In this document: positions 1 to 64,000 of the stretch, in pieces
Layout: every line of letters starts with the position of its first letter
How positions within the stretch are numbered: the stretch's first letter is position 1
Assembly (NCBI GenBank): GCA_963854735.1
Contig: OY978109.1
Location: forward strand, 620,001 to 684,000
Reading direction: 5' to 3'
Length of the DNA: 64,000 nucleotides
DNA from: Marvania coccoides
Lineage: Eukaryota; Chlorophyta; Trebouxiophyceae; Chlorellales; Chlorellaceae
Made by a program: the position numbers and the translations under genes
Notes under the pieces: model-generated
What the model was told of the DNA's origin: nothing
Databases searched by the model: none
Seen by the model: only the letters and a program-made list of their open reading frames with translations

Positions 1-590
1 TCTGAATCCCCGCCCGCTGCCACCAAAACTCGCGCCAGCGCTAAATTGCTGCTGGAAGAGAGGCGTCGTGCCGGACTGCTCCGCGATTTTGGGATTTGCG
101 CCGCCGACTTGCGTGAGGGTTTTCACCGCGTTTGTGTGGCCGTTGCGAGCCGCGAGGATGAGTGGCATTTATCGCCCAGCATGACGGCATTGACGTCTGC
201 TCCCGCCAGTATCAACAGGCGCACCTCCTCCTCGAAGCCGTCCTCTGCGGCGTAGTGCAGCGCCGTGATGGCCATACCATCCTTTGCGGTTGCTTCGACG
301 CCGTCCGTAAAAAGCTGCGGCGCCACCGCAGGGCCTCCCTGTAAGCAAGCAGCGTGCAAGGCGGTGCGGTCGTTGACATTTACCGCTCACGGGTTGCCTC
401 CAGCTTCGATGAGACGAGCGACGACGTGGGCGTGGCCGTTCTGCGCTGCCAAGTGAAGGGTGGTGGGGCAGCACTCTGTGGGGGCGTCGAGGTCTCAGCC
501 GTCCTCCCGTAGCAGCCGCCCGACTTCGTCTACATCGCCCTGAAAGGCGGCTTCGTGAAGGGCGGTAACCCCGCAGTGTTCGTCCAGTAA
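1..590 (-). pseudogene. Degenerate ankyrin-repeat gene (5' region or fragment)
   Basis: Read right to left, this stretch translates into a row of ankyrin units of the usual 33-residue spacing (TALHEAA, TLHLAAQNGH, TALHAAC, TALHYAAEDG, then LILAARNGH). The frame is broken by TGA at 495-497 and TGA at 387-389, both inside repeat units whose spacing is otherwise intact. A further shift of frame near 165 separates the AGADVNAV unit from the LILAARNGH unit. No pair of splice sites that would remove these breaks was seen, and TGA ends several intact genes in this window, so reassigned stop codons are not the explanation. It may continue beyond the left edge. Intact ankyrin proteins are scaffolds for protein contacts; this copy looks dead. 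Confidence 0.7.
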
Positions 591-916
591 GACATGCAAT
601 TTAAAATTTGGTTCCCAAAAATAATTCGATGTGATCTTAAAGGGGGGGGTGGGGGGTGGGGGGGCTACTTCCAAGGCATGTTTGATCGCAATACAACATG
701 AAAACAAAGAAAATAATTAACTACGCGTTCAGGGGGAATGCTCTTTGCTGGGCCTTGCGAGATTGACGGGCAATTGGCTTGTTCCGTTTCGCCTCAAAAC
801 AGCATTCATTAATTTTTATTAGAACCCTAAAATACGTCATCCTCTCGTGTCGCTCCTGCTGCACGCGGAAAGTGATCAATCAATCCCAACAAAACTCCTG
901 CTCTTGCACAAGTTAA

Positions 917-3068
917 ATGACGATTCGGTGTTGGGTTTTGCTTCTTCTGCTCGCGTCATGTCGAGCCGCCAACGTCCTCGTCCAGCACACGCCTGGAGGC
1001 GAGTTTTCTCCTTTTCCCTTTAACCACCGTCCCGCCCCGCCCTGTTCTATAATATTTCCTTAATATTTTCTCTCGCCCCTAATGAACCTCCTTCGCAGGG
1101 TCCTCCCACCTCATGGCGCTGCTCAGAATATCCGAGGAGCTGGCCAGCAGGGGCCACCACATCACTTTATGCCTGGAAGACTGGGAGGTCGCTACATTTG
1201 CTTCTAAAGGCGTTCTGGCTAACGAAAATTACACGCTGCTGGTCAACAGAGCATACGCCACGCCCGAAGAGGGCCAGCGGGAGTTTATCGCCATTCGGGA
1301 CAAGATGGCGAGCCTGGGGCACAATCCTATAGCGGCATTGACGTTTGTGCTGGGTGTGCAAGCAGACCTGTGCAAGCAGTTTGTGCTGAACCCGCGCACG
1401 GCCAAGGCGCTGGCGGAGGTGGAGGTGGACCTAGTGATCGCCGATTTTTCCAACCCCTGCGCCGTCATCATTGCCGGTGAGTTTTCTTTTTATCGGGTTT
1501 TTTTTTCCAGTTATTTTACTGGTGTTTTCCCAGAGGCTTTATATTTTACTCTGGAAAGGCCTGTCATGGAAAGAACGCCATAAAGTGCAGCTGTCTTCAT
1601 TTTTTCTGCTGAGATTTGAGATTGTTTATGAAGGTCTCGAAGCAAACGTCTTTCTTCCTAATTTGTTTGCCGCCGTGGAATATAATCGAAGGCAGCACCT
1701 TCTTCATAACATTAATATTATAAAACCAAGCAGCAGCACCTCTTCACCCCTTCACCCCTCCCACTGCTCTTTTGCAGATATGAAGCTGGTGCCTTATGTC
1801 ATTTTCAGTCCCACCTCCCTGGGGGAGCCGCTTACCACCGCCATGGCGGGCGTGCACCTCCCCCCCGCCACCTTCCCCATGCACGGCACCGGCATGCAGC
1901 CGCGAATGACCTTTCTTCAGCGCATGGTGAACTTCGCCGCCTACCACTTCATGGCCCGGGTGCTGGCGCCTGGCATGCTGCACAACGACCTGCGGCGGGA
2001 GCTCAACGTCACCACGCGCACCAGCATCGGCGACGCGCGGCTGTTTTTGCTGAATGCTGATTTTGCAGTCGAGTTCCCCGTCAGCCTGCCGCCGTTTTAC
2101 AAAGCGAGTAGTAGTGTCTTAATAACTATTAGAATACACTAGAAGAATATTGCTGTAAATTTGATTAATTTTAGTAATAGTAGGTGTATATAACATCGTC
2201 TAAACTCGCTTTTTTCTTTTGCTTACTTCAGTTTGTCGGCCCTCTGTTGGCCGCCCCCTCCAAGCCCCTCCCTGCCGACCTTGAGGCCCTGCTGACCAGC
2301 TCCAGCGCAGGCTCGGTCTTTGTCAGCTTCGGCAGCGCCTTCGTCCTCGATAAAAAGGAAGAAGTGCTCACTTTGGCTGCCAGCCTTTCCTCCCTCGCCG
2401 CTAAAAATATCACGGTGCTGTGGCGCATCACTGAGGCTGAGCTGCCCCCTGGAACGACGCTGGAGTCGTTGGCCCTCCCTTCCGGCGTGCACCCCTTGTC
2501 TTGGGTCCCTCAGAACGATCTTTTAGGCTCGCCGTACCTGTCAGCATTTATTTCCCACGGCGGAACAAACGGCGTGTACGAAGCGCCATTCCACGGGGTG
2601 CCGCTCATCAGCATCCCCTTTGCGAACGACCACATGGACCACGCAGCGAAAGCGGAGCACCGCGGCTACGGCATCACAGTGCCTCGATCCACCCTGACTG
2701 GAGGAAACCCAACACCGCTCATTGCAGCGGTGGAGGAGCTGATAGCGGACCCCCGCTATAGAGAGAGCGCGAGAAAGGTGGGAGAGATGCTGAGGGGGTA
2801 CGCGCGGCGGCCGGCGGAGCGGGCAGCGGATTGGGTAGAGTATTCGATGGCAATGCCGGCTGATGGGAGCGGAGACCTGAGGGGTGTTGCTGGTGAGCTG
2901 TCCTGGGCTGCGTTGCATTCGATTGACGCGTGGGCGACGTGGGTTGGGGTGGCGGTGGCGGCGGTTGGGGTCGTGCTGGGCGTGCTGTGGGGTGGGTGGA
3001 AGGCGGTTGCAGCGGTGGTGGGCGGCGTGAGGCGGACTGCTTTCGCCGGTAAAGCGAAAAAAGAGTGA
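917..3068 (+). CDS. UDP-glycosyltransferase, membrane-anchored (animal-type UGT architecture)
   Basis: Four exons close in frame to 540 aa: 917-998, 1099-1476, 1778-2103, 2232-3068. A signal peptide (MTIRCWVLLLLLASCRA) leads into the GT1 N-terminal half (SSHLMALLRISEEL, then RGHHITL). The UDP-sugar-binding signature follows at about residues 368-410, with FISHGGTNGVYEAP and GVPLISIPFANDHMDHA. Near the C-terminus a hydrophobic helix (about 495-520) precedes a short basic tail ending KAKKE, which fits a KxKxx ER-retrieval signal. By family it transfers a sugar from a UDP-sugar to a small lipophilic acceptor in the ER lumen; the acceptor is unknown. Introns 1 and 3 need GC donors (GCGAGT) to keep the frame and the family alignment. 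The signal peptide plus tail anchor resembles animal UGTs rather than soluble plant UGTs. Confidence 0.9.
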
Positions 3069-3513
3069 GAAGTGCGAGACTGGTAATTTGGATGCGTGCA
3101 TTTGCACATTGAAAAAAAGTAATGGCTTTGTTTAGACTTTGATTACCAAAATAGAATACAGGCATGGTGGCGCGATACGCCGGCAGCAAAATTTTGAAGA
3201 AATCAGCTGCAAGCGCCCCCCCGCCCCTCCCCCCCCCCCCCCCACACACACACATAATAGTCTTCTCTGAGCCATTTGACTGCGATGATGCAGTGATGAT
3301 TGAGGTGGCAAGAGCAGTGTTTCTTTGAAACTTTCTTCCTTTTTGTTTGACCAGCAATTGCTCTTTGTGCTAAATCGCAGCCTAGGACACTAACAAACAC
3401 AGATATAAATATAATACAAAGCCAACCTAGCCCGATTTCAGCGATTTTATAGCCCTCAACAGCACTTGCCTAATCTTGTTTTGATTTTTCAGGTTCTCCT
3501 CACTGTCGTTTTA

Positions 3514-3654
3514 ATGAAATTGGCAATGGCCTTACGGTTTGCTATCGCTACAGTAGTAGCCACAGCGGGCGCAGCGTGGGCGGCACGTAATAGCACCAAC
3601 TTTTATTTAATTAATGGTCCACCGTTTCTCGGAGCTGTGAAATCCGCTTATTAA
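3514..3654 (+). CDS. Possible small secreted peptide (46 aa)
   Basis: An ATG-started frame encodes MKLAMALRFAIATVVATAGA followed by a polar tail. The first 24 residues look like a signal peptide with an alanine-rich cleavage region. No family is recognised. It lies just upstream of a dispersed repeat copy, and no splice partner is obvious. It could equally be a chance frame in spacer. Confidence 0.2.
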   Translation: MKLAMALRFAIATVVATAGAAWAARNSTNFYLINGPPFLGAVKSAY

Positions 3655-3774
3655 AGTTCATCTTGAGCACACACAAAAAAACCCGCCCTGCTGCCGCATG
3701 GAAGGTTGAGAACACCACTGGAAGCAATTTCAACACCCTCGTTCCGGTTTTTTCACATCCATATATATTTAGAC

Positions 3775-3914
3775 TGGACGAGGGAAACCTTTATGAGTAG
3801 GAACTGTGCACCTACTATAGGCGTCCTCCCCCTGGGGTCTCTTTAAATCTTATTTTTGTTGAGAAATAAGACTGAGCTTAATTATCCTCGGTGCTTATTG
3901 GGCATATGAAAAAA
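3775..3914 (+). repeat. Dispersed repeat family, long copy 1
   Basis: The copy runs from GGACGAGGGAAACC through GGCGTCCTCCCCCTGGGGTC and TAAATCTTATTTTTGTTGAG to a conserved end, GAGCTTAATTATCCTCGG then GGGCATATGAAAAAA. The reverse complement of almost the whole unit recurs at 23151-23283. Short copies of the terminal part recur at 5902, 34971, 35310, 47292, 56586 and 61232. No coding potential is seen. A non-autonomous mobile element (SINE- or MITE-like) is the likely nature. Confidence 0.75.
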
Positions 3915-4203
3915 TATTTATAAGAAAATTAAGACTACACCAATAGCTGAAAGGCGGATAAAGCGCCTCAGAGGCTCCGTCTCTTAGGGTCCAAAACTGT
4001 TGAAAGGAATATTGGGTGGTGAACACTGAGGCCTTTATTCAAGATGTTCGAAAACGAGGAGCTTCAAACTTTCGTGGCGGTGGCGGCAGCAGACCGAGCT
4101 CCTACGTCTTCTCCTGAGCGTGTCCTACCCCCTCCCGACGACTCTATTGCCATGATTACCCCGACTTTGGCTGTGGGGAAGGTTGTGCAACGCCTCAATT
4201 CAA

Positions 4204-4296
4204 ATGAGCAGGGTTGTGGGAATGGACCCGCTGAAAGGCATTGTGCTGGACACCAAGAAGCGTAAGCGGCATGCCAACATCGAAGAGCCTGATTAA
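4204..4296 (+). CDS. Possible gene fragment with basic motif (30 aa)
   Basis: An ATG-started frame reads MSRVVGMDPLKGIVLDTKKR and ends IEEPD before TAA. A second frame starting at 4044 (MFENEELQTFVAVAAA) could be an upstream exon, but I cannot join the two with confidence. The KKRKRH cluster resembles a nuclear localisation signal. Family unknown; it may be a remnant. Confidence 0.2.
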   Translation: MSRVVGMDPLKGIVLDTKKRKRHANIEEPD

Positions 4297-4315
4297 GATC
4301 GCAAATTTGAACAAC

Positions 4316-4366
4316 AATTTGAATTTGAATTTGAATTTGAATTTGAATTTGAATTTGAATTTGAAC
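4316..4366. repeat. Hexanucleotide microsatellite (TTGAAT)n
   Basis: About eight head-to-tail copies of TTGAAT in spacer. On the lower strand it would encode Lys-Phe repeats, but no gene uses it. Confidence 0.9.
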
Positions 4367-4870
4367 GATAAATTACTGTGCGCTGCGTTTCGCTCGCGTT
4401 TTGTATTACAATCTCCTAATCTTAAAGATAAGAGTAAATATTTCAGTGCAATGCGTAATGTTATTTTAAAAAAACAGAAAAATCGTCGCAATTTTTTTAT
4501 AAAATAACTTGCGCTTCGCCTTGTTCTATGCTTCGAGCATCTGCTGAATCGCTCGATCGATCATCTTGAAATGCTCAACAAAAAAACAGTTCATGCATTG
4601 TTTTTCTTTCATGTGTACCTGCTAACACCTGATTAAGCTGCTGTCGGGTCTGCAAGGCTCATTATTCGCAGAACGTGCCTCCACCAACCTGGCCACTGCC
4701 GTTGGAGAATTGCACTTCAGCCAGGCAACACCCACTCCAGGCAAGTGTCGTCTACTTCAATTTGAAGCCAGCGCTCCCCATTCCTGAAAAAATAACCAAT
4801 CTTCTCCCCCCAGTATGTTCTTCTCCTCGCAGAGGCAATTTTTCTTACAGAATAACGCTCATTTCCCACC

Positions 4871-5778
4871 ATGCAGGCCTCAACAACCCTTCGAACGCAA
4901 CCGTGGCTAAGAATGGCCAGTAGCAACAGCAGCACCCCGCCCCTGCAAGTCCGCGTTGCCACCGCCGCTGATGTTCCAGCGCTGATACCTGCACTAGTAC
5001 GCGCTTTTGACGCTGACCCAGTGCTGCTGTTCGCTGTGAGGCAGGACGAGCGACGGGAGGCTGCGTATGGGCTGCAATTTCGTGCCTCTCTGGATCAGAC
5101 TCTGCCACATGGCCTCGTTTTGATGACTGATGACGGGAAGGCCACAGCCATGTGGACGCCCCCACACAAGTGGAGTCTCCCGCTGCTGAAGCAAATCACG
5201 CTTCTGCCGACGGTGGTGCGGGTGGCAGGGTGGCGCCGCCTGCGCAGGTAACTTCATTTATAAATCAAATTTGTATCTTTTCTTTGTTCACCACATAGAA
5301 CTCAGGTATTTTTTGCGATCAGGGTTAAGCTTAGCGAAGCTCGCGTAACCGGTCCGATTCATGAAGCTGTATATATGCTATCTTTGATATGCTATCTTTG
5401 ATCATGAAAATGCAGGGCGTTTCGCCTATTAAACTTGATTGAGAAGAGCCACCCCCCGCTGCCCCACTACTACTTGTTCACAATAGGCGTTGACCCGGAA
5501 TTCCAAGGAAAAGGCTATGCCTCAGCGGTCATGAAGCCCGTGCTCCAGCGCTGCGACGACGAGCGCGTGGGGGCGTACCTCGAATGTGAGAGCTCCAGAC
5601 CTCAGCTTTCTCATTTTTCAATGTTTTTGCTAACTCTATTCTACCTTCTTTGTTATAAAAAGGTACCAACCCCGACAATATGCCGGTCTACGAGCATCTG
5701 GGGTTCAAAATCACTGGCACCCTGGACCTAGGGAAGGGAGCTCCGCCGTACTGGACAATGTGGAGAGACCCCCAATGA
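4871..5778 (+). CDS. GNAT-family N-acetyltransferase
   Basis: Three exons, 4871-5247, 5416-5585 and 5663-5778, give 220 aa with all phases matching. The acetyl-CoA-binding core is clear: YLFTIGVDPEFQGKGYASAV is the β4/pyrophosphate-loop motif, followed by YLECTNPDNMPVYEHLGF (motif B) and a C-terminal WTMWRDPQ. By family it moves an acetyl group from acetyl-CoA to an amine; the substrate cannot be told. A second ATG (MASSNSSTPP) 16 codons in is an alternative start, and the longer N-terminus could be a short targeting leader. A dispersed repeat copy follows the stop by about 120 bp. Confidence 0.88.
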
Positions 5779-5901
5779 AATAAAATAAGAAGGAATCAAA
5801 TTAAAAGATCTGATTTTAAATCCACGAATACGATATGAGTGCATTCGACAAAGACGCCAAACAAACCACTGCCATTTTCCCCATGCATATGCCTGAAACA
5901 A

Positions 5902-5992
5902 GACGAGCTTAATTATCATCGGATTATACTGGGCGCATGAAAAAGGGTTAATTCCAGAAAAATAGGCCTAGCGTACTCCGAGGATTAAGTAT
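5902..5992 (+). repeat. Dispersed repeat copy with inverted partner
   Basis: GACGAGCTTAATTATCATCGG followed by CTGGGCGCATGAAAAA (5902-5948) is a short copy of the family. About 20 bp later GCCTAGCGTACTCCGAGGAT (5967-5992) is a partial reverse complement of the same end, so the two arms could fold as a hairpin. Confidence 0.6.
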
Positions 5993-6498
5993 CGTGCTGC
6001 CAATTGAAAGTTGGAAGAGTGAATATTTCACAGCTGGGTGCTTGATGAGGGGTTGGATATTCCAGCAATTACTCAATTATGGCAAATCTTCAAACAGGCC
6101 GGTTGGGGGATAAGAGTTGCTCCTTGCCTGCCAGGTCAACTCGTTGACCACCTTCTAATTCGCCTTTTCTATTTCGCTCTCCCATTTGCACCAATCGTGG
6201 TTAAACACAAATAATTCACATTAAAAAAGAATCGCTCCTTTCTCACCAGCTGCGGAGGACGAAAAACATACACATCGTCTCGAAGTTTTTGAACAATCTT
6301 GCGGAAATTTCATTTTCTGGGCAGCAAGCAAATCCCGCCCACTCAAAAACATACATTAATTCTAATAAATTCGAAGAACGCTCTCCAAGGCAAGTAGAAG
6401 CTTTCGGTTCTCCTGTTTCGAAAAAAGTACAAAAAACAAAAGAAACACAGCCTGCGGCAAATTCTCAAAATTTTCACATTCTTTGTGCTCTGCAGAGC

Positions 6499-8103
6499 AT
6501 GGCCTCTCCCAGTCCAAACGCTTCTTTCCTGCCGCGCTGGCGCCAGGCGCTTTTCAACGTTCCAGAGCCGGAGTGGTGTGCTTCTCAGAAGGAGCTCATT
6601 CGGGGCTTGGAATTGTCCAGCTTTGTCTTCGAAACTATGCAGGCGAAACCTACCGTAGACCCCCGCAGCTTTGAAGCCAAGAAAGCGCTGGCTGCTGATG
6701 TTGAGATCCAAACCCTCCTGCAAGGCAACTACGATTTTGTTTACGCTCTGGAGCCAGAAAAAGCTGCGCTGCAGGTTCAGAGGGCAATGATGGACGTGGC
6801 CCACGAGTTCGTGCGCCTGCATAGTACCGTAGAAAAGGCTAAGCTCGTAGGTGACAGTATGTATCTCACAGAGAGCTCGAGCGTTGACGACGATCCTGAA
6901 AACATTGTGCTGGAATGTCTCGGGGCCCTCTACCTCGCCTGCGTTCGGTCGCGATCGAACGGCACAAAACAAATTGACCTTATTGGGTACATGGCGCTGT
7001 TGAGATTTACTGCGCTCCCCGAGTGTTTGCGGAAAAAGGAGGCGGAATGCGACACACTGCTGCAGCGGTTGGGCACCAAGCTCACGTCGGCACACCTGCT
7101 GCGTCTGATGTCCAAGTTTTACCGAATCAATCTCGCGTCGCACTGCCTCTTCTGCGAAGCTTCTGCAACCGTGGACACTCCGACTGATGAGAGCGGCGAG
7201 GTTGGGGAAAGGCTTGCAAACCTCATAGAATTGTTTTCCGGCGACCTGAAGTACCTGGCTGCCTCTCGAGAGCCTCTCGTGTCCTTCCACGCTAACCTTG
7301 GAGCCACCGTCCACACGATGCGCTTTCAAGATGCAATTTCAGGGTACAAAAAAGTGCCGACGCTGTTTCCCGAGCTTGTAAAGAATGTGGAGCTTAATAA
7401 CGCGCGCTACCTGGTACTGCTGCAGCGCGCGCTCAACGAGGCGGAGGATCTGCGCGTCCCCGACCCGCTGATGGTCGCCCGACTGGCTGCTGAGATCCAG
7501 CGCCGTATCGCCATCGGCTTTGGCGATTGTGTGCGGTACACCGAGCTGGAAAGTCTGATTGAGAAGCAGGAGAAAGCGATGGAAGCTTGTCGCGCCTGGA
7601 CCCCGCCCTTTTTCCGCAAGCGCCTGGAGCAGCAGAAACAGATCACCGTCAACACCATCCTGCCGTTGCTCCAACGCCTGGCCCCCACTAATTACCGCAC
7701 GGTGAAGCTGTCGGGGATCACGCGGTACACTCGGTACGCCTACGAATCGTACTACACGACCGAGCAAAAGAAGTTTGAGAAAGTTTGCGAGTTTTGTGGG
7801 ACGGCGAGCGTCTCCTTGTCGCTGTGTGGCGGGGTGAGTCTTAAAAACTGCTGTAGCTATTGCTGTTCATATCAAAAAATAGAACCAGCTTAGTGTGTGT
7901 TTATTGGCTTCAACTTGCATCTTTTTTTTTTCTGTTGAGCGAATAAAAATTATATTTCCGCTCTCACGATTCTTCTCCTTCTCTCTCTCTCAATGCAGTG
8001 CAAGGGAAGCTGGTTTTGCAATGCTGACTGCCAGCGAGCGGCGTGGGCAGGGCACAAGGCCCAGTGCAAGGCGGCGCAGCACAAGGGAAATAAGAAGAAA
8101 TAA
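6499..8103 (+). CDS. MYND-type zinc-finger protein
   Basis: Exons 6499-7833 and 7999-8103 are joined in phase 0, giving 479 aa from the ATG at 6499. An open frame extends about 70 codons upstream but has no good ATG, so 6499 is preferred. Most of the protein is helical with no recognised domain. The last 45 residues form a MYND finger: CEFCGTASVSLSLCGGC, then FCNADCQRAAWAGHKAQC, with the Cys/His pattern complete only after splicing. MYND fingers bind proline-rich partner peptides. The basic tail KGNKKK closes the protein. The role is unknown; a scaffold or regulator is likely. Confidence 0.85.
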
Positions 8104-8890
8104 GAAAATTGTCAGTTGAGTTCTTGGGGCCGCCTTCATGCATATTCTCGAAAGAAATGAAGAAGATTCATGCTGTATGTTCTGCCATTTGTGCTGCTGT
8201 TTTGTTTATGATGCTGCAGATATAAGACAAGCCGTTTTTTGTAATCATTTCCGCAATCAAACCGGCGGCAGAATTCACATCCCCAGGCGGCAAAATAAAA
8301 GCCAGCGTTTCTCCCTAGCTTGGATGCCCAGCTCCAACATGAATACACTGTGCTACCCACCGCAAAAAACACCGCGAATTAGGCACGCCGTGGGCTCATA
8401 ATCAAATCATCTGTGGCGGCACGCCGTGGCGTCGCAATTCAGCCTCAAAAGGATTGAATGCACCTTTTCATTTGGCATGTCTGAAAAGAGTCGAATATTC
8501 TTCATTTTAGTATTCCCAACTCCATGCCTCAAGCTTTAGGAACAAAATGTGTGGAAATTGAAAATCTGTATCTCAATGCAGTCATGTTCTTTGCCCACCA
8601 CGGCGCTGATCGAAAGAATGGATTTCAAAATCTTGTACACACGTGCAATCACTTGTTAAAACTGTCTGTCTGAGGGAGGAGGTCACGTTTTTCAGCCTTG
8701 CCTGACTGAAGGCTTTGGTCAATTCCCGAATGCTGCAGGATAACCAACTTTTTATTTTTATTAATAATATTTTGCGTGTTCTTCACGCGGATCCAACACC
8801 CGTTATCACAAAAGAGCTTCTTAATCTGAACCACCTAATAATTTTGTTTTAGAAAAGGCGTAAAGGAACATTTATTTATCCGTATATAGC
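8104..8890. other. Spacer between MYND and saposin genes
   Basis: No convincing coding frame, RNA gene or repeat. A 13-base string, GGCACGCCGTGGG or GGCACGCCGTGGC, occurs twice within 50 bp near 8380-8430. Confidence 0.5.
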
Positions 8891-10074
8891 ATGAAAACAG
8901 CACTTTGCATCTTTGTGCTGGCAGCGGTGCTGAGCTGCTCTGCCGCAGTTCCGCACCAGAGGATGGGAGGCCAAACATCCCTGCACCCTCGTGCAGCCGT
9001 GCAGCAGACCCCCTGCGAGACCTGTGTCTCCGTGATTGGCGACGCCGAGGACTACCTCGCCAAGCCTGCCACCCAAGACACCATCGTGACCTTCCTGCAA
9101 GACAACCTTTGCACCCTTCTTCCTACTGACACCTCCCACACCTGCAAAGCTGAGGCCCGCGTGATGGTGGCCCAGGCAGCGGCCACCATGGAAGACTCAT
9201 TCCCTCCCGAGAAGGTGTGCGCCTACCTGGGCACCTGCGGCTCAGGCCAGCTGGCGCTCTCTCTCGCCCAATCGGCCGGCCTTAACTCGCTCAAACTCAG
9301 CTCTTTCAAGCTGGCAGCCAAGGCGGGCTTCCCTGTGGAGTGCCCCGTGTGCAAGCTGGTGTTCACCTCGCTGGTGCAGCGCCTGAAGGACCCCGAATCC
9401 CGCGCTGAGATCTTTAAATCGGCAATCAAGGCCTGCGATGAGATGTCTACGCCCGAGGCTAAAGAAAAGTGCAGGATGGATGTGGAGCAGCTGTTTGCGT
9501 CCATTGATGCGCTGCTGGACGACATGGACGCGGGGCGCGCCTGCCAAGTGTTCCAGTTTTGCGGCGATGATGGCGGTGACACCACCGGCATGAAAAATGA
9601 GAAAGAGGTGCCGGAAGCTGTGCGGAAGCTGAGGGAGCTGGCGGGGAGGCTGCAGAGCGTGCCCCGCGTGGCGGACCCTGACAGCTGCGACGCGTGCAAG
9701 AGCGTGGTGGGCGAGGTAGTGGCCATTCTCATGGTAAGATTTTCTTTCTCCCTATCGGTTTTCTGCATGTTTTTATCTATTTTCAGTGCTTAACCAATTG
9801 CTCATTACGTTGCATGTCCCCCAAAATACATCTCAAGCCCCCGTTTCTCTCTCTTTTGCACCGCCTTTTGCAGGATCCCGACACCCAGAAAGATATTCTT
9901 GAATTTGTCAAGCAAGGCTGCGACTCTTTCGAGGACTACAAAGAGACGTGCGAGGAGTATATCGACGAGTACGGCCCCTTCATGTTTGGCATCATCGTCA
10001 GCTACTTCCAGCCCGAGATGTTTTGCGAGCGGCTGGGCTACTGCGATGACGCAACCCACGCTGCCACCCTCTGA
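8891..10074 (+). CDS. Secreted protein with three saposin B-type domains
   Basis: Exons 8891-9733 and 9874-10074 give 347 aa. A signal peptide (MKTALCIFVLAAVLSCSA) is followed by three six-cysteine saposin B units at about residues 38-117, 153-230 and 260-342. Their openings are CETCVSV, CPVCKLV and CDACKSV, and their closures CAYLGTC, CQVFQFC and CERLGYC. The intron cuts the third unit. Saposin-like proteins bind or perturb lipids, usually in lysosomes or vacuoles or outside the cell; here they probably act as activators of lipid breakdown or as vacuolar lipid-transfer proteins. A linker with GDDGGDTTG separates units two and three and may be a processing site, as in prosaposin. Confidence 0.92.
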
Positions 10075-10382
10075 CCGCCTTTTCTTTGCTGATGAGAAAG
10101 AACATGTTTTTGCCCGAGCGGCTGGGCTGCTGCGATGGTGCAACTCGTGCTGCCCCCCTGCGAGCGGCCGCCATTTCCTTTGCAAAAAGAAAGTGTCATT
10201 TTTGTGTTTTTATTACATTATACCACCATATATATGTATATTAGCGCTTTCCCGTTTTTTTAGTCTCATTTTGTAAGCTTTTTATTGAGAATGATTGAAA
10301 GTCAAACGAGGGTTGACCAGGAGATTGTGCACTGCGCACAAAGCTGCCATTGGCCCCATAATGCTCCCAGTGCAGCGCGCAA

Positions 10383-11070
10383 ATGAGCGATAGCGACGGG
10401 TAAGCTGGACTGGTGTGCCTACTTGGGCGTTGAAAACATTTTTTATAAATTGATTGCAACATCATATTTTCGAAAATTTGTCTTCTCTGTTGACGAACAA
10501 AGTCATCTCACACACGTTTCAAACGCTCATCCCAGGGAATATGACAGCGAGGAGGAGCGGCTGAAGGAGCGGCTGCAGAGCATTCAACGCCAACGCCACG
10601 TGCAGCGAGAAGCAGCGGCCCAGATGGAGGCCCTGCGCAGGCACCGCGCCACCCAGGAGGCCGTCCGCAGGGCCACCGCGGCCGCTGCAGGCTCTTTCCC
10701 CCAGCCAGGCTCACCAGCAAGCGATTATTACCACAATAATGACCCCTTACATTCAAATAGAGACGCTGACATTTTGGCAGCTCACGAGCAGCGCTGGACC
10801 GAGGTAGAGCATGCTGCGGCACCTCTGAGCTACAGCGACGTGCCTTGGCCGCCATTTGAGGGCGAGATGCGGCGGTATTTGTTGGGGATGGCGGCGCTCA
10901 ACGGAGGAGATTTGAGGCGAGCCTACACTCGTGCCTGTCTGAGGTGGCACCCAGACAAATTCCAAAGCAAGGTGCTGGGGGGTATGGCGGAGGAGGAGGC
11001 AGCACGGGCAATGGAGCGAGTCCACATCATTATCATGGCGTTGAATTCAGCTTGGGAGGAGTACAGGTAG
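10383..11070 (+). CDS. NFKBIL1-like protein with J-domain-like C-terminus
   Basis: A 17-nt first exon (10383-10399, MSDSD plus two bases) joins 10536-11070 and gives 183 aa. After a charged coiled coil (EEERLKERLQSIQRQRHVQ), the C-terminal part carries LSYSDVPWPP and then ACLRWHPDKFQSKVLGGM and ALNSAWEEYR. This matches the conserved end of NF-kappa-B inhibitor-like 1 proteins, including the HPD tripeptide of J domains. The ankyrin repeats present in animal NFKBIL1 are absent, as far as I know a common state in plant and algal forms. Family members are linked to nuclear RNA processing. The short first exon is inferred from its ATG, a clean donor (GTAAGC) and phase. Confidence 0.75.
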
Positions 11071-11453
11071 ATTGTTTGTTTGGCGCTCTATGTCTGGATT
11101 CTTGCCCTTTGTGCGGCAGCCTGATCTACGTTGTGTCAGTGTACAGAATTTTGAATTTTGAATTGTATTCAGCAGCATCCACCACGCCTCTCTTGGTGGC
11201 GTGGATTAGAAACAAGTGGACTTATAGCACAAAATAATCATAAAATCAGATGGGTGGTAGAGAAACAGCTTGTGATGTTTGAAATATTTTGAATGCGGCG
11301 CCCGTAGGGCCTGGGGTCACGAAAAGAAATCTCTCTCTCTGGTCAGCAAGTCGAGTCGGTCTTGATTTTTCGTCTCCTCTCTGGCCTGATTTAAATTACT
11401 GGTCGTGTTTCTGATACCCTTATACAATTTAATTACTATATACTGCGGGCGCC

Positions 11454-12346
11454 ATGGGGAAACAAAGTTGCTATTTGATCTTTGGGCTGCTGGCATTATC
11501 GACCTTAGAGCTTGCCAGCGCCGCTGTGGTCAGGGGATTTGCGATTTGTGAGTGAAATGGACATTGAAATGCGCAATGGGGCTGCAACACGGGCACGCGC
11601 TCACACGATGAAAACTCTCAATCCCCTTGATATAATCAGTTTGCTCGCACTCGACAGTTTCAGCGCTAGCTCCCTTCTAACTTCTTTCCCCTCTTTCTGT
11701 TCCCTCCCTGCAGCCAAGAAATGGGACTGGGCAGGTGTGTGCATTGAGGGTCTTTTCCAGATTTTTTCAACTCTCCGCCACCGGCCTGAACAATGTTATC
11801 TTCCCTTCTCCCTGCAGATAACGACTGTAATATCGATGAAGATGACCTACCAAACTTCTATGTGGGTCTTTCAAACCAATGCAAATTTCTTTTTTCCTCC
11901 GGAAAAATGCTGTCACATTTTTGTCGGTATAATTTTGCATTCTTTCTTACTTTCTTGACCTTTCTTTCTTTCAGGCTGCTATCTCACAAGCCCGCTGGGA
12001 TGAAGGAGGCGCCTGCGGCCGGTGCATTAAGATTAAGAGCCTTTCCGGCCGCGCCATGACCCGGGTTTACAAACTGAGGATTGTGGATGTCTGCAAACGC
12101 TGCCGCTCGGGTGACTTGGATCTTCCCGATGATACCATGGAGCTGATAGCTGGAGGGGGCGATAAGGCGCAGGTACGCACGCAAAACTGCACTTTATAAG
12201 CGATTTTTCGAAGATCGTTGTGCGTAAAACTCACTTTACTTTTTTCGCCCTTGCAGATTGTATGGAAGTGGACCGCGTGCAAGGTTGATACACGCAGCTA
12301 TTATCCGTCCGCGACGACTAGGGCAGGTCGGAAGCTTCTGGCATAG
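11454..12346 (+). CDS. Small secreted DPBB (expansin/barwin-like) protein
   Basis: Five exons, 11454-11547, 11714-11734, 11818-11861, 11975-12172 and 12257-12346, close to 148 aa. Exon 2 is only 21 nt. A signal peptide (MGKQSCYLIFGLLALSTLEL) leads into a double-psi beta-barrel: FYAAISQARWDEGGACGRC, then LRIVDVCKRCRSGDLDLPDD and IVWKWTAC. The order matches expansin domain 1 or plant natriuretic-peptide/EG45-like proteins. The expansin C-terminal cellulose-binding domain is missing. It probably acts in the cell wall or outside the cell. The catalytic aspartate of GH45 enzymes cannot be assigned, so enzymatic activity is not claimed. Confidence 0.82.
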
Positions 12347-13086
12347 AAAGGCGAAGCTCAGGCATGACCTACTAACCTGAATGGCATACTCTCTGACTTT
12401 TTTGTTTTCCAGCATAAACCCCTCTTTCGTTTACATACGCTACTCTTTCTGATGCATCATGCTCTTTGTTTTATTCCTACAAGAATTTTCTTTTTTCTCT
12501 CTTTTTCTCTATTTTGCTACGCTCCTGAGCTCTTTCTGACTTTTGGCGGTATTACTGGCTGCGATGTGCTATTCAACTGCGAAAGCTGTCGAAACCACCG
12601 ATGTTCCGGACTCTTTCTTCTTATCGTATGTCATATAAGCATTCTCATCCCGTCACACACAACTTATTTTTGCTCCTTTAATAGGCAAAGCGCTTCCCTG
12701 GTTCGGCGCCTTGCTGTGTTTCGAGCAACCCTCCTCTCTCGTGTTCACCACCCTCAACTGCCTTTGCTCCTTTGCCCGCCCCTGAAGATGCATTGCTTTT
12801 GTGCTTTTTTATAACGACAAGCAGTCGACATGCAGTTGTCCCCCGAATGAAGCATGCCCACACGCTCTACGTTTCTTTAAATCACTGGTTTATTTCCCCC
12901 TTTCCCGATTTGGTTGTTTCCCCCCTCTTAATTTTCTATGCATGACATGACGCGTTTTACGTGTTTACTTTCCCCCACAGCAACAGCGCAGCAATTTATA
13001 TCTTGCTGTTATATATGTAAATTACACATGTTCAAGCATTAATGTTCAAGCATCAAAACTAGAGAATGCGGTTAGCAGGGGTTCAA
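12347..13086. other. Pyrimidine-rich spacer
   Basis: The 3' flank of the DPBB gene meets the 3' end of the nucleotidase gene. T/C-rich with open frames but no protein-like composition or splice logic. No gene recognised. Confidence 0.5.
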
Positions 13087-15432
13087 TTAGCAAAAGGCAA
13101 TCGTGCTGTCGCTGCCTCCTCCCTCCAAAGCAGACAACCTTCGGCCAAACGTCGACGACCGAGATAGGCTACGAGCGGCGATCGTTCCATTATTCGCTGG
13201 AGGGTCCGCAGGCGCCCACCCTGGCACCTTTTGCCAGGACCCCGTTGAAGGCGAAATTTTTCTCACAGCCCCTGCTGCGCTCCACTCCGCTTCGCCACTC
13301 GCAATGCTGTCTGACAAATTGCCGCTCCTCCGCCGCGCCGTTGCCCACTCCTTCCTGCGCCTGCGCTCCAGCAGACCCCGCCGCAGCCGCAACACCGCTA
13401 CCACAATGGCCACCGCTGCCAATGCCCCCAGAATCCACGCCGCAACTTTACTAGCGACGTCACCCGCAACGGGGCGATGCCCGCTGCCCCCCCACCAGCT
13501 CAACCAGGAGCCGTCGCCGCCCCATGCCGCAGTCAATTTAAACGCCTCCGGCTGCCCCAGCTTCGCCAGGCGGTGGCCTTCCGCCAACGCGGCACCCAAC
13601 GTCCACCCTGCGGTGCCCTCTGCGATCTCCACCTGGCCGTCTTTTAAATTCAGGCCTGTGGACAGCAGTGAAGAGGTGTACCTCGCCCTAAAGCAGTACG
13701 TTTCCGGCGACAGCTCCCCGCCGTAGCGGGACTCCACTTCAGGCCACCGCAGCCCGCAGAAGGTGTCGCCGGCGGAGCGCAGCGCTGGCAGCCCGGCGGC
13801 GGGCGACACTCTGAAGAAATGAGCCACCACGAAAAACCCAGCCAACGCAACAAATCGCCCTTGGTTGGCGCCGGGCTGCGGCCCGTCTTCCAGCGCGCAG
13901 GGAGGGGCGCTGCAGTCGGCAGGGGCGGTAACGACGGCGGTGGCGAGTTCTGCGCAGGCAGCTGCGTCATAGCTGCCGACCAGCGTGAGAGCCTCAGGGT
14001 GCGGTGACTTGCCCCGTAGCGGCACGCGCTTGTACAGCTTGCGGTAGCCTGAGTGCAGGCAAGGGTGTTTAACTTCTGACACCTCCGGCAGTTGCCGCTG
14101 CCGCTGCTGTTGCGTTTCTAACAACGCTCTTCTGGTTGTTTCGACAGCGCCGTCCCCACCGCTGATTGCTGCCGCTTCCTCAGTTGCATCTCCATTTTTT
14201 TGGTGCTCCTCTACCTTTTGCTGATCCTCTGCCGCCGCTGCTGCTGCTGCCGCCTCCACTTCTTCCGCCGCATTTGCAGCTGCAGCTTCCTTGGCTCGCT
14301 GCTCTGCTGCCGCCGCTATCTCTCTGGCTTTATGCTCCTCTCGATCCCGCTCCCGCTGCTCCCTTTCTTCCTGCAGTTTTAATAGGCGGCGCTGCTCCGC
14401 TTCCAACAAAATAGTCACAGACCGCTCAAAAGCGTCGTCCAATCCAAAGTGATAGTGGGAGTGGGTCACCAACGAGTGCTGAGCGCCCATTAGCGACACG
14501 TTCACCACTGCAGCAGTCGGAAAGAAGAGGAATTCATGAGGAGAAAATGGAAGGAAACCATTGAAAGTTGTATTTCTGCCAAAAATACACCAAAACAACA
14601 GCCCGTCATTATTTCAGAAATTCATAAAGGTAGGAAGTTAGCTTTTTACCTCTAGATTTGCCTGGGGCTGCGTCCTTTTCAGGCGCAAATGTGACCTGCA
14701 GCGAGGATCCCCCCAAATCCAGCGTCCCCAGCGTGCTGTTGCTGCCCAGAGTGCCCGCCGCATGGTTCAGCGCCACCCACGCAAACACCCCTTCGTCCGC
14801 ACCCTCCATGACGCGCGCCCACGGACGGTCAAACCGAAATCCGGAGCTTCCCAACAGCTTCCTCGCTTCTTCCAGCACCCGCTCCCTGTCGGCCCCCCGC
14901 AGCTTCCGCAGCCCCGCCGTGCCCAGCAGAAACACGGGGGTGGAGGCCCACCTGCCACTGGGCACCACTGCCCGCGCCCACTCCAGAAGTGGCTCTAAGG
15001 CTTTCGGGCCTATTGATGTAGGAGAATCGGCGAATCTATCAAGGCCTGGCTCAGTTTCCACGCGCTTGTAGGCGCGGCGGCTATCCAGAGCACGGCGAGG
15101 GACCTTGTGAGGGGCTGCGTCGGGCGGGATCGCCTCCAGAGAGGGCAGAGCGCCGGCAGTGGCGGGGGGGCGCCATACAAAAGCGTTCATTCTGGTGCCT
15201 GAGCTGCCTGCGTCGATAACGAGCACGTATTGTGGGGCGGGAGTGAACACGCCGGCGGAATAGAACAGCGCGATCACCTGAAGAGAGGCGGGAGAAATAT
15301 TGGCGGGGGGGTCATGGGCAAAGGTGCAGCAAGGGACTGACGCAGAGATTTGGGGCTTACGATGAAGAGCGCGATGAATCCGACGAAGAATTGTCGGCTC
15401 TTGGATCCAGAGGCGAAAGATGCGGGAAACAT
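13087..15432 (-). CDS. Membrane GDA1/CD39 nucleoside phosphatase (apyrase) with coiled-coil insert
   Basis: Exons on the lower strand, 15432-15361, 15277-14650 and 14507-13087, give 706 aa. An N-terminal membrane helix (FFVGFIALFIVIALFYSAGV) precedes apyrase conserved region 1 (VLVIDAGSSGTRMNAFVW). Then come LLGTAGLRKL, DEGVFAWVALNHAAGTL and LGTLDLGGSSLQVTF. A second helix (WILGALAAVAIVVAVLRLRR) and a basic, serine-rich tail follow, so the enzyme has the two-anchor ENTPDase topology. The family hydrolyses NTP/NDP to NMP in the Golgi lumen or outside the cell. Between region 4 and HPCLHSGYRKL lies an insert of about 110 residues of Glu/Arg/Ala coiled coil (LLKLQEEREQRERDREEHK) that the family lacks. 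Confidence 0.9.
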
Positions 15433-15912
15433 GATCGTTCTCTGCGAAAAATGGGGGGGGTAGGGGGGATATGTTGCTGAGGGGAAGTTAGAAAAAAGAC
15501 GCAAAGGCGGGCCATGGCGACCGCTGGATCTCACCTTCAGGCCTTTACGCATCATTTACTGCCCACAAGGGCGGGAATTGTGTGCCCGGAGCAGCTAATT
15601 TGGAATCAGCTGCGTGCGATGGCAAATTGTCACCCGAGCAACGCCTTTAAGGCGTGATCTCCGGCATTGATGGGTGCAAAAAATCTACCTATCGCCATTT
15701 TATTGGCCGCAATCCAAGGTTTCTCCCTTGTGTGACATGCTCTCTCCTTTTCTTTTCGCAAATTTTTTCAAATTTTAAAAGTAAAACGGTGGTCGCTATG
15801 CCACATTTCTAAACTTGTTTAAATCTGTATTTCGATCAAACCACGCTGCACTGATCCCTCTTTGCGGCCCTGGCCAGTTTGGCCCCTGAACAAGTGAATT
15901 TAATAAATAACA
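15433..15912. promoter_or_regulatory. Head-to-head spacer (apyrase / FYR-U-box gene)
   Basis: 480 bp between two divergent start codons. It must hold both promoters and 5' UTRs. No clear TATA box or repeated motif was picked out. Confidence 0.4.
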
Positions 15913-18900
15913 ATGGCAACCAACGTAGAGCCCCAAGCTCCTCCCGCGGCCCCCGATGCTACCGATGGCAAGCCCAGCAATCAGGAGAACGAAGACCCCG
16001 GCGCGCCTGGGGTCTTGCACAGCATGTTCTACGAAGGCATCTCCAAAATCGAAAACCACAGGTGCGGGCGTTTTCCCTTGCAACCATCGGCTGTTCTCCA
16101 CACCTCTCCACACGCACTCCGCCCCCTTTCTCACTTCCCAACCCCCATTTGTTTTCTGAGCAGAACTGAGAACCTTTTCGAGTCCCTTGAGAAGCGGACC
16201 CTCACCGACGCTGAGCAGGCCGTCATCCAGGAGCGCGTGGCGCACCAACGCAAGATGTTCGAGGAGTTTGAGCGCCGCGAACAGGCGCGCAAGGTCCGCG
16301 AGCTCAAGGAAGTTTGTCCCGACATCACCGATGACGAGGCGTCCATGGCATTAGACATGTGCCGGGGACTAGAAGACGAGGCAGCCGCTGCGCTGACGTC
16401 AGACCCCAGTTTTTTGCGCCGGGTAAAGGCAGCGTGCGGCACGGGCCCCGCCGTCGCTGTCCCCACGGCCGGGCCTTCTCGGCAAACCCGGGGCGGTGGA
16501 GCTGGCCGTGGGGCATGGTCTGCCCGCCCATCTGGCCCCCGCCCGAAGCTCGTGGACCCCACCACGCTGGGAAACTCCGTTTTCGTGGGCTCCTTCCGCG
16601 GGAAAGGCTTCCAGGGCGCTTCCCGCGGCGCCAAGGCCCCCCGCGCGGCGCTGCCGCAGCAAGCCAACAACGATAGCAGCTCTGTGGAGGACCCTGCATT
16701 TGAGGCTGAGCGCGAGGGAGAGGGTGGCCTGGAAGAGGCACAGCAGCAGCAGGTGGAGGAGGAGGTGAGGGAGGAGACTCCTGAGGCAGAGCAGCAGGTG
16801 AGAGCTGACTGCGGCGGCGCTGGCAGCGGCGCTTCTGCTCCTGCTGGCTCTCCTACCCACACCGAGCCCCAGCAGTTTATGCTGGTGGCGGAGAACAGTG
16901 CGGGGGAGATGCGCCATCTGACGGAGTCGGAGGTGGCCAGAGTTATCAAGGTGGTCAAGGGAGATGGCACAGTCGCCCACGTCGAGGAAGGAGGCGGCGG
17001 TGCTGGCGCCGGTGGGGTCACTACCACCACCAACGCCATCAAAGTCAGCAGCGCCCCTGATTTTGAGCCTGCTGCGCCGCCGCCCAAGCGGGCGTCTCAG
17101 CGCAGGGCGGCGGCCACCGCCGCCGCTGCTGCCGCAGCGTTGCCTAGGGACAACTCTGGTTCGCTGGAGAGCGTGGTGGCGAAGTTATCTTGCATGGATG
17201 ACGAGGAGGCGGTGGCGTGGCTGGCTGGCATGGCGGCTTCCGCTGCGTCGGCGGCGCTGCAGGCGTTTGGGAGCGACAACCCTGAGAGAGCAGTGTACCT
17301 GCTGGAGGCGCTGGATGCAGCACAGCATGCGCAGCAGGATGAGCAAGAGGAGAAGGACCACGCAGCAGGGGTGCAAGAGGAGGCCATGGTGGATGCGCCT
17401 TCCCTTGCCCATCAGCAGCAGGAGGTTGCGGAGGAAGAGAAGGCGGCGGCAGTAAAGCCAAGCGAGGCTGAGCAGACCCCCAAACGCGCGCCCAAGCGCC
17501 CTGCAGCGGGTGAGGCTGCTGCGGAGGCTCCTGAACCTGCTGCGGAGGGCGACGAAGGGGAGGCTTCTGAGGGTGGGTGGGACAGCGAAGCAACGGTGAC
17601 CGAAGACCCTCGTGCAGCCTCTGGCGCTGGAAAGGAGGCGCCGCCCACCACCGCCAAGTCCCAGCCGTCCTCCCAGCGCCCCCAGCGCGCCGCCGCAAAG
17701 GCAGCTGTCAAGGCAAAATCTGCCGAAAACGGCGATGACGCCGACGACTCGGATTTTGAGCCTTCCTCTTCCAGGAAGAAAGCGGGACAAGAAAGGAGGG
17801 AGACCAAGCGCCGGAAGTCGTCGATTAACAACTCGCTGGAGGCGCAGATGGAGGCGGCGGCGGCTGCGGCCGCAGCTGGTGGCGATGAGGACCCCACCGC
17901 TGCTGCTGCTGCTGGTGCTGCGCCCATGCAGGTCGACGCCCCCACTGCTGGCGGTGGTGTTTTGCTGTCTCGGCGTTCCACGGCTGCAATCTCGTCCCGT
18001 GGGCACACCAACCGCGGCCGAGTCAAGCAGAAAAGCCACAAGAGCGCTGATCTGGTGGACGTGGGCACGCTGTCCACCGCCAAAGGTCAGTCAGTCAGTT
18101 TGTATCCATATCTTGATTACACTTGCATCAGCTCTTCCCTTCTGAAAGCTTTCTTCAGCAACATTAGCGCTCCCTCTGCTCCCCTACCCTTTTCAACTGC
18201 TGTTTTCCATCAGATTCATTTATGTTTTCCCGACGACAGACTTGCTTCAGTCTTGCAAATTTCGTATTGACTCTCTCTGCCCCATCATTTCCTTGATATA
18301 AGCCTTCATTTCTTTCTTTTTCACCGCAGGCTGGCACAACGCTGGCTACATCTTCCCCGACGGCTTCCAGTCGCGCACGCTGTTCCGCTCCTCCGTCGCG
18401 CTGGACCAGCTGTGCGTGCACGAGTGCTTCATCGTGGGCAAAGGCGGCGCGCACTGGCCACACCCCACCTTCAAGGTGGTGGCGTTGGACCGCCCCGACG
18501 AGCCCCTCGTCGCAAAGTCCTGCACCGGCTGTTGGACCCAGGTGCTGAAGCGCATCAACGCGGAGATCGAGGCGCGCCGCCGCGCGGGAGAAGACCTCCC
18601 GCCGCCCCCTAAAACCGCCATCGCCGGCCCTGAGTACTTCGGCCTGAACCAGCCGAATATCACTGAGGCGATTGAGGAGCTGGACACGGAGCGCGCGTGC
18701 ACGCTGTACTGGTCGGGCAAAGAGGACCGCCAGCGCGCCGCCGCGGGGCTGCCGGCTTCGGAAACTGCGCCCAAGGCCCCGAGGGCGCCTCGGGCGGGCA
18801 GCGGCAGCGGCGCAGGCGGGTCTGGGCCCAAACGCGGCGGCGGGCGGCGCCGCAAGAACGCCGGCGCCGGATCGGGGGGGATCTCGGACGAAGACGGCGG

Positions 18901-19252
18901 CCATGGCAGCGACGGTGACAACGATGAGACTCACTACGTGAGCAACCGGTGGAGCGCCATCGACCGCGCGGATCGCTACCGTCAGCGCCTCCAGGACAAC
19001 GGCGAAGACATCACGGGCATGGAAGTCGACCCCGACAACCCTTTACCTGATTTTATTGACCCTATTACGTTAGAACCCGTGGTCCGTCCCGCAATCTCAC
19101 CGTACGGCCACGTGATGGGGGCCGCCACGTGGCGCGCGGTGCTGGTGGAGAGCGGCAAGTGCCCATTCACCAAGCAGCCGCTGCGGTGGGAGCAGTGCCG
19201 CGTGCTGACGCTGAACAACATCGAAGCCTACCGCGAGAAAATCATTAGATAG
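15913..19252 (+). CDS. Chromatin-type protein with CUE-like, FYR and U-box domains
   Basis: Exons 15913-16061, 16164-18085 and 18330-19252 give 997 aa. An N-terminal helical region (residues 50-95) leads to a UBA/CUE-like segment (VCPDITDDEASMALDMCRGL). A long acidic, alanine- and proline-rich linker with Lys/Arg patches follows (residues 140-680). At 691-820 come FYRN and FYRC signatures (WHNAGYIFPDGFQSRTLF; CWTQVLKRI; GPEYFGL). The end (927-997) is a U-box: FIDPITLEPVVRPAISPYGH, CPFTKQPL, LTLNNIEAYREKI. U-boxes recruit ubiquitin E2 enzymes; FYR domains occur in chromatin proteins such as trithorax and JmjC factors. A nuclear E3 ligase acting on chromatin is the natural reading (inference). 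Intron 1 is 102 nt, stop-free and in frame. Confidence 0.82.
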
Positions 19253-19735
19253 AAAATATTGAGCGACCGAAGAGAGTATTTGTTAATTATTCTAGGTGAT
19301 GGTGGTGGCGGATTGAGACTTTCATCAACACCAATAACGTGATGTTAGTAGGTTAGTGGGCTTTTTTTCTTTTAAACATGAACAGAGAGCCAGGCAGCGT
19401 AAGCGTTGATAGGTAATTCCCTTTCTTCATAGCCGGCTCTTATTTATACTTCTTCATTCCCAAACCCTTTATTTCTTCCATCATTTATTCTTCAATCCTT
19501 GTGGCTGTGGAATTTGGTGGATATAACTCCGGCAGGTGGCTCTTATTTTTTATATTTCAACTTGTAACGTCCCCCGACCCTTCACCCCACCTACCTTTCT
19601 CAATCACGAATTACTGACTGTCGCTTAGTGCTTTACACAAGTGAGCGAACGCTTCCCGCCACGTCCTTCCATTCAAAAAAAGAAGGGAGATCAAATGAAA
19701 CAAGAAAAGCTACTACTCAAACGCTTTCACGATGT
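19253..19735. other. Convergent 3' spacer
   Basis: 3' flanks of the FYR/U-box gene and of eS10. AT-rich; no gene recognised. Confidence 0.5.
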
Positions 19736-20314
19736 TCACTCGCGGGGGGGAGCAGCGGAGCCACCACGGCCGAATCCACCGCGGAACTCGGGGCGGTACT
19801 CTCCGGGGGCGCCGGTCTTCTCGGACCGGTAGCCTCCGCGGTCGCCGCCGCGGTCGCCGCCGCGGAAGCCTCCCTCGCGGTCGCCGTCGCCGAAGCGGCG
19901 GGGAGGGCGGTCGCCGCGCGGGGGGCGGGAGTCGCGCTCCAGGGGGCGGGTGCTCTTCTTGAGGGTGGCGGGCACGATCTCGGAGGGCAGGTTGAGGTAC
20001 TCACGCAGGAACTCGATGCCGGAGTCGGTGAGGAACCAGTAGTAGTGGCGCCAGGCGTAACGCTCAGTCACATACTCCTTGGACTTCATGCTTTGCATGA
20101 GCTTGATCACCTCCAGGTTGGTCACGCTCTCAATCTCGGGGTGAGTGGGAGCGTTGAAGTCCTTCTCGGCGAACAGCACGCCCTCTGGATGAGAGAAATG
20201 GGGGAAAAGAGTGAGATTTTGGGGAATTTGGGGGAAAAGTTTGTCGAGGGTCAGCTCCTCACCCTTGAAGAGGTACTTGTAGACCTCGCGACGGTTCTTC
20301 TTGGAGATCAACAT
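19736..20314 (-). CDS. RPS10: 40S ribosomal protein eS10
   Basis: Lower-strand exons 20314-20263 and 20184-19736 give 166 aa. The sequence is a textbook eS10: [81 protein letters not shown] Gly/Arg/Asp-rich tail follows. The protein sits on the 40S head near the mRNA channel. The 78-nt intron is in frame and free of stops, so retention would insert 26 residues between FK and EGVLF. Splicing is inferred because the spliced form restores the universally conserved junction. Confidence 0.95.
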
Positions 20315-20856
20315 GATTGCTCCTTGGTTATTGGTAGCTTATAAACGCGTCGGCACAATAAATTGGCCAACTCGATTCCCCGGACTGCAACGCACGGAAA
20401 CAAGTGAAAGTTTAATTATTGAACGGGATTGTGGTGATCATCAAGTGATGCTGAAAACATGCAAAGAAGTCAGTTTGGAAACATGAAAATGAAAATTCAA
20501 GAGATGGCTGCTGGCGGCGAAACAGCCAGCAGCGCCGATGGGCACGTGCTTCACTCACTCGCACACACAAGCGTCCGAAGAATAATGCAAAAGAGGGTGA
20601 ACAGATTGCGGCAGCGAGTTTTTGATGGCCCTCAACATGGTTTTCCCCGGTTTTGAAGTTTTGGTCGGTGGTGGCCAAATAGTGAATTTTTATCTACTAC
20701 GCCCATTGATTTTGCATATCTATTTTCAAGTGTTTGAGCTGCTGGAACTCGACCCGCTCTTTTCACGAAATTCCTTTATATTTTTTAATTATAAAGACTT
20801 CAATTTTTAATACAAGTTCATTTCCAACGTCCCTCGGGTCCCGCATATAAAGCACA
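20315..20856. promoter_or_regulatory. Head-to-head spacer (eS10 / PPAN)
   Basis: 542 bp between divergent starts of two ribosome-related genes. A TATA-like CATATAAAG lies about 15 bp before the PPAN start codon. Shared control of a ribosomal protein and a 60S assembly factor is plausible. Confidence 0.4.
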
Positions 20857-22833
20857 ATGGCAAAGACACGCAGGGTAAGCGCGCTGCATGCATATGTGCA
20901 TTATTAAATGCTGCAGTTCACTCAATTCCTGCATTTTTTGTGTTGCCACAGAGGAAGAAGAGGACGCACGTCACAGAGGCCGAGGACCCCGCCAAAAAGG
21001 GCCAGCCCAAGTCGTTCGTCGTGCGCAGAGGCCGGCATGCAGTGAGTAAAAGACCCAAGAAAAAATTATTTTCTCCGACCGAATTTTCCCCGCCCATCAT
21101 ATCTTAAAGCATCCATTTCCTTTTCTAAAACGCAATGCAGACGGTGCTCAAGGACCTCGAGAAGGACCTCCGCAAGCTGATGGCCCCCAACACCGCCCTC
21201 AATCTCAAGGAGTCTCGAAAGAACGTGCTTAAAGATTTCGTGCATGTGGCGGGCCCCCTGGGGGTCACCCACCTGCTGCTGCTGTCCGCCACCCACAATG
21301 CCGCATACCTGCGCGTGGCCAAGTCGCCGCGGGGACCCACGATCACCATGCGCATTCACGAGTGCGTATTTTTCATGAGTGCATTTTTTCATCACGCATT
21401 TTATTTTTATTTTTATTTTCTCCCTGAGGATGTATTTGACCCATCTCAATGTATCGCTCTGGTACCAAGCGGAGCTGATCGACTCTATTACCTAACTATC
21501 CACTTGCCAACTAACAATATTCGCTTTCTTTCTTTAGGTACGGCCTCATTCGCGACGTTCTTTCCACCCAGCAGCGCCCTCGCGCCCCCCAGTCTATGTG
21601 GCTGGCCCCCCCCCTGGTGGTCATGAACAACTTCAATGCCGCGGGCATCCCGCGTGAGGACTCTGAGCACCTCAAATTGGCCACCATTATGTTTCAAAAT
21701 ATGTTTCCTGCCATCAACGTGGCCACCACGAAACTTTCCTCCTGTCAGCGCGTGGTGCTGCTGGACTACGACGCAGAGTCGCGCAGGATCTCGATGCGGC
21801 ATTTCTCGGTGGCCGCCACCCCCACAGGTGCGAGCAGCAGCAGCAGCGAAACGAATTTTATTATAATTTAATCTCGCTCTTTCAGTTGGCAGTTCATATG
21901 ATGCCGAAAGCCTTCAGCTTTGCACATTTTTATTCATTTAATGAAAGACTCGCAAACACGTTAAATTCAAATATAATATGACATTATTGTTCTCACCGCC
22001 TTTCTGTTTTTTTTTCTCTTCCAGGCGTCTCAAAGAGCGTCAAGGCGCTGGTGGGCCGCAAGCCCCTCCCCGACATGGGCAAGCTCAAGGACGTATCGGA
22101 GCTGCTGTCGCGCAGCGGCTTCGGCAGCGAGAGTGAGGGTGAAGAGGCAGACGCCACTCGCGTCGATATTGAAGACGGGGCCGCTGGCGGCGGAAAATCC
22201 GGCGGCGGCGGGCCCAGGCAGAGCCGCATCCGCCTGTCGGAGGTGGGTCCTCGCCTGGAATTGGAAATTGTGAAGGTGGAGGAGGGGCTGTGTGGTGGGA
22301 AGGTGTTGTTTCACCGCTACGTGAAGAAAAACGCGGCGGAGGTGGCGGAGCAGCAAACAGAGGTGGAGAAGCGGCACGCGGAGCGGGAGAAGCGGCGGAA
22401 GGCGCAGGACGCCAACGTGGCGCGCAAAGCAGCGGAGAAGCGCCGGCGGGACGGCGCGGAGGCGGAGAAAGAGGCCGCGAAGAGCGGGAAGAAGCTCAAG
22501 GGCGGGAAGAGGAAGGAGTGGTGGGAGAAGAGGGAGGAGGGCGAAGGGGGAGGAGGAAGAAAGGAGGAAATGGATGATGACGCTGAGTGGTATCGCCAAG
22601 AAGTGGGTGAGGCCCCAGATGAGGAGTTCAGGTCTGCGTCGAGGCGCGGACCTGGCATCTACAGAGGCGGTGGGGGTGGCGGCAGCAGAGGCGGAGGGAG
22701 GTTTTCTGGAAGGAGCGGTGGCGGCCGTGGCGGCGGAGGAAGGGGGGATGGAGAGAAGAGGAGGGAGTCAAAAAGCAGGGTTCGGACGAAAGATGGCGGC
22801 GGCAAGGGGTCGTCGCACAAGACGAAAAAATGA
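20857..22833 (+). CDS. PPAN: Brix-domain ribosome biogenesis factor, Peter Pan/SSF1 type
   Basis: Five exons, 20857-20874 (18 nt), 20952-21041, 21141-21361, 21538-21827 and 22025-22833, give 475 aa. Start MAKTRRRKKRTHV, then SFVVRRGRHA, VLKDLEKDLRKLMAPNTA, ESRKNVLKDFVHVAGPLGVT, TITMRIHEYGLIRDV, LKLATIMFQNMFPAINV and RVVLLDYD match SSF1/SSF2/PPAN throughout the Brix domain (about 30-300). The C-terminal half is Lys/Glu-rich coiled coil and ends in Gly/Arg repeats with a basic tail. By homology it acts in the nucleolus in 27S pre-rRNA processing for the 60S subunit. It sits divergently next to eS10. Confidence 0.94.
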
Positions 22834-23150
22834 ATGATTAAACGCTGGTAGCAGCAATTTGGTTGAAGGGAAATTTTGCTTTGAAAAAAGAAGTTTGTAA
22901 TTTTTGCACACAGTCTTCGAATTCATCAGGTCTATAGAGGTCGATGTCTGAGGTCATATATTTTTACATGAAAAGTGTGAGCATCGTATCATTCAATGAT
23001 TCATTGTATCATTTTTCATTCCCACATGTTCATTTTCATTTTTCTTGAGATTGTGTAATGATGTGTATGGATAAATATATCCATACATGTATTGAGAGAT
23101 ACACCATTGGGGCCTTAGTTGCCCTTTTGTGCTGACTTTAAACCCTGTAC

Positions 23151-23283
23151 TTCATATCCTCAATATGCTCCTGAGGATAAATCATTACTCGTCTTATTTC
23201 TAAACAAAAATAAGATTTAAGAGACCCCAGGGGGAGGACGCCTGTAGTAGGTGCTCAGTTCCTACTCAAAGGTTTCCTATCGC
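23151..23283 (-). repeat. Dispersed repeat family, long copy 2
   Basis: Reverse-complement relative of 3775-3914. Shared blocks include CTTATTTCTAAACAAAAATA, AGATTTAAGAGACCCCAGGG and GGAGGACGCCTGTAGTAGGT. By eye the two copies agree at roughly nine positions in ten over more than 110 bp. Confidence 0.75.
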
Positions 23284-23320
23284 ACATGACATATCGAGTG
23301 TACCACAATTAAAGAAGTTA

Positions 23321-23770
23321 CTATTCTTCTAGAGATTGTAGCGTAACCCTGTAATGTATGTATGTACGTATTTCCGTCTTGAGCTTAACCAACTGGGCCT
23401 GCACCGTCCCCTTGGCGGCCAACGCATCCTCCTTCACAGCCAGCTCCCTCACTTTGACCATCACCGCATCCTCCCTCTCTTCCAGCGCCTTCCCCACCAA
23501 TATATGACCCTTGCCCGGCTTCACAGCAGCCTCCTCCACTGCCTTCGCCCCCAAGTTTTCCTCGGGATCCTTCAACGCCAGCTGCAGCTCGCGATCTTTC
23601 GTAGTAGCGGCCTCCAACTGGGTCTTCAGCGCGGTGGCTTCCGTGGCAGCGGCCTCCAGCGCTTTCTCAGCGGCGGTCTCAGCGGCGCCCATCGCATCGA
23701 CCTTGACGCCCAGCTCTGTCTCTTTGGTCGCCAATTTGGCATTTAGCTCCTTGGCCGCGTTCTTTCAGGT
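23321..23770 (-). CDS. Coiled-coil coding fragment
   Basis: An open lower-strand frame reads KNAAKELNAKLATKETELGV and continues as Ala/Glu/Lys-rich heptads to LKTEIRTYIHYRVTLQSLEE. There is no start codon at its 5' side and no recognised family. It abuts a dispersed repeat copy (23151-23283) and the 3' end of the carrier gene. It may be the last exon of an unrecognised gene or a displaced piece of a coiled-coil gene. It resembles in style the coiled-coil remnant at 40.1 kb. Confidence 0.35.
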
Positions 23771-23857
23771 AAGGAAAATTGCAGTTTTTGGAAGCAGTCG
23801 GAAAAGGCATTCAGCACCAACAACAAAAAATTAGCTCTATTAGTTTCAGAGTTCTCT

Positions 23858-25882
23858 CTAGCTGATGGGGATCGCCAGACGGCTGACAAACGCTGTCACC
23901 CACAGCGTGACCGGCAGCACCGAGTACGCGTACAGCTTCAGCAAAAAGCGAGCAAACGCAGGGGCCGCTGGCCGAGTCACGTCGGATATTTGCAATGCAA
24001 TGATGAGGTTTTGCGCACTGGGCATCACCGCTTGTATTGCTATTACGAACAAAAACATGGGGTCGGATCCCAGCACGCTCAGCACGCCTCCCTTTGTGGC
24101 CGCCCACTGCCACACCGCGAGAGCGCTCACTGGGAGGAGGAGAAAGCGAACGAGGGCGGTGATGAAAAGCGCCCTTGCTTCTACCGCGTCTGAAGGGGCC
24201 AGTTCCTTCCAGATGCGGCGCAGCAGGCTCAGGCTGCTGCTGTCTGTCCGTTCTCCGCCTAAATTTGTTAGCAAAACATGTCGTTAAGAAAAATGGAAGC
24301 TTGTACGGAGGGTGAAACTGTTTAAATATAGTACAAATATTGCAATGACTTTATATTTTACCTGAAGCATCGACTGAGCCGCCGCTGCTGCCGCTGCTGA
24401 TTTCCGGCTGCTCCGGGCGCTGCAGCAGCGAAGACGCCAGCACCAACGTCTGAATGGCCAGCGTGCCGCCCGCCAACATCTCAACCACCTCAAAGCCATT
24501 GCGCAGCGCAGCACGCAACAGCGTCAGCTCCAGGGGAAGAGGCACCGCCACCGCTGCTGCAGTGGCGCCGGTGGAGCTCTGCGTGAGCGCGCTCAGCAGA
24601 CTTTTCCCGGCTGGAGAGAGACCGACCAGCATTGCCGCCACGATGGCTAAAATTGGCGGATTGAGGGTGCGCTGGACTGCGCGTTGTAAGGAAGTGAGCC
24701 ACGCGCTAGGGCGGGGCTGGTCAGCAATGAGCTCGATGGTTGAAGACTCCATGCTGCTGCTGCTGCTGCTAGTACCGCTCGAATTGCTGCTGGTTTGTAA
24801 TGCCTTCCTTTCATTCTTGTCATCTTGGTTTGCGCCCCGAGTGAAGCCGTGCTCAACGTAGCCCAGGCCGATGCTCCACAGACAGGGCGACCACGCCAGA
24901 AGAAAGAGACCCGAGTAGGCTATCGCCCTGCAGAAAAAAATTAGAACAGTTGAAATAAATTGTACTAGTAATAAACAACGTTTCATTTTTTAGCATCGAT
25001 GAAACAGCGGCGTTATTATCCAATAGCTCGTCATAATAACTCTATTCTACTAGTTAGTACCTCGAGGCGAGCTCAGCAGGCAGCAGGCTGAGGAAGAAAA
25101 CACATGGAAGCGTGAAGCTGTTTCCAAACGCGCATGCTGCGGCAACCAGCTCCCTCAAGCCTCTGGGCGGCGGGGGGGGGCGGGGCAGCAGCGCTGCCGC
25201 CGCGTGCGGCAGCCCTGTGGCAGCGGCGGTGGCGGTGGCAATTACCGAAGTTGGGTGGTTCTCTCCGCTGAATGGCCGCCATCCAAAGATGTCGAGACTG
25301 TTAACTATCCTGCCATCAACAAAGGGCGACAAAAGAACGCCCCAGAAGCCGCCCAGCGCGATCTGGGTGAGTGCTGCAGCCGCCATGCCAATGAGCAGCG
25401 TTGGCTGCGGGGCTGCGGCCAGCGTGGCTGCCACTTTACTGAACAGCATGCACGGAATGAGTAGCTGGAAAGATACCTGCAAAATTCGCATAATATTAAT
25501 AATTTAAAATCAGTTGTCAATCTCTCGAGGCAGCGGGGACTTATATATTGGAAATTATTTAGGAATATTAATTTTATTATCATTTTAACTGCCATTGGTG
25601 GTTAACGTTAACTGCCACTGATGGCTTGAAACTATACGAAGCAAAATTTAAGAAAAAAAAGGAAATTTTGAAGTTTAAATTTAAATTAACTTGCCTGGCT
25701 GAGGACGGGGGCTGTCGTGTTGGGAATTCGATTGGTCTTCAGCAGCCACCCCAGCACAGCGCAAATCAAAAACAGCTTAAACGAAGCTGACGCGGTGGCG
25801 CCCAGCACCACGGGGTCGATCGAGCCGCGCACATAGGCAGCTAGCGAAGCGAAAGAGGCGGCGGCAGCACTGGGGGCGATGG
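23858..25882 (-). CDS. PIN-LIKES / auxin efflux carrier family transporter (5' end unresolved)
   Basis: Lower-strand exons 25882-25695, 25476-25061, 24927-24362 and 24258-23858 join in phase. The order matches the membrane-transport (auxin efflux carrier) family: LFLICAVLGWLLKTNRI, VSFQLLIPCMLFSKVAATLA, LVAAACAFGNSFTLPCVFFL, a Ser-rich central loop, LNPPILAIVAAMLVGL, GFEVVEMLAGGTLAIQTLVL, and at the end DPMFLFVIAIQAVMPSAQNL. Two hydrophobic bundles flank the loop, as in PILS proteins of the plant ER, which limit free auxin in the cytosol. The natural substrate in an alga is uncertain. The first exon and start codon lie upstream of 25882 and were not identified. The first listed intron uses a GC donor (CAG/GCAAGT). 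Confidence 0.82.
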
Positions 25883-26579
25883 CTGCAAAAGGAACAGCAG
25901 AGGGTGGCAAAGAGGCGACGATGCGGGCAGCATTTAGCCGGTATATTCTTAGCGGTATTTGTGAGCTGCGGTTTGAGGGGGTGAGCAGGGTGAAACAATG
26001 GGTTGTCCTGCAAATAAAGAGAGCCAACGGCGGGGGAAGGCTGAGGGGTGAGTGAGGGTGCAGGATGGGTGTGAAGTCGTGTCGGGGGGGGCCAACCTTA
26101 TGCCGACAGTCAAAGCAGTGTTCCCGTGTAGCGCAGACCCTCTGCCCCCCCGCAGGGCTGCTGCTGAGGCACGCATTGATCAAAATATTTCCGAATGTTT
26201 CGTTGTCGTCTCGATGGTGATCACATTCTCTACACAACAATAGAGTGCATCGATTTAATTGCTCAACACCAACGAAATCATAAGTTCTACCTCTTGTTGA
26301 AAAGCACACGGACGAACCACCTCATCTGTTAAAAATGTGCAAATTCTAATAGCTTTCTAATAGCTTTTCAAATTAAATTTTATTTAATGTTTTTCATTGC
26401 TGGGGGGGAGTTTGGCTGTGCGCGGTTGGGAGCAGACGAAACTCGACCGTGACAACATTCACCTATAATTTTATTTTTGTTTCACTCTTTGACTCTCTAA
26501 AGAAGAAAATTTGTGTATTATATGCAAAAGACTGGATCTTCATTTCCTACTATGCAAAATCTCAGTTCTTGACCAAAAC
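25883..26579. other. Region holding the unplaced start of the carrier gene
   Basis: Should contain the 5' exon(s) of the lower-strand carrier and the promoter of the upper-strand DUF1995 gene. A candidate lower-strand ATG (MRWFVRVLFNK) near 26327 has a GT donor, but its phase does not match the next exon, so it is not accepted. Confidence 0.4.
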
Positions 26580-29000
26580 ATGAAGGCATCACTGCTGGAC
26601 AGTAAACCTGCTCGCTTGCGCCTGTGGAGCAGCAGCCATGCAGGCAACCTGCATGTCGTCACCCTCACAACCCACAGAGTAGGCCATAGCCATCCCAAAA
26701 GTTCCTTACCCTATTTCCCTAAATTTTAAGTCTATGCCACTCATCTTTCTCTCTTCGAAATTTCTCTCTGCAGCGCCCAGTCGAGCACAGGCGCGTCTTC
26801 TGCGCCGCTGAGGACCTTGACACGACCATCACTTCATCCTCGCCTTCACCACAGCCTCTCACTCCATCCGTTCCGACTCCTAAAGTACCGCCAACGCTCG
26901 GCCCTCGCCAGCTCTACCCTGCCTCTTCCTGGCCTCGCCCCGCCTCGGCACCTCGCACCTGCCCCGAGTGCGGCGGCAGCCGGCTGGTGCCTTCCCCTGA
27001 AGGCCCTGTTCCATGCCCCACCTGTCTTTCTTGGCGTCGGCGGCCCGATTATCAGCCAACCTGCCCTTTGCTGTCCATGAAAGACGTCAATCTCAGCCTG
27101 GAGGGCAGCGCTAAACCAGCAACATCGGCGTCTGCGCCTTCCCCCCTCGGAACGCCACCCAAAGAAGCTTCCACGCTGCCTTCAATTTCTTCTTCTAGAA
27201 AGGATGCGCCGGCCGCTGCTGCGGCCCCTTTATATTCGTTGTCTGCCTATACCGACGGCAGCAGCTCCGAAAATGACCAGGCGGCGCCGTCCCGGCGCCG
27301 GCAGAAGGGGCAGATGACGGAGGAGAAGCGGCTGGCGATAAAGCAGGCGATGCTAAATCGTGGGCCGCTCAGCAAGGACCACAAGCGGCGGATCGCGTCG
27401 GCGATGCGGCAGAGGCACGCGTCAGACCCGCAGATGCGGCAGGCAGGGAAGCCCAAGCGGTGCAGCGTGTGCGGGGGCGAAGGGCACAACAAAAAGACCT
27501 GTCCCGAGATGAAAAAAGAAAGAAAGGAAGTGGAGGCGGTGGCGGTGGCAGGAGAGAGTGAAGGTGAGATTGAAGGTGCAGGGGGCGAAGAACAGCAGCA
27601 GCAGCAGCTGGAGGGGTTGGCAGCTGCCCCTCCACCACCAAAGGGGATAGTGATTGAAGAGGAAGCAGCAGCAGCAGGCGCAGCTGGAGAGGGGGGAGGA
27701 GATGGCATCGAGCAACGAAATGCATCAATTTCTGGTGCTGGAAACAACGGCAGCGGCGTTCCCCTGCAGGGAGCAGCAGCAACAGCAGCGGTAGCGGCAG
27801 CAGCAGCAAACGGTGCTTCCAATAATGAAAACGTCGATGAACCGCCGCAGCTGCAGCCCATTCAACCCCCCCTGCTGCGTTCGCTACCTGGCTCCGCCGT
27901 CTCCCTCACAGAAGACGGCTCTTTAGTTTTTCCGCTGCCAACTTCAGCTGATCGCTGCGTTTCCCAGGCCGTGGGGGCCGTTCTCCGCGCCTGGGACGAC
28001 GGCATTCGGCGACAGAGCCTGGAGCTGCTGCTTCCGCAGCCTCGGTCCGACGCTGACGGCTGGCCAGGCGGCATTCGGCAGCAGTTCAGGGCGGCGCTTC
28101 CAATGATGGAGCAGCTGCTACGGACGCTGAAGCGCGCGCCGGGGCTGGAGGGTCGCATCACTGCAGAGTGGCTGGATGAAGGGGACCGCGTGGGGGCGTG
28201 GCAGAGCGAGCGGTTGGCTGCTGTGGTGTTCCCGACCGCTGACACTCTGCCGGCTGTGCAGGTCAGCTAATTACGAGCTCATTAGGTTCACAACATCGCT
28301 CTATAATCGGGGACATTTTCAACTGCGTATTTAGGGCGGGTTGTCAGCTTAAACAGTTGGTATTTTTCATGCATACCCGGGCTTAAAGAATCACCCCGCT
28401 TAAGAAATAATATAATAAATCCAATCCCTTCTCATTTTTTTATTGCAGCGAATTGACGACGCGCTGAGCGGGCAGCGCCTCATGCTGTGCGTCAACCCGC
28501 AGTGGCAGCCAGCAGGGCAGATCGTGTCCGATTTTGGATTCGGCTCCTCCCGGCGCTCGGCTGAGCGCTTCGTTGACTCCTTAGAAGAGGTCTACTACCT
28601 GCGGCGAGTGCGGGTGCTGGGTGACGAGATTCGCGTGCTGCGCTGCTTCCCTGGGTCCTGGCAGGTGCACTACGTACGGCCATCAGATAAACTTTCTTCC
28701 TCGCCTTCTTCTGCCAACAAGGGGATGGGGTTGGAGGAGGAGGAGAACGAGGAGGAGGAGGATCTGGTGACCGTGCTGAGCATAGAGCCCGAGAAACCGA
28801 CCTACCAGAGATTGCTAGAGCTGCTGAAAGGGGTGAGGGGTTCTAGAGCAGGCATGTCGTGGTTTGATCGAGCGCTGGAAGGGCCCAGCAGGTACGAGGG
28901 GCTAATCTCGGGGTACGACGAGGGCGGCGGAGAGAGGGACATAGTCACCGGAGAGCTCCTGGCGAGCAGCGGCGGTGAAAAAAGTAAACAGCGGCGGTGA
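26580..29000 (+). CDS. DUF1995 protein with zinc ribbon, NUMOD3-like and zinc-knuckle modules
   Basis: Exons 26580-26678, 26774-28261 and 28449-29000 give 712 aa. The leader is rich in Ser, Leu and Arg (MKASLLDSKPARLRLWSSSH) and reads VFCAA near residue 43, which fits a plastid transit peptide. A CPECGG/CPTC zinc ribbon lies at about 96-117. A basic helical motif (GPLSKDHKRRIASAMRQRH, 230-250) resembles NUMOD3 DNA-binding modules. A CSVCGGEGHNKKTC knuckle sits at 263-276. After a low-complexity linker, DUF1995 covers about 430-660 (VGAVLRAWDDGIRRQSLELL; GWPGGIRQQF). DUF1995 proteins such as LPA3 act in thylakoid assembly. A plastid nucleic-acid-linked role is inference. Confidence 0.75.
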
Positions 29001-29674
29001 GGGTGAAATGAATTTGCAAGATAGAAAAAAATGCGCGAATCCATTTCATAATACTTTCTATTCTTTATTAATTACTATTTATAAAAAGCATGCCTTATTG
29101 TTTGGGCTGTTTAAAGCAACCTGAATACTGCCTGTGCCAGCCTCCAATCGTAGGCAAGCGAGAAGTGCTTAGTGAAGGAATGCCTTGGTATCAAATAGAT
29201 GAATTTTTGAAGAACGAGATTGGTCAAGAAGCCTTTTGCCAGGGCAAAAAATACAACCTTACATACAAACTTGATTCAATTTCAGGCTTCATTGCGCTAC
29301 TAGCTAGCAGCAAAGTGTGTTAGAGTTGACAGTAATAATGAATGACAGATGAATCAACAAACAAACAACGGATGAAATTACTAAAGATACAACAAGCGAC
29401 TTGATAAATAAATGAATTGAGGAAAAGGCGAGAGAAAAGAGAGATGAGAACGAAGAAAGTGGCTAATAAATGGATAAAATTTGGCTACAACACGCGCTAT
29501 CAGCCCTCCCAGACGATGGCGGAGGAACAGACGATAATGAAATAAATAGAAGGGAAGAAAATAATTAAGTGAGTGACAAAGAAAGAGAAAGAAGACCTGA
29601 AAGGCCCGAGAGAAGAAAAATGTAAAAAGAAGAGAGAAAAGACAAATCCAACATGTTTTATCTTTATATAATAA
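29001..29674. other. Purine-rich spacer with one small frame
   Basis: From about 29330 to 29650 the upper strand is strongly A/G-rich (GAGAAGAAAAATGTAAAAAG). Apart from the small frame at 29090 no gene is seen. Confidence 0.5.
29090..29323 (+). CDS. Possible small cysteine-rich protein (77 aa)
   Basis: An ATG-started frame reads MPYCLGCLKQPEYCLCQPP and continues for 58 residues. The four-cysteine cluster (CLGC, then CLC) could bind zinc. There is no signal peptide and no known family. It lies between the DUF1995 gene and an ankyrin gene. It may be real but unproven. Confidence 0.3.
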   Translation: MPYCLGCLKQPEYCLCQPPIVGKREVLSEGMPWYQIDEFLKNEIGQEAFCQGKKYNLTYKLDSISGFIALLASSKVC

Positions 29675-30801
29675 TCACGGGCATGAAGAGAAGGTTAAAG
29701 CTTCATGCAGAATGCGCATGCGGTGCTCCTGCTGCATTGTGGGAAAGGAGCGCTCCAGGGACAGCAGCGTGGCGCGCGCCTTGGCTTTCACGCCGTCCTC
29801 CAGCCTAGAAAACAGATCCGGCATTTCCGCAGGCGAAGCCCACCAAACGGCAAAAAACGAAGCCTCCAGGCCGGTGCAGTTGTAAGGCACGACCTTCCAG
29901 TTGCGGTACCCTGCCGCCACCAGCGTCGTAGCGGGTTTCGCAGCCACAGGGCCCACTCCTAGCGCCAAATCCAGATCAGCTCCGGCTGCAATCAGGTGGG
30001 CAGTTGTTGCGACGTGGCCTAGCCAAGTTGCGAGCCCCAGGGGGGTGCGCCGCATGTCGTCCCGGCTATTGGGGTTGGCGCCGGCCGTCAACAGCAATGC
30101 AGCGACGGCTTCGTGGCCCCGCTGAGAGGCGAGAATAAGCGGGGTTTGGCCGGACAGACTGATGGGGTCGGCGATAGCGCCAGCGGCAATGAGGAGGGCA
30201 ACCACCAGGGTGTGTCCGCCGCTGGAGGCGAAGTGCAGAGCTGTTTCGCCTGAAGAAACAAAAAGGAAATAAATGAGTTTAGTAAGAAGCATAGTTTTGC
30301 AATACATCTGCAATTTGAAAGCCCGTTTTCTTGAGGTTTTTTTTATCAGTGCATAAACGAAGCTAAAACAGAATGCATTTTTAATTACGTAATCTCACCG
30401 TTCCGTGTGACTGCATTTGGCTCAGCCCCAGCGCACAGCAGCAGCCCTACCACGCTCTGCTGTCCCCGCATCGCCGCGATCATGAGCGCCGTCCACCCAA
30501 TCACCATGCGAGCGTTTGTGTCAGCCCCTGCAGCCAGCAGGCGGGCGGCCATGGCAGCGTTGCCGGCGCAGCATGCGAAATGAAGAGCGCTCAATCCTGC
30601 GTCATCCTTGGCTTCCACATCAGCCCCATCGCGTAAGAGATGGTCTACAATGGCACCACTGCCGGCTTCAGCAGCGAATAGAAGCGCAGTTCTTGCAAAA
30701 TGGGTCGCTGAGCGTTCTTCAAGTTTGACAGCGCCCGAGCTCAGCAGCGCTTCAACTTCGCTCAAATTCCCCGCTTGGCAAGCCGAATGCAATGCATTCA
30801 T
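29675..30801 (-). CDS. Ankyrin-repeat protein
   Basis: Lower-strand exons 30801-30399 and 30249-29675 give 325 aa. Starting MNALHSACQAGNLSEVEALL, it has seven or so ankyrin units (TALLFAAEAG, SALHFACCAG, TALMIAAMRG, TALHFASSGG, TPLILASQRG, TPLGLATWLG). The intron falls inside a repeat. The last 90 residues are not ankyrin: they include NWKVVPYNCTGLEASFFAVW and a helical end (LEDGVKAKARATLLSLE). No enzyme domain is present. It probably acts as a protein-binding scaffold. It is the intact relative in style of the broken copy at 1-590 and the remnant at 39.0 kb. Confidence 0.85.
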
Positions 30802-31574
30802 GCCTCTCGCGAGTTATGGGTGCCTGCAGCGTGGTTGCGGGTGAAAATCAGCCCTAGCAATCTGTCTCCCCATCTTTCTCTCTTTTTTCCAAAGACTACC
30901 GCGATGAGGGCATCGTAGGCAACTCACAAATGCTATGTACTTGGCTCAAATTTGAATAGATAACAGAGGGGGGGAATACGCCTTGCTGCTGAAAAATAGT
31001 TGAAAACTAAATTTAAGGAGAAATTTTAGTTTAAAAGGGCGAAATGCGCTACGACAGGGGCGATTACCTGGTTTCGATACCGCCGAAATTTTAAATTAAG
31101 CTAAGAAATGTGTGTCGATGGGTGAAATCGCGGTGTTTTTTCCCTCGGTCAGCAGCGAGGTCAGCGAGGTCCGTTCAATGTCTTCATCGGCCATTTCGCT
31201 TTTGGCACCCAATTCAGACGACTCTAGCATTCCAAAATAAATATCGTGTTAAACGGCTTGCAGCTGAAAGAGGTGAGGTGTGCAGGTTTTGGAAATTTGA
31301 ATTTAAGATGCTTTAACCGAGGATTGGGTTATAGTAATCTTTTGAACGAAGGTTATAGTAATGTTTTGAACCCTGTCGGCTGTTTTCGAATGGCCAGCAT
31401 GCTTGGCAATTTTTAAAATGCGCAGCTCACCGTTCACGGAAGAATTTTGTCCCTGCAGAATTTTTTAAATTTCCTGGGGCTCTCCCATAGGCATCCAATC
31501 AGCGCCCTGAACACTTCCTTCTGAAACTTGTCAAACCCTCTTTGCTCAACCGTCTCTTGCCGGCTCCTCTCGCC
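30802..31574. other. Head-to-head spacer (ankyrin / small protein)
   Basis: 773 bp of AT-rich spacer between divergent starts. No coding region recognised. Confidence 0.4.
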
Positions 31575-32019
31575 ATGTCTCATCGTTATAATGGCCAGCC
31601 GTCTTATTTCCGCAACTACAACACCCCCAATCCTGGCTATGAAGGGTGGCAGTACACCGGGTCAAACACTCAGGCCAGGGTCGAGTACTGGCAGAAAGGT
31701 AGACAGCGAGACAGTCGATAAGATTGACAAAATCGAGGCAGAAATTTTCGTTTTTCGTAGAAACTGTAGAAACAAGTGGTTGGTCTATGGTTGCGCTTAC
31801 TTTCATCGATGTTGTTCATTTTTTGCAGAGGACGTCAAGATGGACTACTTCCCCACCACTGGGACTGTTAAAACCAGCATGAACCACCCCAGCAAGGGCC
31901 AGACCCAGCTTTTCCGCCGCGATTTGAATGACGACCAGTTTTACCGTGTTGCTGAGCAGCCCAGGGCTCACACTGGCCATGGTTACTATACCAAAGACCA
32001 GTACAAGGGCAAGAAATAG
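31575..32019 (+). CDS. Small conserved-looking hydrophilic protein (104 aa)
   Basis: Exons 31575-31698 and 31829-32019 join in phase. The N-terminal part is Tyr/Asn-rich (MSHRYNGQPSYFRNYNTPNP). The C-terminal part carries MDYFPTTGTVKTSMNHPSKG, QTQLFRR and PRAHTGHGYYTK. That C-terminal pattern reminds me of small uncharacterised plant proteins with a TTGTVKT/HP/TQLFRR core, but I cannot name the family securely. There is no membrane segment or targeting signal. The function is unknown. Confidence 0.75.
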
Positions 32020-32243
32020 AATAATAATAAATTTCAGTGCTGTTTGTACGGTAACTGAGAAACGGGATGAATGCATGGAACGGGAATAATATCAATGAGC
32101 GAATTGGTCGGATTGTATTTTGAAGTTGTTGTTAAGAATGTTTGATTGAATGAGTGTATGTCGGAAGAAATTCGTGTTGTTATTATGCGGCACACGTAAA
32201 CATGTTTGCAGCCGAAAACGAATTAATTAATTGTTGTGACTAC

Positions 32244-32268
32244 GTATTGAGCATATGAAAAAATATAG
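32244..32268 (+). repeat. Dispersed repeat terminal piece
   Basis: TATTGAGCATATGAAAAAATA matches the conserved 3' end of the repeat family. The rest of the unit is not recognisable here. Confidence 0.45.
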
Positions 32269-32484
32269 CATTTTAAAACTATTCTGGACGAGCACCCGCA
32301 GCGAGAGCTTGGGGAACCCACGAGTTGCGATGTAATACTGGGGTCCGAACAATTGTGGCTTTTTCGGAGAGTATCATAAGCAAGCATTGCTGATTATGAA
32401 GGTCAAGGAACAAATATGAAAAGGGCTTTTTTTAGAAATCGTTGTCTTGGGTGTCACGTATATGCCTGCAGTTAACTCTATTTG

Positions 32485-35400
32485 CTACGACTGCACCGCC
32501 GTAGGCTCGATCTCAGTAAGCCGCTGCATCACCTCCAAAAACGAAGGCCTAGCCGCCGGGTCATGAGCCCAGCACTGTTGCATGAGCTCCACATACTTGT
32601 CCAGCTGCGGCCAAGAGCCGCTGTCTGGCCCAGGCAGTTCATGCGGTGCTGGGATCAGCGGGCGACCGCCGTTGATGCACTCGCCAACGATTTGCCATGG
32701 GGATTTGTTAGGGCCCCAGGGCAGATCCCAGGTGAGCAGCTCCCACCTACAAACCAGTAAATAATGTGCGACATCAGTCATTGCAAATAATAACGTGTAT
32801 ACTTTATTAAACAAACTTACAGCACGACGCCGAAAGAAAAAATGTCGCTGGCAAGGTCATACGCCTCTCCACGCAGTATTTCAGGGGCCAGCCACCTGCA
32901 CAACGAGGAAACACAAAAAAAAATGTTAAGAAAATTTAAGAATTCAAAGTTCTGTTAAACCGCCGCTCGACAGAAAATTCGTGCTTTAAAGATTTGCCAA
33001 CGGCTGCTCACCTGGGGTTTGTGGCCTGCACGGAAATGGATCTTACGGCGCTAGCGTCCTGCAGAACCCTGCTTAAATTGAAGTCGCAAATTTTTGCTCG
33101 CCACGCCTGGGTGACTAATACGTTCGCGCTTTTTAGATCTCTGTGAATCAACGCCGGTTCTTGGAGGCCAAGATACAGCATGCCACGCACGGAGTCGGCC
33201 GCCAGAGAGATGCGGCGGGCCCACGTGAGCTCTGCTGCCCGCGCTGGAGAGGTCATTCCTTCCGCCAGCACCTGCCGCAGGCTGCCGCGCTGACAGAACT
33301 CAGTTACGATGGCAGCAGGGGTAATGGTGATGCCGAGGAACTGCACCACGCAGGGGTGATGCAGCTTGCTCATCAACGACGCTTCCTGATTGAGCCTCGC
33401 CAGAATGGGGTCGTCAAGCTGCAGCAGGGACGACTGAGCGCTGATCCCGCTGGCCTCATGAATCGCCCCCCCGCCGCCTTCGTTCAGCAGTACTTTGACT
33501 GCCACTGAAGAAGACAGCCAGGTCGCTTCGTAAACTCGCCCCCAGGCGCCTTCTCCTATTGGGCGCTTAATTTCAAGGTCCGAAAAACGCAACTCGTACA
33601 ACTCCCCTGCAGCCGTCGAACTTCGGCGGTATGCCGACCCTGTCGTAGCGCGGCTCGTGGAGTTGGTCAGCGTGGAGTTTATGTACGCCAGAAGGGGGTC
33701 AGGGGCGGTGGACGCAAGGCTGCCTCGGCTGCTGGTGCTGCGGGCGACGGCGGCCTGGCTGGAGGCTTTCGAGGGGTTGAATTCGCCAGGCATGTGCATC
33801 TGCGCTAGATGATGGGAGCTTAGGCTTGCGGCCTTGGCGCTGAGTACTTCAGGGGGTGGGGGCGAGGTCTTTGCGGTTGCAAAATGGGGATGCCCAAAAG
33901 TGGCCATGTTTTGCTGCAAAGGAGATATGGAGACGCCGGGAGTGCTTGTTTGGGGCGATTCTTTCCAGCTCTGCTGTCTCCAGGGCTGTTGGGGAGGACC
34001 TGCAGGCGTATTGAGTTGAAACGGCGTTGTTGTTATTGTTACACTTTCAAAGAACACAATGATAAGATAGATTATAATTAGAATATAAGAATTAGTTCGT
34101 ACCTCCTCTGGAGACTGCTGCAACCCCCAATTCGGGCTCGACAGAGTCCTCCTTGTACCTTTTCCGGGTGAAGAAAATTATGCTTCCCACAATCACCGCT
34201 GAAAAAACAATGTGAGGGGAGGGTGTGGTTGGGGGGAGAAGGAATGGTGAGATGATTAATCTTTAAAAAATAAGTCGAGTGATTCAATGCATTCGCCATT
34301 TGTTTCTTGCCTGCAAAGACAGCGCCTCCAATTGCGGCACCCACAATAATGCCAACGCTCAACGACGATGAGCTGGCTGATTTTTCAGTTGAAGGAGGAG
34401 GAGAAGGCACCGGAGGAAAGAGCGTGTTAGAAACCCCCAAACCAAGGTCGTCTTCTTCAGGTGGAGACGGCGAAGACGGCACTGGAGACGGCGAGGGCAC
34501 TGGGGAGGGAGAAACTGGAGAAGGGCTGGGAGATGGCTGTGGGTTGATGGCGGGAGGGGGTGAAGGGGTAGCCACTGGTGTTTCATAGGTTTTTGGAATG
34601 TATTGGGTGCACGTGGGAGGGACAGCGACCGCATTTGTTGGTAGTGCTAAATTTCCGGTGCACCCGGCTTCGTATTTTGAGGGCCTGGTGACGCCCCAAG
34701 GGCAATCTTTGGGAGCGTAGGGAGGGGCAGGAGTGAGACATACTGCGACTCGGATCAACGCTTTGGTCGGAATGTCGCAAACGAGCGTTGCTTTGGCGCC
34801 CCATGCCCCCGACAGCTGCTGCAAGAAAGTTTCTCGGTCGACGGTAGGCGGGGTAATCCCAAGGTCTGCCATAATGTCCTGCAATTTGGGATTACGCAGG
34901 CATTAATTAGAATGTCAATAATCAGCCTGAGGCTGCAGCGCGAAATCCTCAAAAGAGACAACAAACAACACGAGCTTAATTATCCTCGTTGTACACTGGG
35001 TATATGGGGGGAAAGGGGGGGGAAACTTACGTTGGGGTTGAACTTGGGCCAAAGCTCGTTGGCAACCAGAGAAAAATATTCATCTAGAGGGAGCCCAGTG
35101 CATACCCCCCACCGGTTCCATGACTGGGTCCACAGAGCTGCATCGTCGCCATCGTTGCTCCGCCAAATGCAGGCCAACTTTTCCGCTACAGCGCCAGGGA
35201 TGGTACCAGCCGCAGAGCCGCAGTTATCTAGCTCTGCGACCACGGCATTTTCGTCAATTGCCAAGAATTCATCAACGGTAAACGCTTTCCTGCAAAATAA
35301 TACAGAAACTCAGTTATCCTCGGATTACACTGGGCATATGAAAAAAAGAAACTAGTTGGAAACAGCTGATTGAGTGGCGGTGACAATTCAAAGCTACTCA

Positions 35401-35656
35401 CACAGGCGGGACGGCGCATTCAGAGTCGCTGAGGTCTTCAATGCAGCTGCTAGGGCTCCAGACACTGCAAGAACGGTAAAGAGGGCTTGCAGTGAGAAAA
35501 AATGGGATGGGGGGAAACCGTACGATGATCTCTGGCCAGCTGTTTTCGGCCTCACAATCTCAAAACTAGGTGTGTCATCTCTCCTTGCGCCAGGTACGAG
35601 GAAAAGAACATTACACTGTAAATTGCTAATTCAAGCTGTTTCCGGAACGTCTTCAT
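32485..35656 (-). CDS. Receptor kinase A: RNase T2-like pseudo-enzyme ectodomain, TM helix, TKL kinase
   Basis: Eight lower-strand exons (35656-35556, 35464-35402, 35289-35031, 34878-34311, 34198-34103, 33999-33012, 32895-32821, 32746-32485) close to 803 aa. Residues 1-24 are a signal peptide. The T2 fold spans about 27-225: THLVLRFVWSPSSC, LWTQSWNRWGVC with DEYF, ELWPKFNP, DLGITPPTVDRETF, LVCDIPTKALIRVAVC and KDCP. The HGLWP motif is absent, and the second catalytic His is Trp115. A Pro/Ser stalk leads to one membrane helix (about 314-347) and RKRYK. After a low-complexity juxtamembrane region, the kinase (501-797) has GEGAWGRVYEATW, Lys531, HRDLKSANVLV (648-658), DFNLSR (668) and WLAPEIL. 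Ligand unknown; signalling across the plasma membrane is inferred. One intron has a GC donor. Confidence 0.88.
34971..35008 (+). repeat. Dispersed repeat copy in intron of receptor kinase A
   Basis: CGAGCTTAATTATCCTCGTT followed by ACTGGGTATATGGGG lies in the intron between the exons 35289-35031 and 34878-34311, antisense to the gene. Confidence 0.6.
35310..35347 (+). repeat. Second dispersed repeat copy in receptor kinase A
   Basis: TCAGTTATCCTCGGATTACA and CTGGGCATATGAAAAAAA lie in the intron between 35464-35402 and 35289-35031, which is an intron that receptor kinase B lacks. Confidence 0.6.
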
Positions 35657-35957
35657 TTTTCAGAATTGTCAAATTAATTCAATCGCAGTCGCAGATCAAG
35701 TTTGAATAATATTGAGCGCCTGCTATCGCCATGCAGCGCAGACATACATCAAAGCGTGCTGTATTTAAACTTGCAATCAGATTGATAGCGACGTGAGAGA
35801 GAGCTTGAGGACATTGATCTTACACAACGAAAAAAAGAAATGGTACCGCCATTATTTGCCTCGCCACATGGGTGGGTGACGCTGAAAGCTAGTTGGAAGC
35901 AAAACCGACGGGATTTTGCAGGCCGCACGGCACGCAACGAAGTCTTCTAGTTGACCT
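35657..35957. promoter_or_regulatory. Spacer between the two receptor kinase genes
   Basis: 301 bp separate the stop of gene B from the start of gene A. It must include the 3' end of B and the promoter of A. No motif stands out. Confidence 0.4.
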
Positions 35958-38783
35958 CTAGTTTTGCGCCACCGTCGGCTCGATCTCTTTCAGCCGTTCC
36001 ATAACCTCTAAGAACGGCGGCCTGGCCGCTGGATCTTGCGCCCAGCACTGCTGCATGAGCAAAACGTACTCGCCCAGCTTCGGCCAGGCGCCGCTGTCAG
36101 GCCCAGGCAGCTCATGCTGCGCTGGCAAAGGTGGGCGCCCACCGGCAGAGATTGCACCGACAATTGCCCAAGGGCTTGTGAATCCCCAAGGCACATCCCA
36201 AACAAGCAGCTCCCAAAGGACAACACCGAAGGCATACACGTCGCTGGCAAGGGTGTAAGCCTCCCCACGCAAGATTTCGGGAGCCAGCCACCTACGCACA
36301 ACATTAACGGTAAATTAAATTAGCTTTCGGGTTGATCGTAGTTTCGATTGGAAAAAAAGAATTATCAACTAATAAATATGTTGGCGCTCACCTGGGGTTC
36401 ATTGCTTGCACGGTGGCGGACTTTGCACCGCTGGCATCTTGAAGCACGCGACTAAGGTTGAAGTCGCAGAGTTTGGCTTGCCATGCGTGCGTAACTACCA
36501 CATTCCCGCTCTTCAGATCTCTGTGAATGACGGGAGGGGTCTGTGAGTGAAGGTAAATCATGCCACGCACGGAGTCGGCGGCCAGAGAGATGCGGCGGGC
36601 CCAAGTGAGCTCTGCTGCGCGCTCTGGAGATGTCATCCCGTTCGCCAGAACCTGCAGTAGGCTGCCGCGCTGACAAAACTCGGTCACGATAGCAGCGGGG
36701 GACGTGGTGATGCCGAAGAACTGCACCACGCACGGGTGGTGCAGCTTGCTCATCAAGGTGAATTCTTGGTTCAATCTTGCCAGAGTTGGGGCGTCAATTT
36801 GAAGGAGAGAAGACCTGGCGCTCAATCTCCTGGCGTCGTGGCCCCCACCGGTACCATCACTCAGCAGTAATTTTACGGCGACTGGAGAAGACAACCAGGT
36901 AGCCTCGAAAACTGCGCCCCAGGAGCCGACGCCAATCGGCCGCTTCACATCCAGATCAGAAAAGCGCATCTCCCACGCAGCTAGGGACCCCCGGGAGCCT
37001 CTGGAATCTGCAGTAGCAGCGCTTGTGTTGCGCAACGTGGATTTTATGTACGCCAGCATGGGGTCAGGGTGGGCTGAATCTGGGATTCCTCCTCTGTTGG
37101 TGACGCTGCTGTTGAATGCAGACTGCGAGGGGCCTGGCAAGTCGTAAACAGCGCCGCCATTCGGCTCTTTAGCGGGGTTTTGAAGGCCTAGGCTTGTCGA
37201 ACGGGTGTTCCAGCCCTCAGAGGGCGGGGAGGTAGCGTAGGCGTAACCGAATGAGGCTGTGCCTGGCACAGGAATAGCTGGAGGGGGGGCAGCATATGGG
37301 CTCATTTTATGAGAGGATTCATCCCAGTTGTTGTTGACTGCAGAGCAATTAATGTTAGGACTTGAATGAGCCAGTCACTGAGTTACCGGTTGAAGAAACA
37401 AGCGTTTTACCTTCACTTGCTGTTGGCAGCCCCCCTCGTTTGGCATTAGCAGAGTCGTTACGGCGTTTTTTGTGCATAATATATACAATGCTTGCTGCAA
37501 TCGCGACTGCAAAAAAAAAAGAATTGATGTGAAAAGATTGCATGGGCATCGACCCCCCGCCCCCCGCCTCGTTGGGGAGGGTCGTTCAAATTTTGATGCT
37601 TCTCTCTTACCTGCAACAGCAACACCTCCAATTATAGCACCCACAATAACACCAATGTTTGACGAGGACGACTCGGAAGAGGAGGAGGAGGAGGAGTTCT
37701 TCAAGTCTTCCTCGGCTGCAGGAAGAGGCGGCGGCGGCGGCGGAAAGGAAGTTGCTACTGTCACTGGAGACGGAGAAGCAGGGCTGGGGCTAGGAGACGG
37801 TGGGCTGGCAGGGGTTTGCGTTGGAGGCGATGGCGTTACTGGCGCTGGGTATACGGTTTCGTACGTTCTCGGAATGTATTGGGTGCAGGCGGGAGAAACT
37901 GCCACTGCTCCTGTGAGCGGCAAAGACAGCTGACCAGCGCACTCGGCTAGGTACTTTGAGGGTCTGGTGACACCCCACGGGCAATCTTTGGGGGCGTAAG
38001 GAGGCTTGGGATCTAAACAGACGGCCACTCGGTTGAGAGCTTTAGTGGCAATGTCGCAAATGAGCCAAGCCCTGGCGCCCCAAGCAGTGGACAGCTGCTG
38101 CACGAAAGTGTCTCTGTCGACGGTGGGAGGTTTAATCCCAAGGTCTGCCATTACATCCTGCAATTCACGTGTAAAACCCCCAGCTATATGAGTAGGAAAA
38201 AAACGAGGCCGCGGCAGGAAGAAACATTTTTCATATGGAAAATCTCTCTTACGTTTGGATTGAATTTAGGCCACAGCTCGTTCGAAGCCAGCGTAAAGTA
38301 CTGGTCGATTGAAAAGCCGGTGCAGGTCCCCCAGTTGTTCCATTCTTGGGTCCACTTTGCGTTATTGTCACCGTTATCGCTCCTCCAAATGCAGGCCATT
38401 TTAGCTGCCACCGCAGCGGGGATGCTCGTAGCCACGCTCGTTAAGTTTGTGCCGCAGTACTCTTGCTCTGCAGTTACGGCAGCTTCGTCTATCGCAGCAA
38501 ACTCATCGGCGGTGAACGCCTTAAAAGGCGGGACGGTGCATTCGGTGCCGCTTAATTCCAGAGCGCAGCCGCTGGGGTTCCAGATGCTGCGCAGACATTG
38601 AAGATGGATGCGAGTTTAGATGGGCTGGTGCAATGCATTTTCCGAGCGAAATGACGCAGATATTATTCAAAGTGAGCCTCACAAGCGGAGCACCAAGTGT
38701 GTCGTGGCTCCTTGCGCCAGCGAAGAAGTAGAAATTATAAAAAGCCATATACATAGTTGAAGAGTCCTACTCAAGGGCTTCAT
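35958..38783 (-). CDS. Receptor kinase B: RNase T2-like pseudo-enzyme ectodomain, TM helix, TKL kinase
   Basis: Six lower-strand exons (38783-38683, 38586-38253, 38157-37611, 37506-37411, 37337-36392, 36291-35958) close to 785 aa. Tandem paralogue of A, same orientation. The signal peptide is LQLCIWLFIISTSSLAQ. The T2-like part (27-225) reads THLVLRFIWNPSGC, KWTQEWNNWGTC, IDQYF, DLGIKPPTVDRDTF and VAVCLDPKPP. Glu115 of the second catalytic motif is kept, but the catalytic His is Trp119 and HGLWP is absent. The helix GVIVGAIIGGVAVAVAIAAS ends at HKKRR. The kinase (485-780) has GVGSWGAVFEATW, Lys515, HRDLKSGNVVV (631-641), DFNLSR (651) and WLAPEIL. It lacks two introns present in A. Both first exons are 101 nt and both helix exons 96 nt. 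Confidence 0.88.
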
Positions 38784-39012
38784 TTTCAAATGCACCGCAG
38801 CACTTTACAAATTGAATCTATTTTTATTTCTTGAAAAAATCGCTTTTTTTTTCAGCCGCCTGATTAAGATCAGTGGAACTTGATGAAATATAGCAGTATT
38901 TGTGTGTTTATGGCACGATGATGAGAAATTTTGGTGATTACACGCTCAGCGCGACTCGTGGCCACGAGTTTTCTGAGTTTTCTTCTTTTTCTTATGAAAG
39001 GCGGTACTTCTT
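38784..39012. promoter_or_regulatory. Upstream region of receptor kinase B
   Basis: AT-rich 5' flank of gene B, next to the ankyrin remnant on the other strand. No specific element recognised. Confidence 0.35.
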
Positions 39013-39015
39013 ATG

Positions 39016-39303
39016 AAAAGCGGTACCGTTGTGAGCATGGTGGGGGACACTAAGAGGAGAAGCTCTCAAAGATCCCATCATTTGCATGATGCCCTCAGCC
39101 TGACTCTTCTATCACAACTGCCAATTATATTAGCTCCCCACCGCCTGGTCGCCACCGCATTGCCCATGGATGTTCTCAATCACATGCTGGTGGCTGCAGG
39201 GGCGGACCCGAATATGCTTGGTGGCGGCGGCTACGCTGCGGTGCATATTGCCCAATTCACCCCTCGGCAGTTCTTAATGTTTTACATGAGTACGTCAGGC
39301 TAG
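39016..39303 (+). pseudogene. Ankyrin-like remnant
   Basis: An open frame of 95 codons starting MKSGTVVSMVGDTKRR contains one recognisable ankyrin-like unit (MLVAAGADPNMLGGGGYAAV) and little else. A lone half-unit without neighbours suggests a fragment of an ankyrin gene rather than a working protein. Dispersed repeat pieces follow directly downstream. Confidence 0.35.
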
Positions 39304-39370
39304 ACAATACAAGTTTATTTCTTGCAAAAGAAGAATTTTAATTAAGGGGGGAGGAACAGTACATATGCTG

Positions 39371-39466
39371 TGCATATTGAGCATATGAAAATATGCCGTT
39401 TTAGACAGTGAAAAACCCATGAAAAACAAGGAGTATATTGCCAGTGGGCATATGAAAAAAAAAAAA
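39371..39466 (+). repeat. Two dispersed repeat terminal pieces
   Basis: GCATATTGAGCATATGAAAA (39372-39391) and CCAGTGGGCATATGAAAAAA (39441-39460) are two copies of the conserved end, 69 bp apart. Confidence 0.5.
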
Positions 39467-39566
39467 AACGAATGATGCCATTTAACTATGCATACTGCGT
39501 GTCCTGAAGAAACACTACAGATTTCTTTTTTATTTTTGAGGGGGGGAGGTGGGAGGCCTCTTCTCA

Positions 39567-40411
39567 TCAGAGATGATTTTCCATGCAACATCCAAAATAC
39601 TCCCCAAGGCACTGCAGCATGAAACAATTGTTCAGACCAAGGTGACCAGCATCTATGTCCACATGTTCACGCAACCAAGGCTGCATATGATTTTGTTCCC
39701 TCAGCTGACCGACAATTATCTCAATTTGTTTTGCAATATTGTCGACCACTGTGGCTTCTTTCGCGTTGGAAACGAGAACGTAATTCCTCATGCAGATCAG
39801 CAGCTTCGCATTCTCCGGCCTCCTCAAGGACTTCCTCCAAAGAGCTTTGCGGTCCCCTTCGTTTTTCAAATCCTCGCTCGAGCTCCTGAACCTTCCTTCT
39901 GCAATTTCTGCACAATGGGCGGTGTTAACACGGAAAGAGAGAATCTTTGAGAAGGGCTTCAGTAGGCAAAAGCAAGCCACTTGCATTTATGGGAGCGTTC
40001 AAGATGGAACAGCAGCACCACAATAGCATTCTTACTGATCAGCCCGCGACTGTTGAGAAGGCCACGCACCTTGGACAGACGAGTTGCCGTCGCCGTCAGC
40101 TAAATTTTAAGGAGCGCCGCGTCATTCCGCGCAACCACCGTCTGCATCCGCTCTTCTGCAATACCCGCGTCATTCCGCGCAACCACCGTCTGCAACCGCT
40201 CTTCCACAATAGCCGCGCCATTCCGCGCTACCTCCTTCTCCTTCTGCAGTGCAAGCCAGAAAAAAAGTTTTAAAAATAAGCAAGCTGGAAATACTCCCTC
40301 GATGGACAGCAGGTTCCTCATGAGCCAGCTGCTGCGCCGAGGTTCGGAACACGACTTGGGTTGAAGCCTAGGGCATTTTTTTCCAATTATTTCATTCATT
40401 TTCAGCTCCAA
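39567..40411 (-). other. Coding-like coiled-coil remnant with 48-bp tandem repeat
   Basis: Lower-strand frames contain charged heptad-like stretches (VQELERGFEKRRG; LEEVLEEAG). At 40120-40264 a 48-bp unit occurs about 2.5 times (starts at 40121, 40169 and 40217). It encodes a 16-residue coiled-coil repeat: VARNDAGIAEERMQTV on the lower strand. No start, stop and splice model joins these pieces. It is probably a decayed gene or unrecognised exons of one. Confidence 0.35.
40120..40264 (-). repeat. 48-bp minisatellite, about 2.5 units
   Basis: GTCATTCCGCGCAACCACCG recurs at 40121 and 40169, and a diverged GCCATTCCGCGCTACC at 40217, exactly 48 bp apart. The period is a multiple of three, consistent with a protein-coding origin. 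Confidence 0.8.
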
Positions 40412-40491
40412 GCATCGTTTTCTTATATTAGTGAGCTTCCTGTGCGTGTATCATTTGAATTGCTCTCGGATTTGATCTCTTTTTCTTCGCC

Positions 40492-40638
40492 ATGGAAACA
40501 AGAAACAAGTTGATTTTGATGCTTGTCCTTGGAAGTTTAGTGATGTTTGCAGCACAAAATAAATATATCAGCCAAGAAGCAGGGCTCGGAACTCTCTTAA
40601 TTTTGACACTAATCATTCGATTCTTTTTCACAAGCTAG
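40492..40638 (+). CDS. Possible two-pass membrane microprotein (48 aa)
   Basis: The frame METRNKLILMLVLGSLVMFA continues to IRFFFTS and TAG. Two hydrophobic segments (residues 7-21 and 32-46) are separated by a polar loop QNKYISQEAG. The start codon context CGCCATGG is close to the best eukaryotic initiation context. No family is recognised and no introns are needed. It could be a real small membrane protein or chance; the initiation context and clean hydrophobic layout favour real. Confidence 0.4.
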   Translation: METRNKLILMLVLGSLVMFAAQNKYISQEAGLGTLLILTLIIRFFFTS

Positions 40639-40698
40639 CCTAATGTAACGCCTTCTTACACAAAAACAACCACATGCATACGCTCAAGTTCTCTCTCC

Positions 40699-41797
40699 CT
40701 ACTTCTGCAAGACCTCCACCTGCTTCATTTCGTAGCGGTCTTCTCCCCGCCCCTGCCCGTCCTCTCCCATCTCAGCGCCCCTCGCAATCGCCCTCTCCAC
40801 CACCTCCCTCCCCCCCAAATGGTGTGTCTCGGTGACCTCCAGCAGTGCACTGCGCACCTTCGCCCCCGCCGCGGCCTCCACCTTTTCGCTTCCCTTCTTT
40901 CCCGGAGCGCTGCCCGACTGCTGCGCCGCCCACCATTTCACGCTGCGCCCCACGCACCGCCGCACCAGCGCCATTGCGTCGCGGTACGCAGCAGCCAGCG
41001 TCAGCTCTGCCTCCTCCGCCTCTGTTTTCATCGACAGGTCTCTCTTGAGGCCAGCCTTCCACGCCAGCAGCGCAAATCGCAGCTCCCCGATCGTTTCGTA
41101 GTCAGACACCGTGTCCGACCGCCCCTCAATCAGCTCACGCTCATACGCCTGCAGACAGCCGCCCGCCAATTTAAAAGAATAAAAGCAATTTTGTCAGCGC
41201 GAAAACACAACCCTCAACTCAGCCCACCCTTGAAATCCTCAGAAAACCACACAGTGCCGCCAAGGGTAATTCGGCTATGCTTTCTTGGGAGGTTAAAGTA
41301 TTTTTTAGTTGATTATTCTCACCTCAGCCAGCCCTTGCTCCCTGGCCAGTTGCAGCATCAAATTTTTGTCGTTGCTGAGCTCTTGCATCGCTTGCGACTT
41401 GAGGCGCGCGCGCTGGGCCTCCTCAAACACGGGGCACAGCAGTCCCCAAGCTGCCGCCTCGTGCAGCTCAAACAGAGCGTCCTTGAAGCAGCCGTAGACT
41501 GCATGCGGAGGGGGAGCGACAGTGTGAGTGATATCACGAGTGCGAGAAATTCTCGATTAACAGCGGGTCGAATTATTGTGGAATTCATGCAAAATTGTTG
41601 CCATTTTACTATAGCTTTTAATTTGGCTTGCCTGCAGTTTCCAGGTCTTTTGTTTGCTCCAGAAGCAGGCGTAGCTTCAGATCTTCGGTGGAAGCGTGAC
41701 CGACGTCTTCTGTGATTTTGTTGCGCCAAATCTGGAGGCTGGCAAATGCGGAGCCCTCCTCTATGTGTGAGGCGGCGGTGGGCTTGAAAGGGTTCAT
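40699..41797 (-). CDS. Hypothetical helical protein (263 aa)
   Basis: Lower-strand exons 41797-41632, 41498-41323 and 41148-40699 join in phase. Start MNPFKPTAASHIEEGSAF, then LQIWRNKITEDVG, EDLKLRLLLEQTKDLETAVY, LLCPVFEEAQRARLKSQAMQ, YETIGELRFALLAWKAGLKR and a Gly/Glu-rich end. The composition is almost entirely amphipathic helix with no signal or membrane segment. I do not recognise the family. Intron 1 has a GC donor (CAG/GCAAGC). Three exons closing in phase from an ATG to a stop make this a real gene despite the unknown role. Confidence 0.75.
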
Positions 41798-42348
41798 TTT
41801 ATTAAATCAATACTTCAATCTGCAGTGACGCTGGCGGAGAGACAAATTAGATCCGGGCTTGAAAAAGACGAGATTAGAGTGCAAACCCCTCTCAAGAGTG
41901 CTATCTGTCTCAAACAGAATATGAGAATTTGTGTGTGAGATAGAGGAGAAAGTTGAGTTGGGTGGGCAGTAGAGGCGGAGCGGAGGAGGTTTTCCGTCCT
42001 CTCCACCTCTCCGACGCCTCCGTTCCGCTCTTTCCTCGCTAAAATCAACTATTTCCAGCCCTATGCCGATGCTCATCCCACCTTTTTCAGTGGAAAAAAA
42101 CCTCTCTGGAGATTTTTAGTGCCTGTTGTGGTCAAACTTTTGAATAAAAAACTACCCAGGTGGCCCAGCCGTTCCGACACAAATAAAATAATTGTCCCAA
42201 GCTCTATTGCTGCCAGAGGCATTGAAATTCCTCCTCGAGAAGAAGCGCGATTTTTTTCGAGTCAAGAAGGGGAAGCTGGCCAGAAGCCAGTTTCATCAAG
42301 TATTTTTTTGTGCCGAATTTCCTTCTCCTATGTCATTGTACTATGCAG

Positions 42349-42625
42349 GTACAGCAGGCACCTGCTGCCAGAGGTGGGCTTGCGCCAGCTGTTTTCCTAC
42401 GACCCAGGTAGTTTTTCATTACAATACTTTTCTCAAGAGGGAACAACTTTTCCCACAAAAAAATGCTTCATCACTTGCGTCATGAAGATATATTCATTTA
42501 ACTTCGCCTCCTATATTAATAATGTGGTAACGCCTGCAGAGGGACACGGCATCGAGCTGGGCGTCTACGACGACACCAGAGAGTTTCTGAGCAAAAATGG
42601 CGTGGAGCCCCCACTCCCAACCTAG
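42349..42625 (+). CDS. Probable 3' exons of an unidentified small gene
   Basis: An exon starting at 42349 reads YSRHLLPEVGLRQLFSYDP and splices (donor GTAGTT near 42407, acceptor CTGCAG near 42539) into EGHGIELGVYDDTREFLSKN followed by GVEPPLPT and a stop. The frame is kept across the intron and the composition is protein-like. Upstream exons between 42119 and 42348 are unclear: two overlapping frames are open. No family assigned. Confidence 0.35.
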
Positions 42626-42770
42626 AAAATATATATATGCATTTTCGAAAAATTGCTCCTTTTAGGAAAAAGAAAGAGTTTACCTGAAGAATGACATTAT
42701 TATCTCATTTATATACGGCCCTTTTCTGTTGTGAGAAGAATGTCGAGCCCGTCGAACAAGGGAAAAACAT

Positions 42771-43207
42771 TCAAGCCGCTTGCTGCATTTCCGCGGGAGT
42801 CTTTGTTCGTTTGATGCTCAGCGCGTGTATTTCTGCCTCCATGAGATCGCCCATGGCTTCGTTCACCATCTTGTGCCGCTGCAGCAGGCGTTTACCCTCG
42901 AATAAGGGAGAAGTGACGTAGACTTCAAATGAACTGCCACACCTGCAAAAGCAAAGAAAAGGGAGGAATTGAGGGTGTTAGAAGGAGCTGAAATTGCGTT
43001 AGATAGAAGATGATTCTTTGGCAGGGTCTCATCCATCCCACTAAAAACAGAGCGAGCGGCAGAGCCGGCGAACAGAGTGTCATTTCATATAAATTTGATG
43101 CCGAGAGAATGCACTGCTTCGTACCCTCCCGAGATATCAACAACTTCGACAGCATGTGCATCTAGCTTATCCTTCAGTAGCTGCTTTACTTCAGAACTTG
43201 ACACCAT
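42771..43207 (-). CDS. BolA-family protein (BolA2-like)
   Basis: Lower-strand exons 43207-43125 and 42942-42771 give 84 aa. Start MVSSSEVKQLLKDKLDA, then VVDISGGCGSSFEVYVTSPL, FEGKRLLQRHKMVNEAMGDL and IHALSIKRTKTPAEM. The central Cys (GGCG) and the RHxxVN/IHAL signature are those of BolA2. With monothiol glutaredoxins, BolA2 proteins form [2Fe-2S] complexes in the cytosol and nucleus that report or deliver iron-sulfur clusters. No targeting leader is present, so it is a cytosolic type. It lies head to head with the CBS-domain gene across 303 bp. Confidence 0.93.
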
Positions 43208-43510
43208 TTCAAAACTTGGGCAACTAATTTTCACTCCTTTTCAACGCTGTTGTTCTGGAAATCGAAATTTTAATATTTATAAAATATAATAGTAATATAT
43301 AGCCGCCAAGAACTCGCCAATTTTTGCTCACAGTCCAGAAGATTTTGAGTTATAGCTCGGCTCGACGCCGTACGTCCATTGCAAAATATAATAACACGCC
43401 AATCTTCTCAAATTGTTTGTCACAGCGCCAAAATCGCAGTGCAGCAATTCTCCGACTCGTTTTTTTTTTTGAATTGATTCACAAATTTTTGTCACCGCAG
43501 TCAAGCAATT
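43208..43510. promoter_or_regulatory. Head-to-head spacer (BolA / CBSX)
   Basis: 303 bp between divergent start codons of two redox-related genes; both promoters must lie here. Confidence 0.4.
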
Positions 43511-44743
43511 ATGAATCAAACATTGTCAATGGCTTCTGCTGCGCGGAATGTTCATGCCGCGAGGGGCATGGCAAGGTTAAAGCAAGCCACACAACACAGG
43601 ACAGGAGACCGCCGCAATATCGCAGTTTGCCGCGCTGCAGCAGCACCTGAGGTGAGCAACATTCCCCAAGGCGTTGACAATGTTCCATTGCCCACGAATT
43701 TTGCTTCGAAATATGTCGAACATCGCATCGAAACTCAAACCCTGTGCTTCCAAAACTTTTCCAGGCTGTTGTGAACGTGGAGGACATCATGACCAGGTCC
43801 ATGATCCACACCTGCACCCCCGACACCCCCATCGACGACGGTGAGCTTTTCCTTGCCATTTTTTGTTCACCACCGTCGCCGAGGCAAAACTCTCTCTTCC
43901 CACCATTCCAGCTCGCATTTCTCCTTAATAGTCTTATTGCTCCCTCCACCACCACTCTCACTTCAAATTAAGTCTCTAAAACCCCTGAAATATAACTCTC
44001 ATAACGAATTTGTATTTAATTTTTTCAACTTTTGCCCCGCAGCCATTTCTATGCTGGTTGAGAACCACATCACCGGCCTCCCCGTGGTGGACGACACTGG
44101 GATGATCGTGGGCGTTATCTCTGACTTTGACGTGCTGGCTCTGGAGGGAATGACGGCCAAGGAGAAGGCTCGTGGTTTCTTCCCCGAGGCTGAGACCGAT
44201 TGGAACTCTTTCTTTGAGATCCAAAAGCTGGTGGCCAAGAACGCCGGCAAGAGGTGAGTATATTATTTAGGGGAAGAGGGGAAGGAAAAGAACGATTGAG
44301 GGAGGGTGAAATTATTTGGAGGATTTTTTTTGAAGTGTGTGTGTGTTTAGCTAGTAGATTCAAAAAAATGCATTAGCTAACCAAGAGTTTAAATATATTG
44401 CTGCAGCGTGGGTGACATCATGACTTCCGACCCCATCACCGTGCGACCCCAGACCTCAATTGTCGATGCCGCCAACCTGCTGCTCCGCCGCAAGATTCGC
44501 CGCTTGCCTGTCGTGGTGAGATATACGATAAACACACTCTTTTAAATTAGCGTCCACTAGTGCAGTAGCTCAAAGAATTAGAAAATCGACTTGTGCTTTT
44601 TTGAATTTGTGTTCTCACTCCCGCTTATTGTTTTTCTTTCGTAACCTTTCTTGCAGGACGAACGCGGCCAGCTGGTTGGCATCATCACCCGCAGCAACAT
44701 CATCAAGGCAGCCTGGGAGGCCCGAAAATCTGTGCAAAAATGA
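43511..44743 (+). CDS. CBSX: Tandem-CBS protein, plastid CBSX1/2 type
   Basis: Five exons, 43511-43651, 43765-43840, 44043-44253, 44407-44515 and 44657-44743, give 207 aa. The leader (to about residue 45) is basic and Ala/Ser-rich, ending RRNIAVCRAAAA, a typical plastid transit peptide. Two CBS motifs follow: VEDIMTRSMIHTCTPDTPID with GLPVVDDTGMIVGVISDFDV, and VGDIMTSDPITVRPQTSIVD with RRLPVVDERGQLVGIITRSN. Between them is WNSFFEIQKLVAKNAGK. This layout is that of Arabidopsis CBSX1/CBSX2 (LEJ), which sense adenosine nucleotides and activate thioredoxins in chloroplasts. Length and inter-CBS insert agree with the family. Confidence 0.92.
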
Positions 44744-44929
44744 AAAATGGAACCTCTGAAATATTGCTCTCTAGTGCGTGAGTATGATGAGGGTGACATA
44801 GTACCACTTTCTACTAATAATTATCTTGACGTGCTTTGCAATGGAAAGCTGTCTTTTGAATGCATCTATATAAATCGTGTCCACGATTGTTTATGAATTT
44901 TTGTCTTTTTCCTCGGTGAAATTTCGGAA

Positions 44930-45268
44930 ATGCAACAAATACTAGGAGCGCGGGGAAGGACCCAACGTATAGTAGCTTCCAAAAAAGACATGCTTGCAAT
45001 CTGGAATGTTAAACCGATTAGAGCAGCTGCTCTGCTGCTCGTTGCCGTTGCTGTTTTCTTCTGTCCGCAGTATTATGCCATCTATGCCGCCCTTCACGAA
45101 GGACTTCCGCATGGAACGCTTGTGCTTGTGCTTGTCCTTGATAATAATGAATGCCCAAAATTGGCAGAGAAGCCTTTAGATGAACGGCCGAAGATTAAAT
45201 TTTGGACAGGCTATTGTGGACGCTCTTGCAAATGTGCGAGCAAATCAAGAGCGAATTACATAAACTAA
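44930..45268 (+). CDS. Uncertain open frame with one hydrophobic segment
   Basis: A 112-codon ATG-started frame contains RAAALLLVAVAVFFC and a cysteine-rich end (GYCGRSCKCASKSRAN). There is no recognised family and no splice logic. Possibly chance. Confidence 0.2.
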   Translation: MQQILGARGRTQRIVASKKDMLAIWNVKPIRAAALLLVAVAVFFCPQYYAIYAALHEGLPHGTLVLVLVLDNNECPKLAEKPLDERPKIKFWTGYCGRSCKCASKSRANYIN

Positions 45269-45518
45269 ATGAAATCAGTTATTGAAGAATCTACTCATTT
45301 CTTGGGCGGACGTAGGCCCTCGCAGCTCTGAGAAATTTCCGAAAACAAATTTCAGCCTCGTCTTTCAAAAGTTGCAGGCTACTGCAATCAATTTTATACT
45401 CATTCAGTTTGGGCTTATATCAACTCTGACAAATTTACTCAACCAGCAGCCCGCCGTCTCGATTTGCTCCACTTTATAATAAATTCCAAATCATTTTTTC
45501 AAACCATCTCTCCGCGGC

Positions 45519-47751
45519 ATGACAGACTCGGATCTCGAGGCCTCATTACTACAGGCAGAGCAATCAAGGCGAGATTGGCCCGAAATCCACCGCAGCTTGG
45601 CCTCCTATTTATCCACCAGTCATCCCCCTTCCCCACCGCCTACCGCTGTTCTCTCCCCGACTGCTCCTCCTTCACTTCTCTCTCAAACTCTCTCCTCAAT
45701 GCATCTTCTCCTTCTCCCCTCATTCCGCAGTGCAATGGCTCCCCACTCCGACTCAGACGACAACTCCCTTTCCCCCAGAAATCTCAGCGCAGACGGCTGC
45801 CGCTCCCCAAAGCGAGGAGGCTCCTCTTTCTCTGGAGCTTTGAGCAACATCGCAATCACGACCATTGGAGCAGGCATGCTGGCGCTCCCGCGCGCGTACA
45901 GCACGATAGGCGTGGCCCTGGGACTTTCTATCACGCTGGCCGTGTGCTTTCTTACGTACTTCAGTTGCTCGGTGATCGTCAAGTACTGCGCCCGGGCGAA
46001 AATGCAGTCGTACGGGGCGCTGGTGCAGTCGGAGTTTGGGCCAAAGGGGGCAGCAGTGCTGCAGGTGAGTTTCTAATAAGGAAGGATTGATTTTTCGTCG
46101 ATAAAACGCTCAACGACCCACTGCTGATGTGTTAATGAACTTGCAGGGGTCCATTATTATCCACGTGTTTGGCGTAATGATCGTGTATCTCATCATCATT
46201 GACGACATGTAAGAAAGAAGAGCAAATTCCAGTTTAGTTTAGTTTAGTTTAGTTTAGTTTAGTTTAGTTTAGTTTAGTTTAGTTTAGTTTAGTTTAGTTT
46301 TTTAGTTTTTTTTTTCTCCTTTCTTGTGCTTCCTCTTTTCTAACTGCGTTTCTTGCTAACGCACCCCCCCCCCCCCCCCCCCTTCCCTTTTAACTCAAAT
46401 TATAGGCTTATTGGGTCTGCTCCTGAGTACCACGGCCTGCTGCCCTACTTTTGGCGCCACATGGGGGAGCCCGCATGGTTCCTCAGCCGCAGCGTCATTT
46501 CTCTCCTCCTCCTCGCCTTCGTCGTCGCCCCCATGCTGGTCTCCAGGGACCTTTCCATCGTCTCAAGGTTCTCGCGCTTCAGCGTCGTGCTGCTGCTCAT
46601 GCTGGCAGCAACGCTGGTGAGCTTGGCAGGGCTGGCGGTGGCCCAAGGAAAGGCTGCTGACATCAGAATGTGGCCTGACATGGCAACTGTGGGGGGGTCT
46701 GGAGGTGTGGGGGGACTGTCGTCGGCGCTGCTGACCGTGCTGGCGGTGTCGGCGCTAGCTGCCACATGCCAATTCAATTTGGTGCCCGTGGTGAGCTAAA
46801 TTTATTTTTCTTCTTCCTCTTCCATTCTATAATTTTTTTCTCTTATTTTCAAATTTTTTTCAATGCGATACTCCCACGATGGCTGGTTTTATTGTTGCAT
46901 ATCGACTTTCCACTTATTTGTAATAAATCTTTCTTTCTTTTTTCCATCCTTTTTTTCCATCTCACAGCACAACTCGCTGCAAGACAATCGAACGTCGACG
47001 ATGCTACGAGCAACACGAGGGGCCATTGCGCTGGCTGCCTCCCTCTACGCCACCATGGCCATCGCTGGCTACACGCTGTTTGGATCAGTGACAGACGGAG
47101 ACGTTTTGAAAAATCTCACAATTTCGTTTGCCGCACAGATTGTGGGCGCTCGGGCAGCTGAGGCCCTTCTCACGTTTGTAGTACTTGCCAACACCATCAA
47201 CCTGCTCTGCAACTTCGTGCTCAAGGTGAGAACGGAAGACCTTATAAGCAATTTAACGCCCCTGGCGACTCTTCGTTTTTTCTAAAACAAGGCGAGCTTA
47301 ATTTTCCTCGGGTGCACTGGGCATATGAATTAAAATACGCAGCTACCTTTCTCTTCTCTAGCATACGTGAATGTTTTTTTCCCTCTACTCCCCTGAATGC
47401 AAATTCGTTTCTTTCTTTTCAAAACAGGTATGGGCAATCAGAGAAGCCGCTTGCGAGCTGGCGCTGGGTATACCGCCCAATCAACTCTCTGGCTGCGCTT
47501 TTTACTCTTTCACTGCGCTTCTCGTCGCCTCAGCCTACGGAGTCTCAGTGGTAGTGCCTTCAGTGTACTTTCTGGTGGCACTTGTAGGTAGTACAGCGTG
47601 CGTTACGTTCTCGTACGTGTTCCCTGGGCTGCTGCTGCTCCGACGGACGCAGACGACAAAAGGCAAATTTTTGGGCGCGGGGGCTGTGGGCTTGGCGTGC
47701 ATCATGGCAGTCACGGCAATTTATAACACTCTTACTGGTCACGCAGCTTAA
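45519..47751 (+). CDS. Amino acid permease (AAAP / SLC38-like, AVT type)
   Basis: Five exons, 45519-46064, 46147-46208, 46406-46790, 46968-47225 and 47428-47751, give 524 aa. After a Ser/Pro-rich cytosolic N-terminus of about 95 residues comes the family's first-helix signature (SGALSNIAITTIGAGMLALP), then about ten more membrane helices, including LAATCQFNLVPVHNSLQDNR and YATMAIAGYTLFG. AAAP carriers move amino acids, often with protons, across plasma or vacuolar membranes; AVT-type vacuolar exporters are the closest plant group by style. Intron 2 carries a (TTTAG)n array and a C run; intron 4 carries a dispersed repeat copy. Confidence 0.9.
46231..46305 (+). repeat. Pentanucleotide array (TTTAG)n in an intron
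   Basis: About 14 head-to-tail TTTAG units in the second intron of the permease gene. A run of about 20 C follows at about 46364-46382. Confidence 0.9.
47292..47330 (+). repeat. Dispersed repeat copy in permease intron
   Basis: GGCGAGCTTAATTTTCCTCG then GTGCACTGGGCATATGAATT, in sense orientation within intron 4 of the permease gene. Confidence 0.6.
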
Positions 47752-48175
47752 TTTTGCAACCACATTACAACCCTTCTTTGAGTGTTACAGCCATTTTTTA
47801 TCTCCCCTGGCTTTTTCTTTTTGGTGATCGCTTAAGGGTGCTCTCGGCATATTTTTTTTTGCATCATGAGACTGGTGAGTTATTCTATGAAAAAATTCGC
47901 TACCTTTCTGATTAATTTTCAAGGCATGAAGTCTATCTTTTTATTTCTGTGCTCCGTCTTTTCTATTAATCATGTCAGGCTGCTATTATGGTTACACTGT
48001 GCTTTCAAATTTTACATATTCATACGTTTTTACCGATTTTCTATTATATATCATCATCATATTAAGCTTCAACAGCAGTGAATACGTGTAATTAAAACAG
48101 GACTTTGTAAAAATTGAAAGGAAGGGGAAATGGTACACCAGTATTAACATAACAATTCATTCAAATTTGTGTATA
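47752..48175. other. Convergent 3' spacer
   Basis: AT-rich sequence between the permease and exonuclease 3' ends. An AT-rich frame from 47866 is not protein-like. Confidence 0.5.
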
Positions 48176-50012
48176 TCATGAGCGGGCAGCGTCGAGCCTG
48201 CCGCACTCCCCGCACACGCAGTGACTGCCCGGGTGGCCAGTGGATTGAAGGTGGTTCAGAAGGCCGGCGACGGAGCGGCAAGATTTGTCGCACTTTTGGC
48301 ACTTGAGAGGCGCTGCTGTGATCGCATTTAGAACCTGCAAGAAGGGCGGGGGACGTGTTAGGTTAAAAAGAAACCGACGGAATTGAAGGTGATCCTATGA
48401 AGAGAGACACCGGTTTACTATATCTCCAATCATATATCCCACGAAGGAGAGCAAATAAAGCAGAACTATGAAGTTTAATGGGGCATCGGAAATAAATTTC
48501 TCAGACAGACGCCTGACGCAAATTACCCATTATGACAATAAATTCGTCATACGCCCCCACAACAACCGAAAACTGACAGCGAAAGTGTACAAAAGAAAAA
48601 GCAAAAGCAAAGAGGATGGTTGGGCTCAGTATGAGTAGGAGAGTCTTGATATCTCAGCACGTGGCAATCAGACAAAAGAGAACTCTTCATCGCCCAAACA
48701 TCCACATAATTTTTTCTCATCAACACCGCTAAATTTAGCATTTGGAAATGTAAATAAGAATTTAAGGAAGCCAAATACTTTGACTACTGCAAATTTCTCT
48801 TCTTACCTCGGTGCCTAGGAGCCGCTTGCATGCGGTGCAGGGCGAGGGGCAGTCGTGCCACAGTCGCAGCCCCCTGAAAACGTAGCCAGTCAGCAAAGCG
48901 TCCAGAGCAGCGTACTGCACTTGGGCTCGGCTCAGCTGCAGCGCCTGCCAGTCGGAGCGCGACACTGCGCGGCTCTTCGGCATGGAAACCCCCAGCACGC
49001 GCAGCGTGAGCGCCGCCAGGCCGATGGAGTGATATCTGTCGAGGGCAATAAAAAAACAACAACACAGAAATGAGAATGAGAATTGGAAAATGTCACACTG
49101 AGTGTGTTTAATAAGCAAAACAAAAATAGAAACTCACCCTAGCTGCGTCGCGACTTCCTGCAGGTCCAGGAAGCGAGCAAAGGCGGTACGGCCGCATCCA
49201 AATGATGATGTCATTTTTCCTTCATCCGCCGAGTCCCAGGAGAACGACACAAACGTGAGGCTAGGGTCAGCAAAGAAGGCGGTCAGCTCCTGCGGTAGTT
49301 TCTTCCCCGTGCCCAGGCGTAGTGGCCGAATGAGGATGCAGGCGGTGGCCGAGGCCAACTGAATGAGCCCAACTCGATTGTTACTGCCTGGCCGTCGGTC
49401 TGGGCGCCACTCCAGGTCGATGCCCACGATGCCGTCTTGCATGGACGAGCGCAGCATGCTCAGCGCGGGGCGCAAAGCGCCCAGCGTGTCAACCACGACC
49501 ACTTCGATTCCTCCTGGGAGGGGTTGAGTGGGGGACTGGGGGGCGGCAGCGCAAGGTTTGTTGGCTGCTACTTCTGTGAGGATGGAGGGCCAGTCGATGG
49601 GTGGGATGGTGACGGGGAGGGCGCACCAGGTAGAAAGATTGATGGCGGTGGGGGCGGGAAGAGATGAAGGAGGAAAAGAGGTGGAACAATCGCAGGCGTT
49701 GAGCGTGATGAATCGGGGACGCACGGGGGAGTCGCACCCACCGTCGAGCTTCTGTTTGCTTGCCTTGCGCTCGAGCAAGGCCTCGGCAGCTCTACGCTTT
49801 TTGCTCTTCTTGATCTTCATCTTCTTGGAGTCGGGTGCGGGGGCATCGATCGGCGCGGCGGGGTCTCCCAAAGTCTTCTTCTTTTTCGTTTTGATTTTTT
49901 GGGTGTCATGGGGGGCAGAATCAGAAGCAGGAGGGGCGGGAGCAGCCGACATGTTTGGCGGCGGCTGCAGGTGGGTGGAACAAAACTCTAGGCGCGCTCC
50001 TGCCGGCGCCAT
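48176..50012 (-). CDS. DEDDy 3'-5' exonuclease domain protein with C-terminal zinc finger
   Basis: Lower-strand exons 50012-49138, 49035-48807 and 48334-48176 give 420 aa from the first ATG; a second ATG (MSAAPAPPAS) is 20 codons in. The N-terminus is Lys-rich with several nuclear-type basic clusters (KTKKKKT, KKSKKRR). The WRN/RNase D-like exonuclease starts near 170: VGIDLEWRPD gives Exo I (Asp199, Glu201), FVSFSWDSADEGKM Exo II and QYAALDALLTGYVF Exo III (Tyr, Asp). The end has a Cys-rich finger (CQKCDKSCRSVAGLLNH, then HCVCGECG). It should trim RNA or DNA from 3' ends in the nucleus or nucleolus; the finger probably binds the nucleic acid. Confidence 0.88.
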
Positions 50013-50302
50013 GGCGAAAAGTTATTGCAAATTAATCATTAATGGGTCGCCGGAGGACCCTGCGACGAAAGAGCTGGCCCTGCATTTTCTTCTGGTGAAA
50101 ATAATAAAAAGAGCGCGAAAGCTTAAATTTTCAAGTTTTTCATCAGAAAACACACACACACACACAAACTCAATTTCACTAGTGATAGAGGAAGCTCCAC
50201 AGAACATGAAACTCAGAAAAAATCCCCCTTTTTTTTAACTAACCATCATTTTCACCAAACCTGGCGACCTCTCCTCGTATTCGCCACCCTCTTAGCGTAG
50301 AA
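50013..50302. promoter_or_regulatory. Head-to-head spacer (exonuclease / cystinosin)
   Basis: 290 bp between divergent starts. Contains a short (CA)n run near 50150. Both promoters must be here. Confidence 0.4.
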
Positions 50303-52321
50303 ATGTCGACCGAACCGCTTCTAGGGCCCTCGCGGACCAACCACACCCCCATCGAGCCTAATATCGCTGCCGCTGCTTCTCTCTTTCCTCCGTCACTGCC
50401 ACCTAACTTCAGCAGCAGCGTCAGTACGACCCCCTACCCCCCTCGCTTTCGCCTCACAAACCTGATATGGCTGTTTGGACCCTGGGTGGTTGGCATCCCC
50501 TTGGGATTTTTCATTCCCCGCTCTGGCCACTTACAACTGCCCCCTCCGATGGACGACATCAGCGCGGTCATGGGGTGGGTGTACTTTGCTGCATGGAGCA
50601 TCAGCTTCTACCCCCAGAGTGAGTTTCTATCAAGAGTCTTGAATCAAAGAGACTCTCTTAGTCTGTTCTTCCCCGATGGGTTCATATATTATTTTTGTGG
50701 AGCTCCTTCTCTGCCATTTTTTCATCCTGTTGACCGATCTCGCTTACGTCCTTTCTCTCAGTCATCACAAACTTCCGCCGTAAGAGTGTCATCGGCCTCA
50801 GCCTCGACTTCCAGCTGCTCAACTTCCTCGGCTTCGCCTGTTACTCCGTCTACAACTGTGCCTTGTACTGGAGTCCCGTCGTAAGAAAGCAGTACAGCCT
50901 CCTTCACGACGGCCACTCCCCAGCAGTCCACTCCAACGACGTTTTCTTCGCGCTGCACGCCGCTGCTGCCACCCTGGTGGTCTTGTTTCAGTGTGCGATC
51001 TACGAGCGAGGCGGCTCCCGCCCCCACAGGGCGTCTTTTGCTGCCGTGGCGCTGACAACGATTGCGGCCGCTGCATGGGCAGCATGCATTGTCTTTTTCC
51101 CTGGGGAATTTGACTCGGGAGCATGCAAGAAAGGCGATTGCGGCCCTCTCTCCCTTCTCACCTGGCTCAGCTGGCTTTACTTTCTTTCTTTGGTCAAGCT
51201 TTCTATTTCGTTGGTGAAATACGTGCCGCAGGTGGTGCTCAACTGCCGGCGCAGGTCTACGGTAACTGTATAATGGAAAATCAGATAGACATAATTTTTA
51301 CTATGCTCCTTTTGTTGTTGTTTTTATGAATGCCATCACCCGCAACCAACCAGTTTTCTCCTTTTCTACTCGACTTCTGCAGCAAGGATGGAACGTGTGG
51401 AACGTCCTGCTCGACTTTGAGGGCGGTCTGCTTTCGCTCTCTCAGCAGCTGATGGACGCAGCAGCCTGCAAGGACTTCACCCCAATCACAGGCAAGCCAC
51501 CGAAATTTATTATAAACTATCATCTCGATGTTTTTTCAACGGACTTGATTCGAGTTAACGACTAATTTTTTTATTTAATGACCCTTGATTTATTTGAACC
51601 TTGATTTATTTATTTTTACCATCCTGCCAATTTTATCATCGCACACCTACCCGCAGGCAACCCCGTCAAGTTTGCGCTGGGCCTGGTGAGCATGTTTTTC
51701 GACGTTGTCTTCATGGCGCAGCACTTTTGCCTCTTCCCAGGATGGAGAGCCCAGCTGGCAGAGCGGGCAATGGCAGAAGACCTAGAAAAATCAGCGCTGC
51801 TGAGAGCTGCGATCAGGGGGGGGAGCTTGTTGCATTCCCCCTTTGCTGCACCCCCACAGCCACCAGGAGAGGAAGAAGCCGGGATTCTGGTCATCAGTTT
51901 TGGCCCGCCGCAAGCTGGAGGAGCAGCGCCGCCGGCGGTGCAGCTGAATGCAGTACCGTTGGGACTGCAGTCTATGGAAGAAAGCACGGTGTTAGTTGTC
52001 GGGGATGTGCCGGTAGCGGCAACGGACGACGTTCTTTCTTTTGAGGAGAGACGAGCGCAGCACTACATGGCGGCGGCGGAGCAGCAGAAGGAAGAAGAGG
52101 AAGAGAAGGAGACGGCGGAGCCTGCGGTGGAGGAGGCGGCAAAGGCAGAAAAAGAAAGACAGAGTATCGCCTTTGGGTCGGTGATTCATTCCCCAGTACG
52201 AGATAGGAGAGGCTTTGGCTCTGTAGCAGAGGAAGAAGAAGAAGAGCGCAGCGACGACGAAGAGCAGATGTTGCTCCCAATTGACCAATTTTCCCCGATG
52301 AAAACTCCGCCGAAAATCTAG
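50303..52321 (+). CDS. CTNS: Cystinosin-like PQ-loop transporter
   Basis: Exons 50303-50618, 50762-51261, 51383-51491 and 51657-52321 give 529 aa. PQ-loop 1 reads FYPQIITNFRRKSVIGLSLD; PQ-loop 2 reads KYVPQVVLNCRRRST and is followed by QGWNVWNVLLDFEGGLLSLS and FFDVVFMAQHFCLF. This order, including the LLDFxGG block, is that of cystinosin, the proton-driven lysosomal cystine exporter. The N-terminal 60 residues and a long acidic, Glu-rich C-terminal tail (about 180 residues) extend beyond the animal protein. Intron 3 uses a GC donor (CAG/GCAAGC). Probably located in the vacuole or lysosome membrane. Confidence 0.92.
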
Positions 52322-52595
52322 CACCGCTTAAATGAATATAGAAAACGTTAAAATTTTGTTTTATGATAGTGCTGCCAAATTTGTTTAACCTTGCAATGAT
52401 TTTTGCTTTTTTGTTTTTCCGTTTATCTTTTCCGTTTCAAGACCTTAATAATAATAGTCTGCATAAAACTTAATTTCAAAAACAGGGCAGCAACCAACTA
52501 CCTTAGAAAATAAACCAGGGGGGGTAATCGACGCCGACTACTAGTTTTCCCCCTCTATCGCCCTTCCTCCATTTAACTTTCAATATTTTTATCCT
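52322..52595. other. Convergent 3' spacer
   Basis: 3' flanks of the cystinosin and metallochaperone genes; nothing else seen. Confidence 0.5.
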
Positions 52596-53316
52596 TCACT
52601 TGCTGCTGCTGGTGATGCACTGCTCGAAGCCTTCTCTGATGACCCCCTCCTCCAGGTCCCGCCCAATAAACACCATCCGCGACTTGCGAGCCTCGCCCTC
52701 CTTCCACAGCCGATCAGGCATGCCCTCGAACAGCATATGCACCCCCTGCACAAGAAAACAGATAAAAATAAGTTGTTAGTATGCAATAGTAAGGTGGGAA
52801 AAGAAGAAAAAATTACTTCTTATTTGCCCCAAATGTCATGGATTTATTCTTCACAGATATACAAATTCAAACTCGCTTTTCTTCCTGAAAGTTTGACGTT
52901 TTTCTTGCCAATTGGAAACACCCCCCCTTCTCCTTACCTGGAATACAAACCGCCTGTCAAACCCATCGATGGCCAACACCCCCTTCATCCTGAAGATATC
53001 GTTGGACCGTACCTCCAGCAGCCCTCCCAGCCAGTAGTTGACCTTGTCCAAATCCATATCTCCGTCAAAAGTCAGACTGATGCTTTTGACCCCGGCATCG
53101 TGCACGTGGTCATGACCATGGTCGTGGCTGTGAGAGTGAGAGTGGTTGTGATCATGGGAGTGGGTTTCGTGGCTGTGAGATCCCTCTGCATCGCTGATGT
53201 GGCTGTCGTGGGAGTGGGAGTGATCATGGGAGTGAGAGTGGCTCTCGTGGGTGCAGCCAGGGCCGCACTCGTGCTCGTGGTGGTGATGTTCGGCTTCAGC
53301 CTGCAAAAATAAAGAA

Positions 53317-53354
<38 letters not shown>

Positions 53355-54728
53355 CAAAGTGAAAATATTTACGCGTAAAAAATTGTAGAAAATTATAATA
53401 GCTTGCCTGCTGCCTGGCATCGAAGGCCTGGATGTCGTCTTCGATCTTCTCAAGGTCGAATCCGCCCACTCCTAAAACGTAATCCAGCGGCACCACTGCC
53501 CGCTGCGCCCGCTGCACCTGGGCCATCGCATTGATACCCTTGATGCGTCCCTCCAGGCGGCGCAGATCCTCTTCTGCCACCAGATCGATCTTGTTCAGCA
53601 CGATGCGGTCCGCAAAGGCGATCTGCTCAATGGCTTCGTTGACCACACCGTCTGGCTTAATTTCATCCAAATGCTGCTCTGCATGCTTTGCGTCCACCAG
53701 AGACACCACCCCGTCCAGCCGCATGTTCTCTGCAACGGAAGCCTCCAGGAAGAAAGTTTGGATGATGGGGGCGGGGTTGGCCAGCCCGGTGGTTTCGATG
53801 ACCACTCGGTCGAAACGATCGCGGCGCTTGTGCTGGAGAAAAAATCGTCAATTTAGTGCATTTTAGAGGTTAAATAAAGTTCAACCCGAATCAGAGGGGG
53901 AAGAGCTTCAAATGATGTATTTTTCTTGAAAAATGACAAAATCATGTGAAAGCAGTGGGGCGGTAAAATTTATTAAACTAATATCAATTAATTCTACAGG
54001 TATTAATTAATTCTACAGGTATTTTCTCACCAGTTTATTGAGCATGTCCACGAGGTCGTCGCGCACTGTGCAGCACAGGCACCCGTTGTTGAGCATCATG
54101 ATCTGCTCATCGTTGGGGTCCAGGTCCTCACGAATGGAGACCAAATCAGAGTCGATGTCGATCTCGCCAAACTGTTAAAAAAGAAAGTTGTTAGAAAGAA
54201 AAAAAAAGGGAAAAGAAAGGAGACAGCGAGTGTTTGTAATGCTGCCGTGTGAAATAAATGAGAAAGTGCTTACTTCGTTTTCAATGACGGCGATGCGGTG
54301 GCCGTGGTCCCCAGTGAGAATGTGATTCAGCAGGGTAGTCTTGCCGCTGCCCAGGAAGCCAGTGATGACCTGAAAGCAGGCATAGCATTAAGAACGAGGA
54401 CAAAGCTCACAAAAACACCGAGACTAAAAATACTCATGCTTTGAAGCCTAAAACCTACGGTGACGGGAATGCGGGTGTCAATCTCGGTGCTTTCTACGAC
54501 GATAGCGTCCTCAAGGTCCTCAGCAGCAGCCTGGCAGAGGAGCGAAAGGCGGCCGACAGTGGGCTTAAGATACGCCAACCTCCCGGCGTTTGTCGGACCG
54601 GCGCGCACACTGCATGCCGTATTCACGGCATTGTGTGCATTGTTGAGAGCTGAGTACCGCAGAGAGCGACGCTGGATGCAAGCAGATGATGGCTTGGCAG
54701 ACGACCCGCAGGAGATGCAGCCGTTCAT
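52596..54728 (-). CDS. COG0523 zinc metallochaperone GTPase (CobW/ZNG1-like)
   Basis: Six lower-strand exons (54728-54459, 54369-54274, 54171-54031, 53832-53407, 53300-52938, 52745-52596) give 481 aa. A 75-residue Ala/Ser/Arg-rich leader may target the plastid. The GTPase has a P-loop [10 protein letters not shown] (94-103), the metal-binding GCLCC (152-156), [11 protein letters not shown] and the guanine motif NKID. A linker holds a dense His tract ([20 protein letters not shown]), then the CobW C-terminal domain ([38 protein letters not shown]). ZNG1 proteins hand zinc to client enzymes such as methionine aminopeptidase; the His tract should bind extra metal. Intron 4 has a GC donor. A dinucleotide AT repeat lies in that intron. 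Confidence 0.93.
53317..53350. repeat. (AT)n microsatellite in intron
   Basis: About 15 TA units in intron 4 of the metallochaperone gene. Confidence 0.85.
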
Positions 54729-55036
54729 GTCGCCTACGGATTACTAATTATCACTGAAATTTGAATATTAAAAATTGCGAAACTCTAACTCAAAACCGTG
54801 CGTGGTTGAAGTGCGCGGAGAAGAAACACTCGCACACACAATAAGCCAAGCAGGCAAAGTTGAAATTTCGCAGCAAAAGCATATTTAAAAAAAAATATAT
54901 ATTCAAAGAAGACCGCAAACAGCGCACCTCGCCATCTTCTACTCCTTTTTGTTTGAATTATTTTTTAAATCCTCTTCAAGTCTGTTCCTCCTCCCATTTT
55001 CGCGATTGAGCTCTCGTCTAGCTTTCCATCAACAAT
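54729..55036. promoter_or_regulatory. Head-to-head spacer (metallochaperone / DXO)
   Basis: 308 bp between divergent start codons; AT-rich with TATA-like AAAAATATATATTC near 54896. Shared promoter region. Confidence 0.4.
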
Positions 55037-56547
55037 ATGAGCGAGCTAGCAGTGCCCCCCGCGACTTTTGACGTCGCAAAGTGGATGAAAACGCATCCAC
55101 CGCCCGTGTGCAGTGCCGCTTCCATCTCTCAGCCTACTCGTGTAGGCGTGGGCTGGACGAAAGATGGCGAGAACTACAGCCACGGCGACTGCAGTGGCCT
55201 GGAGGCGCTGCGTCTTCCATTAGAACTGCCTGTAGATTTAAATGAAGGCGTGGAAAGACATAAACCGAAGACTCCTGGAGCTCATGCAGGCAAGATTCTC
55301 AGACATTTTTTGAAGCATTAATTGACCCTTGTGCATGCATTTATTTTTCAAAATGAAAAATCGAAAATAATATAAAAAATAATCCTCTTCAGGCGTTGAG
55401 ATTTTATTGCGAGAGGCGGCGGCAGCAGAGGCCTTCTTGAGCTCCTGCGACGTCCTCACGTTCCGCAACAACATGAACAAGATTATGGGCACTGTGTTTG
55501 AGCCAGAAAACGCGTGGATGGTGGCCGCATGCTTTCCTGCACTGGTAGAAGAGGGCGGTAACAGCATTGCTGCTGCTGGGCCGCTGTTTGTGGACATAGT
55601 GAAGAGCGAGGAGGGCTACCGAGGGCCAGATAACGATAAATTCGTGGCTTGGGGGTACCAGTTTGAGGCCAGATGCACAGGAGCTGCGTCCTCTGATGCT
55701 AATTGCGAGTATGGGGCATTGCTGAAGCTGCGGCTGTCTGGATGCAGCAGCGCTGGCGGGGCACCATCTCAGGCAAGTTACTGTTCCCCCCGCTTTCCTT
55801 CTTTTCTTTCAATATCATTTTTTTTTAATTATATATATATATTTTTTTTTGGTCAATTATTTTCTTAAAACTAGTAGAAAATAATTTTACGCCCCGCCCC
55901 GTCTCTCTGCAGAGCCTTCGAATCTTCATGGGCGCCGAAATTGACGCTTACGACCCCGCTGATGTCCCTAATGGTCAACACCAGGAGGACGCCGCGCAGC
56001 AGCGGCCCCCCCCTCTCACCAGCTTGAGAGAAATTAAGAGTTACACTATGCCAGAGCATCGAGGGCAATATCGCACGCTGTACCGTCGAAGGCACCCCAA
56101 GTGGTGGCTGCAGTCGTACCTGGCGGGGGTGCCGAAGCTCGTGCTGGGCGCCAGAGATCGCGAGGTCAGCTTCTCTGCTTTCATCTTTCGACCACTTTCT
56201 CCTCAATTGCTGCACGTTTGCTAAATTACATGTTAATGTCTTTATTCTTTATTGCATTGATGTAGGGATTTGTGCGGGAGATCAACGTTGTGAGCACGGC
56301 TGATTTGCCTCGCATAAGCCGAAAAAACGGCGAGTTGTGGGATCCTTGCCAGGCAATGGCGTTTGGCTGCGACGTTCTGTTGTGGATGCGCGCGGTGTGC
56401 CAAGCTGCAGCAGGGCAGCACGTGGTGTTTGTGTACGACGGCCAATCGCAGAGCGTAGGCTACAACATAGAAAGCGACGGCAATTTGCCTGGCAGAGTTC
56501 TGGTAGCGACCGCGAGTGCTGCATCTAAAAAACAAAAAAATATATAA
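55037..56547 (+). CDS. DXO/RAI1 decapping exoribonuclease
   Basis: Exons 55037-55289, 55393-55772, 55913-56164 and 56266-56547 give 388 aa. Family motifs in order: CDVLTFRNNMNKIMGT, YRGPDNDKFVAWGYQFEARC, the metal-binding FMGAEIDAYD, SLREIKSY (the E-x-K of the catalytic core), KWWLQSYLAGVPKLVLGARD and GFVREINVVSTADLP. DXO/RAI1 enzymes remove incomplete or NAD caps from RNA and chew 5' to 3', guarding mRNA quality in the nucleus. All expected catalytic acidic and Lys residues are visible. Introns 1 and 2 both have GC donors (CAG/GCAAGA and CAG/GCAAGT), unusual for one gene. The tail ends in a basic KKQKNI. Confidence 0.92.
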
Positions 56548-56585
56548 ACTTGACATGGAATAAACGCAATTACGTGTTTTGAGTA

Positions 56586-56622
56586 TTTTTCATATGCCCA
56601 CCAAGCACCGAGGATATTAAGT
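56586..56622 (-). repeat. Dispersed repeat copy
   Basis: TTTTTCATATGCCCACCAAG then CACCGAGGATATTAAGTCTC: a reverse-complement copy of the terminal part, 40 bp after the DXO stop codon. Confidence 0.6.
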
Positions 56623-56871
56623 CTCAATTTTGATTATTGTGTGCCGAATTCATGCACTGTAGAATATGCAGGGATTTATTTTTTTTACATTTGAATGAAA
56701 TCGGTGCCGCTTGAATTGAAATTGATGCCCAAACACCATCCATCCAGGCATGATTCTGATTTATTCATGCAAAAAGAAATTTGTGATTACTTGCGGCAGC
56801 TTCATTTAGGTTATAGACGCATTCATTCACGATAGAAATATTCTTTGGAATTTTCTATGGATTGTGGAGGT

Positions 56872-57917
56872 TTATGAATCCTGCCAGCACTGCAGGGCTG
56901 GGCTCATGAGCCTGTCCAAAGCACGCGGGCTGGGCGTTATCTCTTCCGACAGCACGGCAGTCGTTGCCGCAATGGCGGTGGGAGTTTCATGCAGCAGCTC
57001 GCTGGGGAACGCTGCAGGCTGCCATTGGCTGAAAGCCGAGGGAGACTGCACAGTGCCAGATTGTATGTGCATATAGTTACGATTTCTATTTAATTTGTGT
57101 AAAAATGACTCAGTTTGCTTCCCTCAAAAGCCCTATCAAAACGCAATGTATCTTTATGTATTTTTACCTGGATGAGCGTCTCGGGGTAGAAGTGCGAGCC
57201 CCTGGGCGACCCCACCTTGCCTCGAGCGGAGGCGATTTGAGGCGGAAAGGAAGACAACCGGGGCAGCATGGTGGAGTCAAACAGCGAGATGTTGCTGCCG
57301 CCCCGGGGAGTGGTGATCGGCGCAAAGGGAGTGAACACCGGAAAATTTCCTTCCTCCGCATCTACCCTTGCGATGGCGATCGCGGTTGCAGCGGGGTTGG
57401 CCTGGAAGGGGGAGGGCGTGGGTTTGGTGGCCCAGCGCGGGGGAGGGACAGCGATGGGAGGCAGGTTTTGGGGGACAGACGGCGATGGAGAAGAAAGTAC
57501 AGCTTTGTGAGCTTCTGCTTGATCGGATGTGTGCTGCGGCGGCGCGCCCCCAAAGGTGGGAGAGGGGGGAGAGGTGGGAGAGGGGGGCTGGCAGGAGGCG
57601 TGCAGCTGGGCCTTGAGAAGGCCAATTTCTTCAGTTTTCCTCTTGAGGGCGGCATTGAGCTTGGCGTTTTCCGCGGTGAGCTCCTTGACCTGCGCCGCCA
57701 GATGGGCGGCCGTCTTTTGGCGCTCGCGGCTGGCCTGCTTGCTGGAGCGGTTCCTCAACCTGCGTTCGATTTTTTGTTTTTCATTCACTGAGATGTTTGC
57801 AAGTTCGTCTTGGTTCGGCAGCGGAAAGGGCTTGCGGCCTCGCTTCTTCGGGCGGGCATCTTCCTCGTCAAAATAGTCCATGGAGTCGACCAACTCGTTT
57901 TTCATGGCATGGAACAA
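56872..57917 (-). CDS. bZIP transcription factor
   Basis: Lower-strand exons 57917-57168 and 57045-56872 give 307 aa. After an acidic start with RPKKRGRKPF (AT-hook or NLS-like), the basic region reads ERRLRNRSSKQASRERQ (the N-x7-R pattern of DNA-contacting residues is intact). It leads into a leucine-type zipper (VKELTAENAKLNAALKRKTE, then IGLLKAQL). The rest is Pro/Ser/Ala-rich with no further domain, as in many activation regions. It should dimerise and bind ACGT-type sites in the nucleus. The second exon (SPSAFSQWQPAAF to the stop) was found from the in-phase acceptor. It lies head to head with VPS51. Confidence 0.9.
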
Positions 57918-58046
57918 AAGGGATTTTGAAATCAGGTAATAAAAAATAAAAGTTGCCAGCTATGGCAATTTCCCCCCCCCCCCCAATTATATGGGCTGCC
58001 TAACTGATTATTATAAAATGAGTTGCGGCCGAAATCTCGTTTACAA

Positions 58047-58081
<35 letters not shown>

Positions 58082-58319
58082 AATCTCGTATATATTTTTT
58101 GGAAGTTTGCTGGCTTCCTTTTAGCTTCCTTTGGAAAACAAGGCATTTATTACAGCATTCCTTCCTCTACACGTTTATTTAAATTGATTCAATAATGTTC
58201 ATTGGAGGATTTCGCAACTGGAGGATGACCTGCTTCCTTTCAAGTGACCGATACATTTTGAATTAATTCGAGTTTTTTGTAAAATTTTTAGAAAAAATAG
58301 TCGCTCCGCATAGTTGAAA
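57918..58319. promoter_or_regulatory. Head-to-head spacer (bZIP / VPS51) with (AT)n
   Basis: 402 bp between divergent starts. Contains a C run (57973-57984) and an (AT)n tract at 58048-58080. Confidence 0.45.
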
Positions 58320-61101
58320 ATGGAGAAACCATCCACTGAAAAGGCTATGAAAGTGAGAAGCCTGCTTGCGAGCTACTACGATGCTGGTGAAGATGAATAT
58401 AACAACCCCACGCCTGGTGGAGGATCCTATTTGAGCCCTGCTCGGTAAGGATCACCTTGCAACAACACCGGTTACCATGATCAATGCGCCATTCACCCTC
58501 TTTTCATTCCCTAAACACTCGAGTTGATCAATTTCTACGCAGGAGCGTTTCTAGCACCCCTGCCTCCTCCTCGGCGCGGTCCACCATCGAGAACGACCCC
58601 TCCCGCTCCCTGGCAGCTATCGACTCCACCTACTTCGATCCAGACGCTTACCTTCGCCGCCTCGTCCGGGACACTCGCCTCGGCTCACTAGTGGAGCACC
58701 ACCGCTTGATTGCGGCTGAAGTGGCTTCCCTGGACTCTGACATGCAAACCCTGGTGTACGAGAACTACAACAAGTTCATCGGAGCAACGGATATCATTAG
58801 AACGATGGATGGAGCCATGGAGGGGTTGGGCGGGCGCCTCTCCAAGCTAGAAGGCTTGATAGGAGGGGCAGTGGAGAGGAGCGAGGCTGTGAACGGCACC
58901 CTGGAGCAGCGGCAGGCGGTGATCATGGAGCTGAAGCACACGCGGGAGCTGCTGCAGAAGCTGCAGGTGGTGCTGGAGCTGCCTCGGAAGCTGAGAGCAG
59001 CGTTGGCCCAAGGCGCGTTTGACGTCGCTGCAGAGTCGTACGCGCAGGTGGCGCCGCTGCTGAAGCGGCACGGGCAGCGCAAGGCGCTGCGCAAGGTGGG
59101 GGCGGAGGTGGAGGCCTGCAGGACGGAGCTCGCTGCGAAATTGAGGGCGCAGTTGCTGGCACGGCCTGATGACGCAGCGGAAACCATTCAACTCATCGCC
59201 AAGCTGGGGGAACCCACCGCCAGCCTCATCCAAGACTTCCTGGGGTGTCAGCGGCGGCGGCTGCACGCCGCATTTGCAGCGGGCGAGGCTTTTTTGGCGC
59301 AGGCTGGCGGCAGCGGAGAGGGCCTGCAAGCAGCGGTGGCGGCGATAAACGAAAGCTTCCTCGCGGAGCTCATTCGCACCGCAGATCTCTTCAGCCAGTT
59401 GTTTGATGCCTCGGTGCGGCCTCAGCTTGTCACAGAAGCGCGCGAATGGTTCTTAAAGTACGTTGTTGCTGTTCGCTGCGCTGTTGAGGCTACAGCGGGC
59501 GGTATAACCTCAGCAGCGGTGGGTTTGGACGCGGCAGGCAACGCCGTCAATACCAGCCCCAACGCTGAGATTTCGAGCGACTGGGGCGCCACAGAGCTCG
59601 CTCAAACGCTGCAAGTTTTGAGCTCCGACCTGCCGCTCCTGCAAGATTCCCTTCCCGAGCTCTCCCCGCGCGACAAAGCCACGGAGCTGGTGCAGAACGC
59701 GGTGAAGCACCACGTGGCGGTATCGTTTGCCGCGTTGGAAGCGCGGCTAGCGGTGCAGCTGGCTGAAGTTCGAATGGCGGTGGCGGGATGCATCGGCGAC
59801 GACGCAGAGGCCCGCCGGCGGGCCAGCCGGGCCATCACGGAGCTGCCTGGGTTCGCGGTGCGGGGGATGCAGCGTGCCGTGGGCGGCATTGCGCAGTGGG
59901 GGGTCCACAGATGGGCGCTAGAGGACTGGCGCGATGGTTTCACCGCTCTCGTGCAGGGACAAGCGGCGGAGTGGATGCACTCCATCCCGCGGCGCTGCCA
60001 AGCAGCTGCAGGACTCCCCCCGTCGAAAGACAGCAGCAGCGGCTCTTTGTCGTCGTTTTCTCCCAGTAAAACCACAAAATCAGCTATGGGCGGCGTTGCG
60101 CCGGTGTTTCTGCTGGCGCTGTCCGCCGTGTGCAGCTCGGTGGAGCTGCGGCTGGCGCCCACGGCGGAGACACTGCTGCGGCAGACGCTGGGGACCAGCA
60201 ACGGCGGCAGCAGCACAGCGTGGTCAACAGGGCCGAAACAGGCAGCGTCTGTCGCTGCAGACAAGCTGCTGAAAGCCTACACCGCGGCTTTGAGCGCCGA
60301 TCTGCAGGATTTGATGCGGGCGGCGGTGGAAGCTACTGCATGGGGAAGCCACGCGGAACTTAGGACCCCTCGGCCGGTTTGCATGGAGCTCATAGACCGG
60401 CTAGCTTGCATGGACGCAGATTTGGCGGCCATTGAGAACGAGGCGCAGGCTGGGACGGCTCCCTCTGGCGCCCTGGACTCGCACCACCGCAGGCAAAGCA
60501 CGGGAGGCAGCTTTTCCTCGCTGGAGAGCGCAGCGGCCGCAGCGGCGTCGATCCTCATGGCGCCGCCATCGGGGGTAGCCTGGGGGTCGCGCGCGGATGT
60601 GGTGGCTGCTGTGGCGTCGGCCGCGCTGCAGGCTGAAGCGGAGGCGCTGCGGCAGCACACCCTCTCAAGAACCGCCTTTCAGCAAGTAGGTTTTATTCAG
60701 TAGCTGTTGCTACATATATAAATTATTAGTTTGTTAATTGTTTTTTATTCTCTCTCTTTTTCCATTTTTGATTCTGTTCAATGCTTTGTCATTTTGCCTT
60801 TTTGCTTTTGTTCACTTTATATGCCTCCCTCCTTGCTATGCCTCTCTAAACATTCTTTCTTCCCTTCGTTTCTTCCCAGGTGCAACTGGATTGCCACTTT
60901 CTGCGGTCTGCGCTGCAGCGCTTGGTGGAAAGCACGTCTGCCGGGCGGTCTGCCCTGGCTGCAATCGACGAAGTGCTGGTGGTGTCAGCTGAGCGGTGCG
61001 GGGAACCAGTGATGCTGGAGCCCATGGCGCTGGATAGAATGGTGGCAGCTGCGACGGCGGGATGGGGACAGTTCAACCGACCGACGAGCCGCCCATTTTG
61101 A
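58320..61101 (+). CDS. VPS51: VPS51 tethering-complex subunit (GARP/EARP)
   Basis: Exons 58320-58444, 58543-60685 and 60880-61101 give 829 aa. The N-terminal signature is strong: LLASYYDAGEDEY, IDSTYFDPDAYLRRLVRDT and DSDMQTLVYENYNKFIGATD followed by IIRTM. Helical bundles follow through the long second exon. The end (AIDEVLVVSAERCGEPVMLE) matches the family's C-terminus. VPS51 links VPS52-53-54 in GARP (or EARP with VPS50) and binds a SNARE through its N-terminus to tether endosome-derived vesicles at the trans-Golgi. The acceptor of exon 2 restores the ...LSPAR|SVSST... junction; full family length. Confidence 0.93.
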
Positions 61102-61231
61102 CAAGTTTTGAATTATTAAAGGCAGATTGGAATGTAAATGGCAAAAAAATCAATTCATTCTTTAGTTGCAGTATTAATTCATGTAAAGAATATTTCATGC
61201 ATCAAATCTGCAAAACAAATTATATGTTTTT

Positions 61232-61302
61232 TTCCTAAGCCCGATATACTCCGAGGATAATTAAGCTCGTCTAATTTCCCAACGGAAATAAGATTTAAGA
61301 GT
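61232..61302 (-). repeat. Dispersed repeat copy (partial)
   Basis: CCCGATATACTCCGAGGATA, ATTAAGCTCGTCTAATTTCC and GAAATAAGATTTAAGAG cover the conserved end plus part of the internal block of the family. Confidence 0.65.
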
Positions 61303-61373
61303 TATGTTTTTGAACTAAATCTTCATTATTCATTTTTCCTCTCGAGAAAAGGCCTGCGTATTCATTTCATGTT

Positions 61374-62167
61374 TTAGTACTGGCGGCCGCCGCTAGCCAT
61401 GAGCCGCAGGGCCTTGAATGCATCCCACTGGTACTTTGGCTTCCAGCTATCCACCTTACAGTAAATTTGGCGCGTCGTCTCAGCGCCAGCCGCGACCTTG
61501 AGCGTCGAAGTGTACTCCAAAACGCTGCCACCGTCCACCAACTTCAGCTCCTCGTCCAGCCGTCCTGCAAATCAACGTGAATAGCCCGGGTTTCAAAACA
61601 AATAAATTTACGAAAGGCAAAAAGTAGGTCGGCTTGTATCTCTCTCTAGTTACCTGCATTCGGAGCCCCCCACGTGGATCGCATCTTCAGCACTCCCTCG
61701 GCGTCCACTTTTGCCACCGCCTCCTGCCCCCCTCCTCGCAGGTCTCGCCGAGGGATGGACACGACATTTTTCAGGCTATATTTCTCGTCAATCTGAAAGA
61801 AAGGAACGACAGTGAGGAAACGGAGGGTGGCCCAGTCTCCATTGCACTCGATTTCGACGCCTTCGATGAGCTGCACAGCTGTGAGGCGCTGCAGCTTGCC
61901 CAGTTCCAGGAGCGACAGCATTCGGTCGTAGCTGGCCATGTCTGATTTGTCTACGTCACGAACAAAGATGCCTGAGGGTGGCAGCGGAGAGGACGAGGAA
62001 GGAGAGGGATGGGCGGAGGCAGCAGCGGCGACTGAGAGTCGTGAGAAGGGAGGAGAAGAAGAGGTGGCCGTAGCTGCGGGGGTCGGATGCAGCGGCGAAT
62101 GGCATGCGTGTATTTGAGGCCGGGCAGCGTGGGGCACAGTGTGTGGCTGATTAGTATTTTTCAACAT
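61374..62167 (-). CDS. Hypothetical plastid-type protein (234 aa)
   Basis: Lower-strand exons 62167-61654 and 61564-61374 join in phase. The first 65 residues are Ser/Pro/Ala-rich with few acids, like a plastid transit peptide. The body is compact and conserved in feel: MASYDRMLSLLELGKLQRLT, EIECNGDWATLRFLTVVPFF, YSLKNVVSIPRRDLRGG, STWGAPNAGRLDEELKLVDG, then strand-rich sequence to MASGGRQY. It reads like a small beta-rich, lipocalin-like or plastid-lumen protein, but no family is assigned. Confidence 0.72.
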
Positions 62168-62905
62168 GTTTGACCGTGCGTGTTGTTCGCGTCTGTGTGC
62201 TCAGGAGCTTAATCAACCGTTGTCTTTAATCAAGTTAGCTTCTTAATAAACAATCCAAGGCTGTTCCACACGCAAGAGGGACTCCCCTGTTCCGGGAAGA
62301 AAAATGAGAGCCACCTTCAAAGTGGCAAATTTGCAACCGGTTCGATGACGGAACGAGTCCAAGGACGACATCTTTATGCTGTGAGCTCTATAGCCATGTA
62401 AAATCATGTTGAAAATCACACCGACCAGACGTCGTTCCGTAGTTTGGAAGCATGCTTGCAAAGGCCAGTTCAACTGGAAATTGTGTGTCCACCCATCACT
62501 GTATAACCCCCCCTCCCTTTGTGACCATCCTGCTGTTGCTCAAGATAAAGAAGGCCGCGCGGCGCGTATTAACGTGCTGGGATATGCTATGATTAGACCG
62601 TCTTGCCTCTTTCGTTCTTGCTCGTTTTCTCATCGGCCTAGTAGTTTTTTTGTCCCTTGTAAATATACACATATACTAATTATATTCGTTGAAGGCTGCA
62701 CGTCGGAGTTCCACTCGAACAAGTATTGCGTCTTCGAAGTCGATTTCGCTACTTAAGTCCCCTATTTCCATTATTCTTCATTTTCTAAGACATAGGTGCA
62801 TTTAATGCACATTTAGCTAGCTTACTTATCTCGAACTCGCCATATTCGGCGGCATTGATTCATATAAATTTCTGTACTGCTGCCTTCGAACCGAGCGATT
62901 TGGCG
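62168..62905. other. Head-to-head spacer (hypothetical / RRM gene)
   Basis: 738 bp between divergent starts. An open frame at 62406-62756 is not protein-like. No repeat of the dispersed family is seen. Confidence 0.4.
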
Positions 62906-64000
62906 ATGGAACCCAGTTCTCCCCCCACGGCAACAATGGATGGGGGTTATGACAGCCGCCAAGCGTCCGGCATGGCGGAAAGCAGCGTCCTTCCACTGGA
63001 CATGACTGCAGCATTTGGTGTGGCACCCAGCACCAGCAGCGACGGCGCCTCTGGCAACACCCAGCACCCAAACATTTTTGTTAGGGGACTTCCACTGGCG
63101 TGGAGCGAGTCGGAGATTACGGCTGTGTTCAACCAATTTGGCAACCTCTCAACCATAAGGCTCGTCCGGCACAGCGTCACCAAGCAGTCACTTGGGTAAG
63201 CCTGGCGCCCCTCTATTCCCCAATCATTTTTTCGTTCTCACCGCGGCATTGCACCCCCCAAACCGTCCATTTTTTTTCCCTTGCATTTTACCCTTACGGT
63301 CCCGCTCCTGTGTGCTGCAGATACGGATTCGTTCGGTACCAGGAAATCTCGGAGGCGCAGGCAGCTATCTCCGCGCTGGATGGGACCAGCGTCCTGGGCC
63401 ACACGCTGCAGGTCAAGTTTGCAGACGCAGATGCTGGCCCCCCCTCCACTGGGGCAGCCTCTGGGCTCACACCCTCAGACAGCTGCTACGTGAAGCACCT
63501 CCCAGCGACCTACGGGGTGCGTTTCTTGACATCGGGGCGTCAAACAGACTTGCGACCCCATGTATTGCTCTTTTCCCCATCGTATCGCCTGCTTGCAACT
63601 AAGCAACTAACCATTGTTGTTTTCTTCCTCCTTGCCCTCCTCTACAGGTCACCGACGCGCAGCAGCTGTTCGAGGCTCACGGTGCCGTGCTGGACGTTAA
63701 GCTGTTCCCCTGTTTGGACCAGTTTAGGGGGGCCAGCGCCTTGGTGCGAATGGCGTCCATCGAGGCGGCAGAACGCGCGATTGCGGCGCTCAACAACTCC
63801 ACCCCTCCCGGAGCCATGCAGTCGTTGATCGTGCGGTACGCAGAGTCCCCCACGGAGAAGGCAGCGCGGATGACGCGGCGGGAGCGGCAGCAGCTGCTGC
63901 AGCGCAACGCCGACGTGGCTGCAGGGCTGGGCACGATGGACCAGGTGCAGCTGCAGCAGGCGATGGCCGCGCTGGGGCTGGCAGCGCCCAACGGCGCCGT
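62906..64000 (+). CDS. Two-RRM RNA-binding protein, CELF/Bruno-like (3' end outside window)
   Basis: Exons 62906-63195, 63321-63516 and 63648 onward; the frame is open to the window end. Start MEPSSPPTATMDGGYDS. RRM1 has RNP2 IFVRGLPLAW and RNP1 YGFVRYQEISEAQAAISALD (completed by the splice). RRM2 has CYVKHLPATYGVTDAQQLF and GASALVRMASIEAAERAIAA. After RRM2 comes a helical Arg/Gln-rich stretch (RMTRRERQQLLQRNADVAAG). Paired RRMs with this spacing occur in CELF, ELAV and related mRNA regulators; the family assignment within RRM proteins is loose. Intron placement inside RNP1 is supported by phase and motif. Confidence 0.85.

Follow-up and report, generated by a model that had tools for sequence, protein, structure and literature searches.

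Putative receptor kinases with an RNase T2-family ectodomain lacking catalytic residues in the green alga Marvania coccoides

Introduction

Two neighboring genes in a stretch of Marvania coccoides DNA (the window, 64,000 nucleotides at full length) raise the question of what an RNase T2 fold does at the outer end of a membrane protein that ends in a protein kinase. The combination of a kinase and a nuclease fold in one membrane protein, as in the products of these genes (A and B), has a precedent in IRE1, in which the nuclease part lies in the cytosol and is of a family other than T2. In the excerpt of a survey of receptor-like kinases, such proteins are few and patchy in chlorophytes, with 1 to about 4 per row and any at all in 9 of the 18 chlorophytes (PMC10868138). 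An earlier note on this DNA proposed that the T2 fold had been recruited as an extracellular sensor, perhaps of RNA, nucleotides or a protein partner. Here we describe the structure of both genes, the family assignment of their domains, the state of the RNase active site and the relatives of the pair in the same genome, and we weigh the readings of the fusion against each other.

Results

Gene models and exon layout

Gene models of A and B were rebuilt from the genomic sequence alone, with splice sites picked by hand, and the in-phase models of 803 and 785 aa given by the earlier note were recovered with identical lengths and coordinates (Table 1). Eleven of the 12 introns in the two genes are of the GT-AG type, the sole GC-AG intron lying at 34310-34199 in gene A. 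A single exon holds the end of the T2 domain, the entire stalk and the N-terminal half of the membrane helix (38157-37611 in B, 34878-34311 in A), and in the paralogue C6a one exon comprises the helix, the juxtamembrane part and the kinase N-lobe. Given this layout, separate genes for the T2 domain and the kinase would split the helix; that alternative was ruled out because T2, stalk and half of the helix share one exon. An Rfam scan of the 64-kb window gave no match.

Table 1. Coordinates of genes A and B and of their encoded domains in the window
Feature	Coordinates	Strand	Remarks
Gene B	35958..38783	-	785 aa, 6 exons; spliced model in frame
Gene B exons	38783-38683, 38586-38253, 38157-37611, 37506-37411, 37337-36392, 36291-35958	-	5/5 introns GT-AG
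Gene B T2-fold ectodomain	37858..38705	-	residues 27-245, spliced; PF00445, profile vs 1bk7, motif alignment; catalytic residues lost
Gene B membrane helix	37472..37656	-	interrupted by an intron; hydropathy 2.68 and model; then basic HKKRR
Gene B TKL kinase	35991..36948	-	residues 490-775, spliced; PF07714 1.8e-45
Gene A	32485..35656	-	803 aa, 8 exons; spliced model in frame
Gene A exons	35656-35556, 35464-35402, 35289-35031, 34878-34311, 34198-34103, 33999-33012, 32895-32821, 32746-32485	-	six GT-AG introns and one GC-AG intron
Gene A T2-fold ectodomain	34582..35578	-	residues 27-240, spliced; PF00445, family profile, motif alignment; catalytic residues lost
Gene A membrane helix	34167..34356	-	interrupted by an intron; hydropathy 2.59 and model; then basic TRKRYK
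Gene A TKL kinase	32518..33577	-	residues 504-793, spliced; PF07714 4e-48; best solved match CTR1 3ppz 1.5e-47

Both proteins show the same order of parts: a hydrophobic start, a T2 domain without catalytic residues, a Pro/Ser-rich stalk, a helix, a basic stop-transfer cluster, a variable juxtamembrane segment and a TKL kinase. The hydrophobic N-termini are putative signal peptides, as judged by eye. The hydropathy profile of each protein has a single dominant peak, located after the stalk, with 19-residue Kyte-Doolittle means of 2.68 (B) and 2.59 (A) against 1.47 and 1.61 for the respective runners-up, and a basic cluster follows it (HKKRR in B, TRKR in A), as expected from the stalk, single helix and stop-transfer signal that had been proposed. 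Among NCBIfam models, the first 371 residues of B gave just two sub-threshold membrane-segment matches. A Pro/Ser-rich stalk is likewise present in C6a and C7; in C6b, the second T2 domain is joined to the helix by a stretch of another kind.

The ectodomains belong to the RNase T2 family

The RNase T2-like domain that had been read in both proteins was recovered by profile search with PF00445, which matched residues 29-195 of B (2.1e-13, 51.3 bits) and residues 29-190 of A (3.1e-10, 40.9 bits) against a curated cut-off of 26 bits. The paralogues C6b (109.5 bits), C6a (38.4) and C7 (34.3) and P0001 (32.0), a protein from outside this genome, also score above this cut-off, so the match is not a chance one; P0002, in which only about 100 residues of the T2 end remain, has no Pfam T2 match. 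Against solved structures, the family profile matched RNase MC1 (1bk7) at 2.4e-12, positions 5-178 of 219 aligning with residues 6-183 of the 190-residue chain, and all 17 solved sequences matching at E<=1 bear T2-family names, counting Actibind and trichomaglin, which we take to be members of the family. CalsepRRP (1jy5) matched at 2.6e-4. Two ectodomain introns share their position and phase with introns of C11, a gene for an intact RNase T2 elsewhere in this genome. Judged by these sequence profiles and introns, the ectodomains of A and B are members of the RNase T2 family.

Structure prediction was poor: a model of a single window exon, aligned with two other sequences, reached a mean pLDDT of 58.8, and a model of the truncated protein P0001, aligned with five others, reached 38.1. 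A Foldseek search with the single-exon model returned 6 matches (best E 3.7), none of them a T2 protein. Models of this quality speak neither for nor against the T2 fold.

Catalytic residues are missing at both sites

Motif alignment revealed what the T2-like reading, correct as to family, had overlooked. The catalytic His of site I (FTIHGLWP), present in C2 and C11, two intact RNase T2 genes of this genome, occurs in 0/7 readable receptor domains. At site II (EWxKHGTC), neither the Lys, which is Arg in A, nor the His is found in any of the eight receptor domains, and the Glu is found in two; C2 and C11 have all three. Overall, C2 and C11 keep the catalytic residues, save for one Tyr in place of His in C11. 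The residue preceding the site II Trp, a Phe in C2 and C11 (FW), is Leu or Lys in 8/8 receptor domains. The conserved T2 cysteines are kept, and the W-N/S-P-S motif that precedes the first of them is retained in four of the six readable domains, with variants in C7 and C6b2. Since the catalytic residues of both sites are gone, save the site II Glu in 2/8 domains, RNase activity is unlikely, and the receptor ectodomain appears to be a pseudo-RNase. The receptor T2 domains are acidic (pI 4.1-4.8). This cannot decide for or against RNA binding: the portion of the intact C11 protein that was tested is equally acidic (pI 4.1), and the argument from charge against such binding was dropped.

A kinase domain that best matches the Raf-like CTR1

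The presence of a TKL kinase in both proteins, claimed previously, was borne out by the PF07714 profile search (Table 1). The best 60 of 433 solved matches to the A kinase are headed by CTR1 (two entries), followed by an EGFR entry, MLT, MLK and TAK1 types, ABL and FAK, and no RLK/Pelle kinase is among these 60. With the Raf-like CTR1 as best match, membership of the A kinase in the plant RLK/Pelle family is doubtful. The Gly loop, the Lys of VAVK, the HRD Asp and the DFG Asp were found in all seven kinases aligned. The domain thus carries the signatures of an active kinase, the catalytic Lys, HRD Asp and DFN Asp being in place; the DFG motif reads DFN in 6/7, which we count against the explanation preferred below.

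Family and constraint

The A/B pair is not unique, being part of a tandem, expanded family: the genome has five intact T2-kinase fusion genes, one of which encodes a second T2 domain. Two relatives from a protein collection, P0001 and P0002, are truncated. Related kinases of the same genome bear other ectodomains. P0001 and P0002 share 57-70% identity with A/B in the T2 domain and 54-57% in the kinase; opposite to the T2 pattern, their kinases are nearer to those of C6a, C7 and C6b (61-64%), and in the tree they do not group with A/B. Support for a single origin of the kinases that bear a T2 domain is weak (42/75; 46% of bootstrap trees). A protein search with the C6a T2 region yielded 416 candidates, with 0 at E<=1, and tblastn searches of viral contigs with P0001 and with the C-terminal part of the B T2 domain found no relative.

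Between A and B, the T2 domain and the kinase are equally constrained (dN/dS 0.16 and 0.15), and dN/dS is 0.42 in the stalk and 0.51 in the juxtamembrane segment; these values are rough, as dS is 1.1-1.3 for T2 and kinase and thus near saturation, and they would miss selection on a few sites.

Discussion

The order of domains and the loss of the active site argue that A and B are probably receptor kinases in which the T2 fold binds, and does not cut, an extracellular ligand. An RNase-derived ectodomain without cutting residues suggests an enzyme turned sensor. The two genes would be tandem duplicates encoding plasma-membrane receptor kinases. We infer that an RNase T2 gene gave its exons to existing Raf/CTR1-like receptor kinases with exchangeable ectodomains, and that the active site decayed afterwards, the fold and its cysteines being kept as a binding module. 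Ligand binding would make two receptors associate or change their orientation, thereby switching on cytosolic phosphorylation; the ligand may more likely be a protein, a wall component or a secreted component than RNA. Of the original sensor proposal, the recruitment of T2 as an extracellular domain is supported; the idea that it senses RNA has nothing positive in its favor, the catalytic residues being lost.

RNA is the natural ligand of the T2 fold, and the retained W-N/S-P-S motif would suit an ectodomain that still binds RNA or nucleotides uncut and thereby detects nucleic acid outside the cell, such as that originating from lysed neighbors or viruses. Replacement of the FW Phe in every receptor domain and the loss of most site I and II residues speak against such binding, which we consider unlikely. 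A broader formulation, in which a green-algal class of receptors uses a pseudo-RNase T2 ectodomain to detect a nucleic-acid or RNase-related signal outside the cell and to act directly on a Raf/CTR1-like kinase at the membrane, in a design apart from plant RLK/Pelle, is tentative and somewhat improbable.

The partner might instead be a secreted protein recognized in cell recognition or mating, by analogy with the S-RNases of flowering-plant self-incompatibility, which in the excerpted source are the female determinant in one such system (PMC9250077). A tandem, expanded family within one genome would fit such a role, but between A and B the T2 domain, taken over its full length, shows no less constraint than the kinase, and we regard this role as distinctly unlikely. 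It is very unlikely that the T2 domain serves merely to space the protein or to anchor it in the wall and that signalling depends on the stalk, as might be supposed by analogy with proline-rich extensin-like receptor kinases. Four of the family proteins do have a Pro/Ser-rich stalk, and the root-hair effect of RHS10 requires its Pro-rich part, according to the excerpt of PMC4783376; between A and B, however, the stalk is 47% identical and the T2 domain 72%, the stalk has the higher dN/dS, and the linker after the second T2 domain of C6b is not a Pro/Ser stalk at all.

Compared with known systems, A and B resemble plant-type PF00445 proteins (RNase MC1, RNase LE) in fold by profile, in cysteines and in the two intron positions shared with C11, and differ from them by the catalytic loss and by fusion to stalk, helix and kinase instead of standing alone. 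Among T2 proteins without catalytic residues, CalsepRRP is an inactive plant protein that lacks the essential histidines; a role in storage is reported for it, and the excerpted source mentions no kinase (PMC5598434). The plant PR5K receptor kinases use a pathogenesis-related protein fold as their ectodomain, but that fold is thaumatin-like and, in the excerpted survey, PR5K is placed in the plant RLKs (PMC10868138). A Pro-rich receptor kinase is linked to an RNase T2 in Arabidopsis, where RNS2 bound the kinase domain of RHS10/PERK13, and not its outer part, in a yeast two-hybrid assay reported in the excerpt of PMC4783376; RNS2 is a separate enzyme, whereas A and B unite both in one polypeptide. 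The earlier statement that no such receptor had been described agrees with our search of the open-licence literature, in which no T2-ectodomain receptor kinase was found among the matches listed, assessed mostly by title and opening of the abstract.

If the proposed reading is true, this family would clearly exemplify the conversion of an enzyme fold into a receptor, and the union of an RNase-derived ectodomain with a Raf-like kinase would represent another route to kinase receptors. The ligand of the T2-kinase family could then be sought with purified ectodomains.

Results

Domain architecture of genes A and B

Genes A and B, two adjacent genes that join an RNase T2-like ectodomain to a TKL kinase, were reconstructed manually from the minus strand, and the rebuilt models reproduced both the coordinates and the protein lengths given in the earlier note. 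Their introns are GT-AG in 11 of 12 cases and GC-AG in one (gene A); the latter, at window positions 34310-34199, interrupts the membrane helix, and its counterpart in gene B is GT-AG. The proposed two-domain composition was borne out by Pfam searches with the spliced proteins, both of which matched RNase T2 (PF00445; B, 2.1e-13; A, 3.1e-10; both exceeding the cut-off) and the kinase (PF07714; B, 1.8e-45; A, 4e-48). Each protein has a single clearly strongest hydrophobic stretch, preceded by a Pro/Ser stalk and followed by a basic cluster. A break between T2 domain and helix is hard to place in either gene, since the exon that completes the T2 domain also encodes the stalk and reaches halfway into the helix.

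T2-kinase genes of the M. coccoides genome (22.46 Mb in 15 contigs searched); A and B are hand-built models
Gene	Location	Strand	Description
B	window 38783-35958	minus	6 exons, 785 aa
A	window 35656-32485	minus	8 exons, 803 aa
C6a	L053		750 aa; spliced model closes
C7	L054		758 aa; spliced model closes
C6b	L055		1111 aa, two T2 stretches (PF00445, 2.9e-31); spliced model closes
C6c (sixth T2 gene)	L055:7178-9743		T2 and helix present; only a remnant of the kinase part seen

The assembly also gave six matches to the RuBisCO small subunit and 21 to chlorophyll-binding proteins, which points to a probable green-algal source, nuclear small-subunit genes being a mark of the green line. Elsewhere in the window, open frames on the minus strand at 13087-15277 are apyrase-like by the motif VIDAGSSGTRM, and those at 29675-30813 (minus strand) look ankyrin-repeat-like by eye.

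T2 identity of the ectodomain

A PDB search with the single T2 domain of B retrieved RNase Rh (7.9e-5). With a family profile of seven domains (B, A, C6a, C7, both of C6b, and the partial domain of P0001, a truncated outside relative), 17 distinct PDB sequences were found at E<=1, all 17 bearing T2-family names; the top match was RNase MC1 (2.4e-12; profile 5-178 to chain 6-183). Two ectodomain introns match in place and phase those of C11, a same-genome RNase T2 gene that carries the motifs FTIHGLWP and EWSKHGTC and whose splice sites were read by eye. The phase 2 intron, two codons upstream of the FT motif, is found in A, C6a, C7, and C11, not in B or C6b, and the phase 0 intron after the PN motif in A, B, the first T2 of C6b, and C11, not in C6a or C7. 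A third, near the N-terminus, lies near the C11 position, not at an identical one.

Loss of the active site under constraint

The receptor T2 domains were aligned with those of C11 and C2, a second T2 gene with intact motifs; both retain His at site I and Glu, Lys, and His at site II, and in C11 the first His of HEW is Tyr. The site I His is replaced by Ser, Asp, or Tyr in all seven readable receptor domains (A, B, C6a, C7, both of C6b, and C6c); FTISGL of C6c differs from FTIHGL of the enzymes by a single residue. When P0001 is included, none of the eight domains has the site II Lys or His (Arg replaces the Lys in gene A), the site II Glu is kept in B and P0001 only, and the Phe of FW in C2 and C11 is Leu or Lys in all eight.

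Between A and B, by a Nei-Gojobori type count with dS close to saturation, identity and dN/dS are 72% and 0.16 for T2, 76% and 0.15 for the kinase, 47% and 0.42 for the stalk, and 37% and 0.51 for the juxtamembrane part. By these values the receptor T2 domain, its active site gone, is yet not decaying.

Two further T2 loci were observed: L061 encodes a T2-like protein without catalytic residues, with no kinase match at the locus, and L062 an intact T2 gene with a long acidic insert in open frame between the active-site motifs.

Paralogues and outside relatives

The same-genome paralogues share 54-60% kinase identity with A/B and only 35-42% T2 identity; the kinase part of C6c seems to have degraded to a remnant. 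Scoring the 7992 candidates with most shared words in a protein collection yielded two relatives, P0001 (652 aa) and P0002 (617 aa), 78% identical to one another and with different source labels; a second search of the collection likewise retrieved P0001, and one with the C6a T2 region found no relative. In both, T2 is truncated and a single open frame continues through helix and kinase. The P0001 frame is unbroken at the positions of the A and B introns, consistent with a cDNA or a gene that has few introns.

To A/B these relatives show 57-70% T2 identity (101-149 residues) and 54-57% kinase identity. Judged by T2, the four seem to form a single subfamily united by its ectodomain. The P0001/P0002 kinases, however, resemble the C6a, C7, and C6b kinases (61-64%) more than the A/B ones, which implies either faster change in the A/B kinases or an exchange of domains.

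Kinase relationships

With the A kinase as query, the top match among solved structures was CTR1 (3ppz, 1.5e-47); an EGFR entry came next, then kinases of the MLT, MLK, and TAK1 types, and the best 60 of 433 matches included no RLK/Pelle kinase. All seven kinases have the Gly loop, VAVK, HRD, and the DFG Asp, and in six of the seven DFG reads DFN. A tree of 23 hand-picked rows placed the seven T2-linked kinases among same-genome kinases with other ectodomains; one origin for them would be compatible with this tree, at weak support (42/75).

At L056, L057, L059, and L024, related receptor kinases carry other ectodomains that contain Cys; a Pfam scan of the first three ectodomains gave no domain over the cut-off. 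The outer part of another related kinase gene (L058:2035-4380, reverse-strand numbering) contains three units of near-identical sequence (NCTDFWLNDNPEGF...), after which comes a long simple repeat translating as YIHT.

Discussion

The nuclease of IRE1 is unrelated to T2. The earlier note knew of no described receptor of this type, and our search agrees, as no T2-kinase receptor was found in titles or abstract openings of the open-licence PMC papers listed. In the available portions of two plant T2 surveys (PMC5598434, PMC9250077), "kinase" occurs once each, on self-incompatibility both times. A pseudo-RNase alone is not new, since PMC5598434 gives 91 plant T2 sequences as inactive or without an essential histidine. 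According to two other papers, a T2 enzyme was linked by two-hybrid to a Pro-rich receptor kinase via the kinase domain (PMC4783376), and receptor kinases include thaumatin-like ones (PMC10868138), in which a defence-protein fold has been put to parallel use.

Domain order, catalytic-residue loss, constraint, and family are established for the T2-kinases, and the best-supported account is one in which the fold of an enzyme has become the binding domain of a Raf/CTR1-like receptor kinase. Such a receptor would reside at the cell surface, where its ectodomain may bind a ligand and activation may proceed through dimerisation or reorientation; as ligand, a protein, wall, or secreted component is rated above RNA.
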